Positions 1 through 63,374 of a stretch of DNA of 63,374 nucleotides are shown here, in pieces. The translations under genes and the position numbers were made by a program. The DNA comes from Nostoc sp. FACHB-152 (GTDB lineage Bacteria > Cyanobacteriota > Cyanobacteriia > Cyanobacteriales > Nostocaceae): assembly GCF_014697475.1 (NCBI RefSeq), contig NZ_JACJRV010000037.1, positions 1 through 63,374 on the forward strand, read 5' to 3'. The stretch's first letter is position 1; every line of letters starts with the position of its first letter. The notes beneath the pieces were generated by a model. It ran no database searches, was not told the DNA's origin, and saw only the letters and a list, made by a program, of their open reading frames with translations.

Positions 1-210
1 CCGCGTCGGAGCGAAAAGTTGAGCCAGTGCGTTGGACGGGTTCCCCGGCATAAAGCAACTGGCGTTGCGCGTCCGGGTTTCCCGGCGCAAAACTTTTCAA
101 GACAGAGGGGTTGGGGAGAGGTTCATCGAACTCACGTTTACTTAGTTCGCTCTTTGCTATCCGGAGAAACACCAAACGCAAATCGAACTGAATATCATAA
201 TATCGGCTAA
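1..210. repeat. GC-rich non-coding stretch resembling a dispersed cyanobacterial intergenic repeat
   Basis: This stretch is much richer in G and C than the sequence after it. It contains short self-complementary blocks around GGGTTCCCCGGC and GGGTTTCCCGGC. A 63-codon open frame crosses it, but its product is basic, has low-complexity character and looks like no family I know. I read it as a dispersed intergenic repeat of the sort common in Nostoc genomes. That is recognition from memory; copy number cannot be checked here. A related GC-rich hairpin lies near 50070. Confidence 0.4.
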
Positions 211-766
211 ATTATCGATAATTAAGCTTAAGTATGTTTAATATTGATGAAGATTTAAAAATTAATAAATATTGTAATTGCTTAAAAATCCCTGAAAGTA
301 TTAAGATTTCCTTAAGAAAAATTACGAGAAATAAACCTAAGGTCTTTCTAATCTCAAAAAGTGTAAAAGTGCTGGTTTTTCAAGTTTTATTAATTTAAAG
401 ATATGTGGTTAGTTCAGTGAAATATATATGCCAAGTATTTTTGCAAAATATACTGACGCAACATTTTGCAATTTCTGTAAATATTGATTCAGAGTGTAAA
501 TTTCAGATAAAACTGTAAATAATAATTATTAAGTTAAATTTAATAATCAGAATTTATAGAAATCAATTTTTCCGGATTTAGCCTAAATATAGGCTTGCTT
601 AAGCATTGAATAAAGGAAGTTAGAGGATTGCTCCCCAGCAAGAAAAATACAACAATTGATGCGATTTCAAAATTCATCATCTTTTGATATGGAAGAAATA
701 TAAATAGGGCATAATTTAATTTTAGATTTCAAATATAACCGTTCAATTAATTAGAATAAGCCAAGC
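211..766. other. AT-rich leader of the NRPS gene, no gene seen
   Basis: No convincing coding frame is seen on either strand. The stretch is very AT-rich and contains several TATAAT-like hexamers, so a promoter cannot be placed reliably. It most likely holds the promoter and a long 5' leader of the downstream NRPS gene. Confidence 0.5.
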
Positions 767-3700
767 ATGACGATTTTAAATTCGACAGAATCTCAAGTAG
801 ATTTTTCCCGTACTCAGCATAACCTAATCTCAGACAAAATATCACTAATTCATCAGTTATTTGAAGAACAAGCATCAATCTCACCTAATACCATAGCAGT
901 AGAGTTTGAAGGGCAGTGTCTTTCTTATCAAGAGCTAAATCAGCGTGCTAACCAACTTGCTCATAATTTGCAAGTATTAGGAGTGCAAGCTGATATTCTG
1001 GTTGGTTTGCATCTAGAACGTTCTTTAGAACTTATTATTGCTGTAATAGCTATCTTAAAAGCAGGTGGTGCTTATCTTCCACTTGACCCCAATTTTCCAG
1101 CAGAGCGTCTAAATTTCATGCTGGAAAATGCCCAAGTTTCTATATTATTAACTCAAAGCCATCTAAGCAAAGTTTTGTTATCACCAACCACACATTGCAT
1201 TTGCTTGGATAGTGAAAAAGAAGCTATTGGCCAACATAGAACAACTAATCCCCAAAGCAAGGCCACTTTAGATAACTTAGCCTACGTCATCTACACTTCT
1301 GGTTCCACAGGTAAACCTAAAGGTGTAGCAATGCCGCACATTACACTTGCCAATTTGATTGCTTGGCAGTGGCAAAATTCAACAGCCAGTTCTGCTAAAA
1401 CACTTCAATATACTCCGATTAGTTTCGATGTATCCTTCCAAGAAATATTTGCTACCCTCACCACAGGCGGCACATTGGTTCTAATTTCCGAACAAATGCG
1501 TCGTGATCCTAAAAGCCTACTACAATTTCTCAACAAAGCTCAGATTGAAAGGCTGTTTTTACCGTTTGTGGCACTGCAACAGTTAGCAGAAATAGCACAG
1601 ATAGAAAGTATTATTCCTACTAGTTTATGTGAAGTGATTACGGCTGGGGAACAATTACGTATCACAACAGCGATCGCACATTTATTTAGTCAGTTACCTC
1701 AATGTAGTTTATACAACCACTATGGGCCGTCTGAAACTCATGTAGTCACAGCCTTTACCTTGACTGGTTCATCGCAAGATTGGCCAGCATTGCCACCCAT
1801 TGGGCAACCAATAGCTAATAGTCAAATATATCTGTTAGATTCAGACCTCCAGCCTGTACCTGTTGGCGTTGCTGGGGAGTTATATGTTGGTGGTGTTAGT
1901 CTAGCAAAAGGATATTTCAATTCTCCGGAATTGACAGCACAAAGATTTGTTGTCAGCCCTTTTAATGATTGCGATCGCTTGTATAAAACAGGTGATTTAG
2001 CCAGATATCTTGCTGATGGCAATATCGAGTATTTAGGACGCATAGATCAGCAAGTCAAGATTCGTGGCTACCGGATTGAACCAGGAGAAATTGAAACTGT
2101 ACTTGAGCAGCATTCTCAAGTACGGCAGGCAGTAGTAGTTCCTCGAAATGACATTTCTGGAGAACAACGTTTAGTTGCATATATAGTTGCAGATGCGCCT
2201 GCTACTTCCGTGAGTGAACTGCGGCAATTTTTGCGATCGCAACTACCAGAGTATATGGTGCCGAGTGCGATCGTGTTACTAGACAAACTGCCATTAACTC
2301 CTAGTGGTAAAGTTGACCGTCAAGCTCTGCCAATGCCAAGCTATGGAAATAACCAGGAGAATTTTGTTGCGCCGCAAACTCCTACAGAGATAGCGTTAGC
2401 AAATATTTGGAGTGAAATTCTTGGCTTAACGCAAGTAGGAATCTATGACCATTTTTTGGATTTAGGCGGACATTCACTTCTAGCTACGCAAGTAATTTCC
2501 CGTATCCGCAATGCCTTGCAAATTGAGTTACCTTTACATTGTCTATTTAAATCAGCCACAATAGCTGAACTTGCAAAGCTGATAGAAACAGATAGGCAAC
2601 AAATACAAACTATATCGCTTCCTCCAATCCAACCTGTAAAACGCGATGCTAATTTACCCTTAGCATCCGTACAGGAACCATTATGGTTTTTAGATCAGTT
2701 AGTACCGAACAATCCCTTCTATAACGTACCAGAAGCCTTTCAGCTAAATGGTTTGGTAAATGTTGGAGCTTTAGAACAAAGTTTCCAAGAAATAATCAAC
2801 CGTCATGAAATTTTACGTACTACCTTTAAAGCTGTGGATGGGCAACCTATACAGGTGATTCATACATCTCCAATATTTAAACTACCTGTCATAGATTCAC
2901 CTACAGACCAAAGCCAAATCTGGGAATTAATTATCCAAGAAGCTAGACGTTCCTTTGATTTATCTCAGGATTTGATGCTGCGTGCCACACTCTTTAAGTT
3001 AAGTGAAACCGAACATTTTCTTTTGATCAACTTGCATCATATTGTCTGTGATGGTTGGTCAATGAAAGTATTGTTGCAGGAACTGGCGATCCTCTACAGT
3101 GCCTTTGCACTAGAACAAACTTCTCCCCTGTCGGATTTAACTATTCAGTATGCTGATTTTGCAGTCTGGCAACGACAGTGGTTGCAAGGTGAGATCCGAG
3201 AACGTCAGCTTGCCTATTGGCAAAAGCAGTTAAATGATCTGCCACCCATATTGCCATTACCAACAGACTTTCCTCGACCACCAGTGTCAAGCTATCAAGG
3301 GGCGCGACATTTCCTGAGTTTATCCGCATCTTTAAGCACAGAACTGAAAGAATTGAGCCGTCAGGAAGGCGTTACCTTCTTTATGACACTACTGGCCGCC
3401 TTCCAAACATTACTTTTTCATTACACTGGACAAGAGGATATTGCTGTTGGCTCGCTCGTTGGCAATCGCCATCGCCCTGAATTAGAAAAAATGTTGGGGT
3501 TCTTTGCTAACACCATCGTACTCCGAACAGACTTGTCAGGGTTGCCTAGTTTTAGGCAGCTGCTACAACGAGTCCGAGAGATGACTTTGGGAGCTTATGC
3601 TCATCAGGACGTACCATTTGAGGAACTGGTGCAGGCATTACAACCCGACCGCGAACTCAATCAAAATCCACTTGTTCAAGTTGTATTTAACTTGCAAAAT

Positions 3701-6700
3701 ACGCCAACATCTACTTGGGACGTGCCGGGTTTGTCGTTAACTCACTTGCCCCTTGATAATAAAACTGTCAAATTTGATTTGTTTTTGGAATTAGCTGAAA
3801 CACAGACTGGTCTAGTAGGTTACTTCGAGTATAGTACCGACTTGTTTGCAGCGACGACGATCGCTCGGATGGCTGAACATTTCCAAAAACTACTGGAGGA
3901 CATCGTTGCCAATCCAGATGAGAAAGTCGATAGATACTCCTTGCTCACAAAAACCGAGCAACAACAACTGCATACATGGAATCAGACTCAAAGCGATTTT
4001 CCTCAAGAATGTATTCACCAATTGTTTGAAGCGCAAGTATTAAGAACACCGAATGCGATCGCCATTGAATTTGCCGGACAGCAATTAACTTACCGAGAAT
4101 TAAATCAGCAAGCAAATCAAGTAGCAAATTATTTGCAAACCCTGGGTGTAAAACCGGATGTTATTGTCGGTATTTGCATTGAGCGATCGCTCGAAATGAT
4201 GATTGGGCTTTTAGCAATTCTCAAAGCGGGTGGAGTTTATGTACCATTAGACCCAGCTTATCCGCAAGAACGTTTAGCATTTATGCTCAACGATTCACAA
4301 GCACCAGTATTATTAACGCAGCAAAGTTTGATTGACAAGATGCCCAAACATAATGCACAGGTAGTTTGCATAGACTCTGATTGGCATATCATTGTCAAGC
4401 AAAGCCAGGAGAATCCAAATAGTGGAGTAAAACCTGAAAATTTAGTTTATACAATTTACACATCAGGTTCCACAGGTAAGCCCAAAGGAGTGCAAATTAA
4501 ACACTGTTCACTGGTCAATATTCTATCTTTCATCGCTCAGAAACCAGGACTGAGCGAGCAAGATATCCTCTTGGCTGTGACTACCATCTCGTTCGATATT
4601 GCAACTATCGAGCTTTACTTACCGCTAATTGTCGGTGCGCGCATTGCCATAGCTAGCCGCGAAGTTGCTTCTGATGCTTTACAACTAGCTGAGTATATTG
4701 AGCGATCGCGTGCGACTTTTATGCAAGCTACCCCAGCGACTTGGCGAATGCTCTTAGCAGTAGATTGGCAAGGTAATCCACATCTGAAAATTCTTTGTGG
4801 CGGTGAAGCTTTGACGAGAACACTGGCAGACGAACTGCTTAAAAGGTGTTCCTGTGTTTGGAATGTCTATGGGCCAACAGAGACTACCGTCTGGTCTACA
4901 ATTTACAAATTAGAATCAGGAAATAATTCGGTACCTATTGGTTGTCCCATTGCCAATACGCAAATTTACTTATGCAAACCTGATAAAAATCACCAACATT
5001 CTTTACAACTTGTTCCTATTGGTGTAGCAGGGGAATTATATATTAGTGGTGTGGGTTTAGCTCAAGGATACCTTAACCGACCTGAATTGAACCAAGAGAG
5101 ATTTATTCATAACTCCTTTGGTAATGGGCAACAAGATTGTCTGTATAAAACTGGTGATTTAGCTCGTTATCTTCCAGACGGTAACATTGAATATTTGGGT
5201 AGAATCGATCACCAAGTTAAAATTCGTGGATTTCGGATTGAATTAGGAGATATTGAAACTGCACTCAGCCAACATCCTACTGTGAGGGAGATAGTAGTTG
5301 TTGCCTATGATGAGCGATTGGTTGCCTACCTCGTTCCTAAATCAGAAAAATCAGCACAGGATGCCTCTAATACATCCCAAATTGAACAACTACAACAGTG
5401 GCAAACAATCTGGAATGAATCTTATAGCCAGTCTGCAATCGAGCAAAATTCCAAGTTCGATCCAAAATTCAATATCATCAGTTGGAATAGCAGTTACACA
5501 GGATTAGCGATCGCCGCTCAGGAAATGCAAGAGTGGGTAGATCGAACAGTTGAGCGAATATTATCTTTACAACCGCAGCGCGTTTTAGAAATCGGTTGTG
5601 GAATGGGGTTGTTGCTGTTTAGAATTGCTCCCCACTGCTCCTATTACTTTGGGATGGATATCTCAGCAACAGCCATCTGTTACCTAGAGCAGCAATTAAA
5701 GCAGCAGAATTTATCCCAGGTAAAACTTGCCACTAAAGCCGCAGATGCACTTGATGAATTAGAACTGGAAAGCTTTGACGCGATCGTGATTAACTCTGTA
5801 ATTCAGTATTTTCCTAGTATTGACTACTTGGTGAGTGTTTTAGAAAAAGCAGTAAAGTTAGTCAAGCAGGGGGGATACATCTTCATTGGAGATGTACGCA
5901 GCTTGCTGTTGCTAGAAGCTTTTCATACATCCGTGCAGTTATATCAGGCTGCCGACACTTTGCCCATAGAGGAACTGCGACAGCGCGTCCAAGAACGTAT
6001 GGCTCAGGATGGAGAATTAGTTATCGATCCAGCCTTTTTTCATGCCCTCAAGCAACATCTATCTCAGATTAGTCATGTACAAATTAAACTTAAGCGTGGT
6101 AGTTATCACAATGAAATGACTCGCTTTCGTTACGATGTCATCCTTCATATCGATACCAAGGTGAATCGCACTGTAGAACCAACTTGGCTAGGTTGGCAAC
6201 CGGATTTAACTTTGTCTACAATCCATAAACTTCTACAAGACACTGAACCAGAATGTTTTGGTTTAGCCCGTATTCAGAATTTACGAATTCTGGCGGATGT
6301 TCAAGCTACTAAATTGTTGGCATCCAATGATTTTCAAACAGTGGGCGAACTACGGGCAAAATTACAGGTAAATACACAGCTAGTAGGCATTGATCCGGAA
6401 GCACTGTGGAATTTGGGCAATTGCTTACCTTACACTATCCACACTCAATGGTCAGCTTCAAATGCACCAGACTGCTATGACGTAGTATTTCAGCGACAAA
6501 CAGATGACAAGAGCATAATTGATTTCTTCTCTGGCAAAACTGCTCCCATCAAACCTTGGAGTGCCTACGCTAATAATCCTCTTAAAAGTAAACAAGCAGA
6601 CAATTCAGTAAATCTGGTACCGCAACTGCGTGCTTTTCTGAAAGAGAAACTACCTGATTATATGATTCCTGCTGTCTTTGTCGTCATGGACTCCTTACCT

Positions 6701-8248
6701 CTGACACCAAACGGCAAGGTTGATCGCCGTGCATTACCGGCACCAAACCGAGTTAGATCTGAATTACAGAAAAGTTTTGTTGTACCTCGTAACGATATTG
6801 AACAGCAATTAGTACAGATCGCAACTCAAATTTTAGAACTGCAACAAATTGGAATTCATGACAACTTCTTTGAATTGGGAGGACACTCTTTATTATTAGC
6901 TCGGATGCTTTTCATGATACAAAAAACATTCCAGATAGAGTTATCCCTGCAAAACATTTTCATGGCTCCTAAGGTTGCAGAATTAGCTGAAATCATTGCA
7001 GCAGTCAAAGCTGGAGATGATGTAGCATCAACTATTCCCTCTACTCTCGATCTGCAAGCTGATGCTATTTTAGATCCAACAATTAACTCTAAAACTGCAT
7101 CGTTTGATTTAGCTTTTGAGCCAACCAACGTTTTATTAACTGGTGCAACAGGCTTTTTAGGAGCTTTCTTGCTTCACGAATTACTTGAGCAAACCCAGGC
7201 TAAGGTTTATTGCTTGGTCAGGGCTAGTGACGTTGAAGAAGGTAACGGACGCATCAAGAGCATCCTGAAATCTTACAAGCTTTGGGAACAAAATAGAAGC
7301 TCCAGAATTATTCCCATAATTGGCGACATATCACTACCACTGCTGGGGTTGTCGTCTGAAGAATTTCAAACTTTGGCAGAAACGATCGATATTATCTATC
7401 ACAACAGTGCATCAGTTAACTTTGTTTATCCATACTCGGCACTAAAACCTGCAAACGTTTTAGGTACACAAGAAATTCTCAGATTGGCAAGTCAAACTAA
7501 GATTAAACCCGTTCATTTTGTCTCTACTATTGGCGTTTTTTCACCAATTGCCTATCCTGAAACACAAGTTATTTTAGAACAGTCAGCCGATCGCCCTCAT
7601 GGTCTCTATGGTTACACACAAAGCAAATGGGTTGCAGAAAAATTAGTTACACTTGCAAATGAGCGGGGAATTCCTACAGCCATCTATCGCCCCACTTGGA
7701 TAGAAGGACACAGCCAAACAGGAATTTGTAACCGTCCCGGCTTTTTACGCAGTCTAATTAAAGGTTGTATTCAACTGGGGTTAGCGCCTGATTGGAATAT
7801 GCCAGTAGATATTGTTCCCGTTGATTATATTAGCCAGGCGATCGTCCAGTTATCAAAACAAAAATCATTTAATCAGAGAATATTTCACATCTCTAATTCT
7901 CAATCTATCTCATGGCATCAGCTTGTGAACTGGATGCAGAATTTTGGCTATTCAATTGAAATAATTCCTTTTCCAGATTGGCTCTCTAAAGTCAAATTTT
8001 TTCTCCCGGATATGCCAGAGAATGCTTTATTTCCCTTCTTATCTTTCTTATTTGAAAAGCTTCCAGAGCAGCAACAGTCAATTCCTGAAATTTATTTTCG
8101 ACAAAAATCTCTGCAATTTGATAGCTCCAATACATTCATGGGGTTAGTAAGCAGTAATATTACTTGCCCACCTGTGGATGATAAACTACTGAATACTTAC
8201 TTTTCATACTTTATTCACTCTGGTTTTTTGGAGCCTCCTCTCCAATAG
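767..8248 (+). CDS. Two-module non-ribosomal peptide synthetase, A-PCP-C-A-NMT-PCP-reductase
   Basis: A 2493-residue cytoplasmic assembly-line enzyme. Adenylation domain 1 covers about residues 20-520 (core TSGSTGKPKG near 175, GKVDRQALP near 514). Carrier 1 has LGGHSLL near 567. The condensation domain spans about 630-1055 with HHIVCDG near 758. Adenylation domain 2 starts near 1075 (TSGSTGKPKG near 1230). An N-methyltransferase is inserted between motifs A8 and A10 (LEIGCGMG near 1607). Carrier 2 has LGGHSLLL near 2036. The C-terminal thioester reductase has GATGFLG near 2125 and a YxxxK pair near 2281. It lacks a starter condensation domain and a thioesterase, so it should start with a free amino acid and release by NAD(P)H reduction as an aldehyde or alcohol. 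My hand-read codes are DVQFIAHVV for A1 (proline-like) and DIIQLGVVW for A2 (close to glycine codes), suggesting Pro-N-methyl-Gly. Domain order is secure; substrates are tentative. The gene stands alone, without tailoring or export genes beside it. Confidence 0.95.
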   Translation: MTILNSTESQVDFSRTQHNLISDKISLIHQLFEEQASISPNTIAVEFEGQCLSYQELNQRANQLAHNLQVLGVQADILVGLHLERSLELIIAVIAILKAGGAYLPLDPNFPAERLNFMLENAQVSILLTQSHLSKVLLSPTTHCICLDSEKEAIGQHRTTNPQSKATLDNLAYVIYTSGSTGKPKGVAMPHITLANLIAWQWQNSTASSAKTLQYTPISFDVSFQEIFATLTTGGTLVLISEQMRRDPKSLLQFLNKAQIERLFLPFVALQQLAEIAQIESIIPTSLCEVITAGEQLRITTAIAHLFSQLPQCSLYNHYGPSETHVVTAFTLTGSSQDWPALPPIGQPIANSQIYLLDSDLQPVPVGVAGELYVGGVSLAKGYFNSPELTAQRFVVSPFNDCDRLYKTGDLARYLADGNIEYLGRIDQQVKIRGYRIEPGEIETVLEQHSQVRQAVVVPRNDISGEQRLVAYIVADAPATSVSELRQFLRSQLPEYMVPSAIVLLDKLPLTPSGKVDRQALPMPSYGNNQENFVAPQTPTEIALANIWSEILGLTQVGIYDHFLDLGGHSLLATQVISRIRNALQIELPLHCLFKSATIAELAKLIETDRQQIQTISLPPIQPVKRDANLPLASVQEPLWFLDQLVPNNPFYNVPEAFQLNGLVNVGALEQSFQEIINRHEILRTTFKAVDGQPIQVIHTSPIFKLPVIDSPTDQSQIWELIIQEARRSFDLSQDLMLRATLFKLSETEHFLLINLHHIVCDGWSMKVLLQELAILYSAFALEQTSPLSDLTIQYADFAVWQRQWLQGEIRERQLAYWQKQLNDLPPILPLPTDFPRPPVSSYQGARHFLSLSASLSTELKELSRQEGVTFFMTLLAAFQTLLFHYTGQEDIAVGSLVGNRHRPELEKMLGFFANTIVLRTDLSGLPSFRQLLQRVREMTLGAYAHQDVPFEELVQALQPDRELNQNPLVQVVFNLQNTPTSTWDVPGLSLTHLPLDNKTVKFDLFLELAETQTGLVGYFEYSTDLFAATTIARMAEHFQKLLEDIVANPDEKVDRYSLLTKTEQQQLHTWNQTQSDFPQECIHQLFEAQVLRTPNAIAIEFAGQQLTYRELNQQANQVANYLQTLGVKPDVIVGICIERSLEMMIGLLAILKAGGVYVPLDPAYPQERLAFMLNDSQAPVLLTQQSLIDKMPKHNAQVVCIDSDWHIIVKQSQENPNSGVKPENLVYTIYTSGSTGKPKGVQIKHCSLVNILSFIAQKPGLSEQDILLAVTTISFDIATIELYLPLIVGARIAIASREVASDALQLAEYIERSRATFMQATPATWRMLLAVDWQGNPHLKILCGGEALTRTLADELLKRCSCVWNVYGPTETTVWSTIYKLESGNNSVPIGCPIANTQIYLCKPDKNHQHSLQLVPIGVAGELYISGVGLAQGYLNRPELNQERFIHNSFGNGQQDCLYKTGDLARYLPDGNIEYLGRIDHQVKIRGFRIELGDIETALSQHPTVREIVVVAYDERLVAYLVPKSEKSAQDASNTSQIEQLQQWQTIWNESYSQSAIEQNSKFDPKFNIISWNSSYTGLAIAAQEMQEWVDRTVERILSLQPQRVLEIGCGMGLLLFRIAPHCSYYFGMDISATAICYLEQQLKQQNLSQVKLATKAADALDELELESFDAIVINSVIQYFPSIDYLVSVLEKAVKLVKQGGYIFIGDVRSLLLLEAFHTSVQLYQAADTLPIEELRQRVQERMAQDGELVIDPAFFHALKQHLSQISHVQIKLKRGSYHNEMTRFRYDVILHIDTKVNRTVEPTWLGWQPDLTLSTIHKLLQDTEPECFGLARIQNLRILADVQATKLLASNDFQTVGELRAKLQVNTQLVGIDPEALWNLGNCLPYTIHTQWSASNAPDCYDVVFQRQTDDKSIIDFFSGKTAPIKPWSAYANNPLKSKQADNSVNLVPQLRAFLKEKLPDYMIPAVFVVMDSLPLTPNGKVDRRALPAPNRVRSELQKSFVVPRNDIEQQLVQIATQILELQQIGIHDNFFELGGHSLLLARMLFMIQKTFQIELSLQNIFMAPKVAELAEIIAAVKAGDDVASTIPSTLDLQADAILDPTINSKTASFDLAFEPTNVLLTGATGFLGAFLLHELLEQTQAKVYCLVRASDVEEGNGRIKSILKSYKLWEQNRSSRIIPIIGDISLPLLGLSSEEFQTLAETIDIIYHNSASVNFVYPYSALKPANVLGTQEILRLASQTKIKPVHFVSTIGVFSPIAYPETQVILEQSADRPHGLYGYTQSKWVAEKLVTLANERGIPTAIYRPTWIEGHSQTGICNRPGFLRSLIKGCIQLGLAPDWNMPVDIVPVDYISQAIVQLSKQKSFNQRIFHISNSQSISWHQLVNWMQNFGYSIEIIPFPDWLSKVKFFLPDMPENALFPFLSFLFEKLPEQQQSIPEIYFRQKSLQFDSSNTFMGLVSSNITCPPVDDKLLNTYFSYFIHSGFLEPPLQ

Positions 8249-8268
8249 GGTGCAGATAAATTATTGAG

Positions 8269-8313
8269 GCAGGGGCAGAGAAATTGGTTAATCATCAATT
8301 TCTCTGCTCCTGC
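8269..8313 (+). terminator. Terminator-like hairpin after the NRPS gene
   Basis: Two 18-base arms (8269-8286 and 8296-8313) pair with only one G-T wobble around a 9-base loop. A T-rich tract follows. It starts 20 bases after the NRPS stop codon, so transcription termination of that gene is the likely role. Confidence 0.75.
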
Positions 8314-8546
8314 TTCTCTTTACTACTCAAGAACTGCTTGCATCAACAGGTAACTTTGTTAACCCAACCGTATTATCTCTTTTATGAGATGAGGCATTTT
8401 ATTTTAGGTGCCTAAAAGTAGAGTGAATTTATGTTCGATCTGGATATTTTTGGGGAATTATCTTAACTAAGGCAACAATTTATACTGCTTTTAATAAGTT
8501 CGCAGCCGTATCAACAGCCTTCTAAATTTACTCCGGTTTCCGCCTT

Positions 8547-10763
8547 ATGAAAACCCGTTCCTCATCCAGCAAATTCTGGACATTGCCATTACAGCTTGTC
8601 CTCATTGTTCCCTTCGTGGTGCAAGTGTTTGGTGCAGTGGGTTTGGTGGGATACTTGTCGTTTAAAAATGGTGAGAAGGCTGTTGAGGATCTGTCAAAGC
8701 AGTTGATGAAGCGAACAAGTAGTGAGGTTAACCATCACTTAGATGCTTACTTGTCAATTCCGCATAAAGTCATCCAGATCAATGCTAATGCAATTCGGAT
8801 GGGATTACTAGATGTCCGAGATCGCAAAACAGTTGGCAAATTCTTCTGGTATCAAATGCAAGCCTATGATTTAACTTACATCAGTTTTAATCTACCAACT
8901 GGCGAAGGAGGTGGAGCTGGTCGCTATGATGGCAAAACGGTTACTATCGATGAAAACACCATCAAAACACCTAGCTTGCCGAAAAATTCCAAAACTTACT
9001 TGACAGACAATGATGGCAATCGTACTCAACTTTTGTCTACGGCTACATGGGATACTCTCAATGAACCTAATTACACTGAACCTGCCAAAGCTGGGAAACC
9101 CATCTGGACGAGGATCTACACCTACTACGATCCTGCCTATCCTCACTATATTGCAGCATCGGCAGGTAGCCCAGTTTATGATGCCACTAAAAAGCTGATT
9201 GCCGTGGTGGGGGTTGACATTCATCTATTGAAACTGAGCGAATTTTTGCGAACATTAGATATCAGTCGCTCTGGACAAGTATTTATTGTAGAACGTGACG
9301 GGATGTTGGTTGCTAATTCTTGTCCAGAGCAACCTTTTACTGTCAACAAGAACGAAATTAAACGTCTTAAAGCCACAGAAAGTCCTAATCCAGTTGTGCA
9401 GGGGATTGCTAAACAACTTCAGCAAAAAATTCCTAATCTTCGGACAATTACTAGTACCCAAGAACTGCAAGTCAATTTTCAAGGAGAAGATTATTCTGTG
9501 CATATTGCGCCTTGGCGCGACTCTTATGGCTTGGACTGGCTAGTCATGACCAGCATCCCGCACAGTGCCTTTATGTCCCAAATCAATACTAATACCCAGA
9601 TTACTGTTTTACTTTGTTTTGGATCACTGATATTGGCAACCATAAGTGGTATTTTCACCGGACGCTGGATTTCACGTCCTGTCCTGCGTCTGAAGCAGGC
9701 AAGCCAGGCAATGGCATCTGGCGACTTAGACCAGACAGTAACAGATGGCAACATTCAAGAACTTAACGTCCTTGCCCATTCGTTTAACCACATGGCAGGG
9801 CAACTGCGCCAATCCTTTCTGACTTTAGAAAATAGTAATGCCGAACTGGAAGCGCGAGTTGAAGCACGGACTTTTGAACTCAAAACAACTTTAAGTGAAT
9901 TGCAGCGTACCCAAGCACAAGTAGTTCAAAGTGAAAAAATGTCTAGCCTGGGTCAACTGGTAGCAGGTATTGCCCATGAAATCAATAACCCAGTCAACTT
10001 TATTCACGGCAATATTACTCACTTGGATGAATATACTCAAAACTTGTTGCAGATGATTTATTTTTGCCAAGAACGCTATTTTAGTCATGACCCAGAAATT
10101 CGAGCATTAGCCCAGGAAATTGATCTGGAATTTCTTAAAGATGATCTACAGAAGATGCTATCTTCAATGAAAATGGGGACTGAGAGGATTCGTAATATCG
10201 TGCTGTCTCTGCGGAATTTTTCGCGTATGGATGAAGCGGAATTTAAGACAGTTGATATTCATGAAGGCATCGAAAGTACGCTATTAATTCTGCAATACCG
10301 CCTCAAAGACAAACCAAACCGCACAGCAATTGAAGTAATTCGAGACTATAGCAATTTGCCGCAAGTAGAATGCTATCCTGGTCAACTCAATCAAGTTTTG
10401 ATGAATATTCTGGTTAATGCAATAGATGCCCTTGATGAAGTAGATAGCAAGCGCACTTATCAACAAATACAGGAGAATCCCAGCCAAATTACTATCAGCA
10501 CTTCCGTAATTGATTCTCAATTGGTAGAAATTGCGATCGCTGATAACGCACAAGGAATGCCAGAATCGGTTCAAAAAAGGCTATTCGATCCATTCTTTAC
10601 TACAAAACCTGTAGGTAAAGGGACAGGTATGGGTATGGCAATCAGCTACCGAATCATTACAGAAAAGCACAAAGGTAAATTGCAATGTTTTTCTACCATT
10701 GGGGAGGGTACTAAATTTATAATTCAGTTACCTATCCAACAACAACTTCTTCAATCCATCTAA
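8547..10763 (+). CDS. Membrane sensor histidine kinase with extracytoplasmic Cache-type sensor and HAMP
   Basis: A 738-residue inner-membrane kinase. A transmembrane helix lies near residues 12-38. A Cache-like periplasmic sensor follows to about 345, with features such as WTRIYTYYDP and DIHLLKLSEFL. A second helix lies near 350-372, then a HAMP linker and a coiled coil near 425-465. The phospho-acceptor helix has His477 in IAHEINNP. The ATPase domain shows an N box (MNILVNAIDALDE), a G1 box written DNAQGMP and an F/G2 region FTTKPVGKGTGMGMA. No receiver domain or partner regulator is adjacent, so it probably signals to an unlinked response regulator. The kinase core closely resembles that of the hybrid kinase at 37754-39052. 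The ligand cannot be inferred; Cache sensors usually bind small metabolites. Confidence 0.93.
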   Translation: MKTRSSSSKFWTLPLQLVLIVPFVVQVFGAVGLVGYLSFKNGEKAVEDLSKQLMKRTSSEVNHHLDAYLSIPHKVIQINANAIRMGLLDVRDRKTVGKFFWYQMQAYDLTYISFNLPTGEGGGAGRYDGKTVTIDENTIKTPSLPKNSKTYLTDNDGNRTQLLSTATWDTLNEPNYTEPAKAGKPIWTRIYTYYDPAYPHYIAASAGSPVYDATKKLIAVVGVDIHLLKLSEFLRTLDISRSGQVFIVERDGMLVANSCPEQPFTVNKNEIKRLKATESPNPVVQGIAKQLQQKIPNLRTITSTQELQVNFQGEDYSVHIAPWRDSYGLDWLVMTSIPHSAFMSQINTNTQITVLLCFGSLILATISGIFTGRWISRPVLRLKQASQAMASGDLDQTVTDGNIQELNVLAHSFNHMAGQLRQSFLTLENSNAELEARVEARTFELKTTLSELQRTQAQVVQSEKMSSLGQLVAGIAHEINNPVNFIHGNITHLDEYTQNLLQMIYFCQERYFSHDPEIRALAQEIDLEFLKDDLQKMLSSMKMGTERIRNIVLSLRNFSRMDEAEFKTVDIHEGIESTLLILQYRLKDKPNRTAIEVIRDYSNLPQVECYPGQLNQVLMNILVNAIDALDEVDSKRTYQQIQENPSQITISTSVIDSQLVEIAIADNAQGMPESVQKRLFDPFFTTKPVGKGTGMGMAISYRIITEKHKGKLQCFSTIGEGTKFIIQLPIQQQLLQSI

Positions 10764-11019
10764 CAAGAATTCCCAAATTTCTTTAATTTCTCAATTACTC
10801 AAAATAAAACCGACATTCAGTTCTCTAAATTATCATCATTATTATGTGTGAAGTTGTTCGTTACTGCGAGATATTGGGACTCGAATTATCAAACGACGAC
10901 AGTATTTACCGCGACGACAAGAAACTGCGTCAAGTCGGCTGCACAGACGACTAATTGTGGTACATCAAGGCTTCTTCAAATCATCGGCACAAAGTCGCTT
11001 CAGCTAGAAATTTTGTTAG
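10764..11019. other. Spacer with a possible 36-codon ORF
   Basis: No recognisable gene is seen. An ATG-started frame at 10844-10954 (+) would give a 36-residue charged peptide beginning MCEVVRYCEILGLEL. It has no clear ribosome site and I do not recognise it. It could be a real small gene or the broken front part of the remnant that follows. Confidence 0.3.
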
Positions 11020-11277
11020 CCCTTGATTAATCTCATTCAGAAAAGCTGGAACTTCTTGATAACGGTGGTAACTAGCTCCATCCCAAAAAATGCTCCAAAC
11101 CTAGATATTCAAGAAACTAGGCAAATCGATGTCAAAGTCTCTCTGTATGTTGAGCAATGAGGCTTTGATGATAAAGTCATTGTAAAAGTAGAAAACTACA
11201 AGGTAAAAACATCGATGCTGGATGTGGAGAAACTCTCGACACACCCAGCAGCCTATCGATTCAACGACGATGATTAA
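11020..11277 (+). pseudogene. Coding-like remnant interrupted by TGA
   Basis: One frame is open from 11020 to a TAA at 11275-11277, except for a single TGA at 11158-11160. The product has ordinary protein-like composition: INLIQKSWNFLITVV near the start, SLYVEQ, the stop, GFDDKVIVKVENYK, and an end STHPAAYRFNDDD. A TGG-to-TGA change would explain the stop. There is no start codon at the front. The final TAA overlaps the stop of the giant minus-strand gene (11274-11276). I do not recognise the family. The alternative is a chance open frame. Confidence 0.35.
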
Positions 11278-14200
11278 CGGGAGAATAATGCTAGCAACAA
11301 AGGATCAATAACACTACCAGTCCCAGTACTAGTACTACTGGTATTTACTAAGTTTCTATCAAAGAGACTCAACAAAGTAAGACTACTATTGCTACCTGTA
11401 TTGGTAGTGTTTGTCGTTACTAGGGTTCTATCAGCCAGACTGGACAGGGTAGGATCACTACCACTGTTAGTATTGTTAGAACCACCAGATGAACCAGTAC
11501 TACCAATATTTCCATTAATCACTAGATTTTCATTTGTCATTAGACTAATCAAGCGACTATTGACAACTTCAACTGATGACCCATTATTATTAATAGTCTC
11601 TAACAAAGAAGATCCATTAATAATAGTTGTGTCATTGCCATCATTTCCAGAAAGGTTGACTTGAGCATTATTCAGCAATATTGAATAATTAATTGGCGTA
11701 TTCACTTCAAAAGTATCATCACCAAATTCACCTTCAATGTTCAATACAGCAGTATTACGGTTCACTTGAATATAGTCATTTCCTGTTCCTGTTTTGATAT
11801 TGGTAATGTTCTTGGTTCCCAATATATTAACTCCTGGTAACAAGACTCCATTTACTATTTCATCCACTACGCTGCCACTCGCGTCTACTTTCGTCCCTAT
11901 GCGGAATTTATCATCGCCTGAGCTGCTATCAATATTAGTTGTTGCACTTGTGTTAAGGATAGTGAAGTCATCATTACCTATACCTAATTTAAGATTCAAC
12001 ACCTCAAAACCATTGTAGTAAATACCTTCACCTGTACTTAAACCCGTCAGAGATGTATCTGTTAAGATGCCAACGTTATTGGAGTTATCTCCTGAATTAT
12101 CTATATTTAAAGTATCGAGGTCATCCTGTGTTTCACCGTAAATAGTTAGGCGTTTTTGAATTTCATTAGTTCTATTTTGGCTGCTACCAATATTTACAAT
12201 GTCATTGCCTCCACCAGTGTAGATATTAGTTGTAGTAGCGAGTCGTTGAATATTCACAATGTCATTATTGCCTTGAGTAATAATTGACATTTGTTGAGCA
12301 TTAATCCATCCCTCAATATTGATGGTAGCACCGGCTGGATTTTGATTATTGTAATCACCTTGAATTACAACATTATTGGCATCTGATATTAAAGAACTTG
12401 CACTTATTTGAAAGCTATTATTTACTAATAAACTGACATCGGTTTTGGCTTTCAATTGAGCATTATTCAACATTGAGAAGTTTGTTGAGGTTACACTAAT
12501 ATCTTTTGCGGCTTGGAGTAAACCATTATCTACTAAAGTTAAATCCCAGCCATTTAAATGAACTGCATCTTGATAACTAATTACTTTTTGTAGATTAATT
12601 GCCGCAGTTACATTATTCACATTTATCCAGCCTCCGGTCACCATATTTAGTGAGCCTGTTGCACCGGTAAAAATAGTTTTAGCATTGATATTCGTGGTTG
12701 TATTTCCTGCATTAATGACAATATTATTACCCGCCATAATGCTCTGATAAAAATCAATATTATCTGTGAATTGATAGAGAGCATTTACAGCAGCATTAGC
12801 TTGATCTGTAGTTTGACCGATCTCTAAATTGACTTCACCAGTATAACCAGTCATTCTTTGAACATTAACAGTTACTGGCTTTTTGTCAAGAGCTTTTGCT
12901 GTCAGGTTAAGATAAGTAGAATTTTGTGCCTCAACGTTGAGATAAATATTGCTATCAGCAACATTAGCTGTAACTGGGCTATAGCCTTGATTCAATTCAG
13001 CCGCAATGCCTTGATTAATTGCCCCAATGCTTCCCGCAGCAGTCATTTTCAGATCACGAGTAACGATGTTTTGTGTAGTTCCTTGCCTGAAAATGTTACC
13101 GCCACTGTAAAGTATAGTGCGATCGTGAGGATTCTTAATCTTACCTTGGAGAATCAGGTTAGAAGTACCCCAGTTATTAATCGTCACTAAAGTTGAATTA
13201 ATCGGTAGGGAACCATTAATTGACTTATTAGTGCTGCTGCCATTCACAATGTACTTAAATTGAGATGCTGCACCTAAATTGATAGCATCTATATTATTGA
13301 TAATCAGATTATTGGCAGAATAGTTATCAATTTGCACCGTATCGTACGCAGGGTCTTTAATGCTGTATTTGCCATTATCAGTCAAAGAACCTTTAAAGTT
13401 TGCTTCTCCAAGCTCAGTCGTTTTAATGTCGCTAACTATCGCGTTATTACCGCTGAAATTGACAGTAACATTATTACTCTTTTGCGTAACTTGACCATCA
13501 GTACCAATTACTAAGACTGGATTTTCTCCCCGCGCCACAAAGTTAACATAAGAGTTGAAATTAGTAGTCGCAGTGGGAGCAAATGTTTCATTTTTGCTTT
13601 CCGAACCAAAGTCCATCGTAATTACGATGTCGCCAAAAGGAGTCCAGATTCTCAACTCCCAAGCTTTGTCACTGTGAGCATCGGTTCTGTAACTGACACT
13701 TTCCAAATCTGACTTCACATTTAGCTTATAAACATCCAATGTCGAAGTCGAATCTGTGATGACCTTAGCTGACAGAGGCATATTATTACGACTATCCGAG
13801 TCAGTATCGCCTCCAAGTCCATCACAATCAGCAAATGCGATCGCATTGCTGCTGACTTTCTTATAAATAGCGTTGAGATTAATATAATCTCCTTTAAGAT
13901 ACGCTTGAGAACCGATGTTAACAGTAGCATCCGTTCCTGATAGCTCAACTTTGGAATGAGCGTCAATGTTACCAATCAAACCAGCACCTTCAGCCTCAGA
14001 ACGAGTTTCAACATTGAGATTGTTAACAATTGCCTCAATCGTCAGCGTTCTTCCTTCTAAATGTGCATTGCTATTAATATCCGTTCGATTAGTGCCATCG
14101 ATGTAGAATTCGCCATTAGCATCCGCATCAGCATAAAAACCTACACCACTAGCTTGGACTTTGACATTACCATTAGTGTTACTATTAGAGCCAATTACAA

Positions 14201-17200
14201 GGTCATCGTTAGCGATAATGGTAGCGTTATCCTGAACAGTGGTAGTTGTGTCATGTTTTAGACGTGCGATCGCATCAGCATCGGCAAAAGTTATGAGAGA
14301 GCCAGCCCCACCAGAAGCGGAAATATTAAGATTATTGTCGGACTGAGCGTTAATAATAACGTTGCCCTGGGCTTGAATTTTAGCAGCATTACCGACGTAG
14401 GTATTGTTGGTAGTGTTAACCGTGAGATTAATTTCTGATGCCCCAACCGCGATCGCTCCATAAGTCTCAGAAGTTGTCGCCCCCGTTACTTGAATATTAG
14501 ATAGGGACTTCACTGTGACATTACCTAATGCTGTTAAAGATGCATTATTGCCTATATAGGTTTTGGAGGTAGGAGTAATATTGAGGTTGGTTCTTGTGCC
14601 AGTTCCTCCAAGTAATGCGCCTGCTGAAGCTTGAGAATATGCAGAGAAGACCTGATCACCTTGGCTTGGTAAAACTACGGAAGCTCCCGATGACAATAGA
14701 TGTTTGTCGCCTGTTGCTGTTCCATTTTCCAAATCGAGATGTAGGTTGTGGATTCCTGTACTAGCACTACTTAAATCGATAACAGATTGTTTTACAAATA
14801 TATGGCTTGCACCCGTACCAGTTAACCCTGATGTGTCGAGAGCAATCGCCGAGCCACCATTTGTTTTCGACAATTGAAAATCAGACAGTGTAGAGTTTTT
14901 AACGTAATAAGTTACATTTTCCTCTAATTCAGTAGTTGCTGTCAGAGAATAGGAACCAGCACCAGCATTTAGAGTAAGTGCTGTACCACTACTAGTAGCA
15001 GCTAACTGGAAGTTGTTGTCATCAACCTTAATTACATAGTAGGTTGTGCCATTTGTTAAACCGATTGATGATACTCCACTGTATTTGACCGCTTGTCCTG
15101 TCGTAAAACTATGGTTTGTCACAGTAATCTTGTTAGAATTTGCTGTGCTGTACGTAAAATTAGTTACATTAGAAATCTTGAGTCCTACAGTAGTAATTTT
15201 GTGGCTTGTTCCTGCGGTAGCATTGGTAATATCTACAATACCAGTTACCGTGTTTGTAGCTTGGTTATATGTTGTACCGAGTTGGAACTTATTGTCATCT
15301 ACCTTAATGACATAATACTTTTGACCATTAGTTAAACCACTTAAAGCCGTGCCAGTAGCAGAGTATATAACTTGATCACCTGTTTCAAACCCATGACTTG
15401 CGGAATTAATTGTATCTTGAGAGACTATATCGCCAGTGCTGAGGTTAAAGATATTCGCCTTACCGCCAGTATCAGGAACTGTTGTATCAACTGTAAACAA
15501 GGCAGAACGTTTTTTGTAGACAACAGTATCACCATTCTGGAATACGTTAGCAGTTTTATCGTCTTTCCTGGCTGTTATAGTTGTGACCCCTCCTACTGTG
15601 TTGATTCCAGCCAGCTTGGCACCTTCATTCACGTCATCTATAATCGGTGTCTTTGATAATTGAACAGTGTTACTATCAATGACTTTGACATAGTACTTCT
15701 GACCAGAAGTTAAACCGCCAATGTTACTTGTGCCACTACTAGCTTCATAAATGACTTGTTGGTTATTTGTGAAATTATGCCCATTAGCAAACTTCAGGGT
15801 GTTCAATTTCGTATCGATTGTAGTGGCATCGAACTCACTACCAAACTTCACAGTCTTATCATTAACAGCAATCACTTTGTAGCTGGTTTGGTTTGTTAGT
15901 CCACCAATAGTATTACCACCACCATTGGAGTACACAACAGTATCTCCAGTTTTGAGTCCGTGATTATTAGCGAAGGTAATGCTATCTGCTGTGTTGTTGA
16001 CTGCATTGCTAGGATTAAATGATGTATCAGCAGAAACAGGTGCTTTGCCTAAGCTACTAGAGATGGTTATATTGCCAGCTTCAATTGTGGTATTAGCACC
16101 AACATAGGTATTGATTGTGGGGTTCGAGTTAACTTCAGAGAACGACAGTCCAACTGCTAACGCTCCGTAACTTCCACCCTTACTTGCTGCGTCTCCATCT
16201 ACAGAGACATTAGAAAGAACATTGATATCTTTGGTAACTTTGATTGTGTTGTTGTCACCAATATATGCAGCGACATTGGGATTGACGGTAGCCTTGGCAT
16301 CAGTACCATTACCAGAAATAATCCCACCAGAGGATGCTTGAGTCGTCGCTGTTACAGTTTCGTTAGTATTCGCCTTGACATTAAGGTTGTCAGTATTCTC
16401 AACTTGAATACCACTATCCAGATATGCTTTAGTTGTGCCAGTTTCCTGAGCATTAGCAATCACAGCGCCAGCCGCAGCAAGTCCATAAGATGCTCCTAAA
16501 CCTTCTACGTTCAAATTAGACGAAGAGTTAGCAATCACATCAATGTTATTAGCCTTAATTATTGCTGTGTGATTGCCAACATAAGCCTTAGAGTTGTTTT
16601 CAGAACTCAAAATTGCCACAGCCGCCCCTAATCCCACCAGGCCAGCTGAACCAGCAACAGCTTCTACTGTCGTCGAGTCTACAAAACCAGTGGACTGAAT
16701 TGTAATATTGCCACCAATTAGTGTGGATCTATCTCCTACATAAGCAGAAGCATTATGCTGAATATTAGCAATGCCTACTGCACCACCAACACTTGCGAGT
16801 CCAGCAGATAATGATCCTACTGTCATATTTAATTTAGTGGTCTCATAGGCATTAACAATTATGTTATTGCCAGCGTTTGCTGTTCCTGCAATAAATGCTG
16901 TAGTTCCTTGAAGATTGAGTAGGCTGGAAGTAAAATCGGCAGATTTGGTAGAAATGTTCGACTTGCCACTACTATCTTTACCCATTTTGTTCAAGTCTTG
17001 TAGTTGGGTGTCTACTTTACTTTGGGTATCGCTAGCAGCTTCTTTACCTTTATCAGACATACCACTGCTGACATTGATGATGGAAACCGCCCCTTGGACA
17101 CTAAAACCTAACCCTCCACCCAAAGCCATAACATTAGAGGTCAGGGATTTTTGAGTTTTCGCCTCTACAATTAAGTTGTTGTGGGCGTAGATCTGCGACC

Positions 17201-20200
17201 CTTGAGAATTTATCAGATCACTAGAGTTGATATATGCATTAGTAGCATTCTTCATTGTGGTGACTTCAATACCAACACCAGCTGCTGCGGCTAAACCAAC
17301 CCCTGCTGTGCCGGCATTGACTTCTACCTTACTATCATTGAAAGCTTTGATATAAACATTGTGTTGTGGAACTGTAGATCCAAAAATTGCATTGATAGCG
17401 ACATCATTTGCATAGGCTTCGGTTGTATTCTTGAAGGTATTGACAGCTATACTGGCAACAAACGCATATCCACCAGCACCGCCAGTACCAATCGTCACAC
17501 CAAGGTTGTCTTTGCTTGTTGCTAAGACAGCGACTCCTTGGAAAGATTCTGTAACACCAGTTCCATCAGTTTTGGGAATAATTATGCTTTGCTCGCCCAC
17601 TCCATCAATACTGGAATTATTCACATAAGCACGGGTTTTATTTTCCAGATTATTGACTGCGATCGTGGCACCTAAGCCCACAAAACCACCACTAAATGTT
17701 CCGCCTTTAGTAGTCATCGTGTTATTAGAATCCGCCAATATACCCACACTACCGTTAGCTTTAATAATGCCGTTTTGGACGAAAGCAGAGACATTATTAG
17801 TCATCTGATTTACTGCTGCCGAACCAGCAGCACCTACAAATAGGCCAACAGAACCACCCGCTGCGATCGTTTCAATTGTTCCCTTGCTAACAGCTGTGAC
17901 AAGCACATTACCTGATGTATTGACAGTTGTATAGTTGCCATCATCAGCTGCAATGTAGGCTTTGACAGTGCTGCCAATATTGTTGTAAGCTACTGCCGCT
18001 CCAACAGCACCACCGCTAATACTAATACTAATCTGTCCAGCCAAAGACTTGATAGTGGCATCATTTTTAGCAGAAATTTCTAAGCTATTAGCTGAAATTC
18101 TGGCATTTAAGGTATGAGCATCAACTGTATTACTGATGTTGTTTACTGATACAGAACCTGTCAAGGAAACGCTTGGCACTGCTGGACTACCAGATACTGA
18201 AGCTCCCGCAGACAAGCTCTCAATTTTAGAAGTATCGTTGGCGGTAACCTTGATTTGCCCAGAAGTAGAAGTTGCTTCACTATCGTTGATGTAAGCTTCA
18301 ATTTTGCCACCATAGTTATTGACTGCAACGGCAGCACCTATAGCTGCTTGACCTGCGGCACTAATTTGGCCTGCTAAGGATTGAATAGCGGCATTGTTTG
18401 TAGCTAAAATCTCAATATTTTGTCTGGCTTGAATAATCGAATTATTGCTAATGTACGCCAGGGTTTGAGTGCCAATATTATTGACAGTTACCGAGCCACC
18501 AAACGCAAATGCTCCACCACCAGTACCACCAGCCGTAATATTACTAATTTTTGGTGAAGAATTAGCTTTGACTGTCAAGCTGCTATTACTAGAGGTAACT
18601 TGGGAATCACTGATATAAGCACTGGTTTTGTTATTGACATTATTTGTAGAAACGGAAGCACCTACACCAGCAGCACCACCGATGACTACTTGTCCTGCTA
18701 GCGATTCAATGTCTGAATTATCGTTGGCTAAAATCTCTACCTCTTGAGCAGCATTAACTGTGGCTTTGTCGCTAATGTCAGCTTCGGTAACGGTACCAAT
18801 GTTATTTACCGATACTGAACCACCTGCGGCAAAAGTTCCGGCTCCGGCTCCTCCAACTGTGGCATTGCGAACTAAAGCTGTTAAGTCTGCGTTGACTAAA
18901 ACATTACTTGTGCTGGTGACTTGAGACGCACTAATGTATGCACTGACTTTGTTATTTACATTATTTGTGGATACCGAAGCTCCAATTGCTGTATTTCCAG
19001 ACCCAGCAATTGTGCCAGCAAAAGAGTTGATGTTGGAGTTATCTGTTGCTAGGACTGTAACACCTTGGGATGCTTCAACAGTGGAATTATTGCTAATGTA
19101 AGCCAGAGTTTGAGTGCCAATGTTGTTGACAGTTACCGAGCCACCCAGCGCAAAACTTCCTCCGCCAGCGCCAGCTACAGTAATATTATTGATTTTGGGT
19201 GCGATCGCTGCTTTAACCTTCACTCCACCAATTGTGGAAGTGATCTGAGAACTGCTGATGTCAGCACTGACATTGTTATTGATATTATTCGTAGAAACAG
19301 CCGCACCTACGCCAGCAGTACCACCGATTGCTACTTGTCCTGCTAAAGATTCAATGTCTGAATTATCGTTGGCTAAAACTTCCACCGCTTGGGCAGCATT
19401 CACTGTCGCATTGTCGCTAATGTGAGCGTCAGTCACAGTATTGATGTTGTTTACAGATACTGAGCCACCTAATGCAAAACTTTGTCCGCCTGCACCACCC
19501 AAGGTAGCGTTACTAATTTTAGCTTTTAAGTCTGCTTTGAGGAGAATGTTATTGCTAGTTGCAGTGACTTGCGAACTGCTAATGTATGTGACAACTTGAT
19601 TATTGATATTGTTGGTAGAAACCGCAGCACCTATGGCAGTATTTCCGGAAACTGCTACTGCTCCTGAAAGAGATTTAATGGTGGAGGTGTCGAGCGCGCT
19701 AGCCAATACCTGAGAGCCTTGAACAACGGAATTATTACTGATGTAGGCAGTAGTAACTGTGTTAATAGTATTGACGGATACAGAACCGCCCAAAGCAAAC
19801 TTTTCAGATCCGCCACCACCGATACTAATAGCTTCAATGGTTGAAGTTGAAAGGGCGCTCAGAGAGACGAGGTTATTAGAAGTCAGGTTGGAATTGCTAA
19901 CGTATGCCTTGATACTGTTACCAATTTGATTAACACCAATACCTGCACCAATTCCAGCTTTTTGACCTACTCCAACACCACCAGCTAAAGCTTGGATTGT
20001 CGAATTATCACTAGCTGAAATGTTATTTTGACCGTCAGCAGTGAGATTTACAGAATTGAGATAAGCTTCGGTTGTATTACCAATCAAATTAATAGCAACA
20101 GAACCGCCTAATCCAACATCCTTGCCGCCACCTACGCCCAAAGCGATCGCCTGAATTACAGCTTTCGACTCTGCCTGAAGTTTTAATTCACCTTGAGTAG

Positions 20201-23200
20201 ATAAGGTAGAACTTTCAATATAGGACTTGACAACATTACTAATACTGTTATATGCAACTGCTGCTCCAAATCCAGCCTTACCACCGCTCAGTCCCACGGC
20301 ACCAGCTAGATTAGCAATGTCGGAATTATCCTTCGCAATCAAAGAAATGATTCCTGTAGCAGTAGAAGCTCCCTTCTGGGTATTAATAATGGCAGTTTCG
20401 GTTCTGTTGCTAATAAAGTTAAGGGAAACAGTTCCGGCTCCAGCTGCGCTACTTTGTTGCGTGGAAATACCTAAAGAAGCAGTAATTGCTTTAATCGAAC
20501 TTTCATTGATAGCAGAAAGTTCCAGTTTTCCTTGGTGGTCGAGGCTAGAATCTTGAATGAGTGCTTTGGTTGTATTATTAATCCGGTTAAGACCGATCGC
20601 TGCCCCAAAGCCTGCCTTACCGCCAAAGCTTAATGCACCACCGATCGCAAATATGCTAGAGCTATCTTGAGCATTCAATCCTACATCCCCAGCAATGGTT
20701 GCATTAGTGCCACTCATTGAAGCTTCAGTTGTATTGGCAATCTTATTTAAAGATACAGAACCAGAGACTGCATAACCATTTTGTCCAGGTGCTGCTGCTC
20801 CACCTGCGGAGAGGGCAAACAAATCTCCACTGCGAGTTGCACTGAGAGAAAGCTGACTGGCTTCTAAAGTAAGTTTATCCCCGTTTGCAGCACTACCAGA
20901 GATATAAGCACTAGTTGTACCAGTCAGGGTGTTCATGCTAAAAGATCCAGCAATTCCAGCCGAAGTGCTGTTTGGATCTTTCTTGGCAGAAAATGACACA
21001 GCACCAGAAACAGATCTCAAATCCGAATCATTGACGGCTGTAATATCTAGCGTTTCGCCCTTGATTGTGCCTGCATCGTTGATGTAAGCAGAAACTTTAT
21101 CTTTAACGTTGTTGATTGATACATCACCAGAAATACCAATGCCCGATTTACCTTGATTACCTTGGTCGTTGGAGCTAGTACTGCCGCCAGAACCGCCTGC
21201 ACTAGATAAATCTGGTTGAGGTGCGCTAGCTAATTGATCGGTAGATGCTTCTGAAGGTTTTTCGGGGGGTTTATCTTTAACAACTGCTGCCGCTAAGGAG
21301 AATGCCCACAATCCACCATCAGCTTTGGCCTCAACTTTAATATCTCCTTCAACTTCAATGTCTGTGCCTATCCCAGCTGTACCAGTTTGATTACCGATCA
21401 AGGCAAGTGTTTCCCGATCCATTTCATTAACTGTTACAGACATCCCAATACCCAGGTTTTCGCTTTTAGCAACACCACCTACAGCCGTGATCCGCAGTGT
21501 TTCGTCGTTGGCAGTAATTTCTAGCGAACCGCCTGTGACCTTAGCTCCGCTTTCTAGCTGGGCGATCGTTTTGCTTTCTTGATTGGTGTAGGAGAAGGTG
21601 CCACCAACGCCAAATTTACCACCACCTCCACCTGCTTGACCTAAGTCAACGTCAAATGCAGTAGATTCAGCATTGATTGTTAGACCGCCATCCGCACCAG
21701 TATAAATTGAAGTACCTGTTTCTACCTTGGCGATCGTAGTGCTGTCGTTAAACATTAGGAAGAAGGCTCCGCCAACTCCTCCTTTACCACCACTAGAGCC
21801 AACTGGGTTATAGATTGCTAAAGGATCTTTTTTCTGAACTAAGTCTTTTACTGAGTCAATTGAGAGATCAAACTTAAATACACCAGTTACATTAATCAGT
21901 TGCATTTCTGTTGTAGCTTCAACAGAAACGGTCTGGTCGTCACTTTCAGGTCTAATATCCTGATTCTGATTTATTTTCGCGCCTGATTTGACAATTGCCT
22001 GAGAATTGTTAGTGAATTGCTGATAGTTAACTGAACCAGCTAGACTAATTTCTCCCTCAGTTTCTGATGTACTTACTGCCCAAGAGTTGAGCAGTTCGCT
22101 TTGGATGCCCAACTTTCCGTCTAAATACCCTGTGACTCCACCAAATCCCTCTTCTTTCAGCATTGCTCCTACATCGCTGGGAACAAAACGCTCTTGTGGT
22201 TCTATACGGAAGGGATAGGAAACCTCAGATGTGATTCGTGTGTCTTTGCTGGCATCAATAACTGCGTTACTTTCAATTGTGGTTTGGGCATTGTTACTAT
22301 AAAGCCCAACGATTACTGCGGCACTAGCAGATGCCTTTTTCGCTGCGCCGTTTGAACCTTCTGCGTCTTCTGTGGCAGCTTCTGCGGCAGTTTTAATATT
22401 TTCGGAGATACTTGCCTGGACGCTAACATCTGCTTGAGATTCTAAAACTGCATTACTACCTATAGTTGCAGTGACATTATTATCTATTTTGGAAAATACA
22501 AACGCTCCTGCTGCGGTAACACTAGCATCGCCCCCACTACCACCTGAATTTGAGTTTTTGCTGTAATTATCTTCTGTGAGTTTGCCAATTATTGCACTTA
22601 CAGCAATTTCTGGTTTTTCAATTTTGTCTGCAATTGAAGGATCTCCACCTACACCAGAGGTTGCATCAGCAGCATCTTCGCTCTCTAGTTGAGCAATAAC
22701 TCGGATACCAGGATCTTTGAGGATGTGAGCATTACCTTGTACTCCAGTACTCTTGAGGTCGATAAATTTTTCATCTTCAAGGTCAGAGGAAGATTCTGCT
22801 AATTGGATCGTGTTCTCATCCACGACCTTAACGTAGTATGTGGTGCTATCCTCTAAATCTCCAATATTAGAGTCAGCATCATTATTGTTCTTATAAATTA
22901 CAGCTTGGCCATCTTTAAAACCGTGATTTTTAATGGTAATAGTGTCATTATCATTATTCACTGCCGAGCCAGGATTAAACTCGTGTTGTAAGCTGCTACC
23001 TGAGACTACTTTGCCGTTTACAAAGGTGTTAACGTCTGCTTTAGAGAAACCCAATGCCGCAGAAATTCCGCCTCTACCACTAGAACCAAAAGATCCTACT
23101 TCAGCACTGGCTTCGCGCTCTGTTTTACCATTAGCAACAAGATTAACATTTCCGCCAGCCTCAATCTCTGCTCCTTGAGATACTGTTGTTTTAGAAGTTA

Positions 23201-24794
23201 ATTTTGCATTGGCGATCGCTATCGATACTCCAACTCCTGTTGAATCTGTAGGCTCTTCACCTAGATTTTTTAAGGTGCGGGTAGTCATACCTGCAACTGA
23301 ATTGGCATCAGATAGAATGTTCACATCTCCTTCTGCCTTGATGATTGCACCTTGACCAATTGTAGTAATTGCAGTTGCATTAGAACTGCTATATCCAATG
23401 CTGAAATATTGATTGAGAACTTTGCTAGTACTATCTGCTTTAGCAGTAGCTGAAATCTCAATATCTCCACCAGTGGTGAGTTTGGCATTATTGCCAAGTA
23501 TTACACTTGCTGACGATTCTCTAATAGCAAAATCAACTGGTAAAGATGCAATAGCAGTACCATAGTCTATTAAGGGTTGTACTAAAAAGCCATTCACCCA
23601 CGAATTAATTTCATCGGTAGGGTTATCATCCTGTGCTTCTGCTTTCAGTGTAATGTTTTCAGCTTCAATTGAGACATTATTCCCTAGAGAAATTTCGGCT
23701 TTCTGAGTGTTTACAATACCACCTGGTAGCAGATTTAGTAACACTGAAGAGTTATTCTTGGCTTCAAAGGAAACATCACCTGAAGTGAAGATATTGACAT
23801 TATCTAGGATACTAATGCTTTCAGCATTTACCGTTAAATTCCCACCATTGAGAGTTAAATTCTGAGCAAAAATTACCGAGTCATTCCCATCCTCGCCATC
23901 AATGGTTAACGATTTAGTAAAATTAGCATCTATTGAATCTACTGTAATTGTGTCATTTCCCAATAGTCCTTTGATGGTTAGTGAATTACTGGGGTTCCAG
24001 AAAGTAATGCTCTCAAAAGTACCGTTACTGCTGAAAATAGTCGTTTTTCCTATAGTATCTTTTTTGACTAGGATTTTATCGTTACTATTAGTAGCAGTAA
24101 ATACTCGGTCTGCCGTAGTAGTATTGTCAAAAATTGGTGCTAACCCGTCATAGCGAATCGTCTTGGTATCGAGCAGAATCTCGCCTGAATGAGGCCCATC
24201 TGCAATAAATTTAGCACTGTTATACGTTCCGCCTTCAAGAACCAAAGTCCCTAAATTCCCATCACCTCCATCTGCAACGCCACTGAGATTACCCTCTGGA
24301 GTAAAGACAAATGTGGCGTAGTTATTGGCAGCAGCTTTAAGATTTTCAACATTGTGAAATTCAATATTGCCAATGTTTCCAGAGTTGTCTCCAGTGATGT
24401 ACCATGTTGTGTCAATTTTGGGGCCAAATAGTGTGTCGTTTCCCTGCCCACCTTCAAAGTTAAGTTTTGCCCCCGTATTTTTTAAGGTATCGAATAAAGA
24501 ACTATCGATATATAAGCTATCTTTATCAAAACCCAAATTTACTGAAATATTTGTATCTTGAGAAAATCCCAGCCCATTTATCTGATAAAAATAGTTGCCA
24601 TCAGCACTGTATTCTAAAACTTGACCATCACCAACTTTTAGATATAAATTCTCTGCTTTATCTGTACCTAAAAGCATCAGAGAGTTATTTGGTAAAAGCT
24701 GATAAGCAAAAGGATCTAAACTGTTAAATAGTGAAGAATCAGAGGATAAAGAATTTGTACCTGAGTAATTTGTATTAATTGAGTTAATGTCCAT
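11274..24794 (-). CDS. Giant repetitive beta-strand protein, probably surface-exposed or secreted
   Basis: 4506 residues with no Sec signal or membrane helix at the N-terminus. Residues about 1-300 contain calcium-binding-like GGxGNDTL and loosely repeated strands. About 300-1250 and 1265-2400 are dozens of roughly 50-residue modules built on GxxVSxNNIxNxxxAYI followed by a VxVLAxDNSxIxSLAG strand. Modules of about 60 residues with the pattern TGQxVxY...YYVKVxDxNTxQL occur once near 612-670 and as a tandem block near 2925-3350. The end (about 4000-4400) returns to GNDxF strands. It closes with short repeats ending in LSLFDRNLV and LLALFSR. Composition is rich in Asn, Ser, Thr and Ala and poor in Cys, as in beta-helix adhesins and large exoproteins. 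No type I secretion or two-partner partner gene is nearby. An adhesive or sheath role is inference. Confidence 0.85.
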   Translation of the reverse strand: MDINSINTNYSGTNSLSSDSSLFNSLDPFAYQLLPNNSLMLLGTDKAENLYLKVGDGQVLEYSADGNYFYQINGLGFSQDTNISVNLGFDKDSLYIDSSLFDTLKNTGAKLNFEGGQGNDTLFGPKIDTTWYITGDNSGNIGNIEFHNVENLKAAANNYATFVFTPEGNLSGVADGGDGNLGTLVLEGGTYNSAKFIADGPHSGEILLDTKTIRYDGLAPIFDNTTTADRVFTATNSNDKILVKKDTIGKTTIFSSNGTFESITFWNPSNSLTIKGLLGNDTITVDSIDANFTKSLTIDGEDGNDSVIFAQNLTLNGGNLTVNAESISILDNVNIFTSGDVSFEAKNNSSVLLNLLPGGIVNTQKAEISLGNNVSIEAENITLKAEAQDDNPTDEINSWVNGFLVQPLIDYGTAIASLPVDFAIRESSASVILGNNAKLTTGGDIEISATAKADSTSKVLNQYFSIGYSSSNATAITTIGQGAIIKAEGDVNILSDANSVAGMTTRTLKNLGEEPTDSTGVGVSIAIANAKLTSKTTVSQGAEIEAGGNVNLVANGKTEREASAEVGSFGSSGRGGISAALGFSKADVNTFVNGKVVSGSSLQHEFNPGSAVNNDNDTITIKNHGFKDGQAVIYKNNNDADSNIGDLEDSTTYYVKVVDENTIQLAESSSDLEDEKFIDLKSTGVQGNAHILKDPGIRVIAQLESEDAADATSGVGGDPSIADKIEKPEIAVSAIIGKLTEDNYSKNSNSGGSGGDASVTAAGAFVFSKIDNNVTATIGSNAVLESQADVSVQASISENIKTAAEAATEDAEGSNGAAKKASASAAVIVGLYSNNAQTTIESNAVIDASKDTRITSEVSYPFRIEPQERFVPSDVGAMLKEEGFGGVTGYLDGKLGIQSELLNSWAVSTSETEGEISLAGSVNYQQFTNNSQAIVKSGAKINQNQDIRPESDDQTVSVEATTEMQLINVTGVFKFDLSIDSVKDLVQKKDPLAIYNPVGSSGGKGGVGGAFFLMFNDSTTIAKVETGTSIYTGADGGLTINAESTAFDVDLGQAGGGGGKFGVGGTFSYTNQESKTIAQLESGAKVTGGSLEITANDETLRITAVGGVAKSENLGIGMSVTVNEMDRETLALIGNQTGTAGIGTDIEVEGDIKVEAKADGGLWAFSLAAAVVKDKPPEKPSEASTDQLASAPQPDLSSAGGSGGSTSSNDQGNQGKSGIGISGDVSINNVKDKVSAYINDAGTIKGETLDITAVNDSDLRSVSGAVSFSAKKDPNSTSAGIAGSFSMNTLTGTTSAYISGSAANGDKLTLEASQLSLSATRSGDLFALSAGGAAAPGQNGYAVSGSVSLNKIANTTEASMSGTNATIAGDVGLNAQDSSSIFAIGGALSFGGKAGFGAAIGLNRINNTTKALIQDSSLDHQGKLELSAINESSIKAITASLGISTQQSSAAGAGTVSLNFISNRTETAIINTQKGASTATGIISLIAKDNSDIANLAGAVGLSGGKAGFGAAVAYNSISNVVKSYIESSTLSTQGELKLQAESKAVIQAIALGVGGGKDVGLGGSVAINLIGNTTEAYLNSVNLTADGQNNISASDNSTIQALAGGVGVGQKAGIGAGIGVNQIGNSIKAYVSNSNLTSNNLVSLSALSTSTIEAISIGGGGSEKFALGGSVSVNTINTVTTAYISNNSVVQGSQVLASALDTSTIKSLSGAVAVSGNTAIGAAVSTNNINNQVVTYISSSQVTATSNNILLKADLKAKISNATLGGAGGQSFALGGSVSVNNINTVTDAHISDNATVNAAQAVEVLANDNSDIESLAGQVAIGGTAGVGAAVSTNNINNNVSADISSSQITSTIGGVKVKAAIAPKINNITVAGAGGGSFALGGSVTVNNIGTQTLAYISNNSTVEASQGVTVLATDNSNINSFAGTIAGSGNTAIGASVSTNNVNNKVSAYISASQVTSTSNVLVNADLTALVRNATVGGAGAGTFAAGGSVSVNNIGTVTEADISDKATVNAAQEVEILANDNSDIESLAGQVVIGGAAGVGASVSTNNVNNKTSAYISDSQVTSSNSSLTVKANSSPKISNITAGGTGGGAFAFGGSVTVNNIGTQTLAYISNNSIIQARQNIEILATNNAAIQSLAGQISAAGQAAIGAAVAVNNYGGKIEAYINDSEATSTSGQIKVTANDTSKIESLSAGASVSGSPAVPSVSLTGSVSVNNISNTVDAHTLNARISANSLEISAKNDATIKSLAGQISISISGGAVGAAVAYNNIGSTVKAYIAADDGNYTTVNTSGNVLVTAVSKGTIETIAAGGSVGLFVGAAGSAAVNQMTNNVSAFVQNGIIKANGSVGILADSNNTMTTKGGTFSGGFVGLGATIAVNNLENKTRAYVNNSSIDGVGEQSIIIPKTDGTGVTESFQGVAVLATSKDNLGVTIGTGGAGGYAFVASIAVNTFKNTTEAYANDVAINAIFGSTVPQHNVYIKAFNDSKVEVNAGTAGVGLAAAAGVGIEVTTMKNATNAYINSSDLINSQGSQIYAHNNLIVEAKTQKSLTSNVMALGGGLGFSVQGAVSIINVSSGMSDKGKEAASDTQSKVDTQLQDLNKMGKDSSGKSNISTKSADFTSSLLNLQGTTAFIAGTANAGNNIIVNAYETTKLNMTVGSLSAGLASVGGAVGIANIQHNASAYVGDRSTLIGGNITIQSTGFVDSTTVEAVAGSAGLVGLGAAVAILSSENNSKAYVGNHTAIIKANNIDVIANSSSNLNVEGLGASYGLAAAGAVIANAQETGTTKAYLDSGIQVENTDNLNVKANTNETVTATTQASSGGIISGNGTDAKATVNPNVAAYIGDNNTIKVTKDINVLSNVSVDGDAASKGGSYGALAVGLSFSEVNSNPTINTYVGANTTIEAGNITISSSLGKAPVSADTSFNPSNAVNNTADSITFANNHGLKTGDTVVYSNGGGNTIGGLTNQTSYKVIAVNDKTVKFGSEFDATTIDTKLNTLKFANGHNFTNNQQVIYEASSGTSNIGGLTSGQKYYVKVIDSNTVQLSKTPIIDDVNEGAKLAGINTVGGVTTITARKDDKTANVFQNGDTVVYKKRSALFTVDTTVPDTGGKANIFNLSTGDIVSQDTINSASHGFETGDQVIYSATGTALSGLTNGQKYYVIKVDDNKFQLGTTYNQATNTVTGIVDITNATAGTSHKITTVGLKISNVTNFTYSTANSNKITVTNHSFTTGQAVKYSGVSSIGLTNGTTYYVIKVDDNNFQLAATSSGTALTLNAGAGSYSLTATTELEENVTYYVKNSTLSDFQLSKTNGGSAIALDTSGLTGTGASHIFVKQSVIDLSSASTGIHNLHLDLENGTATGDKHLLSSGASVVLPSQGDQVFSAYSQASAGALLGGTGTRTNLNITPTSKTYIGNNASLTALGNVTVKSLSNIQVTGATTSETYGAIAVGASEINLTVNTTNNTYVGNAAKIQAQGNVIINAQSDNNLNISASGGAGSLITFADADAIARLKHDTTTTVQDNATIIANDDLVIGSNSNTNGNVKVQASGVGFYADADANGEFYIDGTNRTDINSNAHLEGRTLTIEAIVNNLNVETRSEAEGAGLIGNIDAHSKVELSGTDATVNIGSQAYLKGDYINLNAIYKKVSSNAIAFADCDGLGGDTDSDSRNNMPLSAKVITDSTSTLDVYKLNVKSDLESVSYRTDAHSDKAWELRIWTPFGDIVITMDFGSESKNETFAPTATTNFNSYVNFVARGENPVLVIGTDGQVTQKSNNVTVNFSGNNAIVSDIKTTELGEANFKGSLTDNGKYSIKDPAYDTVQIDNYSANNLIINNIDAINLGAASQFKYIVNGSSTNKSINGSLPINSTLVTINNWGTSNLILQGKIKNPHDRTILYSGGNIFRQGTTQNIVTRDLKMTAAGSIGAINQGIAAELNQGYSPVTANVADSNIYLNVEAQNSTYLNLTAKALDKKPVTVNVQRMTGYTGEVNLEIGQTTDQANAAVNALYQFTDNIDFYQSIMAGNNIVINAGNTTTNINAKTIFTGATGSLNMVTGGWINVNNVTAAINLQKVISYQDAVHLNGWDLTLVDNGLLQAAKDISVTSTNFSMLNNAQLKAKTDVSLLVNNSFQISASSLISDANNVVIQGDYNNQNPAGATINIEGWINAQQMSIITQGNNDIVNIQRLATTTNIYTGGGNDIVNIGSSQNRTNEIQKRLTIYGETQDDLDTLNIDNSGDNSNNVGILTDTSLTGLSTGEGIYYNGFEVLNLKLGIGNDDFTILNTSATTNIDSSSGDDKFRIGTKVDASGSVVDEIVNGVLLPGVNILGTKNITNIKTGTGNDYIQVNRNTAVLNIEGEFGDDTFEVNTPINYSILLNNAQVNLSGNDGNDTTIINGSSLLETINNNGSSVEVVNSRLISLMTNENLVINGNIGSTGSSGGSNNTNSGSDPTLSSLADRTLVTTNTTNTGSNSSLTLLSLFDRNLVNTSSTSTGTGSVIDPLLLALFSR

Positions 24795-25059
24795 ATAGAT
24801 AGCAAGTTAATTTAATTAATGATTGTTGTAAAGCTACAAAATATGAGAATTGAGTTAGATAGGCAATGCAAAACTATTCTTAATTAGCCATAATAGCTTT
24901 GAATACATAGGGTGCAACAACTGCACCCTATGTGAATTATGCAAATTTGAATCAAAAATTCATGAGCGGTAATTATTGAAGAAACTTCAGATTTTACAGT
25001 CTCTATCGGTTTTTTTCTCGGTGATAAAACTTAGTTTAGATATGGCTGAAGATAGAAAC
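24795..25059. other. Intergenic region before the giant gene
   Basis: It holds the promoter side of the minus-strand giant gene and the palindrome at 24905-24933. No gene is seen. There is no clear purine-rich ribosome site in front of the giant gene's ATG. Confidence 0.4.
24905..24933. terminator. Perfect 12-bp inverted repeat, possible terminator or operator
   Basis: ACATAGGGTGCA and its exact complement are separated by 5 bases. It lies downstream of the minus-strand 84-residue gene and upstream of the giant gene. It could end transcription of the first or regulate the second. No T-run follows on the minus strand, which weakens the intrinsic-terminator reading. Confidence 0.5.
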
Positions 25060-25314
25060 TTATCCTTTAGGTACGGATGGTATTCGTATTTCTACTTTCT
25101 CTTGTGTATTAGCTGGGGATTTAGATTCTTGTTCTGTGGGGAGATGTCTCGCTTGTTCTTCAGGAATTTCAATATTTAGGATAGTAGAGGGTGCTTTGTT
25201 GAGAAATTCAATTCCTGGTGCAACTTCCCGATATGGACGGTTGAGGAGATAGTTCAGTAGGGCATCACGTTGTTGCTCTGTGAGTAAGTAAACTCTTTGC
25301 TTAACTTCTGGCAT
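25060..25314 (-). CDS. Small conserved-looking hypothetical protein
   Basis: 84 residues. The N-terminal half is a predicted helical stretch (YLLTEQQRDALLNYLLN) followed by RPYREVAPGIEFLNKAPS. The C-terminal half is charged and probably disordered. The RPYREV segment looks like small cyanobacterial proteins of unknown function, but I cannot name the family. It has no membrane segment or signal peptide. It is transcribed towards the giant gene, with a palindrome between them. Confidence 0.6.
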   Translation of the reverse strand: MPEVKQRVYLLTEQQRDALLNYLLNRPYREVAPGIEFLNKAPSTILNIEIPEEQARHLPTEQESKSPANTQEKVEIRIPSVPKG

Positions 25315-25632
25315 GGCATTTTAATGTCTTGCATAAATTGTAATTTGGGAAAATCAATATTTATAATTTCCCCATACCCAATATTTCACCGCTAGATATA
25401 TTTGTAATCGGTAAAATAACTGATATCAAGACGATAAGTGATGAATTTTACAGTCAATGCAAATTTCTCAGCGTAACAATTTTATCTAAGCATTACTACT
25501 AAAGTAATATTAATTCCTCATAAAGGAAGTAAATTGTTTAACTTATGATTACACTGATAGGAGCTATCACCTCCTATCAGGTTACTGTCAGTGTAAAAAT
25601 AAAGGGCAAAACTTATTGTAAGGCAGCAACTA
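25315..25632. other. Spacer upstream of the PIN gene, with a 10-bp hairpin
   Basis: An antitoxin gene would normally be expected here and none is recognisable. A perfect inverted repeat (CTGATAGGAG, 7-base loop, CTCCTATCAG) lies at 25554-25580. A short frame from the ATG at 25545 runs across it and overlaps the PIN gene start, but the product resembles no antitoxin I know. Confidence 0.4.
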
Positions 25633-26001
25633 TTGGACGTTTATACATTTATTTGGTTCATTATGGGTAATCCAAGAATTAATAACAGTATTAGAACGCA
25701 AATTGAACATAACGAAAATATTTTAAGTATTGCTAGTGTTTGGGAAACGGCAGTCAAACACAGCATTAGTAAACTAAATTTTAATGTGAGTTTTGCTGAG
25801 TTTGTTGAACAACAAATAGTGATTACTGGTATACCATTAATGCCTATCGCCATTAAGCATATTTTAATTGTTTCCCAATTGCCTTTACATCATCGTGACT
25901 CCTTTGACAGAATGTTGATCGCTAAAGCAATTGTAGAAAGCATACCTATTGTAAGTGCTGATACAATTTTTGATACATATCTTATACAGCGTTTGTGGTA
26001 G
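25633..26001 (+). CDS. VapC-type PIN-domain toxin, probably orphan or 5'-altered
   Basis: About 122 residues of a PIN ribonuclease domain. Acidic active-site candidates are visible: Asp in LLDVYTF at the very start (family norm LLDTHTF), Glu in SVWETAVK, Asp in HHRDSFDRMLIA and Asp in IVSADTIFD. The family product would degrade RNA, often initiator tRNA, and be held by a cognate antitoxin. Here no antitoxin is visible upstream. The only start codon in place is a TTG at 25633, which leaves almost no sequence before the first Asp. The frame remains open upstream without an ATG. The true start may be a non-standard codon or the front of the gene may have been lost. The domain identity is secure; activity is doubtful. 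Confidence 0.75.
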   Translation: MDVYTFIWFIMGNPRINNSIRTQIEHNENILSIASVWETAVKHSISKLNFNVSFAEFVEQQIVITGIPLMPIAIKHILIVSQLPLHHRDSFDRMLIAKAIVESIPIVSADTIFDTYLIQRLW

Positions 26002-26091
26002 GGGCTGTGGATATCTACCAAAAGATTAGTAAACAAAAGACACCAAAAAAACTTAGCATTACTTTGATAAGGCATCATCAGTAATAATTGT

Positions 26092-27339
26092 ATGAGTTAT
26101 TATATCGCTCCTCGCTTTTTGGATAAAATTGCTGTTCACATCACCAAGAATTTTTTGAATATTCCTGGTGTGCGAGTTCCCTTAATTTTAGGTATTCATG
26201 GACGTAAAGGTGAAGGGAAAACTTTTCAGTGTGAGTTAGCTTTTGAAAAAATGGGTGTGGAAGTAACACTCATCTCTGGGGGTGAATTAGAAAGTCCCGA
26301 CGCAGGAGATCCAGCACGCTTGATTCGGCTACGCTATCGAGAAACAGCAGAACAGGTCAAAGTGCGCGGTAAAATGTGCGTGCTAATGATCAACGATTTA
26401 GATGCTGGTGCAGGCCGCTTTGATGAAGGTACACAATACACCGTAAATACTCAGTTGGTAAATGCCACACTGATGAATATTGCCGATAATCCTACAGATG
26501 TGCAATTACCGGGTAGTTATGACTCCAACCCGATACGCCGTGTCCCAATTATCGTAACAGGTAATGATTTTTCCACACTCTACGCGCCGTTAATTCGGGA
26601 TGGACGGATGGAAAAATTTTATTGGGAACCCAGCCGTGATGACAAAGTGGGAATTGTTGGTGGTATTTTTGCCGAAGATGGACTCTCTAAGCGCGAAATT
26701 GAACAGCTGGTTGATACTTTCCCCAATCAATCTATTGACTTTTTTAGTGCTTTGCGAGCGCGAATTTACGACGAACAAATCCGCGAGTTTATCCACAAAG
26801 TCGGGTTTGAACGTATATCGTTGCGTGTGGTCAATAGTTTAGAAGCACCACCAGAGTTTAAAAAGCCTGATTTTAGACTGTCTCATTTAATCGAGTCTGG
26901 TAACTTTGTGATGGCTGAACAAAAACGGGTCGAAAATTCTCAGTTGGTGGATGAATATAATCGTCTCAATCGAGGTAGGAGTTCTCAACCAGCACCACCC
27001 GTTGCTGAACCACCAGTTAGTCAATCATCATCTAATGGTTCTCGTAAGCAGGAAGTATCAAACACTCATGTCAGCCTGGAAACTCAAGAACAAATCCGGC
27101 GAGTCTTGTCTCAAGGACTTAAACTTACCTTTGAACACGTAGATGAACGCCGCTTCCGTACAGGTGCTTGGCAAAGTTGCGGTACAATTCACATCGATGC
27201 TGAGTCTGATGCCATCTCAACTTTAGAATCACATCTAACTGAATACAGTGGTGAGTATGTGCGTTTGGTAGGAATTGACCCGAAAGCCAAGCGGCGGGTT
27301 GTAGAAACGATTATTCAACGACCGAATGGGAAAAATTAA
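26092..27339 (+). CDS. rca: RuBisCO activase with C-terminal small-subunit-like domain
   Basis: A 415-residue AAA+ ATPase that remodels inhibited RuBisCO active sites. Walker A is GRKGEGKT (residues 37-44), preceded by the characteristic FLNIPGVRVPLILGIHG segment. Walker B lies in VLMINDLDAG and the sensor region in VPIIVTGNDFSTLYAPLIRDGR. A Pro/Ser-rich linker (about 292-320) leads to a domain at about 325-412 (SQGLKLTFEHVDERRFRTG). That domain resembles the RbcS-like repeats of carboxysomal CcmM. This C-terminal domain is characteristic of many cyanobacterial activases and is thought to direct the enzyme to the carboxysome. No rbcL, rbcS or ccm genes are in the window. A strong hairpin follows the stop. 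Confidence 0.95.
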   Translation: MSYYIAPRFLDKIAVHITKNFLNIPGVRVPLILGIHGRKGEGKTFQCELAFEKMGVEVTLISGGELESPDAGDPARLIRLRYRETAEQVKVRGKMCVLMINDLDAGAGRFDEGTQYTVNTQLVNATLMNIADNPTDVQLPGSYDSNPIRRVPIIVTGNDFSTLYAPLIRDGRMEKFYWEPSRDDKVGIVGGIFAEDGLSKREIEQLVDTFPNQSIDFFSALRARIYDEQIREFIHKVGFERISLRVVNSLEAPPEFKKPDFRLSHLIESGNFVMAEQKRVENSQLVDEYNRLNRGRSSQPAPPVAEPPVSQSSSNGSRKQEVSNTHVSLETQEQIRRVLSQGLKLTFEHVDERRFRTGAWQSCGTIHIDAESDAISTLESHLTEYSGEYVRLVGIDPKAKRRVVETIIQRPNGKN

Positions 27340-27349
27340 AAGTTACAGA

Positions 27350-27378
27350 GTAGAGACGTAGCATTGCTACGTCTCTAC
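27350..27378 (+). terminator. 13-bp perfect hairpin after rca
   Basis: GTAGAGACGTAGC and its exact complement flank a 3-base loop 11 bases after the rca stop. It can act as a terminator. The same core (GAGACGTAGC) is, as I remember it, a frequent dispersed palindrome in Nostoc genomes, so it may instead be a MITE-like repeat unit. Confidence 0.6.
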
Positions 27379-27412
27379 AGAGTTAATATATATCAGGTTT
27401 TTGTGAAATGGT

Positions 27413-27866
27413 CTAACAATTCCCTGGATGGATTTGCTGATAAATTAAATCCTGCAAGATATTGGCTTGTTGATTACTAATGGATATATGCAGACTTGGC
27501 AGAGTCATCCGCAGCAGCAAATTTTTTTGATGATGTTGGATAACTTAAACGTTGAATTACCTGTGGTGAAAGTTCGTAATAGGGGGTATCACTTAAAATT
27601 TCCACAGATTCTAATAATTCAGCATCGTTGCCCAGTATCTTTACAATGTTTTCACAAATATCTTTGAGATCCGTATCTATCCCAGTGACAATCGATATAT
27701 CTCGGCTGATACTGGGTTAATTAGATACCAAATTATAGGGTTCCAGGTTAGTCATCTGGGCAGCTATCCGGGGATGGGTGCTTCGCCGCAAGCGGATGTC
27801 ATCTATCCCTTTAACTAATATTACCAATCTGTCTCTATTTAACTTAGATATTGCATTATTTTTCAT
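27413..27866 (-). pseudogene. Decayed phenylalanyl-tRNA-synthetase-like gene fragment (FDX-ACB-type domain)
   Basis: Reading the minus strand from the ATG at 27866 gives RDRLVILVKGIDDIRLRRS and then MTNLEPYNLVSN. A TAA interrupts at 27719-27717. The same frame continues with PSISRDISIVTG, ENIVKILGNDAELLESVEI and PYYELSPQVIQRL. After that the meaningful frame shifts: IQHHQKNLLLRMTL and ISNQQANILQDLIYQQIHPG run to a TAG at 27415-27413. RDIS, LLESVEI and QKNLLLR match the order of the ferredoxin-fold anticodon-binding domain of PheRS-type proteins. One stop plus one frameshift indicates a recent pseudogene. Its ATG overlaps the stop of the upstream gene, so the two were probably one operon. The catalytic core is absent, so this is a paralogue or fragment, not the housekeeping enzyme. 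Confidence 0.7.
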
Positions 27867-28608
27867 AAGCCTGTAAAGGAACAAGCTTGGCACTTGCTAA
27901 AGCTTTACGCCAAGCTATCGTTGCTGCCATTCGGTAATCAATTTCTCTAGAATCAACATCATGGTAGCTTCCATTATCAATGGAAATTATCATAGATGTT
28001 AGTGAAATATTTGTTTTATGAAAATAGTCAATTATCCCATCGATAATTGCTTCAAAAATTGCTGGGATATAATAAAAAGGAATAATGCTATCATCATGAA
28101 CTCGCCAGATAATTTGAGTAGTTCGGTATTCAATCATAGGTTCAATCTGTAACCATACATGACCGTAACTCCCAACACTGGTTGCAAATCGAATATATTT
28201 ACCTTCTGCTATTAATGGTTGAGAAATAGAATAAAGATTATATTCCACTTTATTCCATAAATCTAATTCTATCCTGTCCTCAAAATTATCCCAGATGTTA
28301 GCGACCCAATGCCAATTTTCTACATATTTACAAATGTGATCCCATTTGTAATTACGCACACTCTTGTAAAATTTTAACAAATTATATAAGTCACGGATAT
28401 CTTTTAATTTTGGCTGTTCCTGCTCTATTAATTCAAGTAATTTTCTTGCTACTTCTATTGTTTCTTTTATAAAGAGTTCACCCGTATCTTCATATATTCT
28501 TTGTTCTGGTTGTTGATTTAATAATTCAATAGTGCGATGTAACCATCTCACATCTTTTCTTGCTTCGTAAGTATAATATTGAATATTGCTAAGTTTTTTG
28601 CTATTCAT
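27856..28608 (-). CDS. Stand-alone EF-G domain-IV-like protein with unknown helical N-terminal part
   Basis: About 250 residues. The first 150 are mostly helical and unfamiliar. The last 100 read like domain IV of elongation factor G: GSYGHVWLQIEP, then YIPAIFEAIIDGI, then DNGSYHDVDSREIDYRMA. The corresponding EF-G landmarks are GQYGHV, YIPAVEKGI and DGSYHDVDSSE. In EF-G this domain reaches into the ribosomal A site; no GTPase domain is present here. I chose the ATG at 28608 because the longer reading starts with TTG at 28662 and would overlap potB by 26 bases. A decayed PheRS-like gene follows on the same strand, overlapping its stop. The function is unknown; a ribosome- or tRNA-mimic role is inference. 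Confidence 0.65.
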   Translation of the reverse strand: MNSKKLSNIQYYTYEARKDVRWLHRTIELLNQQPEQRIYEDTGELFIKETIEVARKLLELIEQEQPKLKDIRDLYNLLKFYKSVRNYKWDHICKYVENWHWVANIWDNFEDRIELDLWNKVEYNLYSISQPLIAEGKYIRFATSVGSYGHVWLQIEPMIEYRTTQIIWRVHDDSIIPFYYIPAIFEAIIDGIIDYFHKTNISLTSMIISIDNGSYHDVDSREIDYRMAATIAWRKALASAKLVPLQAYEK

Positions 28609-28636
28609 ACATAGATAAAAGATTTTGCTTATGCCT

Positions 28637-29539
28637 TTACCTATTTGGTGTTGGTTCACCAAATTTAATTAAAAAAGCGATCGCCACACTCACTGCTAAA
28701 ATTAATGTCATACTCAACGCTGAACCAAAACCCCAATTTTGGCTAACGCCGAGAAACTGGTTGTAAACTAGCCGCGCCGCAGTCATACTCGAAGCACCAC
28801 CTAAAAGTTCTGGGTCAACAAAATCGCCTAGTCCAGTAATGAAAACTAAGATTGAACCAGCAGTAATTCCTGGTAAAACTTGCGGTACTGTAACTTTCCA
28901 AAAAGTTTGTGTGGGATTTGCACCTAAATCTGAGGCTGCTTCTAACAAACGCTTATCTAGTTTTTCTAGGGAGGCGTATAAAATTAAAACCATATAAGGC
29001 AATAAGCTGTAACTCATACCAATTAATACAGCCGGAGTCCGGTTAAGTAATTCTAAAGTCGGTAAGCTTAAACTACTTAAAATAGTATTTAATAAACCGG
29101 TGGGACGTAAAATTGTAATCCACGCGTAGGAACGAAGTAACGAAGAAGTCCACAAAGGTAAGACAAAAGCTAATAATAATAAATTTCGCCATTGTTTTGG
29201 TGCAATTTGTGCTATCCAGTAAGCCACAGGAAAACCCAATATTAAACAAATTATAGTTGTACCCATTGCTAACCATAGCGATCGCCAAATTACTTGCAGA
29301 TAAAGAGGGTCTAGTATCCGGATATAATTAGCTAAACTACTAGGATTAACTATATCTCCTGGACGAATATTAGGTACTAAACTCAACTGTAAAATTATCA
29401 GCGTTGGTAATATTAATAACAATAACAACCAAATTCCGGCTGGTGCTAATAATATTAATGGTTGTAATAAGCTGAACGAGGGACGATTTATTTCTTCTAT
29501 ACTAGAAATATCATCGCTACGATTAATTGAAGAAGACAT
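28637..29539 (-). CDS. potB: ABC transporter permease, spermidine/putrescine type
   Basis: 300 residues with about six membrane helices, the first near residues 26-55. The cytoplasmic EAA loop that contacts the ATPase is visible as EAASDLGANPTQTFWKVTVPQ. The sequence and its place after the potA- and potD-like genes on the same strand indicate a polyamine-type importer. Such systems usually carry a second permease, PotC. Here the next gene is an EF-G domain-IV-like gene and no potC is in the window, so PotB may form a homodimer or pair with an unlinked PotC. Confidence 0.88.
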   Translation of the reverse strand: MSSSINRSDDISSIEEINRPSFSLLQPLILLAPAGIWLLLLLILPTLIILQLSLVPNIRPGDIVNPSSLANYIRILDPLYLQVIWRSLWLAMGTTIICLILGFPVAYWIAQIAPKQWRNLLLLAFVLPLWTSSLLRSYAWITILRPTGLLNTILSSLSLPTLELLNRTPAVLIGMSYSLLPYMVLILYASLEKLDKRLLEAASDLGANPTQTFWKVTVPQVLPGITAGSILVFITGLGDFVDPELLGGASSMTAARLVYNQFLGVSQNWGFGSALSMTLILAVSVAIAFLIKFGEPTPNR

Positions 29540-29617
29540 ATTTTTTATATATACAAACTTAGAGGTTTAGTTGTGTAGCTTTACTAATAACAAAGAACAA
29601 ATGGCAACATTCACTAA

Positions 29618-30700
29618 TTAGTTACTACTAGTTAATCGATCCCAATAGCGTTGATAAACTTCTTCAAAGTCACCCAGAGGTGTAATACGTTCACATTTTT
29701 CTAATAGTGATATTTCAGGAAATAAATTTTTATTGTCTTTAAGTTTTTTAGGCAATAGTTCAAACCCTGCACTATTGGGAGTAGAAATATTCAAATTTTT
29801 GCTAATCATTGCTGCCACTTCTGGTTGTAAAATAAAGTTTATCCAGGCATAAGCACCATCTAAATTTGGTGCGGTATTGGGCAAGACAATTGTATCAGTC
29901 CATAAGGAAGAACCACTGCGAGGAATCACATATTTAAATTTAGGGTTTTCTTTGATAATCTTAATAGCATCGGCGGAGTAACCCATAGCTAGTACTAAAT
30001 CTCCAGCTAGCAGCTGGTTTTGCCAAGCATCAGTATTAAATGATGCGATCGCAGGTTTTAATTCTTGTAATTTTTTATATGCTTGTTTCAGTTCATCTTC
30101 ATCTTTTGAATTATACGAATAACCCAACATTCTTAATACTGCTCCCATCACCTCACGCACATCGTCTAGTAAGGTCATCCGCTTATAAAGGCGTTCTCTA
30201 TTTTGCCAGCAATAATCCCAATCTTCCGGTGCTTGTTTGAGAATTTCAGAATTGTAAATTAACCCTGTAGTTCCCCAGTTGAATGGTAAACTATAAGTGT
30301 TGTTTGGATCATAACTAGGATTTTTGAATTGCGGGAGCAAATTATCTAATCCAATTAACCGATTATGGTCTAATTTTGCTAATAAGTTTTTCTCTACCAT
30401 CTTCTGTACCATATAATCAGATGGGTAAATTACGCTGTAAGCACCACCACCTCCAGCTAATATTTTGGCTAGCATAACTTCATTAGAACCATAAATATCT
30501 ACAAGCACTTTCACGCCTGTTTGAGTACTAAAAGTTTGTAGTAATTTTTGATCTGAATATTGCTCCCAAGTGTAAAGATATAATTGGTCACTGCGGCTAG
30601 ATTGAGTAGTAGCACGAACATCAGCTAATCTCCAACCACAACCAGTTAAAGATAAACTAGAAAATGCTGCTAAGGTTTGTAAAAATTTTCTTCTTGTCAT
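29618..30700 (-). CDS. potD: Polyamine-type periplasmic binding lipoprotein
   Basis: 360 residues. The N-terminus MTRRKFLQTLAAFSSLSLTGC combines a twin-arginine-like start, a hydrophobic stretch and a lipobox ending at Cys21. The mature protein should therefore be anchored outside the inner membrane. Downstream it reads as a PotD/PotF-type solute receptor: LYLYTWEQYSDQKLLQTF, then VIYPSDYMVQKM, NWGTTGLIYNSE and AYAWINFILQPEVAAMI. It captures polyamines or related cations for the PotA-PotB transporter. It lies 78 bases upstream of potB. Between it and potA lies a fragment of an unrelated gene. Confidence 0.9.
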   Translation of the reverse strand: MTRRKFLQTLAAFSSLSLTGCGWRLADVRATTQSSRSDQLYLYTWEQYSDQKLLQTFSTQTGVKVLVDIYGSNEVMLAKILAGGGGAYSVIYPSDYMVQKMVEKNLLAKLDHNRLIGLDNLLPQFKNPSYDPNNTYSLPFNWGTTGLIYNSEILKQAPEDWDYCWQNRERLYKRMTLLDDVREVMGAVLRMLGYSYNSKDEDELKQAYKKLQELKPAIASFNTDAWQNQLLAGDLVLAMGYSADAIKIIKENPKFKYVIPRSGSSLWTDTIVLPNTAPNLDGAYAWINFILQPEVAAMISKNLNISTPNSAGFELLPKKLKDNKNLFPEISLLEKCERITPLGDFEEVYQRYWDRLTSSN

Positions 30701-30716
30701 TTGTATAAGGAATGTT

Positions 30717-30865
30717 ACCTATAGATTTTAAATATGAATTCAGCTTTGGTGCTAGTTCATCAATAATGCTTTTGATTACCTGAGTTTGTTCCATAGTTAA
30801 AAGATTACGTTTATAAGCACGTCTTAGCCAATGTTGAGTTTCATTTAATAACAAATGACAATTAA
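30717..30865 (-). pseudogene. Remnant of a four-helix-bundle protein gene inside the pot operon
   Basis: In the gap between potA and potD the minus strand encodes HLLLNETQHWLRRAYKRNLL followed by SIIDELAPKLNSYLKSIG. This matches the C-terminal half of the four-helix-bundle family known from 23S rRNA intervening-sequence proteins (xETxxWLxxA...ELxPxLNxYLxSIG). The open frame borrows its start from the end of potA and its end from potD. No proper start or N-terminal half remains. Confidence 0.6.
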
Positions 30866-31996
30866 CTATTGACCAATAGCCAAACAATCACTCTCTGCCC
30901 ATAAAACATAGATTGGTGTTTCACGATCTGGTAAATTACCAAAGGTATTAGGCTGTAAAACATTGATATTTATGCCATTTGTTAATTCCACAACGTAGGT
31001 AATGTGAGTTCCCAAATACATGACATTAACTAGCCGCCCTTCAAAAGAGTTAGCTGGTAAATTAGGAGGATATAGTGATAGTTGAATTTTTTCTGGGCGC
31101 ACACTTACTACTACTGGTTGGGATAATTCTATGGGTGTAACTTCAGAGCGAGTAACGACAATTTTGAGTCCTGTTTTGGTTACAACTTGTATACAATCAG
31201 CTTCTACGGCAGCAATTTCACCACTAAATAAATTAGTATCACCAATAAAATCAGCCACAAACGATGTTTGCGGACGTTCGTAAATTTCGCTGGGAGTTCC
31301 AATTTGTTCAATTTTGCCTTGATTCATTACCGCAATGCGATCGCTCAAAGACAAAGCCTCTTCTTGGTCATGAGTGACTAAAATAAACGTGAGTCCCAGT
31401 TTTTTGTGTAGATTTGATAACTCTACTTGCATTTCTTTACGCAGCTTTAAATCTAAAGCCGCCAAAGGTTCATCTAACAGCACCACAGCTGGATAATTCA
31501 CTAAAGCCCTAGCTAATGCTACCCGTTGTTGTTGACCACCAGAGAGTTGAGCGGGAAAGCGCGATCGCAAACTTTCCATTTTTACCAGTCTTAAAGCTTC
31601 TGTAACTCGGCTTTCAATTTCTGATTTGCGTAATTTTTTCTGCAACCGTAACCCAAAAGCGATGTTATCCCAGACATTTAGATGGTTAAACAGTGCATAG
31701 CTTTGAAATACAGTATTCACAGGTCGGCGATAAGGAGGAACATTAGTCATAGACTGACCCTGGATCAATACTTTGCCAGCATCAGCCGTTTCAAATCCAG
31801 CAATTAAACGTAACGTTGTTGTTTTGCCACAACCGGAGGGGCCTAAAATACTAAAAAATTCCCCGTGGCGAACATCTAAATCTACTCCGTGTACTGCTGG
31901 TTCTTGTTTAAAAAACTTGAACACATTACGCAGTTCCACATCAAGCGGCTGAAAAGAGGTAATTCCTCTTTGATTCTGGGCAACAGATTGAGCCAT
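30866..31996 (-). CDS. potA: ABC transporter ATPase, polyamine type
   Basis: 376 residues. Walker A is GPSGCGKTT (residues 52-60), the signature [15 protein letters not shown] lies near 148 and Walker B VVLLDEP near 172. The switch histidine is in [13 protein letters not shown]-terminal TOBE-type regulatory domain follows (about 240-376, [12 protein letters not shown]). It couples ATP hydrolysis to import through PotB of substrate delivered by PotD. It is the first gene of a minus-strand potA-potD-potB operon. The family includes other CUT1/MOI ATPases, but the neighbours support the polyamine assignment. Confidence 0.92.
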
Positions 31997-32209
31997 AATC
32001 CTCAGTAGAATGCCGTGATTTTACCTGTTTTTTTCAGTGAAATTAGCCTATTTACTAGACGTAAATAACACTTTGGTTTATTGTATCCGCCAAAATCCTA
32101 AAATCAGGAAGATACATTTGCAATTATTACAACGTAAATCCTGAAGAAAGTTTTGGGCATTCTAGACCAAGAATTCTAATTTCAGAATTTATACTTACAT
32201 TTATGACCT

Positions 32210-34060
32210 ATGTCTTTATTTCCATCATCTTTACCTAACAGCAAAAGAGAGACACGTACTGTCGGACGCGGTATCCAGTCAATATTTTTAATTGCATTTA
32301 CACTATTGGCGATCGCTGGAATTGAGGGAAGGTTAGCATATTTACAAATAGTAGAAGGGCCACAACTGCGGAAACGCGCCGAATCTAACCGTGTACGCAC
32401 AATTCTCAAACAACCAGAACGCGGTAATATTTTTGACCGCAATGGCAAGCTTTTAGCAACTACTCGTTATCCCCATTCTGTATATTTATGGCCAATGGCG
32501 CATACTAAGCCATCTTGGTCAGTTGTCGGGCCGCGTTTATCTGAAATTTTGGATATTCCGCAAGACGAAATAGAACATAAGCTAGACGCAGCAGGCGCGA
32601 ACTCTTCCTCACTAATTAGGATTGCGCGTGATGTTAACGATGCCCAAATTACCGCCTTAAAAGAGTATGAAAGTGAACTGAAAGATGTAGAAATTAATAC
32701 TGATGCTGTACGTTTCTACCCACATGGGCAAGAATTAGCTCATGTATTAGGGTATACGCGAGAACTTACCCCAGAACAGTTAAAGAAAAGGCAGAACGAA
32801 GGCTACCGTCTAGGTGATGTGATTGGCCAGATGGGAATAGAAAAAGCGTATGAAAACACACTGCGGGGTGAATGGGGTGGTCAGGAAGTAGAAGTAGATG
32901 GCGCAGGTCGCCCAATTAGAATTTTAGGCAACAAAGAAGCAAAGTCTGGTCAAGATTTGCACCTAACCATAGATTTAGAACTACAAAAAGTAGCTGACAA
33001 AGCTTTAGGTAAGTATCAAGGGGCAATTGTCGCCCTTGATCCTAAAAACGGTGCAGTTTTAGCAATGGTGTCTCATCCTGGTTTCGACCCCAATATTTTT
33101 TCTAAGCAAAAACTCTCTCAACAAGATTGGGAAAGCGTTCAAGGTAAAGACCATCCTCTAGTAAATCGGGCTTTAAGTGCCTTTCCACCAGCGAGTACTT
33201 TTAAAATTATTACTACAACGGCTGGGTTGGAATCTGGGAAGTTTTCACCTGGTACAGTTCTACAAACCTATGGTTCATTAACCTTTGGTGGAGTGACTTT
33301 TGGTGAATGGAATCACGCAGGATTTGGGACTATAGGATTTCCGAAAGCGATGGCGATGAGTAGTGATACATTCTTTTATCAAATTGGGAAAGGTGCTGGC
33401 GGCCCGGCTTTAATTGAATGGAGTCGCAAATATGGATTTGGTCAAAAAACTGGCATAGAGTTTCCCAATGAAGAATCAAAAGGTTTAGTTCCTGATAATG
33501 CTTGGAAACAAAAAACCTGGAAGATCCCCTGGACGATTGGCGACACAATTAATATGTCCATTGGTCAAGGTGCTTTGCAAGTCACACCAATGCAATCAGC
33601 GATTATGTTTTCTGTTCCCGCCAATGGAGGGTATCGGGTGAAGCCGCATTTACTGAAAGACCATGAAGAAGCCCAAAATTGGCGCGAATCTTTGAATATG
33701 AAGCAGACAACTATCAATGTTCTGCGTGATGGACTGCGGAAAGTAATCACTGAAGGTACAGGTAAACGCTTAAATCTACCCACCATCGCCCCAGCATCTG
33801 GTAAAAGTGGTACAGCCGAAGCTGGTGTAGGTCGGCCTAATCATACTTGGTTTGGGGCTTATGCACCTAGCGATCGCCCAGAAATTACCGTTGTCGCCTT
33901 TGGTGAAAATTCTGGTGATCATGGTGGTACAGTCTGCGGGCCGATGGTATTACAGGTATTAGAGGCGTATTTTCAGCATAAGTATCCAGGTAAGTTCCAA
34001 AAATCGGAACAAGAAGGATCAGCAAATTCTCAAAACTCTAGTAATGGTAACGGCGACTAA
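32210..34060 (+). CDS. mrdA: Penicillin-binding protein 2, peptidoglycan transpeptidase
   Basis: 616 residues, class B monofunctional transpeptidase. One membrane anchor lies near residues 22-45. The dimerisation domain (about 60-230) contains RGNIFDRNGKLLATTRYPHS. The catalytic domain has the acyl-serine in PPASTFK (Ser329, Lys332), an SxN-type motif SSD in AMSSDTF and KSGT at 532-535. It cross-links peptides during lateral-wall synthesis with RodA, outside the inner membrane. The C-terminal tail is Ser/Asn-rich. Neither rodA nor mreBCD is adjacent. The start is the ATG at 32210, as the next in-frame Met would cut into the anchor. Confidence 0.93.
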   Translation: MSLFPSSLPNSKRETRTVGRGIQSIFLIAFTLLAIAGIEGRLAYLQIVEGPQLRKRAESNRVRTILKQPERGNIFDRNGKLLATTRYPHSVYLWPMAHTKPSWSVVGPRLSEILDIPQDEIEHKLDAAGANSSSLIRIARDVNDAQITALKEYESELKDVEINTDAVRFYPHGQELAHVLGYTRELTPEQLKKRQNEGYRLGDVIGQMGIEKAYENTLRGEWGGQEVEVDGAGRPIRILGNKEAKSGQDLHLTIDLELQKVADKALGKYQGAIVALDPKNGAVLAMVSHPGFDPNIFSKQKLSQQDWESVQGKDHPLVNRALSAFPPASTFKIITTTAGLESGKFSPGTVLQTYGSLTFGGVTFGEWNHAGFGTIGFPKAMAMSSDTFFYQIGKGAGGPALIEWSRKYGFGQKTGIEFPNEESKGLVPDNAWKQKTWKIPWTIGDTINMSIGQGALQVTPMQSAIMFSVPANGGYRVKPHLLKDHEEAQNWRESLNMKQTTINVLRDGLRKVITEGTGKRLNLPTIAPASGKSGTAEAGVGRPNHTWFGAYAPSDRPEITVVAFGENSGDHGGTVCGPMVLQVLEAYFQHKYPGKFQKSEQEGSANSQNSSNGNGD

Positions 34061-34261
34061 CATTGATTAAACTTTGAAATCAGATTGTCTCAATCAGCTA
34101 ATAGCTAGATTTACCGACAATGGATAAAATATAAACCAAACCAGCGATCGCTCATTGGGTGCAAACGTTTATTAGGCATTCAAAGGATTAGATTGCTGGT
34201 TTTATAAATCAATCTAGCCTACGAGATAAGATGATTGCGCTCAAAAAAAAGGATAGCGACG

Positions 34262-34807
34262 ATGAAAAAAGTAGCGGTATTTGGCAATGCAGGAGGCGGT
34301 AAATCAACTCTCAGCAAAAAATTATCCGAAATCACTAGTTTGCCACTTTATATCTTGGACAAAATTAAATATCAACCAGGAGGCGTTCAAGTTTTGGATG
34401 AAGACTATAAGCGCACCCATGACGACATTTTAGCCACTGACCGATGGATTATTGACGGGTTTGGTTCTATGGAAACCCTTTGGCCACGGCTAGACGAGGC
34501 GGATACTCTGATTTATATTGATTTACCACTATATGTGCATGGATGGTGGGTAACTAAACGATTCATCACAGGTTACTTGAAACCGCCCGAAGGCTGGCCG
34601 CAAAACAGTCCGATATTGAGGAGTTCCCTAACTAGCTACCGCGCACTTTGGTTATGTCACAAATATTTAACCCCAAGATATCGTGAGTATATCAAGCAAG
34701 CTCAAAGTACCAAAAATGTCTATCACATTCGCGCGACTAAAGATATTTCGCAATTTTTTGAATTAGTGGAAAATGAGACTAAGTTTAAAAATAGTGCATC
34801 AGCCTAG
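34262..34807 (+). CDS. Small P-loop kinase, adenylate-kinase-like
   Basis: About 181 residues. A Walker A motif at the very start (GNAGGGKST, residues 8-16) is followed by a lid-like architecture typical of nucleotide or topology-modulation kinases: LPLYILDKIKYQPGG, then TDRWIIDGFGSMETLWPRLDEADTLIYIDLP shortened over two strands. I chose the ATG at 34262 with GGATAG upstream. A TTG start at 34235 would add nine residues not expected before the P-loop. Its stop overlaps that of the convergent gene at 34804. The substrate is unknown. Confidence 0.8.
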   Translation: MKKVAVFGNAGGGKSTLSKKLSEITSLPLYILDKIKYQPGGVQVLDEDYKRTHDDILATDRWIIDGFGSMETLWPRLDEADTLIYIDLPLYVHGWWVTKRFITGYLKPPEGWPQNSPILRSSLTSYRALWLCHKYLTPRYREYIKQAQSTKNVYHIRATKDISQFFELVENETKFKNSASA

Positions 34808-35040
34808 CTTTCCCTTTGATAAGATTCTAAAATTCCACTGCGAATCATCAGTTGTGGCCAAACAAATACAAAAAAGCCCATCCAAACCAGTACAGGAATA
34901 GACACAAGAATTGTTAGCCAGACAATTTTAAATAGTAACCAGCTACCACTAATTAAAATTACAGACGTGAGGATGATAGACCAAGGTTGACACCACCAAG
35001 GTTTGTAATTCCAAGGATTTAAAGGTTTTTGTTCAGACAT
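34804..35040 (-). CDS. Small two-helix membrane protein of unknown function
   Basis: 78 residues. The start MSEQKPLNPWNYKPWWCQPW is followed by two hydrophobic helices (about 22-45 and 47-66) and a short charged tail. The NPWNYKPWWCQPWSI segment looks like a conserved cyanobacterial family of small membrane proteins, perhaps DUF6737; I am not certain of the number. It is convergent with the P-loop kinase gene, with stops overlapping by four bases. Confidence 0.7.
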   Translation of the reverse strand: MSEQKPLNPWNYKPWWCQPWSIILTSVILISGSWLLFKIVWLTILVSIPVLVWMGFFVFVWPQLMIRSGILESYQRES

Positions 35041-35074
35041 ATAGCACTAAACAGTTAACAGGAATTATGCTGCA

Positions 35075-35107
35075 AGATCCCCGACTTTTTTAAGAAGTCG
35101 GGGATCT
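35075..35107 (-). terminator. 13-bp perfect hairpin, terminator of the SLH gene
   Basis: AGATCCCCGACTT and its exact complement flank a 7-base T-rich loop. It lies 28 bases beyond the stop of the minus-strand SLH gene and upstream of the next minus-strand gene. AAGTCGGGGATCT is a sequence I associate with dispersed hairpins in Nostoc. Confidence 0.65.
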
Positions 35108-35134
35108 GACCAATCTCACTTATCAGTTTACAAG

Positions 35135-36787
35135 TCAAGCATTCACAATATAAGGTGAATTAATCGCCGCTACTCGACTAGCATCAACCAAAGCTTGATA
35201 AACCATCACCGCTACCTCTGCGCGTGTAGCATCGCGGGTAGGGTTGAGTTGCTTCAAGTTAGGGTGATTGACGATAATTTTCTTTTCTATAGCTTTGGCT
35301 ACTTCATCTTTAGCATAGTCAGGAATCTTCGCTTGGTCATCAAAGATTTTGATAGCGTTTGCTACATTACCAGAAGTTCCTAGTCCTAAACCATTGACTA
35401 AAGAAACTAGAACTTGCACACGTTGAATATTTTGATTGGGACGGAAGGTATTATCAGGAAAACCAGAGAGAAATAAACCTTGATAAGCCTGTTGAATTAC
35501 TTTCGATGCCCAAAAGCTGGCTGGTACATCTTTAAATTGAGTTGCTGCACGGTTTGATGCTGGGCTGAATGCTTTGACGATTAATGCCGCATACTGCGCC
35601 CTTGTCATTGTTGCATCAGGTTTAAAGGTGCGGTCTGGAAAACCGTTAATAATTCCCTGTTTGACCAGTTCCCGAATAAAAGCAGCTGCCCAATGATTAC
35701 TAATATCAGTTAAATCGATAGAAGTGGGTGTAGGTGTTGGGGTCGGTACTGGCGTTGGTATCGGTTCAGGATCAATATCGGGTTCAGGTGTAGGTGTAGG
35801 TGTAGGTGTTGGCGTTGGTGTAGGTGTTGGCGTTGGCGTTGGTGTTGGGGTTGGTGTTGGCGTTGGCGTTGGGGTTGGTGTTGGCGTTGGCGTTGGGGTT
35901 GGTGTTGGTGTCGGAACTGGAGTGCTGGCAAACTCAACATTACCAGTGATTTTTTTTAGGTCTATTTGATTACCGACAGAAATCAGTTTATTAGAACTGG
36001 CATTTTGCAAATCGAATTTAGCGTTATTGCGGAAGATATTGCCTCCTGGTGTAGAAGCATTACCAATATCCGGTAGGGCAGTTGCAATTACTGTTAGACC
36101 ATCATCGGTATTATTTTCACTAAGATTGTTGCGTAGTACTGGGCGGGCGTTGCCAGAAACGACTATCCCAGAACGGTTTTCACTAAATTTGTTATTTATG
36201 AGTGTGGGTGATGCTGTATCACTGATGGCAATGCCAAAACCTGTTTTAAAGCAAGCGTTATCTTGAATTTGACCTTTGGAATTTTTAGCGATCGCAATTC
36301 CATTGGCAGCATTTTCTGTAAACACATTACCTTGAATTGTTGGGTTAGCATCGCCTGTGGCAAAAACTCCCTCACGCTTACAATTTTTGAAGGTGCAGTT
36401 AGCAATGGTAGGAGTAGTTGATTCAGCCCAAGCACCACTACCACGAGAGGCTAGGTTTGTTACTGTCACACCCCGCAATTGGGCGTTGTCTAGCAGCACA
36501 AAGGTAACGTTTTGTTTCGCAAAAGTCCGACTGAGGTATTCACCACTGCCTTCAATTAAAATGCTGCTGCCTTTGTTGCCTTCGTTACCAATAACTTTCA
36601 CACCCGATGGAATTGTGAGCGGAAAGCTTTCACCGCTAGCTGCGTTGTAATTACCATCTGCTAGTTGAATTGTCGTGTCGGGTGTAGCAACCTTGAGAGC
36701 TTGGGTAATTGTCTTAAATGGAGCCTGTTGGCTACCAGGATTGTTAATATTACCTGTTAAAGGATTTACGTAAAAGTTTTGAGCCAT
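35135..36787 (-). CDS. DUF1565 beta-helix protein with Thr-Pro linker and SLH domains
   Basis: 550 residues in three parts. Residues about 1-290 form a right-handed beta-helix of the DUF1565/pectate-lyase-like type, starting [20 protein letters not shown] and continuing with [23 protein letters not shown] rungs. About 291-350 is a (Pro-Thr)n linker, with a short acidic break [11 protein letters not shown]. About 358-550 holds S-layer homology repeats ([20 protein letters not shown], then [21 protein letters not shown]). SLH domains bind secondary cell-wall polymer or outer-membrane-linked glycan, which suggests a surface or periplasmic anchor. No N-terminal signal peptide is visible, which is odd for this architecture; many cyanobacterial DUF1565/SLH proteins share this feature as far as I recall. 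Confidence 0.88.
35784..35915. repeat. GTTGGC/GTTGGT hexamer microsatellite encoding Pro-Thr linker
   Basis: About 130 bases of the plus strand are near-perfect repeats of GGTGTTGGCGTT-type units. On the coding (minus) strand they give alternating Pro and Thr codons. Such tracts change length by slippage. Confidence 0.85.
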
Positions 36788-37753
36788 ATTTATACAGCTA
36801 AAATATACATAGACATAGTAATATCGCTAACCATAACAATGGCTAGCGATCGCTAACATTTTGCAACATTAAATATTAAGTTGCTCTCAAAGATAGTAAT
36901 TAGGGCTAGTAATGGTAGTAATGGTAGTAATGGGGCTGAAAATCTAGAATCAGAATGATCTTTGAGTGCAACTTGCTATAACTACCAAATGGAGCAGTTC
37001 GATTCCAGAAAAGTAGCAAAGAATTATTTATTTTTTTTTTCTGGTATACCAATAACCCAGGTAATTAGGACACTCGTACAAAGATACAATCTAGACAGCG
37101 AAAGACTTTTAACACTGTCAGCTGTCACATATCCACTGCGGTAACGACAGGATGATATGCCGTAACTGCGATCGCACCGACCAACGAAACCAAGTTGTTA
37201 GTGTTGGCTGTGTTTTAAAATCACGGTGTATGGTGTAGCGTAACCAGCAGACTGTGAAGCGACTAGGGCGTGTTTTCAAACTCGTTATATGGGAGAACGG
37301 TTAAAACCGTTACTACCCCCACAAAAACCATAAACAGGCAAGCCCAATAATGATCAGACGCTTGTTCCTGGTTATCAATGGCATCCTGTAGATACTGAGA
37401 ACTAGAGCCTTGGCTTAAGCTAGCCGCGCGATCGCATCAAGTAATCTTGGTCAAACAATAGAGAGTTCCAAAGAATAGTAGCTAAAAAATTAGGGAATCC
37501 GTCTCAGCAATACACCAATAAGAATTTGCTTAAGAGACATTATTCCTGGAACTTTTCCGGCCATAGTAACAGATGCCCCTCGTTTGGGAAAAATAACTAA
37601 CATAACAGGGTGTATTGGGCAAAAAGAGCATTTTTGTATTAATCTTTATCAGTATATTTACTTAATGATGATTAAAATCTCCCTGGAGTTGTTAGTGGCA
37701 AACCTTATCCACTAATCGAATCCTGTTTTACAATCTAAGACCAACATATACAA
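36788..37753. other. Long gene-free region before the hybrid kinase
   Basis: About 970 bases with no gene I can support. It contains a short TAGTAATGG triplet run (about 36909-36936), a 60-codon plus-strand frame with a poly-T core that looks accidental, and a small inverted repeat AACGGTT-AA-AACCGTT near 37295. On the minus strand a short hydrophobic frame (LVSLVGAIAVTAYHPVV, about 37130-37210) might be a protein remnant. GGGCGTGTTTTCAAACTC at about 37266 resembles an insertion-sequence end, but I could not find a matching partner. Confidence 0.4.
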
Positions 37754-39052
37754 ATGCTGAATTTCCAAGAAAATAGTTTAATTTTGGTTGTAGATGACAG
37801 TATTACTAATTTAGAAATTATCTCTGATGCATTAACTAATGGGGGATTTGATGTTGCTACAGCTAGGAACGGAGAAAAGGCATTACAACAAATTCAATAT
37901 ACTCAGCCTGAGCTAATTTTGCTAGATGTTATGATGCCTGTGATTGATGGATTTGAAACCTGCAAAAAATTAAAGGCAAATCCAGCAACCCAAGATATAC
38001 CAGTAATTTTTATGACTGGGATTTCTGATACAGAAACTAAAGTCCAAGGGCTGGCTTTAGGTGCGGTTGACTATATTACTAAACCATTCCAAAAAGAAGA
38101 AGTTTTAGCAAGAATTAGAACGCATCTGCAATTACGTTATTTAACAAAGACTCTAGAAAATAGAGTTACAGCAAGAACAGCAGAACTTTCGCAAGCATTA
38201 AAAGATTTACAGGCATATCAACTCCAACTAATCCAGAAAGAAAAAATGTCAGCCTTAGGTCAGTTAGTAGCAGGTATTGCCCACGAAATTAATAATCCGG
38301 TTAGTTGCATTCATGGTAATCTTGGCCACACTGCTAATTATTTTCAGAACTTAATTAAAATTATTGACCTTTATCAGCAAAATTATCCTGAACCTATATC
38401 AGTAATTCAAGAAGAAATTGCGGAAATAGATTTAGATTATATTCGCTCTGATCTCCCGCATTTAATTACTTCAATGAAAGAAGGGGTGCAACGCATTCGG
38501 AATATTAGTAACAGCCTCAGGAATTTTTCACGTGCTGATAGCGATCGCAAAGTCTTCTGCAACATTCATAATGGCATTGATAGCACCATTATGATTCTCA
38601 GACACCGCTTAAAAGCAAGCAAAATTCGTCCCGAAATTGAAGTTATTAAAAATTATGGTAATTTACCTTCCATAACTTGCTTTAGTGGTCAATTAAATCA
38701 AGTATTTATGAATATTATAGCTAATGCGATTGATGCTATAGAAGAATCTAATGTAGGGCGTAGCTATAATGAAATTGAAAAAAATCATAAATATATTTTA
38801 ATTGAAACTGCTCTCACTGAAGATAAAAATCATGTTGTGATTCGGATTAAAGACAATGGAGCAGGAATGACACCAGATGTTCAAAAGAAAATCTTTGAGC
38901 ATTTATTTACTACTAAGCCTGTTGGTAGAGGTACAGGTTTAGGATTATCCATTGCCCATCAAATTATTGTCGAAAAGCATCAAGGTAGTTTAGATGTATA
39001 TTCTGCACCAGAGAAAGGTTCGGAGTTTGTAATTACAATTCCAACTCATTAA
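37754..39052 (+). CDS. Cytoplasmic receiver-histidine kinase hybrid
   Basis: 432 residues. An N-terminal receiver domain (residues 8-125) has VVDDS, phospho-acceptor Asp58 in LLDVMMP, MTG and the conserved Lys in ITKPF. A coiled coil (about 130-165) leads to the kinase core with His177 in IAHEINNP. The ATPase domain has an N box (NIIANAIDAIEE), a G1 box DNGAGMTP and TTKPVGRGTGLGLS. There are no membrane segments. A receiver in front of the kinase suggests control by an upstream kinase. The transmitter part is closely related to that of the Cache kinase at 8547-10763. No output regulator is adjacent. Confidence 0.93.
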   Translation: MLNFQENSLILVVDDSITNLEIISDALTNGGFDVATARNGEKALQQIQYTQPELILLDVMMPVIDGFETCKKLKANPATQDIPVIFMTGISDTETKVQGLALGAVDYITKPFQKEEVLARIRTHLQLRYLTKTLENRVTARTAELSQALKDLQAYQLQLIQKEKMSALGQLVAGIAHEINNPVSCIHGNLGHTANYFQNLIKIIDLYQQNYPEPISVIQEEIAEIDLDYIRSDLPHLITSMKEGVQRIRNISNSLRNFSRADSDRKVFCNIHNGIDSTIMILRHRLKASKIRPEIEVIKNYGNLPSITCFSGQLNQVFMNIIANAIDAIEESNVGRSYNEIEKNHKYILIETALTEDKNHVVIRIKDNGAGMTPDVQKKIFEHLFTTKPVGRGTGLGLSIAHQIIVEKHQGSLDVYSAPEKGSEFVITIPTH

Positions 39053-39260
39053 AGCAAGGCAGGTTATAGGTTATATGTGACAGGGTTAAAAGTTTTTTGT
39101 TGGTCTACGTTGAATCATCTACGATGTTATAACTACTACCAATTCGTAATTAAGATGCGTTAGATATAACATGGTTTTCGGGGTTTGAATGTGATTTTAG
39201 AGAATTGGTATAACTCGCCTATAGCTATAGCTGATATTTTTAAATATTTATAAAAAATGA

Positions 39261-39296
39261 CTAATAGCTATTCATCAATGAATGATTAGCTATTAG
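39261..39296. terminator. Imperfect bidirectional hairpin between convergent genes
   Basis: CTAATAGCTA and TAGCTATTAG form the base of an 18-bp stem with a few mismatches. It lies between the ends of the receiver-kinase gene (+) and ndhB (-), and could serve both. Confidence 0.55.
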
Positions 39297-39319
39297 CCAG
39301 CAATGTAACTACAGGCAAA

Positions 39320-40873
39320 CTACAGCTTTTCAGGTTGCTCTAAGGGAACTGAACTTACACGAGCAGTTGTCGCTTGTAAAATTGAGGTATGAGAGATGGA
39401 ATTGTTAGCCAGGGTGAACAGTGGATTCGATAAAATCCCAGCTAAGGAAGTAGCAATTAAAGTTACTACTAGCCCTACTTGTAAAGGTCTTAATCCAGGT
39501 AAATTCCACTGCACTGCGGGATAGTTTTTTACTACATCGGACATTTCTTGGGGTTCTTTGACTACCATCATCTTGACTACACGAATGTAGTAATAGATGG
39601 AAACGACAGTAGTTACCAAACCTAGCAAAACTAATCCGTATAGACCAGCTTGCCAACCAGCCCAGAACAAGTAAATTTTGCCGAAAAATCCAGCTAATGG
39701 TGGAATACCCCCTAAAGACAGCAGGGAAATACTTAACCCTAATGTCAATAGTGGATCTTTTTGATATAAACCTGAGTATTCGGCAATTTGGTCGGTTCCT
39801 GTCCGTAGCGAGAAGAGAATCACACAGGTAAAACCGCACAGGTTCATAAACAAATAAACCAGCAGGTAAAATACCATGCTGGCGTATCCGGCCTCAGTAC
39901 CAGCAATCATCCCAATCATCACAAAGCCAGCTTGAGCGATGGATGAATAAGCTAACATCCGTTTCATGCTAGTTTGTGCTAAAGCGACCACATTACCCAA
40001 AACCATACTGAGAATGGCAAGGGCTGTAAAGACAAATTTCCACTCGTCAGCTACAAGCGGAAAGGCTGTGGTCAGTAAGCGGATGGCTAAAGCAAACCCA
40101 GCTGCTTTAGAACCAACCGATAAAAAGGCAATTACAGGGGTGGGCGCACCTTCATAAACGTCTGGTGTCCACTGGTGGAAGGGCGCAGCAGAAATTTTGA
40201 AGCCAATACCTGCAATTACGAAAACAAGGGAAATCACCAAACCTAAAGATTGGCTGACATTAGCTGCGGCAATACCATCTGCGATCGCACTTAATTCTGT
40301 TTGACCGCCTGATAGCCCATACAGCAGAGAAACACCGTATAAAAATACTGCTGTACTAGAAGCACCAATCAGCAGATATTTCAACGCCGCTTCGTTAGAA
40401 CGGGGGTCACGCTTGGTATAGCCTGTCAGCAGATAAGAGGAAATACTTAAGGTTTCTAGTGAGATGAAAATCATCACCAAGTCACTAGCACCTGATAAGA
40501 ACATTCCACCTAAGGTAGCAGTCAGCAGAATAGCGATGAATTCTGCTAAGGCAGTACCACTCTGCTCAACATAGCGAATGGACATCAATATAGTGACAAC
40601 GGCAGACAAAGCGATGATACCGCGAAACACCACACTGAGGTCATCACCAGTAAAGCTACCAGTAAAGGAGATGGGATTGATGACATCCCATTGATAGACA
40701 AGGGCGACAACTGCGGCGAGTAAACCTGCGATCGCTAGATATCCAATCCAACGTGCGGATGTACGCCCCAAAATCAAATCAACAATCAAAACCCCCAAGA
40801 GGGTAACAATCACAATTCCCTCTGGCAGAATTGTTCCAGCATTTAACTGGGATGCAAGATTAGCAAAATCCAT
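39320..40873 (-). CDS. ndhB: NAD(P)H-quinone oxidoreductase subunit 2 (NDH-1)
   Basis: 517 residues, the usual length of cyanobacterial NdhB, with about 14 membrane helices. Landmarks include [18 protein letters not shown] and [19 protein letters not shown], then [13 protein letters not shown], the conserved antiporter-like core of the proton channel. It is part of the thylakoid NDH-1 complex that carries out cyclic electron flow, respiration and, in some forms, CO2 uptake. Disruption of ndhB in other cyanobacteria abolishes all NDH-1 forms (known biology). It is transcribed alone here, as is common in cyanobacteria. Confidence 0.96.
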
Positions 40874-41175
40874 GAGATATATAGGTTTTGGCGATTAGAC
40901 ATTAAGGCTAACTTTGTTCATTTTATCTATTGTTCATCACCAAAGTTGCATTCGCCTTTTTGTCTTTAGCATAGACTGACTCTTGGGTAAAAGTAGCTAA
41001 AAAGAAGCGTAACAGCTAACTACCACCTAAGACTCTATACTAATCATCAAATTAAATTATAGTTGAAATTTTATCCCGCAGCTTGGAATTACAGATCAGC
41101 CCCAAATATCTGATTACATATTAAATTTATTAAATTCTGCATTATTTAATACTAGCGAGGTGCCAAAAAATTCGT
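40874..41175. other. Spacer upstream of ndhB, nothing recognisable
   Basis: AT-rich spacer of 302 bases between the ndhB start and the end of the NHL protein gene. It must contain the ndhB promoter. No hairpin or small gene stands out. Confidence 0.4.
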
Positions 41176-42684
41176 TTAAGGGATACAGATATCTGGCGCA
41201 CATAAACCCGGAAATTTCAATGTTGTTACCTCAAAGGTATTTAAATCCACGCGACGAATAGCATGGTTATTAGTATCACTAATATATAAATAATTACCCA
41301 TAACACTCAGCCCTGAAGGTTCAAAAAAGCGGCTATTATTTGCTTTTCCATCTAGTAAACCAGCAACACCATCCCCGAAAACTGTTTGGCTATTACCGCT
41401 AGTAGGACTCACCAATTTAATTTTGTGATTGTAAGTATCTGCTACCCAGAGAAAATTTTGAGCATATTCTACCCCCATACAGTGCTGTAGTCTTAAATCA
41501 GTACCTTGTCCATCCACATCACCAAAACCAAATAACTGTTGACTACCGCAAACAGTTCGTACTTGGTAAGGTTCCACAATTCCCAATGCACGAATTGAAC
41601 TGATTTCACTGTCAGCAATATATAACTCTTGCCCATCAGTAGTAATACCACTAGGTTGAGCAAAAGCAGATTCAGCTATTGTTCCATCAACGCAACCCTC
41701 TGCACCAGTTCCTGCATATGTTTTGACAATGTTAGTTTCTAAATCCATTTGCCAAATTTGATGGGAACCTGCCATTGCAATGAATAAAATATTCCCTACT
41801 TTGACTAAATCCCACGGAGAATTTAGGGCTGTTTCTAAAGCATCGCCTGCAAGAGGATGAATGTTGTGACTTTGTTCACCAGTTCCAGCAATTGTTTCGA
41901 CTACTTGATTTTTTAAATCTATTCTCCGCAAAGCATGATTTTCTGTATCAGCTACATAAAGGCTTTGGCTTTCAATATCAAATGCCATTCCCTGTGGTGC
42001 AGAAAACTGTGCTTCACTAAAACCACCATCAGTTAAACCTGATTTTCCTGTACCAATTACACCCAAAACTTCACCATCAAAGCTACTCATAACTAAGCGG
42101 TGATGTCCAGAATCAGCAATAAATAAACCTGCTGGTGTGGCTAAAACTTTACCCGGAAAAGCTAAGGGTGAGATTATTGGTTGTTGCTGTTTTTCTAGAA
42201 TATGGCTGATTTCTTGAAAGTTAATTGTGCCTTTTTGTTGGTGTTCTTCAATTACCTTTGCAACTAACTGATCTAAAAAATCGCGCTTGCCTTCACCAGA
42301 AACATAACCAATCACGTAACCTTTTGGATCAATAATCATAAACGTTGGCCAAGCACGCACGGTGTACTCTTGCCAAATCCGAAAATCTTGGTCTACGACC
42401 ACTGGGTGTTCTATGTCGTAGCGCAAGATAGCTTGACGAATATTTTCAGTTTCTTTTTCGTTGTCAAATTTGGCGGAGTGAACGCCGATAACTGTCAGGC
42501 TATCTTTATATTTATGTTCGAGATATTTCAGGTCAGGTAGAATGTGCAGACAATTAATGCAGCAGTATGTCCAAAAATCTAAGATGACAACTCTACCCCT
42601 AAGTTGTTTTAAAGACAATGGTTTATCAGTGTTTAGCCAAGCATAATTTTGCGGTAATTCTGGCGCTCTGACACGTGGAGTCAT
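41176..42684 (-). CDS. Thioredoxin-like / NHL-repeat protein, NHLRC2-like
   Basis: 502 residues. An N-terminal thioredoxin-fold domain (about 1-150) has the motif CCINC (Cys41, Cys42, Cys45) in DFWTYCCINC and a cis-Pro region RAWPTFMII. A six-bladed NHL propeller follows (about 170-495), with repeats such as LYVADTENHALRRIDL and LYIADSEISSIRALG. The same two-domain order is found in animal NHLRC2, whose biochemical role is poorly defined. A redox activity is suggested by the CxxC. No signal peptide is seen. It starts 27 bases after the stop of the WD40-GTPase-TIR gene on the same strand, so the two may be co-transcribed. Confidence 0.85.
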   Translation of the reverse strand: MTPRVRAPELPQNYAWLNTDKPLSLKQLRGRVVILDFWTYCCINCLHILPDLKYLEHKYKDSLTVIGVHSAKFDNEKETENIRQAILRYDIEHPVVVDQDFRIWQEYTVRAWPTFMIIDPKGYVIGYVSGEGKRDFLDQLVAKVIEEHQQKGTINFQEISHILEKQQQPIISPLAFPGKVLATPAGLFIADSGHHRLVMSSFDGEVLGVIGTGKSGLTDGGFSEAQFSAPQGMAFDIESQSLYVADTENHALRRIDLKNQVVETIAGTGEQSHNIHPLAGDALETALNSPWDLVKVGNILFIAMAGSHQIWQMDLETNIVKTYAGTGAEGCVDGTIAESAFAQPSGITTDGQELYIADSEISSIRALGIVEPYQVRTVCGSQQLFGFGDVDGQGTDLRLQHCMGVEYAQNFLWVADTYNHKIKLVSPTSGNSQTVFGDGVAGLLDGKANNSRFFEPSGLSVMGNYLYISDTNNHAIRRVDLNTFEVTTLKFPGLCAPDICIP

Positions 42685-42711
42685 ATCAATAGATGTTTAT
42701 ATTTTGTCAAA

Positions 42712-45700
42712 TTATTCATAATCGAGTGAATTTGGCAGCGTAATTCCTTTGATTAAATCTTCCAATGGTTTTTTCTCATTCATATTTTTAACGAACTGCA
42801 CCCAGTTCAATCCTTTCAAAAATAAAAATTCTGGGTCATCTGGTATTTGATTAACACCTGGTAACAATATTGGAATTAAAGGTATCTTTTCTTTAACTCT
42901 TCTATCGTGTAGCGATCGCAATTCTTCAAGTTGATAATCACCTAAACCATGAGAACTAATAAAAACTGCAGCTGATTTAGATTGTTTAATACCTTTTTGA
43001 ATCCAATCTACAAAGCTCTGCCCAACAGGAATTTTTTCTTTGTCTAACCAAGGGTTCAACCCTCGCCTTCTTAAAGAGTTAGCAATTTTTTCTACTAGAG
43101 GTTTGTCTTTACTATTATGAGATAAAAATACATCAAAGTCATTGGTTACAAGTTTGCTTTCAATTTTACGCCCAGTATCAGCAGCTTTATCCATTTTTGG
43201 AATAGTTTCGTTACTAATTACTGTCAAACTTTTTTCACTTACGGTCAAATTTTCTTCACTATCCAGCAAGGAAACAGAGGTATCGCAGACATTACAGTTA
43301 ATAAAGTCATAACCGCGCGATCTCCTACCCTCAGCCTGCTTCTCTGTAACAGGCGTTTCGCATTCAGAGCAAACAAAAATGCGACGGCTACGGATACTGT
43401 CAGGTAAAGCCCGCCGTTTAAGATGAGTGTGTACATATTTTTCAAATTGCAGCCTTGCCTCTTCACTGGCTTCGGGTTTAAAAAATAGGGTTAATTCGGC
43501 TTTGCCTTCATCAATATTGCTGAGGTAACGTAACCAAATGCCATACTCACCACCGTTTGTAGTTGTAAATATAGCAGCATTTTTCCACATTTCTTTACGT
43601 TGAAAAATTTCGCTACGAGATAGACGTATTACTAAAGTTGTATATACACTTATTACTGCACCTTCAAATTCAAAAATTACTGTTTTACCTTCTGGATCTG
43701 GGGCTTCTGGCCATTCACGGGTTAACTGAGAAGGGAAAACGAGCAAAGGTTCAGGATCGGTTTGAACACGCAAAGCAATTTCACGATCAATTAATTCTTG
43801 AACTGTAGCAATTAAAAGTAATTTTTCTTGTTGTTGATCAGCAATTCTTTCACATTCTGGCATCCGAAACCTGGCAGCTAATACGTCTTCTTCAACAATG
43901 TAACCCATCCCGTCGGGTTCATCTTTCGCGGCGTTAATAATTGCTGAGGCGTAAGCATCTAAGAGTTCTGGTTGCAGCAGAATCAAATTGCCAAAGCTAA
44001 GTCTGCGAATTAAATCCCGCGACTCCACTAGCCCAATACAGGTGTCAAATTGCTCTCTTACTTCTGTACAATCAGTAAGATCATTCCTGTGTTTTAAGAA
44101 TGCACGGTATAAGTCATTTGCTGGGGATAGCAGCCTTTGATATTTTTCTTCTTGAACTAAAAAATATTTAATTTTCTGAAATACTTCTGTTGAAATTACT
44201 TTTGGTAAATTATCCCATTCAATTGCTTCACGAATTGCTGTGATCAGTTCTGGAATTTTCCATCCTTCTTTAGCACTAGTCTCAAAATATTGATCAAAAC
44301 CTAACTCTTGTACTAAAGCATCAATGCGTTTTTTATTAACACTAAGACTACCTCTATCTGTACGGGCAATGACTAAAATTTTTTTTAAACTGAGCGCACC
44401 ATCACCTTGCAATTTTTGCGCTTGCTTCAAAGCCCGATTCCAGTAATAAACTCCAGCAAAGGGATCAGTTTCACTACGAGCATCGATTACGATTAAGGCA
44501 ACAGCTAATTCATTCAAATGTAATTGATGAATTAGGCGATAACTAGGCTGTCCGGCTAAGTCCCACAGAAGTATTTCTCTTACTTCGTGGCGATCTTCAT
44601 TTAATTGCAAATCTTGTTTGTCAAAAGTCCAAACATGACGACCGTGTGTTGATTCTGTAGGTCGGAATTCTTGATTAGTTAATACTAAACTTAAACCAGA
44701 CTTACCTACACCAGTTTCACCAACTAACACTACCTTAGCATTTCTGTATAAAGCAGAAGGATTAGTGATAGGGGTATTTAACAAAATATCTGGGTCAATC
44801 TTCCAAACACGAATAGCAGTATCAGCTGCGCCTAAAGTTGCCAAAATAGGTTTTTGTGGATGGAAAGCTAACCCAAAAGGCAGAGATTTAGATGTTTCCT
44901 CTTTCAGTACTGTTACAGTCTCCCAATTATCACAACGCCAAAGGCGAACAGTACCATCAGCAGATTTAGAGGCTAGAAATCTACTATCATGAGAAAATTT
45001 CACACAATTTACTGAGCCTGTATGTCCTTCTAATACAAATAATGTTTGTCCTGTTTGAGGATTCCAAAGCCGAATTGTGTTGTCAACAGAACTTGAAGCC
45101 AATAATCTTCCATCTGTTGACCAAGCAACACTATAAACATCTCCAGAATGACCTCTGAGGATTTTTTTCAGTTGTGTTGTTTCTTTATCCCAAAGACGAA
45201 TTGTGCTGTCGTGAGAAGCAGAAGCCAAAACCTTTCCATCTGAAGACCATGCCAAACTATTTATTTGCCCTGAATGTCCTGGGATATGTTGTCTTTTTCT
45301 GGTTTTGATATATCCGAAAATAATTGACCAATCATCGCCTGTCCCGCCACTAGCAACTATTGTGTTATCTGGAGACCACGCCATACACAAGCATACGCCT
45401 GTGTGCATGGGGAATGTTTCTATTAATTCCTCAGTCTCAACTTTCCAAACGCGAACAGTATTATCAGCTGAGCCAGAGGCAATATATTTACTATCTGGAG
45501 ACCAAACAATTGCCCAGACCCGCCCACTGTGGCCTTTAAGGGTATAAATACATTTACCAGTTTTGAAATCCCAAATTTTAACTGTACTGTCAAATGATGC
45601 TGATGCTAACATTTCTCCATTTGGAGACCATTCTACTCGGCTAATTAACCCATTGTGTTCGTGAAGCTCATATGTAAGTTGCCAACCATAAGGTATTGCC

Positions 45701-45723
45701 TTGGCATTCACTAAATTTTCCAT
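42712..45723 (-). CDS. WD40 - Ras/Roc-like GTPase - zinc ribbon - TIR protein, NLR-like
   Basis: 1003 residues. WD40 blades fill about 20-315 (GHSGRVWAIVWSPDSKYIAS and similar). A Ras/Roc-type GTPase starts near 332 with Walker A GETGVGKSG, switch II WDLAGQ and a G4 motif degenerated to ARTDRG. A COR-like helical/winged region covers about 500-750. Two paired Cys motifs (CSECETPV and CNVCDTS, about 783-820) form a likely zinc ribbon. A TIR domain closes the protein from about 860 (DFDVFLSHNSKD), with a candidate catalytic Glu in QLEELRSL. Bacterial TIR domains commonly cleave NAD+ on activation, and WD40/GTPase modules sense and oligomerise. The architecture suggests an abortive-infection or signalling protein; that role is inference. 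It is divergent from the NACHT gene and precedes the NHL protein gene. Confidence 0.9.
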   Translation of the reverse strand: MENLVNAKAIPYGWQLTYELHEHNGLISRVEWSPNGEMLASASFDSTVKIWDFKTGKCIYTLKGHSGRVWAIVWSPDSKYIASGSADNTVRVWKVETEELIETFPMHTGVCLCMAWSPDNTIVASGGTGDDWSIIFGYIKTRKRQHIPGHSGQINSLAWSSDGKVLASASHDSTIRLWDKETTQLKKILRGHSGDVYSVAWSTDGRLLASSSVDNTIRLWNPQTGQTLFVLEGHTGSVNCVKFSHDSRFLASKSADGTVRLWRCDNWETVTVLKEETSKSLPFGLAFHPQKPILATLGAADTAIRVWKIDPDILLNTPITNPSALYRNAKVVLVGETGVGKSGLSLVLTNQEFRPTESTHGRHVWTFDKQDLQLNEDRHEVREILLWDLAGQPSYRLIHQLHLNELAVALIVIDARSETDPFAGVYYWNRALKQAQKLQGDGALSLKKILVIARTDRGSLSVNKKRIDALVQELGFDQYFETSAKEGWKIPELITAIREAIEWDNLPKVISTEVFQKIKYFLVQEEKYQRLLSPANDLYRAFLKHRNDLTDCTEVREQFDTCIGLVESRDLIRRLSFGNLILLQPELLDAYASAIINAAKDEPDGMGYIVEEDVLAARFRMPECERIADQQQEKLLLIATVQELIDREIALRVQTDPEPLLVFPSQLTREWPEAPDPEGKTVIFEFEGAVISVYTTLVIRLSRSEIFQRKEMWKNAAIFTTTNGGEYGIWLRYLSNIDEGKAELTLFFKPEASEEARLQFEKYVHTHLKRRALPDSIRSRRIFVCSECETPVTEKQAEGRRSRGYDFINCNVCDTSVSLLDSEENLTVSEKSLTVISNETIPKMDKAADTGRKIESKLVTNDFDVFLSHNSKDKPLVEKIANSLRRRGLNPWLDKEKIPVGQSFVDWIQKGIKQSKSAAVFISSHGLGDYQLEELRSLHDRRVKEKIPLIPILLPGVNQIPDDPEFLFLKGLNWVQFVKNMNEKKPLEDLIKGITLPNSLDYE

Positions 45724-46341
45724 ATAAGTTTTATCTTTTTTAGCTAGTTTTTATTGTGTAGTTTAAATTCAATAGATTTTCCTTAGACAGGATATACAAA
45801 GCATTTTATTTAAAGAACTAATGTTTGATTCGCAAATAATATAGATATACTTATATATAGTCGTTTAGGTGATAATTAAAATTTTTAGCTTATATGTTGG
45901 TACCTAGCGATAAAGAATTTTGCTATAACAAAATATTTATATTTTATATAATTTTATACTATTTAGCAGATTGTAATAGGTTAAATTAAAACATTTTTAT
46001 TGAGAATATAAAGTAAAAATAGAAGTTATCAACTTTAATTAAGGCTTTTTTCGGAAACTAGAGGTAATAAGCGGTAATTAGCGGCAATTTTATTAGACAA
46101 CTTGGATTTTAATCGCACATAAAGTACCATTAAAAGTTGGAGATTTTTTGATTCTCATTTAAAAAAAAATAAGTTATAAGTTTGCGGAAAAATTAACTTT
46201 ACAAAGGAATTATTAATATAGGCTTTGGGTATGATCTTAGTTAAGGCATATCTACATATCATGCTAGAACTAAATTCACTGTATCACGGAGATGGTTTTT
46301 AATTGTTATACACGCTTAAAAATAGTTAATAGGAGGAAGAC
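45724..46341. promoter_or_regulatory. Divergent promoter region between TIR and NACHT genes
   Basis: 618 bases, very AT-rich, with no gene. It must hold the promoters of both divergent genes and contains the phased repeat cluster at 46053-46092. The NACHT gene has a strong AGGAGG at 46331-46336, five bases before its ATG, unusual in its strength for this window. Confidence 0.55.
46053..46092 (+). repeat. Cluster of four 10-bp direct repeats upstream of the NACHT gene
   Basis: Four consecutive decamers read GGAAACTAGA, GGTAATAAGC, GGTAATTAGC and GGCAATTTTA. The middle two are the strongest, and the first and last are weaker matches. The spacing equals one helical turn, so the GG dinucleotides lie on the same face. 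The same motif recurs in inverted orientation behind the gene at 48797-48836. Confidence 0.75.
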
Positions 46342-48699
46342 ATGGCAGCGATTCAAGTTAATGAAGTTATTTTTCAGAAGCTAAAACAGGCATACTCTGA
46401 AAAGTTTGGAAGTTCGCCCACTTCTTTAGTCAATAAATTAAATCATGTTTTTAAAGAAGAATTCGATGACAAAAATGAGAAGTTAATTGCAGAGCGGACA
46501 ATTCGGAATTTTTTTAATTCTCCTGCGGTTCCAAAAATGCAAGAGAAAAATCTTAACTACTTATGTACTGTTCTTTTAGAGAAGAAAAGTTATACAGAAG
46601 CTGTAAACGAAATCAAGAATAATCACCCTGATATTGAAGAATATTCACTAGATAGTTATTGGAAACATCTTGAAAGAAAGTGCAAAATGATGAAGGTTTT
46701 GGATATGAATGAGCCAAGACCTATAGACAGTATTTATGTAAGGTTTAGTCTGATAAAAAATCCTCATGCCTCTAGGCAGCAAACTATTCAGTCTTTATTA
46801 AACTATCCAGATAATGAATTACATGAGAATGTTTATAAACGTTTACGCTTTTCTGGAAATGAATCTTATGAGCCAGCATTAGACGCTGCTATTAAATATC
46901 AGAAGCTGATAATTTTAGGAAAACCAGGAGCAGGTAAGACAACATTTCTAAAATATTTAGCTATGCATTTTATAGCAGAAGAATCAAACGATAAAGTTAT
47001 ACCAATTTTTATTGCTTTGCGAGATATATCAGATAACGGAGGTCATTTTAGCTTATTAGATGAAATCATTAAGGAGTTTACTAATTGTATGCCTAATTCA
47101 GAAAAAAATGTTTCAAAATTATTAGAGCGTGGGCAATGCTTAATTTTATTAGATGGCTTAGATGAAATTAAGGTTGATAATAATAGTATTTATAGTCAAA
47201 TTGATGAATTTACAGAGAAATTTCCTGATAATCGCTTTATAATTACTTGTAGAAATGCGGCTTGTGATTATGTTTTTAATGATTTTACAGAAGTAGAAGT
47301 TGCCGATTTTGAACCAGAAGAAATCAAAACATTTGTCAGAAATTGGTTTCAATCTCGTGGAGAAGACAATATTTGCGATCGCTTTCTCAAAAAACTAGAA
47401 GAAAATCAACAAGTTAAAGAATTAGCTACTAATCCTTTATTGTTGACAATTTTATGTTTGACTTTTGAGGATAACTATGATTTTTCTAGCAATCGCTATG
47501 CTTTATATGCAGATGCAGTAGATACTCTTTTAAGAAGATGGGATGCCAGCCGTCGGGTAGAACGTAGGCAGCATTTTAATATATCACGCCAGCGTAAAAT
47601 TAATATGTTTAGTGAAATAGCTTATAAAGGTTTAAGTAATGAACCAGCCAAATTTTTATGGACTCAATGGGAATTAAAAGACCAAATTGATCACTTTCTT
47701 CAAAAAATTGTTTCTGAAGAAATAGATACTCAAGAAATTCTTAAGCGTATTGAAGCAAATCATGGATTACTAATTCAACAAGCCAAAGGAATTTATTCTT
47801 TTGCTCATTTAACCTTTCAAGAATATTTTGCTGCTGAATATATAGTAGAAAATCGCCAACCAGAATTTCTCAAGAGTTTCGTCAAACAAAACTTATTAGA
47901 AAGGCATTGGCGAGAAGTATTTATTTTAATCACAGAAAGACTCAGCGACGCAGATGAATTTTTAAAGCTAATTTTTTCATATACCAATGACATTGTAAAA
48001 AATAGCCCAGGATTACAATCTATGCTTAGGTGGCTACACAAAATGACTTCTAATGCTGGCATTTCATCTAGCGGATGGAGGGCTTATTACTTAGCTATTG
48101 ACTTAGATGTAGAACTTTATATTAGTCAAGATATCCAAATTGAACGCTCTCTTTTTGGAAAATTAGCAACTGAGTTAAGAAATTATAATAAAAAACGCAA
48201 CAAGTTAACTCCTCCCCAACCGAAAGCTTTGCTTATCTCTCGATTAGTAGGAATTCATGCTTTAGCTATAGATCAAGCTAATATTGATAATAAACTTAGT
48301 GAAAAAACTGAGTTCACCCGCAAAGTCTTTCAACTCAAAAATATTAATGAACAACTAAGTTTTGCAATTGATAAAGCACAAGAAGCAAATATTAATGATT
48401 TAGCAAATAAATTAATAATCTTACAAAGCCGTCATCCTGGTAGTAATGCTTCTAGTTTCGAATGGAAGATATGGGCAGTAGAATTACAAAAACTTATGGT
48501 TAATTATCTTGAGGTTGGTTACAGCATCGATCTCGCGCCAGAGGATGTTAAAGCTTTAGAAGATTATATTTATGCAAATTACTTATTACTAGAGTGTATT
48601 TGTGGAGAAAATAATTCTTCAAGAAGCCTGAGAGACGCAATCATTGATAATTTGCTGTTACCTCAAGATGAGATTCCTACTCCTTTGTTAAATGTTTGA
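46342..48699 (+). CDS. NACHT-domain NTPase, NLR-like, candidate antiphage protein
   Basis: 785 residues. The N-terminal 90 residues form a small helical, HTH-like unit (IAERTIRNFFNSPAVPKMQ). The stretch around MKVLDMNEPRPIDSIYV is typical of the segment before NACHT domains in cyanobacteria. The NACHT core has Walker A GKPGAGKTT (about 192-200), Walker B CLILLDGLDEI (about 267-277) and a sensor region NRFIITCRNAACDY. It continues through NPLLLTILCLTFE and FAHLTFQEYFAAEYI. The C-terminal 250 residues are helical and unfamiliar; no nuclease or protease effector is recognisable. Bacterial NACHT proteins of similar layout protect against phage, so a defence role is plausible but unproven. A strong AGGAGG precedes the ATG. 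It is flanked on both sides by inverted clusters of a 10-bp repeat. Confidence 0.9.
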   Translation: MAAIQVNEVIFQKLKQAYSEKFGSSPTSLVNKLNHVFKEEFDDKNEKLIAERTIRNFFNSPAVPKMQEKNLNYLCTVLLEKKSYTEAVNEIKNNHPDIEEYSLDSYWKHLERKCKMMKVLDMNEPRPIDSIYVRFSLIKNPHASRQQTIQSLLNYPDNELHENVYKRLRFSGNESYEPALDAAIKYQKLIILGKPGAGKTTFLKYLAMHFIAEESNDKVIPIFIALRDISDNGGHFSLLDEIIKEFTNCMPNSEKNVSKLLERGQCLILLDGLDEIKVDNNSIYSQIDEFTEKFPDNRFIITCRNAACDYVFNDFTEVEVADFEPEEIKTFVRNWFQSRGEDNICDRFLKKLEENQQVKELATNPLLLTILCLTFEDNYDFSSNRYALYADAVDTLLRRWDASRRVERRQHFNISRQRKINMFSEIAYKGLSNEPAKFLWTQWELKDQIDHFLQKIVSEEIDTQEILKRIEANHGLLIQQAKGIYSFAHLTFQEYFAAEYIVENRQPEFLKSFVKQNLLERHWREVFILITERLSDADEFLKLIFSYTNDIVKNSPGLQSMLRWLHKMTSNAGISSSGWRAYYLAIDLDVELYISQDIQIERSLFGKLATELRNYNKKRNKLTPPQPKALLISRLVGIHALAIDQANIDNKLSEKTEFTRKVFQLKNINEQLSFAIDKAQEANINDLANKLIILQSRHPGSNASSFEWKIWAVELQKLMVNYLEVGYSIDLAPEDVKALEDYIYANYLLLECICGENNSSRSLRDAIIDNLLLPQDEIPTPLLNV

Positions 48700-48796
48700 C
48701 ATTTTGTTACGCATATCTCAATACCCTAGCGAGCGCAAACATATAATCTCATCAAAGTTAATTTGTATTGCTGTATACAAATTAACTTTTTTTTAA

Positions 48797-48836
48797 GGAT
48801 AATGCCGCTTGTTACCGCTTATTGCCGGATATTGCC
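48797..48836 (-). repeat. Inverted copy of the 10-bp repeat cluster downstream of the NACHT gene
   Basis: Read on the minus strand, 48836 to 48797 gives GGCAATATCC, GGCAATAAGC, GGTAACAAGC and GGCATTATCC in direct register. The two central decamers differ from the upstream cluster at only a few positions. With 46053-46092 it brackets the NACHT gene as an imperfect inverted repeat. Confidence 0.75.
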
Positions 48837-48901
48837 GTAAAGTTTATACTTTAAAAAGCATTCTGATACGCGTTTACAAGCAAGTTAGGAACAGCTAAGT
48901 T

Positions 48902-49099
48902 ATGTTGAACAAAGATAACACTATCAAACGCTCAGTGAAATTCTGTAATCACAAACCAGGCGATCCTTGGGAAGATGAAGGTTGTTGTGGACAGTTGGAA
49001 GTAGCCAATCAAGCCAAAGCGAATCCAAGAATTAATGAAGAAACTGGAGAACTAATCCAGCCAGATGAAGAAGATAATGCTATTCAGTTGACACCTTAA
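48902..49099 (+). CDS. Small acidic Cys-containing hypothetical protein
   Basis: 65 residues. A central group of residues (CNHKPGDPWEDEGCCGQLE) holds three Cys and one His that could bind a metal. The remainder is charged, with an acidic C-terminus. I recognise no family. It starts 66 bases after the repeat cluster and ends 40 bases before the glutaminase gene on the same strand, so it could be co-transcribed with glutaminase. Confidence 0.5.
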   Translation: MLNKDNTIKRSVKFCNHKPGDPWEDEGCCGQLEVANQAKANPRINEETGELIQPDEEDNAIQLTP

Positions 49100-49139
49100 G
49101 TAAGATCATTTTTATAAATTTCTGGATGTTGCATCACTA

Positions 49140-50042
49140 TTGAAAAAGCTGACAAGCTTAACTAAGACTCAATTACTCACCTGCATACAGCAAACTACAT
49201 CCCAGTTTGATACAGGAAAAGTGTGCGATCGCATTCCGCAATTAGCAAAAGCTAATCCTTCGTGGTTTGCCGTTCACGTCTGCTGTATCCCAGGTCAAAC
49301 TTACAGTTTAGGGAATACAGAATGTGTGTTTCCCTTAATGAGTGTGATTAAACCATTTTCATTTCTGTATCTGCTGGAACAGATGGGTGCAGACACAGTT
49401 TTGCAGTGGGTTGGAGTCGAACCATCGGATGCGGCTTTCAATTCTTTAGACCAATTAATTACTGATGGCGGACATCCCCGCAACCCCATGATTAATAGTG
49501 GTGCAATTACCCTAGCCGATAAATTACCAGGAAAAACAGCAAGCGATCGCACTTACAATCTGTGTCAGTGGTTAAATCAGCTAACAGATTCCCAACTATA
49601 TTTAGATGAAATCATGCTGGCTTCAGTACGCGCTTCACGTTCACCAGCCAACCAAGCACTCGTTAATTATCTAGCCGAACAAAATCGTCTCGACAATCCC
49701 GAAATAGCTCTTGACACATACGAGCAAATATGCTGTTTATCTGGGAAAGTTGAAGACTTAGCTTTATTAGGAAAAATCTTAGCTGGTGCTAATAATTTAC
49801 ACCATCATCGAATAGTCAACGCCGTTATGTTAACCTGCGGACTCTACCAAGCCTCAGCTAAATTCGCCATCAAAATTGGTCTACCCATGAAATCAGGCAT
49901 AAGTGGTGGACTGTTAGCCATAGTACCAAACCAAGGAGCGATCGCCTGCTACAGTCCCGCCTTAGATAGTATCGGAAATTCCGTAGCTGCGATCGCTTTC
50001 ATTGCGACTCTAACCCAAAAACTAGAGTTGAATATCTCTTGA
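49140..50042 (+). CDS. glsA: Glutaminase, serine beta-lactamase-fold type
   Basis: 300 residues; hydrolyses glutamine to glutamate and ammonia. The catalytic Ser-x-x-Lys is visible at Ser68-Lys71 in MSVIKPFS. Family landmarks follow: GGHPRNPMINSGAI and later the Lys-Ser-Gly-containing MKSGISGGLLAIVPN. Length fits the bacterial GlsA family (about 300-310). The start is a TTG at 49140. No ATG lies close in frame, and homologues begin with a comparable leader before the first conserved helix. It would oppose glutamine synthetase in nitrogen assimilation. Confidence 0.93.
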   Translation: MKKLTSLTKTQLLTCIQQTTSQFDTGKVCDRIPQLAKANPSWFAVHVCCIPGQTYSLGNTECVFPLMSVIKPFSFLYLLEQMGADTVLQWVGVEPSDAAFNSLDQLITDGGHPRNPMINSGAITLADKLPGKTASDRTYNLCQWLNQLTDSQLYLDEIMLASVRASRSPANQALVNYLAEQNRLDNPEIALDTYEQICCLSGKVEDLALLGKILAGANNLHHHRIVNAVMLTCGLYQASAKFAIKIGLPMKSGISGGLLAIVPNQGAIACYSPALDSIGNSVAAIAFIATLTQKLELNIS

Positions 50043-50060
50043 AAAAACTCTGTGTACCTC

Positions 50061-50115
50061 CCTTCGGGTTCACCAGTCGCCTGCGGAGGGAAACCCTCCC
50101 GCAGCGCTGGTTCAC
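50061..50115. repeat. GC-rich hairpin repeat between convergent genes
   Basis: ACCAG...CTGCGGAGGG-AAA-CCCTCCCGCAG...CTGGT forms a long, slightly mismatched stem much richer in GC than its surroundings. It lies between the ends of the glutaminase gene and the lipoprotein gene. It may act as a terminator, but its composition resembles the repeat-like sequence at 1-120 and dispersed Nostoc hairpins. Confidence 0.5.
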
Positions 50116-50154
50116 CGCGTTTACCTCAGCGTACCTTTGCGTTTAAAAAATTTC

Positions 50155-51543
50155 TCATTCCTCTTCTTGAGGTGTTGGTATTACCTCTGGCTGTTGTTGT
50201 AGTACAGGTGACTCAATAACCTCTGGTATTGCAGGAACTAAAGTAGGTGAAGGCGTTGGAAGTGGACGACGCTGAAAATATTTACCCAACCTAGATTTTA
50301 AAGGCTCAGTTTCTTGTTTTTTAGGGACTTCTGTTGCTTGAGGTGTTGGTATCACCTCTGGCTGTGGTGACTCAGTTGGTTGAGTTTCTGGAGTTGGTGT
50401 TACCTCTGGTTGTGGTGACTCAGTTGGTTGAGTTTCTGGAGTTGGTGTTACCTCTGATTGTGGTGACTCAGTTGGTTGAGGTGTTGGTGTTACTTCTGGC
50501 TGTGGTAACTCCGTCGGTTGTGGTTGAACTACCTCTGGAATTTCAGGTGTTGGAACTGGTTGTTTTTCTGGTTCTGGTGGCTTGGCAATGTAACTTTGAT
50601 CTACAATGCTTTTTACTTCATCAGCCTTGAGTTCACCTCTGACAATCCGGGACAAGGTATCTTTGCCCTTTGGTTGATAGTTGACCAATCTCACAGTAGT
50701 ATTAAAGGCATTTTTGACAGTATTACCCTGATTATCTAAAAATTCCAGCTTCACCCAATTATTTCCAGGTATGAGGCCTTTGAGGTAAACTGCTTGCCAG
50801 CGATCAAAAACAAAACTTTCACCGTTAATTGTGCAACGAATGCGCCAATCACTAAACGGATCATCTGAGTTATCTTTAGCATTTAGGCGCAGAGGAGCGT
50901 TCGTCAAGTAAAAGTCAAGTAAGATTGGTTCGGCTCCGTAACTGCTTTGGGGACGGCTGTAAGTAAGTAGAGGTAGGCTAGGATCAGGGCTGTTATCGTC
51001 AGTTTTGGTAAAAATATGAAATGTTGTCTGGGCATACGCACCCTCATTCTTAAAGCTTTCATGCCAAGGACGGGACGCAAATACGCGTAAGGTGTGTGTA
51101 CCTGGAGACAACTCTGGTAAACTTAAAGGCTGATTTAAATCATACACAGGTATGTAAGGCCGATTATCCAAAATGACATGGAGATGTGGACCTAATTCAA
51201 ACTGTGGGTCTTTAAATATAGGTAAATCTTTTACCTGAAAGCGAACTGTAACGGTAGTGTCTTGAAGAACTTCATCCGGTTTAGGAGTAATAATATTAAC
51301 CTGTGGCCGGTAAACTTCTAAAGTTTGGCGTAGTTCTTGAATTATTTCAGGTGGCGCAACTTCAGTAAATTGCTGTGAAATTTGTTGATTTTTTTCCGGG
51401 GGACGAATAGATACATCTTGGCTAACCGCTTTATCGCCACAACTGCTTAAGCTGATCGCTAGCATTAGTATTAATAACCACCTATAAATAGTCAAACTCC
51501 TAGGGAGGATCTGTTTTAAAGGCTTCACATACCACAAATTCAT
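50155..51543 (-). CDS. Proline-rich lipoprotein of unknown function
   Basis: 462 residues. A hydrophobic leader ends in a lipobox (LAISLSSC, Cys near 35), so the protein should be lipid-anchored outside the inner membrane. Residues about 90-290 hold two beta-rich domains; RVFASRPWHESFKNEGAY and DWRIRCTINGESFVFDRW are notable, and I cannot assign a family. Residues about 330-462 are a Pro/Glu/Thr-rich tail built from 14- to 16-residue repeats (TESPQPEVTPTPETQP), suited to spanning peptidoglycan. It is convergent with glutaminase and divergent from psaA. No functional clue comes from the neighbours. Confidence 0.7.
   Translation of the reverse strand: MNLWYVKPLKQILPRSLTIYRWLLILMLAISLSSCGDKAVSQDVSIRPPEKNQQISQQFTEVAPPEIIQELRQTLEVYRPQVNIITPKPDEVLQDTTVTVRFQVKDLPIFKDPQFELGPHLHVILDNRPYIPVYDLNQPLSLPELSPGTHTLRVFASRPWHESFKNEGAYAQTTFHIFTKTDDNSPDPSLPLLTYSRPQSSYGAEPILLDFYLTNAPLRLNAKDNSDDPFSDWRIRCTINGESFVFDRWQAVYLKGLIPGNNWVKLEFLDNQGNTVKNAFNTTVRLVNYQPKGKDTLSRIVRGELKADEVKSIVDQSYIAKPPEPEKQPVPTPEIPEVVQPQPTELPQPEVTPTPQPTESPQSEVTPTPETQPTESPQPEVTPTPETQPTESPQPEVIPTPQATEVPKKQETEPLKSRLGKYFQRRPLPTPSPTLVPAIPEVIESPVLQQQPEVIPTPQEEE
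50356..50493. repeat. 48-bp tandem repeat in the lipoprotein tail
   Basis: Copy 1 (50356-50403) and copy 2 (50404-50451) differ at a single base. Copy 3 (50452-50493) is 6 bases shorter and a degenerate fourth copy follows. The repeat keeps frame and encodes the 16-residue Pro/Glu unit. Confidence 0.85.
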
Positions 51544-52057
51544 GCCTTATACCCAGCTATAGCTTGTAAAAACTAAAAAGTATTTTGGAATAAACTATCC
51601 ATCGGACACCATAGCCCAAAAGGTAAAATTTTAGTCATTTACTTTGCTTTTTTTAGAAGTGATGGCAAAGCGTGATGTTTTTTACAATTTTCGCTGAGAG
51701 GTGTTATTTTATTTGCACCAAAATATTACAGATGAAGAGCATGAATACTTAGTTTGCAAGTATTATACCCATGAATCATAAAATTAACGAATTGTTATTC
51801 TTTGTAAATTAAATAGGGAAAGTATTGACTTTTTGCTCAGGAGTTTAAAGTTAAAAGGTAAATCAGGCACTTAATCTGAGGAATTTGAATTATTGTTAAA
51901 ATCTCTCCAACAATGTACAAGTAAAGACTTTATAATTCAACAGAAACAAATTTCCACATAGCGTCTTCATCGCTGCTCCAGCCACCTCTGGAGAATGCGA
52001 CTAAGGATCACTTTGTGGTTTCATGATTCCTCATTCCTTATCACGAGAGGAGGTCGA
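51544..52057 (+). promoter_or_regulatory. psaA upstream region with candidate -10 and strong ribosome site
   Basis: 514 bases between the divergent lipoprotein gene and psaA. A TATAAT at 51931-51936 is a candidate -10 element, although the -35 side is poor. It would give a leader of about 120 bases. An AGGAGG at 52048-52053 decides the psaA start at 52058. Light control of psaAB is well known in cyanobacteria, but I found no convincing RpaB-type double TTACA site here. Confidence 0.4.
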
Positions 52058-54316
52058 ATGACGATTAGTCCTCCGGAGCGAGAGGAGAAGAAAGCAAGAG
52101 TAATAGTCGATAACGATCCGGTACCAACCTCATTTGAGAAATGGTCACAGCCTGGTCACTTCGACAGAACTCTAGCTAGAGGTCCCAAAACCACCACCTG
52201 GATTTGGAACCTCCACGCCCTCGCCCACGATTTTGATACACATACAAGCGATTTAGAAGACATCTCCCGCAAAATATTTGCGGCTCACTTCGGACACCTG
52301 GCCGTTGTGACGATTTGGTTGAGCGGGATGATATTCCACGGCGCGAAGTTTTCTAACTACGAAGCCTGGTTGAGCGACCCGTTGAACGTGAGACCCAGTG
52401 CTCAAGTCGTTTGGCCCATTGTGGGACAAGACATATTAAACGGTGATGTCGGTGGTGGCTTCCACGGCATTCAAATCACCTCAGGCTTGTTCCAGGTATG
52501 GCGTGGCTGGGGTATTACCAACTCCTTCCAGCTTTACTGCACAGCTATAGGCGGCTTGGTACTAGCAGGTTTGTTCCTGTTTGCTGGCTGGTTCCATTAC
52601 CACAAGCGCGCTCCCAAACTGGAATGGTTCCAGAATGTTGAGTCGATGTTGAACCACCACCTGCAAGTTCTACTAGGCTGTGGTTCCTTGGGATGGGCTG
52701 GACACATAATTCACGTCTCCGCTCCAACCAACAAACTATTGGATGCAGGGGTAGCTGTTAAAGATATCCCCTTGCCCCATGAGTTCATCCTGAACAAGAG
52801 TTTGTTGATCGACCTATTCCCCGGCTTTGCTAATGGTTTAACACCTTTCTTCACCTTGAACTGGGGTCAGTATGCTGACTTCTTAACTTTCAAGGGTGGT
52901 TTAAACCCAGTAACCGGCGGTCTGTGGATGACTGATATTGCTCATCACCACCTAGCGATCGCTGTACTCTTCATTATCGCAGGTCATCAATACCGCACTA
53001 ACTGGGGTATTGGTCACAGCATCAAAGAGATCCTCGAAAACCACAAAGGCCCCTTCACAGGGGAAGGTCACAAGGGTCTTTATGAAAACATGACCACCTC
53101 CTGGCACGCTCAATTGGCAACTAACCTTGCCTTCTTGGGTTCGCTGACCATCATCATCGCGCATCATATGTACGCGATGCCTCCTTATCCATACTTGGCA
53201 ACTGACTACGCAACTCAGTTGTGTATCTTTACTCACCATATATGGATCGGTGGATTCTTGATTGTTGGTGGTGCGGCTCACGCTGCCATCTTCATGGTGC
53301 GAGATTATGATCCTGTAGTTAATCAAAATAACGTTCTGGATCGGGTGATTCGTCACCGGGATGCAATTATTTCCCACCTCAACTGGGTTTGTATTTTCCT
53401 AGGCTTCCACAGCTTTGGTCTCTACATCCACAACGACACAATGCGTGCCTTGGGCCGTCCCCAAGACATGTTCTCCGACAATGCAATTCAGTTGCAGCCA
53501 GTGTTTGCGCAATGGGTGCAAAACCTGCACACCTTGGCTCCTGGTGGCACTGCTCCCAATGCCTTAGAGCCTGTTAGCTATGCCTTTGGCGGCGGTATCT
53601 TGGCTGTAGGTGGCAAAGTCGCAATGATGCCCATTGCTTTGGGTACTGCTGACTTCTTGATTCACCACATCCATGCTTTCACCATTCACGTAACAGTTCT
53701 GATTTTGCTAAAGGGCGTATTGTTCGCTCGCAGCTCTCGCTTGATTCCTGATAAAGCCAACTTAGGCTTCCGCTTCCCTTGCGACGGCCCAGGCCGTGGC
53801 GGTACCTGCCAAGTTTCAGGTTGGGATCACGTCTTCTTAGGACTGTTCTGGATGTATAACTCCCTGTCAATTGTAATTTTCCACTTCAGCTGGAAGATGC
53901 AATCTGATGTTTGGGGAACAGTTGACGCAGCAGGTAATGTGTCTCATATTACTGGTGGTAACTTTGCCCAAAGTGCCATCACCATCAACGGCTGGTTGCG
54001 TGACTTCTTGTGGGCGCAAGCTTCACAAGTAATCAACTCCTACGGAAGTGCGCTGTCTGCTTATGGACTTATGTTCTTGGGCGCTCACTTTGTTTGGGCA
54101 TTCAGCTTAATGTTCCTGTTCAGTGGTCGCGGCTACTGGCAAGAACTCATTGAGTCTATCGTTTGGGCTCATAATAAACTGAAGGTAGCACCAGCAATCC
54201 AGCCTCGCGCTCTGAGCATCACTCAAGGCCGTGCTGTTGGTGTAGCTCACTACCTCTTAGGAGGAATTGCTACCACCTGGGCATTCTTCCACGCACACAT
54301 TCTTTCAGTAGGATAG
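52058..54316 (+). CDS. psaA: Photosystem I P700 apoprotein A1
   Basis: 752 residues from the ATG at 52058, the standard PsaA length, starting [11 protein letters not shown]. The eleven-helix reaction-centre protein binds P700, antenna chlorophylls, A0, A1 and, with PsaB, the FX [4Fe-4S] cluster. The FX loop is visible as [12 protein letters not shown]. Numerous His ligands appear in strings such as [10 protein letters not shown] and [12 protein letters not shown]. An in-frame ATG at 51995 would add 21 residues but lacks a ribosome site, whereas AGGAGG lies four bases before 52058. It is the first gene of the psaA-psaB operon in the thylakoid membrane. Confidence 0.98.
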
Positions 54317-54332
54317 CAATCAGTTATAAGGA

Positions 54333-54353
54333 GTGCTGAGTGCTGAGTGATGG
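54333..54353 (+). repeat. Heptamer tandem repeat between psaA and psaB
   Basis: GTGCTGA occurs twice in tandem followed by the related GTGATGG. Heptanucleotide short tandem repeats of this type are known from heterocystous cyanobacteria. Complementary TCAAAACTCAGAACTC-like stretches follow, so the 115-base psaA-psaB spacer can fold. Confidence 0.6.
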
Positions 54354-54431
54354 GTAATCGCTCAAAGCTCAAAACTCAGAACTCCAAAAGCTGATGCCTG
54401 ATGGCTAAGGGTCAGAGGAAATATCAAAGCT

Positions 54432-56663
54432 ATGGCAACAAAATTTCCAAAATTTAGCCAGGATCTCGCACAGGACCCAACTACGCGTCGCATCTGGTAT
54501 GCGATGGCAATGGGCAACGACTTTGAAAGCCATGATGGCATGACTGAAGAAAATCTTTACCAAAAGATTTTCGCTACCCACTTCGGTCACTTGGCAATCA
54601 TCTTCTTATGGGCTTCTAGCCTCCTGTTCCACGTGGCCTGGCAAGGTAACTTTGAACAGTGGATTAAAGATCCTCTACACATCCGCCCAATTGCTCATGC
54701 GATTTGGGATCCCCACTTTGGTAAACCAGCAATTGAAGCTTTTACCCAAGGCGGTGCTAGTAATCCTGTAAACATTGCATACTCTGGTGTTTATCACTGG
54801 TGGTACACCATTGGCATGCGGACAAACAATGACCTGTACACAGGTTCAGTCTTCCTGTTGTTGTTGGCGGCAGTGTTCTTGTTTGCTGGTTGGTTGCACT
54901 TACAACCCAAGTTCCGTCCTAGCCTCTCTTGGTTCAAGAGTGCTGAACCCCGTCTAAACCACCACTTAGCTGGTTTGTTCGGTGTTAGCTCTTTGGCTTG
55001 GGCTGGTCACTTGATCCACGTTGCTATCCCTGAATCTCGCGGTCAGCACGTAGGTTGGGACAACTTCCTCAGCACACTACCTCACCCAGCAGGTCTGCAA
55101 CCTTTCTTCACCGGTAACTGGGGCGTTTACGCGCAAAACCCTGATACCGCAGGTCATCTGTTCGGTACTTCTCAAGGCTCTGGTACAGCGATTCTGACCT
55201 TCTTAGGTGGTTTCCATCCTCAGACAGAATCTTTGTGGCTGACCGACATGGCTCACCACCACTTAGCGATCGCAGTGATATTTATCATTGCTGGTCATAT
55301 GTACCGGACTAACTTCGGTATTGGTCACAGCATCAAAGAAATGCTGAACTCCAAAGCTGGTTTAGTACCTGGTAGCAAGAGCGAAGGTCAGTTCAACCTG
55401 CCTCACCAAGGCTTGTACGACACCTATAACAACTCTCTGCACTTCCAGTTAGGTTTTCACCTAGCTGCATTGGGAACCGTAACTTCCCTAGTAGCACAGC
55501 ATATGTACGCAATGCCTCCTTATGCATTCATTGCTAAGGACTACACAACTCAGGCAGCGTTGTACACACACCATCAATACATTGCTATCTTCTTGATGGT
55601 TGGTGCTTTTGCTCACGGTGCAATTTTCTGGGTACGTGACTACGACCCCGAACAAAACAAAGGCAACGTACTCGACCGAGTACTGAAGCACAAAGAAGCG
55701 ATTATCTCTCACCTCAGCTGGGTATCGCTATTCTTAGGCTTCCACACCTTAGGTTTGTACGTTCACAACGACGTAGTAGTTGCTTTCGGTACTCCTGAAA
55801 AGCAAATCCTGATTGAGCCAGTATTCGCTCAATTCGTTCAAGCTGCTCACGGTAAAGTGCTTTACGGCTTAGACACCTTGCTGTCTAACCCTGACAGTGT
55901 TGCTTACACAGCTTACCCCAACTACGCAAACGTTTGGTTGCCTGGTTGGCTGGATGCCATTAACTCTGGCACCAACTCTTTGTTCTTAACAATTGGCCCT
56001 GGCGACTTCTTGGTACACCATGCGATCGCACTAGGTCTACACACCACCACCCTCATCCTAGTCAAAGGTGCTTTGGATGCTCGTGGTTCTAAATTAATGC
56101 CAGATAAGAAAGACTTCGGTTACGCATTCCCTTGCGATGGCCCTGGTCGTGGCGGTACTTGCGACATCTCCGCGTGGGATTCCTTCTACTTAGCTCTGTT
56201 CTGGGCATTGAACACAGTAGGTTGGTTAACCTTCTACTGGCACTGGAAACACCTGGGTATTTGGCAAGGTAACGTTGCTCAGTTCAACGAAAACTCTACC
56301 TACCTGATGGGCTGGTTCCGTGATTACCTGTGGGCTAACTCTGCACAGTTGATTAACGGTTACAACCCCTACGGTATGAACAACCTGTCTGTCTGGGCTT
56401 GGATGTTCCTCTTTGGACACCTAGTTTGGGCTACCGGCTTCATGTTCCTCATCTCCTGGAGAGGTTACTGGCAAGAGTTGATTGAAACTTTGGTTTGGGC
56501 GCACGAGCGTACTCCTCTAGCTAACCTAGTTCGCTGGAAAGACAAGCCCGTTGCTCTGTCCATCGTTCAAGCTCGTTTGGTTGGTTTAGCTCACTTCACC
56601 GTTGGCTATGTCCTCACCTACGCAGCCTTCCTCATCGCCTCCACTGCTGGTAAGTTCGGTTGA
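54432..56663 (+). CDS. psaB: Photosystem I P700 apoprotein A2
   Basis: 743 residues, about the family length. PsaB pairs with PsaA as the reaction-centre heterodimer. The FX-binding loop [12 protein letters not shown] is present, as are the His-rich helices ([20 protein letters not shown]). The start ATGGCAACAAAATTTCC is preceded by AGAGGAAA. It lies 115 bases after psaA on the same strand and is followed by an intrinsic terminator, so the two form a bicistronic operon. Codon use is strongly biased towards C-ending codons as in psaA, unlike most neighbours, which fits very high expression. Confidence 0.98.
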
Positions 56664-56693
56664 TCTGGCTACTAGTTTTGTAGGTAAGTAATT

Positions 56694-56726
56694 AAAATCC
56701 CCTGCCGCAAGGTGGGGGATTTTTTG
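56694..56726 (+). terminator. Intrinsic terminator of psaAB
   Basis: AAAATCCCCTGCC, loop GCAA and GGTGGGGGAT form a stem with two G-T wobbles, followed directly by a run of T. It is 30 bases after the psaB stop. Confidence 0.88.
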
Positions 56727-56825
56727 TTGGTACAAGTATTAAATTCTCTCTTTACTAATGGGAAGGATAAAAGAAGAGGTAGACAAAATGTTGGAATGTC
56801 CAATATTCACTAAATAGGAGCAATT

Positions 56826-57326
56826 ATGCAAAGAGCAAAGATTAACTACATAAAGTGGATTACAGAGACAATCAATAAAATGAATACTCACCAACAGGAA
56901 GATCCTGAATCTTGGCGTAAGTTTTGGAAAGAAAGCTATGAAGGTATAAGTAAATATGCAAGCAAAAAAAGTTGCAGAATGTGTGCTGCATACGGTTTAT
57001 GGTATTTAGGATACATTGTTGATGGTGACAGAGATTTTCAAGACTGGGAACTTTCAAAAATTAACCATGAGTTAGGAAAAAATGCGGTATATGCAGTTAT
57101 AGCTATAGAAAAGTTAGATCAACAAGAAGATGTAAGTAAAAAGGAATTATGGGCTTATGTTCAAGAACGATATCGGCAGGAAAAATTTCCGAAAAAAAGC
57201 AAAACAAAGCAAGCTAAAAGTGAAGCAGAATTTGAAGAGCCGGCTGACGATGATGCAGGAGCAATTAAAATAGCATTGGTGTTATTTACAAATAATCGTA
57301 TAGTTCAATTATCAAAAAGAAAGTAG
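56826..57326 (+). CDS. Hypothetical protein with Lys-rich tail
   Basis: 166 residues. The first 120 are helical and include SCRMCAAYGLWYLGYIV and INHELGKNAVYAVIAIEKL. A highly charged linker (KKSKTKQAKSEAEFEEPADDD) shortened here by one residue precedes a short hydrophobic end. A TAGGAGC ribosome site lies seven bases before the ATG. I do not recognise the family. The high Lys content and AT-rich codons contrast with psaAB next door, so it may be an accessory gene. Confidence 0.6.
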   Translation: MQRAKINYIKWITETINKMNTHQQEDPESWRKFWKESYEGISKYASKKSCRMCAAYGLWYLGYIVDGDRDFQDWELSKINHELGKNAVYAVIAIEKLDQQEDVSKKELWAYVQERYRQEKFPKKSKTKQAKSEAEFEEPADDDAGAIKIALVLFTNNRIVQLSKRK

Positions 57327-57461
57327 AAAAAAGGTTAAATCATAAGTTAATAGTAACTTGTAGGATAAAGCAAACATCTAATTGTAATTAGACTACTATG
57401 TAAAATAACAAATGCAAGAGAAACGCGATCGCCTATAAATACTACGCTTATTGAATCATAA

Positions 57462-57680
57462 GTTCAAGTAATATTATCGCTCTCTGAAGAAGAACGCTAC
57501 CTTTTAGAAGAAAAGCTATTCTTTAATTCTCCCTATCCATCAACATCGGAGATTATAGAATTATCACAAAGAAGTAAAGTATTTGAATTTTTAGATGATG
57601 AACCAGATTTATATACCTTGGAAGACGGGGAGCCTATATAAATGTCTCTAGTAAAAGGAGATATCGTTTTGGTTCCATAG
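57462..57680 (+). pseudogene. Decayed toxin-antitoxin pair, antitoxin-like ORF and MazF N-terminal stub
   Basis: One frame (57462-57641) reads VQVILSLSEEERYLLEEKLF and ends FEFLDDEPDLYTLEDGEPI, typical of small antitoxins of MazF-type modules. It follows a stop without an ATG or GTG start. Its TAA touches an ATG (57642) that begins MSLVKGDIVLVP, the hallmark start of MazF/PemK toxins, but a TAG follows at 57678-57680. The sequence after it does not resume MazF in any frame I tried. The tight stop-start junction is that of a genuine module. The toxin is a stub. Confidence 0.6.
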
Positions 57681-57799
57681 CGAGGCAGGAAAAGCGTAAA
57701 TTTGAAGACTACAGCCAATAAGGTTGCAGAATTTGCTAAACTCCAACTTCGGAGAGCAGGAATAAACTTAAGTATGGGGAATTTTGGAGGGGTCTTAGG

Positions 57800-59029
57800 G
57801 TGACTCACCATGAACGTGTAATCACAGAACAAATTTATCCAAAAGATATTTCATGGGTATTCTGGCCAATAGTGCCACTCTACCCCTATGGCAGACGGCG
57901 AACAATTCGCAAGGAAGTCATCAAAGACACCATCTGGACTTTTGACCAATTGCAGGGCATCTTTTATGTTGTTGTGCCTATTCGGATGACAGTTGTCAAA
58001 TTAGATGAGGGCGGTTTACTAGTCTATGCGCCTGTTGCACCGACTAAAGAATGTCTTCAACTTGTTCAAGAATTAGTGACAGAACACGGCGATGTCAAAT
58101 ATATTATCTTGCCAACTATCTCTGGCATAGAACATAAGGTTTTTGTTGGCCCCTTCGCTAGATGCTTTCCCAATGCACAGGTGTTTGTCGCCCCTAATCA
58201 ATGGAGTTTCCCGGTTAATCTGCCATTAAGTTGGCTGGGTTTACCTGCAAAACGGACGCAAGTATTGCCAGAAGACATTAACCAAACACCTTTTGCAGAC
58301 CAGTTTGACTATGCAATATTGAAAACTATTGATTTAGGCCCAGGTAAATTTACAGAAGTGGCATTTTTTCACAAGCGATCGCACACTTTATTAGTAACAG
58401 ATTCGGTGGTATCTATACCAGAAGAACCACCAGCGATCGTCCAACTTGATCCCTACCCTTTACTCTTCCATGCCAAAGAGAAAGGTTCTGATATTGTTGC
58501 TGATAATCAAGCAAATCGTTTGAAAGGATGGCAACGCATCACCCTGTTCGCTTTGTATTTCCAACCCAGTGTACTAGAAGTACCTGCATGGGGCGAAGTG
58601 TTCCGTGATGCATTGAAAGCACCAGAACGTTCTCGCAAAGCTTATTTTGGGTTATTCCCTTTCAAATGGAAACATAACTGGGAGAGGTCATTTTACGCCT
58701 TGCGCGGCGATGGGCGTTTATTTGTCGCACCAGTTTTACAAACCCTCATTCTTAACCGCGCACCCAGAGAAACACTTGATTGGGCGGATAAAGTGGCAAG
58801 CTGGGATTTTCAGTGGATTATTCCCTGCCATTTTGACGCACCAATTAAAGCCCAACCGCAGCAATTTCGCCAAGCATTTTCTTTTTTAGAAAAGCGACCA
58901 GTTGCGAGTACAGGTTTGTTTAATAGTAGTAGCTATCCTTTACCGGAAGATGATTTTAAAATTCTCCGAGAAATTGATGCTGGTTTAAATAAGACTGGAA
59001 TTGTCCCACCTGCAAAGGAGAAGGTTTAA
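57800..59029 (+). CDS. DUF4336 protein
   Basis: 409 residues, cytoplasmic, no membrane helix. Recognisable stretches are ISWVFWPIVPLYPYGRRRTI, the strand-rich IRMTVVKLDEGGLLVYAPVA, KYIILPTISGIEHKVFVGPF and WIIPCHFDAPI. The family resembles metallo-beta-lactamase-like folds in its central half (for example PTISGIEHKVF and the HFDAPI region), but the classical HxHxDH metal motif is not seen. The start is a GTG at 57800 with GGAGG about ten bases upstream. Function is unknown. The family is widespread in cyanobacteria and plants. Confidence 0.8.
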   Translation: MTHHERVITEQIYPKDISWVFWPIVPLYPYGRRRTIRKEVIKDTIWTFDQLQGIFYVVVPIRMTVVKLDEGGLLVYAPVAPTKECLQLVQELVTEHGDVKYIILPTISGIEHKVFVGPFARCFPNAQVFVAPNQWSFPVNLPLSWLGLPAKRTQVLPEDINQTPFADQFDYAILKTIDLGPGKFTEVAFFHKRSHTLLVTDSVVSIPEEPPAIVQLDPYPLLFHAKEKGSDIVADNQANRLKGWQRITLFALYFQPSVLEVPAWGEVFRDALKAPERSRKAYFGLFPFKWKHNWERSFYALRGDGRLFVAPVLQTLILNRAPRETLDWADKVASWDFQWIIPCHFDAPIKAQPQQFRQAFSFLEKRPVASTGLFNSSSYPLPEDDFKILREIDAGLNKTGIVPPAKEKV

Positions 59030-59079
59030 TAGACATCTAAAATAGTAGGCATATTGGTATTGGTACAAAGTAAAAGCCT

Positions 59080-59340
59080 ATGTCACAGGCGATTCTTCAA
59101 CAAATCCTTAATCAGTTAGACTTGCTAGAACCGGAGGAGTTACAGGAGCTAAATCAAGCTATTAAAGAACATTTTAGGAATCAAGAACAAGCTCAACGCA
59201 CAAGATTCCACACAGAACTGCTAAATTCTGGTTTAGTCAAACAAATCAAACAAGCCTCTTCTAAGGGGCAAACTGAAAGGCGATTTATTCAGGTACAGGG
59301 TAAGCCTGTTTCTGAGACAATCATTGAGGAACGCCTCTAA
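59080..59340 (+). CDS. Antitoxin-like partner of the PIN toxin
   Basis: 86 residues, helical, with LQQILNQLDLLEPEELQELNQAIKEHF shortened here to the first half LQQILNQLDLLEPEELQEL, then a basic stretch and RRFIQVQGKPVSETIIEERL at the end. Its TAA adjoins the ATG of the PIN toxin gene. By position and size it is the cognate antitoxin. The sequence is not a classic VapB; it belongs to a cyanobacterial type I recognise only loosely. Confidence 0.75.
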   Translation: MSQAILQQILNQLDLLEPEELQELNQAIKEHFRNQEQAQRTRFHTELLNSGLVKQIKQASSKGQTERRFIQVQGKPVSETIIEERL

Positions 59341-59805
59341 ATGGCAGTTTATTTTTTAGATAGCAGTGCGCTTGTTAAGCGTTACATAAGTGAGACAGGT
59401 TCAGCATGGGTTTTGAGATTATGCGACCTGGCACAAAATAACGAGATAATGATTGCTGCTATCACAGGTGTTGAGATTATAGCTGCAATTACACGGCGAT
59501 CGCGTAGTGGAAGTATTCTTTCTCAAGATGCGATCGCTGTATGCGATCAATTTAAAAACGATCTACAGTCTGAATATCAAGTTGTCGAAATTACAGAAGG
59601 TATCATTAACTCTGCAATAGAATTAGCTCAAATTTACGGTTTGCGAGGTTATGATGCAGTTCAGTTAGCAGCTTGCCTTGCAGTTAACGCCCTGTGCATA
59701 GCTAACGGTTTACCACCTATGACACTTGTGTCTGCTGATGCCGAATTGAATACAGCCGCAGCAAGTGAGCATATTTTTGTAGAAAATCCCAATAACTACC
59801 CTTAA
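59341..59805 (+). CDS. PIN-domain toxin, VapC-like
   Basis: 154 residues. PIN acidic residues are visible: Asp7 in FLDSSALVKRY, Glu in TGVEIIAAI, Asp in RGYDAVQLAACL and Asp in VSADAELNTAA. It is a predicted Mg-dependent ribonuclease toxin, immediately after and probably translationally coupled to its antitoxin. The last four bases overlap the stop of the convergent GTPase gene. Unlike the PIN gene at 25633, this module looks intact. Confidence 0.88.
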   Translation: MAVYFLDSSALVKRYISETGSAWVLRLCDLAQNNEIMIAAITGVEIIAAITRRSRSGSILSQDAIAVCDQFKNDLQSEYQVVEITEGIINSAIELAQIYGLRGYDAVQLAACLAVNALCIANGLPPMTLVSADAELNTAAASEHIFVENPNNYP

Positions 59806-61160
59806 CGTTTAATTCCCTTAAACCGTTCTTTTGCCGCTTGGAATTCCTGTTGCATGACAGATTGAATCTTTTGCGGATCGGGCTTTTTACCGCCCATCAA
59901 ATCACCAAAGTAAACACAGGCTGCTTCGCCTAATGACCAAGTGTAAGCAGCTGCCCAAGAAGCTGCGATCGCACTGCCAAATCCTGGTATAAATTTAACT
60001 AGCTCTCGTCCGACTGCTTGGGCTAAAAATCCACCAGCGATCGCACTGACAATACCGCCTGCTTGCGATGGTGTGATTGTTTGCCCGTATAATTTTCCTA
60101 AAAGACCGACCATTGATACTTGCAATGTCGTTAATACAGGCATAGTTGCAAAGGGCAATGGGATAGCTGCCAAAGTTGCTGCCATGATGGAAAAGGTCAG
60201 CATATAACGCCGGCCCGCATCACGATAGATGTTACCAATTTGTTTGCCCACACCCTGTTCTAACAACTGATGAATTGCACGGGCTTCGGCTTCTGGTAAA
60301 AGTTCGGCTAAAGCATCTCTAAATGCTTCTAAACCGTAGAATACAGGATTGTAACCATCTTCTTCTAAAGTGAAGTCAATCAGAACAGCGCGATCGTATA
60401 ATCCTGCAAAAGCTTGCTGCATTTGGACAAAGGCACGTTGAACTTCCTCCGACTCTGGCGGATAAGCTGGATGATCAGCTGTCTCAGGAGGATAAACCTC
60501 ATGCAAGCAAGTAACAGCTAATAAACAAGGGATATCAGGATATTGCTGACGTAGTTTTTGAGCAATTTGTCGTAATGCTTCAGTGGCAAAATCATTAATT
60601 TTGACTGTGAGAATAAACACCCTCGCGCCGCGACTCGACTGTTGCAGATCACCTACTAATTCTTGAATAATTGCCTGAGTTTCTTGGTTAATGTCTCCCA
60701 ATCCTACCGTATCTGTAAAAATGAGCAACGGTAGGTCATTAGAAGGATAGGCATAACGCTCAGTATGTTGTGTATGAGGGCGGAATCCTTGACCGACAAT
60801 TTCCGCCGAAACTCCTGTCAGTCCCCGCACAATCGAGCTTTTGCCAGCTTGAGGCTTGCCAATCAAAAGAGCTTCGGTGGTTGGCAGTTCAGCGCGGACA
60901 GCTTCTAAAATCTCTGCCACCTGAGTTTCACTGACACTATACCATTCAACAACGGTTTGTGATACTTGTTCTACAGGTAGGAATTGCATCACGCTGGCTG
61001 TTGCTTTCTTCCAGACACCTGCAATACGTTTATTCCAGTCCTCATGACCGGGCTTACTTGTCGCACCTTCAGGAGGTATATCCTGAGGCTGGTGATCATT
61101 AGTTTTATTGAACTCCTGAGAATCTGCTGATGGCAAATCAGTATTATGTTGCTCATTCAT
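59802..61160 (-). CDS. GTPase with C-terminal DUF697 membrane-associated domain
   Basis: About 452 residues from the ATG at 61160. The longer reading from 61187 adds nine unlikely residues. The P-loop GKPQAGKSS is near residue 101, DTVGLGD forms switch II and a base-recognition stretch is AVTCLHE. The G domain spans about 90-270. The C-terminal half has two or three hydrophobic helices (MLTFSIMAATLAAIPLPFA and GGIVSAIAGGFLAQAVG) typical of DUF697/YcjF-type proteins. Such GTPases probably act at membranes. A similar gene is common in cyanobacteria. No partner gene is adjacent. Confidence 0.85.
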   Translation of the reverse strand: MNEQHNTDLPSADSQEFNKTNDHQPQDIPPEGATSKPGHEDWNKRIAGVWKKATASVMQFLPVEQVSQTVVEWYSVSETQVAEILEAVRAELPTTEALLIGKPQAGKSSIVRGLTGVSAEIVGQGFRPHTQHTERYAYPSNDLPLLIFTDTVGLGDINQETQAIIQELVGDLQQSSRGARVFILTVKINDFATEALRQIAQKLRQQYPDIPCLLAVTCLHEVYPPETADHPAYPPESEEVQRAFVQMQQAFAGLYDRAVLIDFTLEEDGYNPVFYGLEAFRDALAELLPEAEARAIHQLLEQGVGKQIGNIYRDAGRRYMLTFSIMAATLAAIPLPFATMPVLTTLQVSMVGLLGKLYGQTITPSQAGGIVSAIAGGFLAQAVGRELVKFIPGFGSAIAASWAAAYTWSLGEAACVYFGDLMGGKKPDPQKIQSVMQQEFQAAKERFKGIKR

Positions 61161-61260
61161 GGTATCAAAACAGCAGATAGATTCCAATTTAATTTTAGCG
61201 ATCGCTCAAGATGCTTTTAACTAAGTAATTGCATTGTTAAATCTTGACGATGCTCACTTG

Positions 61261-61273
61261 TCATTTTAAATGA
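61261..61273. promoter_or_regulatory. Palindrome upstream of the metal permease
   Basis: TCATTT-T-AAATGA is a perfect palindrome about 98 bases upstream of the likely permease start. It loosely resembles FUR-family (Zur/Fur) boxes, which are AT-rich palindromes. Single palindromes of this length occur by chance, so I give it low confidence. Confidence 0.3.
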
Positions 61274-61370
61274 TTCAAAGCCAAGGGCAACGTTAACTTT
61301 AACGCAATCTACCAATCAATCAAATTCGTTATACCCTGAGATAGAGCTTCTCTCAACCTTGTTATCACTT

Positions 61371-62240
61371 ATGATTTTTTACTCTGATTATCAGAGCCTA
61401 GAACTAGCCATTACTACTAGCAATGATTTGGTAAATTTATTACAATTTCCTTTTATGCAACGCGCACTCATAGGTGCTGTGTTGATGGGGATACTTGGAG
61501 GGTTACTTGGCTGCTTTGTGACCTTGCGCCAGTTATCATTTTTTAGCCATGCCGTTGGTCATGCTGCATTAGTCGGTGTAGCCTTGGGTGTGCTACTTCA
61601 GTTAAACCCCACTTGGATGCTATTGCCTTTCACGTTAGTTTTTGGTGTTATCGTTCTTTACTTCGTAGATAAAACTGATTTGGGCAGCGATAGCGTACTT
61701 AGTATAGTTCTCTCTGGTGCGTTGGCGATCGGCGTAATTCTTTCTAGCCTGATTCAGGGATATCGCGGTAATTTAATGGCGGTGCTTTTTGGAGATATTC
61801 TCGCTATTGATGCCAGCGACTTAATTTTAACGCTGCTGGTGTTGGGAATTAGTAGCATATTTTTATTATCGACCCTCAGACAACAGATTTTGTTGACACT
61901 GAATCCTGACGTGGCAAAAGTTCAAGGTATTCCAGTGGAGTTATACCGCTATGGATTTGTGATTCTGCTGTCACTAGCAGTTGCAGTAGCTATTAAAGCC
62001 GTTGGTGTTTTGCTTGTAAACGCCTTTTTAGTTATTCCCGCCGCTACAGCCAAGCTGATGAGTCAACACTTTAGCCGTTTTCTGTTGCTGTCTGTCGTAG
62101 TTGGTTCTTCTAGCAGCGTTGCAGGCATTCTTGTGTCGGGTATTTTCAACCTAGCCTCTGGCCCTAGTATTGTGCTTGTACAGTTTTTGCTATTCATAGC
62201 TATATTCATTATGAGTAAGCTGAGTTTGAGAACAGCTTAA
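61371..62240 (+). CDS. ABC transporter permease for zinc or manganese
   Basis: About 289 residues. Seven to nine hydrophobic helices include FMQRALIGAVLMGILGGLLG, FFSHAVGHAALVG and IKAVGVLLVNAFLVIPAATA. These are signatures of the ABC-3 family (ZnuB, MntB). SFFSHAVGHAA is characteristic of the metal-permease fold. I chose the ATG at 61371 because the upstream TTG at 61359 adds only a few residues. No binding protein or ATPase gene is adjacent, so its partners must be elsewhere. Zn versus Mn cannot be told from sequence alone. Confidence 0.85.
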   Translation: MIFYSDYQSLELAITTSNDLVNLLQFPFMQRALIGAVLMGILGGLLGCFVTLRQLSFFSHAVGHAALVGVALGVLLQLNPTWMLLPFTLVFGVIVLYFVDKTDLGSDSVLSIVLSGALAIGVILSSLIQGYRGNLMAVLFGDILAIDASDLILTLLVLGISSIFLLSTLRQQILLTLNPDVAKVQGIPVELYRYGFVILLSLAVAVAIKAVGVLLVNAFLVIPAATAKLMSQHFSRFLLLSVVVGSSSSVAGILVSGIFNLASGPSIVLVQFLLFIAIFIMSKLSLRTA

Positions 62241-62316
62241 ATTTATTTACAAAAACACTTGCATAATTCATTTTTGTTTGCTACATTTATAAATCGTGGT
62301 GCAAAACAAAAAACGC

Positions 62317-62389
<73 letters not shown>

Positions 62390-62398
62390 TTATGAATT

Positions 62399-62433
62399 AA
62401 CCCCTTGAAATGGTTGGATTTCAAGGGGTTTTT
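62399..62433 (+). terminator. Intrinsic terminator after tRNA-Phe
   Basis: A 13-bp perfect stem (AACCCCTTGAAAT, loop GGTTGG, complement) is followed by a run of T, ten bases after the tRNA. Confidence 0.85.
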
Positions 62434-62450
62434 GGTTTATAAACCCTGAT

Positions 62451-62476
62451 AAATACAGAACAAATGTTCTGTATTT
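62451..62476. promoter_or_regulatory. 12-bp palindrome upstream of the integrase, LexA-like core
   Basis: AAATACAGAACA-AA-TGTTCTGTATTT is a perfect inverted repeat with a 2-base centre, about 100 bases before the integrase ATG. The core GAAC-N4-GTTC matches the Gram-positive-type LexA box, and part of it resembles cyanobacterial LexA sites. It may equally be the operator of a phage-type repressor encoded by the integrated element. Confidence 0.5.
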
Positions 62477-62577
62477 CAAAGAAATTTTGGACATTATTGG
62501 ACACCTTTAGACAAAAAATGGGTGTAAATTGGGTGTAAAAGCAATAGAGTAGAGGAGTAATTACACCTGATAAAGTT

Positions 62578-63273
62578 ATGTTCTCGAAAACTCCTACAGG
62601 GCGGGCATCTAAGGGTTCTGTCTCGATCATTAACTCTAATGATCGGTTGCAGCTGCGATTTAGATATAAGGGCAAGCGTTATTACATCTCTACTGGTTTA
62701 GCAGATACCCCAAACAACCGGAAATTTGCTGAAAGCAAGGCATCTGAGATTGAGAACGATATGCTCTATAAGCAATTGGACTTAACTCTACAGAAGTACC
62801 AACCTCAATTTGCTCTGACTACGATTACACTCATTACACCCATTAAGAAACCTAAACCAGAATTAAACCAACTTTGGGATAGGTATAGCGAATTTAAGAA
62901 ACCGCAAGTTAGTCCTAGTACCTACGCCAAAGATTTTGTCAAGCATCGAAATCACATCGCTAAGTTACCAACGCGATCGCTAGATGAAGCATCTGCTATT
63001 AGGGATTATCTTTTAGCCAACTTAACTCTAGATGCTGCAAAGCGTTGTTTAACTCAGTTCAAAGCTTGCTGCAATTGGGCAATGGAAGAGGGGCTAATTG
63101 AGGCTAACCCATTTGCTGCTATGAAAATCAAAGCACCCAAGGGGGCTACTGAAGAACAAGATATTAATCCCTTCAGTAAAGAAGAAAGAGATTTAATTAT
63201 TCGTACTTTTGCTAGCGATCGCTACTACAGCCATTACACGAACTATGTACGCTTTCTGTTTTTTACTGGATGC
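62578..63273 (+). pseudogene. Truncated tyrosine-type integrase
   Basis: The ATG at 62578 has GAGG in the upstream GTAGAGGAG. The product starts MFSKTPTGRASKGSV and contains an arm-type DNA-binding segment (LRFRYKGKRYYISTGLAD), typical of integrases beside cyanobacterial tRNA genes. It continues through a SAM-like core-binding region (KRCLTQFKACCNWAMEEGL, then NPFAAMKIKAPKG) to the start of the catalytic domain (SKEERDLIIRTF and YVRFLFFTGC). There the frame passes into transposase sequence without a stop. The catalytic Arg-His-Arg-Tyr residues would all be downstream, so the enzyme cannot be active from this frame. Its location next to tRNA-Phe marks the edge of an integrated element reaching beyond the window. 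Confidence 0.8.
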
Positions 63274-63374
63274 TTAAGACAGATGCCAACATTTCAAGTA
63301 TTAGGAATGTTATTTGAGGTATCTAAAACAGAGGCTAACGATACTTTTCATTATTGGATACCAATTTTACGAGA
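63274..63374 (+). mobile_element. Interior of an IS transposase fused in frame to the integrase
   Basis: After FFTGC the frame reads LRQMPTFQVLGMLFEVSK then TEANDTFHYWIPILR to the window end. This is a transposase segment of the DDE/IS5-like kind (helix-turn-helix part before the catalytic domain), as in cyanobacterial PTFQxLGxxFxVSxxxANDTFxYW proteins. The junction falls inside the transposase, not at an IS end, so no terminal inverted repeat is seen at this side. The element continues outside the window. Confidence 0.7.

Follow-up and report, generated by a model that had tools for sequence, protein, structure and literature searches.

A gene for a predicted HTH-NACHT protein in Nostoc sp. 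FACHB-152 is flanked by two clusters of phased decamers, one in front of its own coding region and one in front of a small Cys-rich open reading frame. Both clusters are real, and the right one is the promoter array of the small open reading frame, a role missed by the original prediction. The clusters are probably operators of a STAND/NACHT transcription activator, placed at its own promoter and at that of its small partner. The features below are in the window, i.e. the whole stretch of 63,374 nucleotides that was analysed.

42712..45723, − strand: divergent WD40 / small-GTPase-like / TIR gene, 1003 aa, a conserved neighbour in the window's subclade
46053..46092, + strand: left phased decamer array with a GGYAAY core, 250–289 bp 5′ of the NACHT gene, in the intergenic region common with the divergent TIR gene
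46342..48699, + strand: HTH-NACHT protein gene, 785 aa (PF05729 NACHT, 7.9e-18; PF22727 NCH2, 2.8e-15)
46363..46623, + strand: predicted N-terminal lambda-repressor-like HTH domain, residues 8–94 (structure model)
48797..48836, − strand: right phased decamer array, upstream promoter element of the small Cys-rich open reading frame
48822..48827, + strand: putative −35-like TTGCCG, within the right array, 17 nt 5′ of the −10-like box
48845..48850, + strand: −10-like TATACT, 8 nt behind the right array, its position conserved in relatives
48902..49099, + strand: small Cys-rich open reading frame, 65 aa, conserved partner of this NACHT subfamily

The decamer arrays

The left cluster consists on the + strand of the units GGAAACTAGA GGTAATAAGC GGTAATTAGC GGCAATTTTA (46053–46092), and the right cluster on the − strand, from 48836 to 48797, of GGCAATATCC GGCAATAAGC GGTAACAAGC GGCATTATCC. 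Phased decamer clusters around the NACHT gene had been predicted and are confirmed. On the left, the first unit is degenerate and the good units number two or three. The near-mirror arrangement is present in the window but is not conserved in all relatives.

The lone decamer GGYAATAAGC is not enriched in the window (10 matches with at most one mismatch, 8.8 expected). Three phased units score 21/21 within 150 bp 5′ of the small open reading frame, a value reached by 0/300 first-order Markov shuffles; within 650 bp 5′ of the NACHT gene they score 20/21 (0/200 shuffles). The double-unit pattern GGYAAYNNSCGGYAAYNNSCGG has three exact matches in the genome of 8,618,724 bases, all of them inside the two clusters. 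With two mismatches there are seven more, one in the left cluster and six elsewhere, against six matches genome-wide for a reversed control pattern.

The search for three phased units was extended to 28 genomes that carry this NACHT subfamily (L105 was left out). With up to two mismatches there are 95 matches, and the reversed control pattern gives 19 in total. Thirty of the 95 have at most one mismatch; placed by coordinates, these represent 23 distinct places, 22 of which are at the NACHT locus, the sole exception being in genome G439. The remaining 65, with two mismatches, are mostly away from the NACHT locus. A general dispersed repeat is thus ruled out at the level of one mismatch or fewer, in the Nostoc genome itself and in the 28 genomes. 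Abundance elsewhere had been named beforehand as the observation that would speak against the prediction; the array is infrequent at other loci.

Relatives with the gene but no array had been named as a second such observation; most relatives have an array before the NACHT gene, but some are without it. A left array is found in 21/29 NACHT genes (score of at least 16/21, p ≤ 0.01, + strand); L107 was kept out of the 21, its + strand match (16/21, p = 0.010) coinciding with a stronger − strand match. Relatives show no uniform −10 distance behind the left arrays in their NACHT upstream regions. Among 3-kb loci, mostly of the same species, an array of at least 16/21 is present in L113, L114, L115, L116 and L118, and none in L110, L117, L119, L120, L121, L122 and L123, where the loci of L119 and L123 start at or near a contig end. 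The family is patchy: the NACHT N-terminus occurs in 13/388 genomes, the small open reading frame in 13/388, and both in 10. Some family members are plasmid-borne. A plasmid NACHT of Leptolyngbya boryana, 39.6% identical and outside the earlier set, has a small open reading frame whose array scores 21/21, and a match upstream of its NACHT gene that is weaker (17/21).

The small Cys-rich open reading frame and its promoter

The small open reading frame has the motif C-x-H-..G..W..-G-C-C. Differences by codon position among 21 related cores are 822/487/1595 (the window's own core is absent from this comparison because of its length). The promoter set comprises the window and 27 relatives (n = 28), and the small open reading frames of L083 and L084 were reached via the array, so that these two are not array-independent. 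The score is at least 17/21 in 27/28 promoters, the exception being L109 with 14/21. In 26/28 no shuffle out of 300 matches the score; L097 has p = 0.003 and L109 p = 0.013. In 24/28 promoters a −10-like box follows the array at a distance of 8 or 9 nt, compared with a mean of 1.8 and a maximum of 6 in 1000 sets of shuffled tails. Control 150-bp upstream regions from the same loci are at 15/21 or below in 92/94 cases. The left search covered 650 bp and these controls 150 bp, so for the left arrays the shuffles are the fitting control. One control above 15, that of L096 (18), belongs to a divergent gene which shares the left array.

The array accompanies the small open reading frame where this is distant, where it lies upstream of NACHT (L086, L088, L098) and where it is flipped (L097). 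This bears on two other explanations. That the arrays are the ends of a small mobile cassette with the NACHT gene, as had been proposed originally, is very improbable. The clusters are inverted and bracket NACHT in the window, and the patchy occurrence and the plasmid-borne members fit such a cassette. However, the similarity between the window and its nearest relative L082 runs colinearly over 41168–50037, through both clusters, which fall within matched stretches, and beyond; and the right array tracks the small open reading frame, which at other loci lies outside, upstream or flipped together with its own array, and not the NACHT 3′ end. A mobile cassette with terminal inverted repeats was therefore rejected, the L082 comparison showing no homology boundaries at the repeats. 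The second explanation, that the arrays are complementary RNA arms, base-pairing within a single transcript and giving the NACHT mRNA its shape, deserves hardly any credence. Inverted orientation does mean complementarity in the window, but RNA pairing is rejected because the order and relative orientation are not conserved among these same relatives. Rfam gave no family in 45600–49200.

The HTH-NACHT protein and other NACHT genes

The NACHT match (PF05729) exceeds its cut-off, and the Walker A and B motifs GKPGAGKT and LILLDGLDE are present, as expected of a NACHT / STAND NTPase. NB-ARC scores 17.1 bits, below its cut-off of 23.5, and NCBIfam EruA is weak (51.9 bits, cut-off 1000). PADLOC gives a PDC-S60 match (1.1e-23). 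The first 160 residues have no Pfam match. In the structure model (pLDDT 83.5 for the protein) the N-terminus is predicted to adopt a lambda-repressor-like HTH fold, with helix 51–59, which carries a conserved TIRNFF stretch, as the likely recognition helix. A structure search with the N-terminus lists SinR, TP901-1 CI and P22 C2; its non-HTH rows (globins, large toxin chains and others) were taken as chance.

NACHT genes were assigned to types A–D by regular expressions, and type C includes many close orthologs. The first comparison took 600 bp upstream of type A genes and 300 bp upstream of all others, and the repeat comparison equal lengths for all types, some upstream stretches being under 600 bp. 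At 600 bp, motif M1 is found in 22/28 type A, 1/6 type B, 1/60 type C and 0/18 type D genes, M2 in 6/6 type B and M3 in 32/60 type C, with four off-diagonal matches between gene and motif. At 300 bp, M1 is found in 9/28 type A genes and in none of the remaining types. Type B loci L012, L020 and L023 have no second TGACTT array besides the run before NACHT. A test for phased repeats (p ≤ 0.05) was positive for 12/32 HTH genes, 6/80 background and 3/12 “other” genes. By eye, several type D N-termini are HTH-like, as are L018 and L175, two of the three “other” positives, which was noted post hoc. Judged from upstream sequences, other HTH-NACHT genes bear other phased motifs, which track the HTH type.

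The decamers had been proposed as autoregulatory sites for the HTH-like N-terminus. The comparative data support this: the HTH-like model, the concentration of the array at the locus (22/23 places) and a motif that follows the HTH type. Binding itself we infer from these.

Proposed regulation and known systems

Bacterial NACHT proteins are usually read as immune sensors joined to a killing domain. The protein in the window shares the NACHT module with the antiphage bNACHT / EruA proteins, but these have a nuclease or other killing domain N-terminally, where it is modeled as HTH-like; no N-terminal effector domain was found. MalT of E. coli is a STAND activator which binds cooperatively to decanucleotide boxes; unlike the protein described here, it has a C-terminal LuxR-type HTH and is without NACHT.

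XssQ of Synechocystis sp. PCC 6803 is a STAND regulator of the xss sulfated polysaccharide genes with an N-terminal HTH; the part of the paper available describes a DNA-binding activator with an EMSA-supported consensus, AAGTTXXAC (PMC8205485). M3 fits this consensus on the opposite strand. A NACHT gene on pSYSM adjoins response regulators and glycosyltransferases, its product is a type C HTH-NACHT protein, and from its position it is probably XssQ. If so, XssQ shares the architecture predicted here, an N-terminal HTH plus NACHT. The pSYSM protein and the window protein are homologous in the NACHT and C-terminal region (28% identity over 753 aligned columns, E-value = 3e-78, outside the HTH), but the HTH subtype differs, the N-termini are unlike, and the BLASTP alignment starts at residue 74. 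A short motif, single or tandem, is found in XssQ target promoters (PMC8205485, in part), and a tandem motif likewise stands in the presumed target promoters here. XssQ differs in having its own motif, the partners XssR/XssS and several target genes; within 12 kb around the pSYSM gene there is no small Cys-rich gene among nine annotated features.

AfsR of Streptomyces (SARP - NB-ARC - TPR) directly activates the adjacent small gene afsS via direct repeats, as given in the accessible portion of PMC10972967. The likeness is in arrangement only, namely a STAND protein next to a small gene whose −35 region is overlapped by direct repeats. AfsR has a SARP DNA-binding domain and NB-ARC in place of a lambda-repressor-like HTH and NACHT, its units are 11 bp, and AfsS is termed sigma factor-like. 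The NACHT protein lacks the SARP combination with BTAD and NB-ARC: the 18 Pfam families matched at E ≤ 0.1 include neither a SARP DNA-binding domain nor BTAD. PimR (SARP-LAL) binds cooperatively to phased direct repeats, a heptamer CGGCAAG plus 4 bp, according to an excerpt of PMC5930380; it differs in DNA-binding fold, host and the 11-bp main operator (its secondary operator has 10-bp units).

In the proposed mechanism, the N-terminal HTH would bind the direct repeats on a single DNA face, one monomer per decamer, and cooperatively upon oligomerisation of the ATPase module after a signal is sensed. At the right array NACHT would sit over the −35 region in the promoter of the small Cys-rich gene, where activation would be the most likely outcome; transcription of this gene is predicted to start near 48857. 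At the left array it would control its own promoter and perhaps that of the divergent TIR gene, a possible further target. The divergent neighbours of 144–182 aa have no Pfam match above cut-off (L087 HisKA, E-value = 0.018).

The same protein might instead act at the same operators as a repressor, blocking the small promoter as long as no infection or stress frees it; this is unlikely, though worth keeping in mind. The last decamer lies between the −35-like and −10-like boxes, which are 17 nt apart, and lambda-repressor-like folds, e.g. the three proteins listed by the structure search, are often repressors. Against it, XssQ is an activator (PMC8205485, in part), and the repeats over the −35, being direct and not inverted, are like those of SARP activator sites (PMC10972967, in part).

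Rather improbable, too, is another regulator, e.g. an OmpR-type response regulator, that binds the arrays and controls both genes with NACHT as a mere target. OmpR-type sites (HLR1, pho boxes) are direct repeats of 10–11 bp near the −35, a period similar to that found here. PhoP and AfsR compete at the afsS promoter (PMC10972967, in part). However, the array motif goes with a single HTH subtype among NACHT proteins, and at one mismatch or fewer the array is near-exclusive to the locus in 28 genomes, so another regulator would serve only that locus.

Activation by the NACHT protein is the preferred reading. If it switches on the array-bearing genes, the output would be gene expression and not direct killing. 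The small Cys-rich protein is the likely output of the locus; a literature search of titles and abstract openings, with most subscription journals outside its range, gave no paper that links NACHT both to a small Cys protein and to an array. The locus is compact and conserved, with an HTH-like N-terminus for which the DNA expected to be bound can be named, and it points to a small protein without a name as its likely output. The data suggest that in dozens of cyanobacterial NACHT genes the motif can be matched to the HTH type, and such matching makes their targets predictable and testable. Speculatively, the NLR-like NACHT proteins of filamentous cyanobacteria may form a large class of sensor-regulators, each HTH subtype with its own phased promoter array, and the present subfamily may be an NLR-type conflict system with transcriptional output, in which sensing of an invader would turn on a small Cys-rich effector, joined in one subclade by the divergent TIR gene.

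Decamer arrays and their specificity

The two clusters of phased decamers with a GGYAAY core are located as first described. Four units had been proposed for each; this is correct for the right cluster, but on the left only two or three units are good and one is degenerate. The features of the locus are:

42712–45723, divergent: gene made up of WD40, small-GTPase-like and TIR segments, its start left of the left cluster
46053–46092, + strand: left array
46342–48699: NACHT gene, domains NACHT and NCH2
48797–48836, – strand: right array
48902–49099: small cysteine-rich open reading frame (ORF) of 65 aa, behind the right cluster

Searches of Pfam, PADLOC and NCBIfam gave no family match for the 65-aa ORF. 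A dispersed repeat is present behind the glutaminase gene (50048–50150), with many short matching places in the genomes of relatives.

Single decamers are no commoner in the window than expected by chance. The phased double-unit pattern has three exact matches in the 8.6 Mb genome, all within the two clusters, and the three-unit scores of both clusters were reached by 0 of 200–300 shuffles. Scanning genome contigs for the NACHT N-terminus located 29 loci; 28 genomes contributed, L107 and L108 being separate contigs of a single one. Across 28 genomes carrying this subfamily, three phased units with at most one mismatch occur at 23 distinct places, of which 22 are at the NACHT locus and one is elsewhere, in genome G439; these places comprise 30 overlapping matches, and 29 of them map to the locus by their coordinates. 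Matches with two mismatches are mostly off the locus. The total is 95 matches, vs 19 for a reversed control pattern. One sequence, GGTAAAAAGCGGCAATACGC (G000:C158:103477–103498), is nearly unchanged in many relatives' genomes and is perhaps inside a conserved gene.

It is very likely that the arrays function as operators, and the NACHT N-terminus, a predicted lambda-repressor-like HTH, probably binds them. Decamers one turn apart would place successive monomers on the same DNA face.

The right array and the small ORF

The right array goes with the small ORF. The distance from array end to start codon is 45–79 bp in 27 of 28 promoters (window and 27 relatives) and 122 bp in L109, where the array is weak. 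A –10-like box is found 8 or 9 nt behind the array in 24 of the 28 (1000 sets of shuffled tails: mean 1.8, maximum 6); in L085, L095 and L097 the box seems to fit once the array is shifted by one decamer, and L106 shows no such box behind its array. The array moves along with the ORF where this is upstream of NACHT (L086, L088, L098), on the other strand (L097), or 2–3 kb behind NACHT (L085, L095).

Ending 8–9 nt before the –10 box, such an array covers the –35 region in the manner of class II activator sites. Repression is possible as well, there being a –35-like TTGCCG within the array at 17 nt spacing. On balance, activation of the small ORF is somewhat favored.

A homologue of the small ORF is found in 27 of the 28 scanned genomes as well as in the window; the exception, L093, is a contig of only 5.6 kb. 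The ORF is under constraint as a protein: across 21 equal-length cores (210 pairs), the first, second and third codon positions differ 822, 487 and 1595 times. A protein search gave 22 sequences at E ≤ 0.1, including the window's own, all cyanobacterial wherever the organism is named, and none with a precomputed Pfam domain. With its C-H-C-C set, the small protein may bind metal.

Of 388 genomes from the order, 13 have the NACHT N-terminus, 13 the small ORF and 10 both, with profiles that were built from linked genes and are biased toward linked pairs. The small ORF occurs without the NACHT N-terminus in G045 and G138 (both doubtful, E 0.007–0.01, internal stop) and in G302; the converse is seen in G369, with weak matches also in G186 and G217. 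In G302 (L231, 1–1353) a NACHT remnant (residues 513–782) is followed directly by the small ORF and an array scoring 20/21, and is abutted by a TIR-gene remnant (residues 793–963, minus strand), which looks like a deletion of the central part of the divergent pair, or else a chimeric assembly. At L105:6001–6258 the NACHT gene is open for 85 aa only and looks broken; the small ORF and array are present.

Two members lie on plasmids. A Leptolyngbya boryana NACHT from a plasmid collection, outside the earlier sample, matches at 39.6% over its full length; next to it a small ORF that shares the motif is preceded by a 21/21 array, and a weaker 17/21 match lies ~100 bp before NACHT. The second, in Nostoc sp. 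TCL26-01, has a 21/21 array before the small ORF and is apparently identical with the locus of G322, found earlier.

The left array and divergent genes

The left array sits in a divergent intergenic region. An array on the + strand within 650 bp precedes 21 of 29 NACHT genes of the subfamily, window included (at least 16/21, p ≤ 0.01), which is most but not all of them: none precedes NACHT in L090, L093, L094 and L103, and that of L109 is weak. The best match is on the minus strand in L092 and L107, and L084 has an array at about –735.

The opposite gene is ~1000 aa long in the window, L081, L082, L083, L085 and L095. All three scanned (window, L085, L095) have WD40 and TIR domains, and L081, L082, L083 and L085 show DNA similarity to the window's gene. 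The window's WD40/small-GTPase-like/TIR gene, with its counterparts of similar size and position beside NACHT in these five loci, suggests a conflict-related locus. In nine loci (L087, L089, L091, L099, L100, L102–L105) the opposite gene is 158–182 aa, and these are mutually similar by BLASTP, e.g. L087:4832–5380 and L091:4878–5417. By eye they resemble two copies of the dimerisation domain of histidine kinases; the Pfam match to HisKA, in L087, reaches only E 0.018.

HTH types and known STAND regulators

A total of 112 NACHT genes were sorted by N-terminus and searched upstream for three phased motifs, with a rerun at 600 bp for all.

Upstream motifs by N-terminal type. Related genes are not independent; the GGYAAY motif was taken from the window and loosened after relatives were seen, and the other two were derived from some of the genes counted.
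Type A (window subfamily), 28 genes: GGYAAY 22, other motifs none
Type B (LuxR-like), 6 genes: TGACTT 6, GGYAAY one
Type C (RSLxAS...FF.G), 60 genes: TGTATRANTT 32, GGYAAY one, TGACTT one
Type D (other), 18 genes: TGACTT one

TGACTT repeats at 10-bp spacing lie ≤300 bp before the NACHT start in L012, L020, L023, L165, L168 and L174, and ~100 bp before it in five of six LuxR-like genes. Repeats of GTATAACTT / TGTATGAGTT, at 9- or 11-bp spacing, precede RSLxAS-type genes (L032, L183, L189, L197, L198, L202, L206, L208, L211, L212, L214, L215 and others).

XssQ of Synechocystis 6803 is described as a STAND protein with an N-terminal HTH that activates xss genes; AAGTTXXAC, alone or in tandem, is common to its targets, with EMSA support for binding (PMC8205485), and XssQ with XssR is reported to be enough for activation in Synechococcus elongatus (PMC13125312). 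The type C arrays correspond to this published consensus read on the other strand. A NACHT protein of plasmid pSYSM, related over its full length (37%) to a type C HTH-NACHT, adjoins two response-regulator genes and glycosyltransferases and, from this position, would be XssQ. A AAGTTNNAC motif ~40 bp before its gene (L237:4953–4961) hints at autoregulation. Likewise, the STAND regulator AfsR is described as directly activating the adjacent small gene afsS via direct repeats (PMC10972967), and PimR, a SARP-LAL protein, as binding cooperatively to such repeats (PMC5930380).

HTH-STAND activators are already known. Among the papers listed by the literature searches, none was on an HTH-NACHT with decamer arrays and a small cysteine-rich partner; new here are the other HTH subtype, the dedicated decamer arrays and the fixed small cysteine-rich partner. 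The TIR neighbour and the NACHT relatives suggest a role in conflict or stress.
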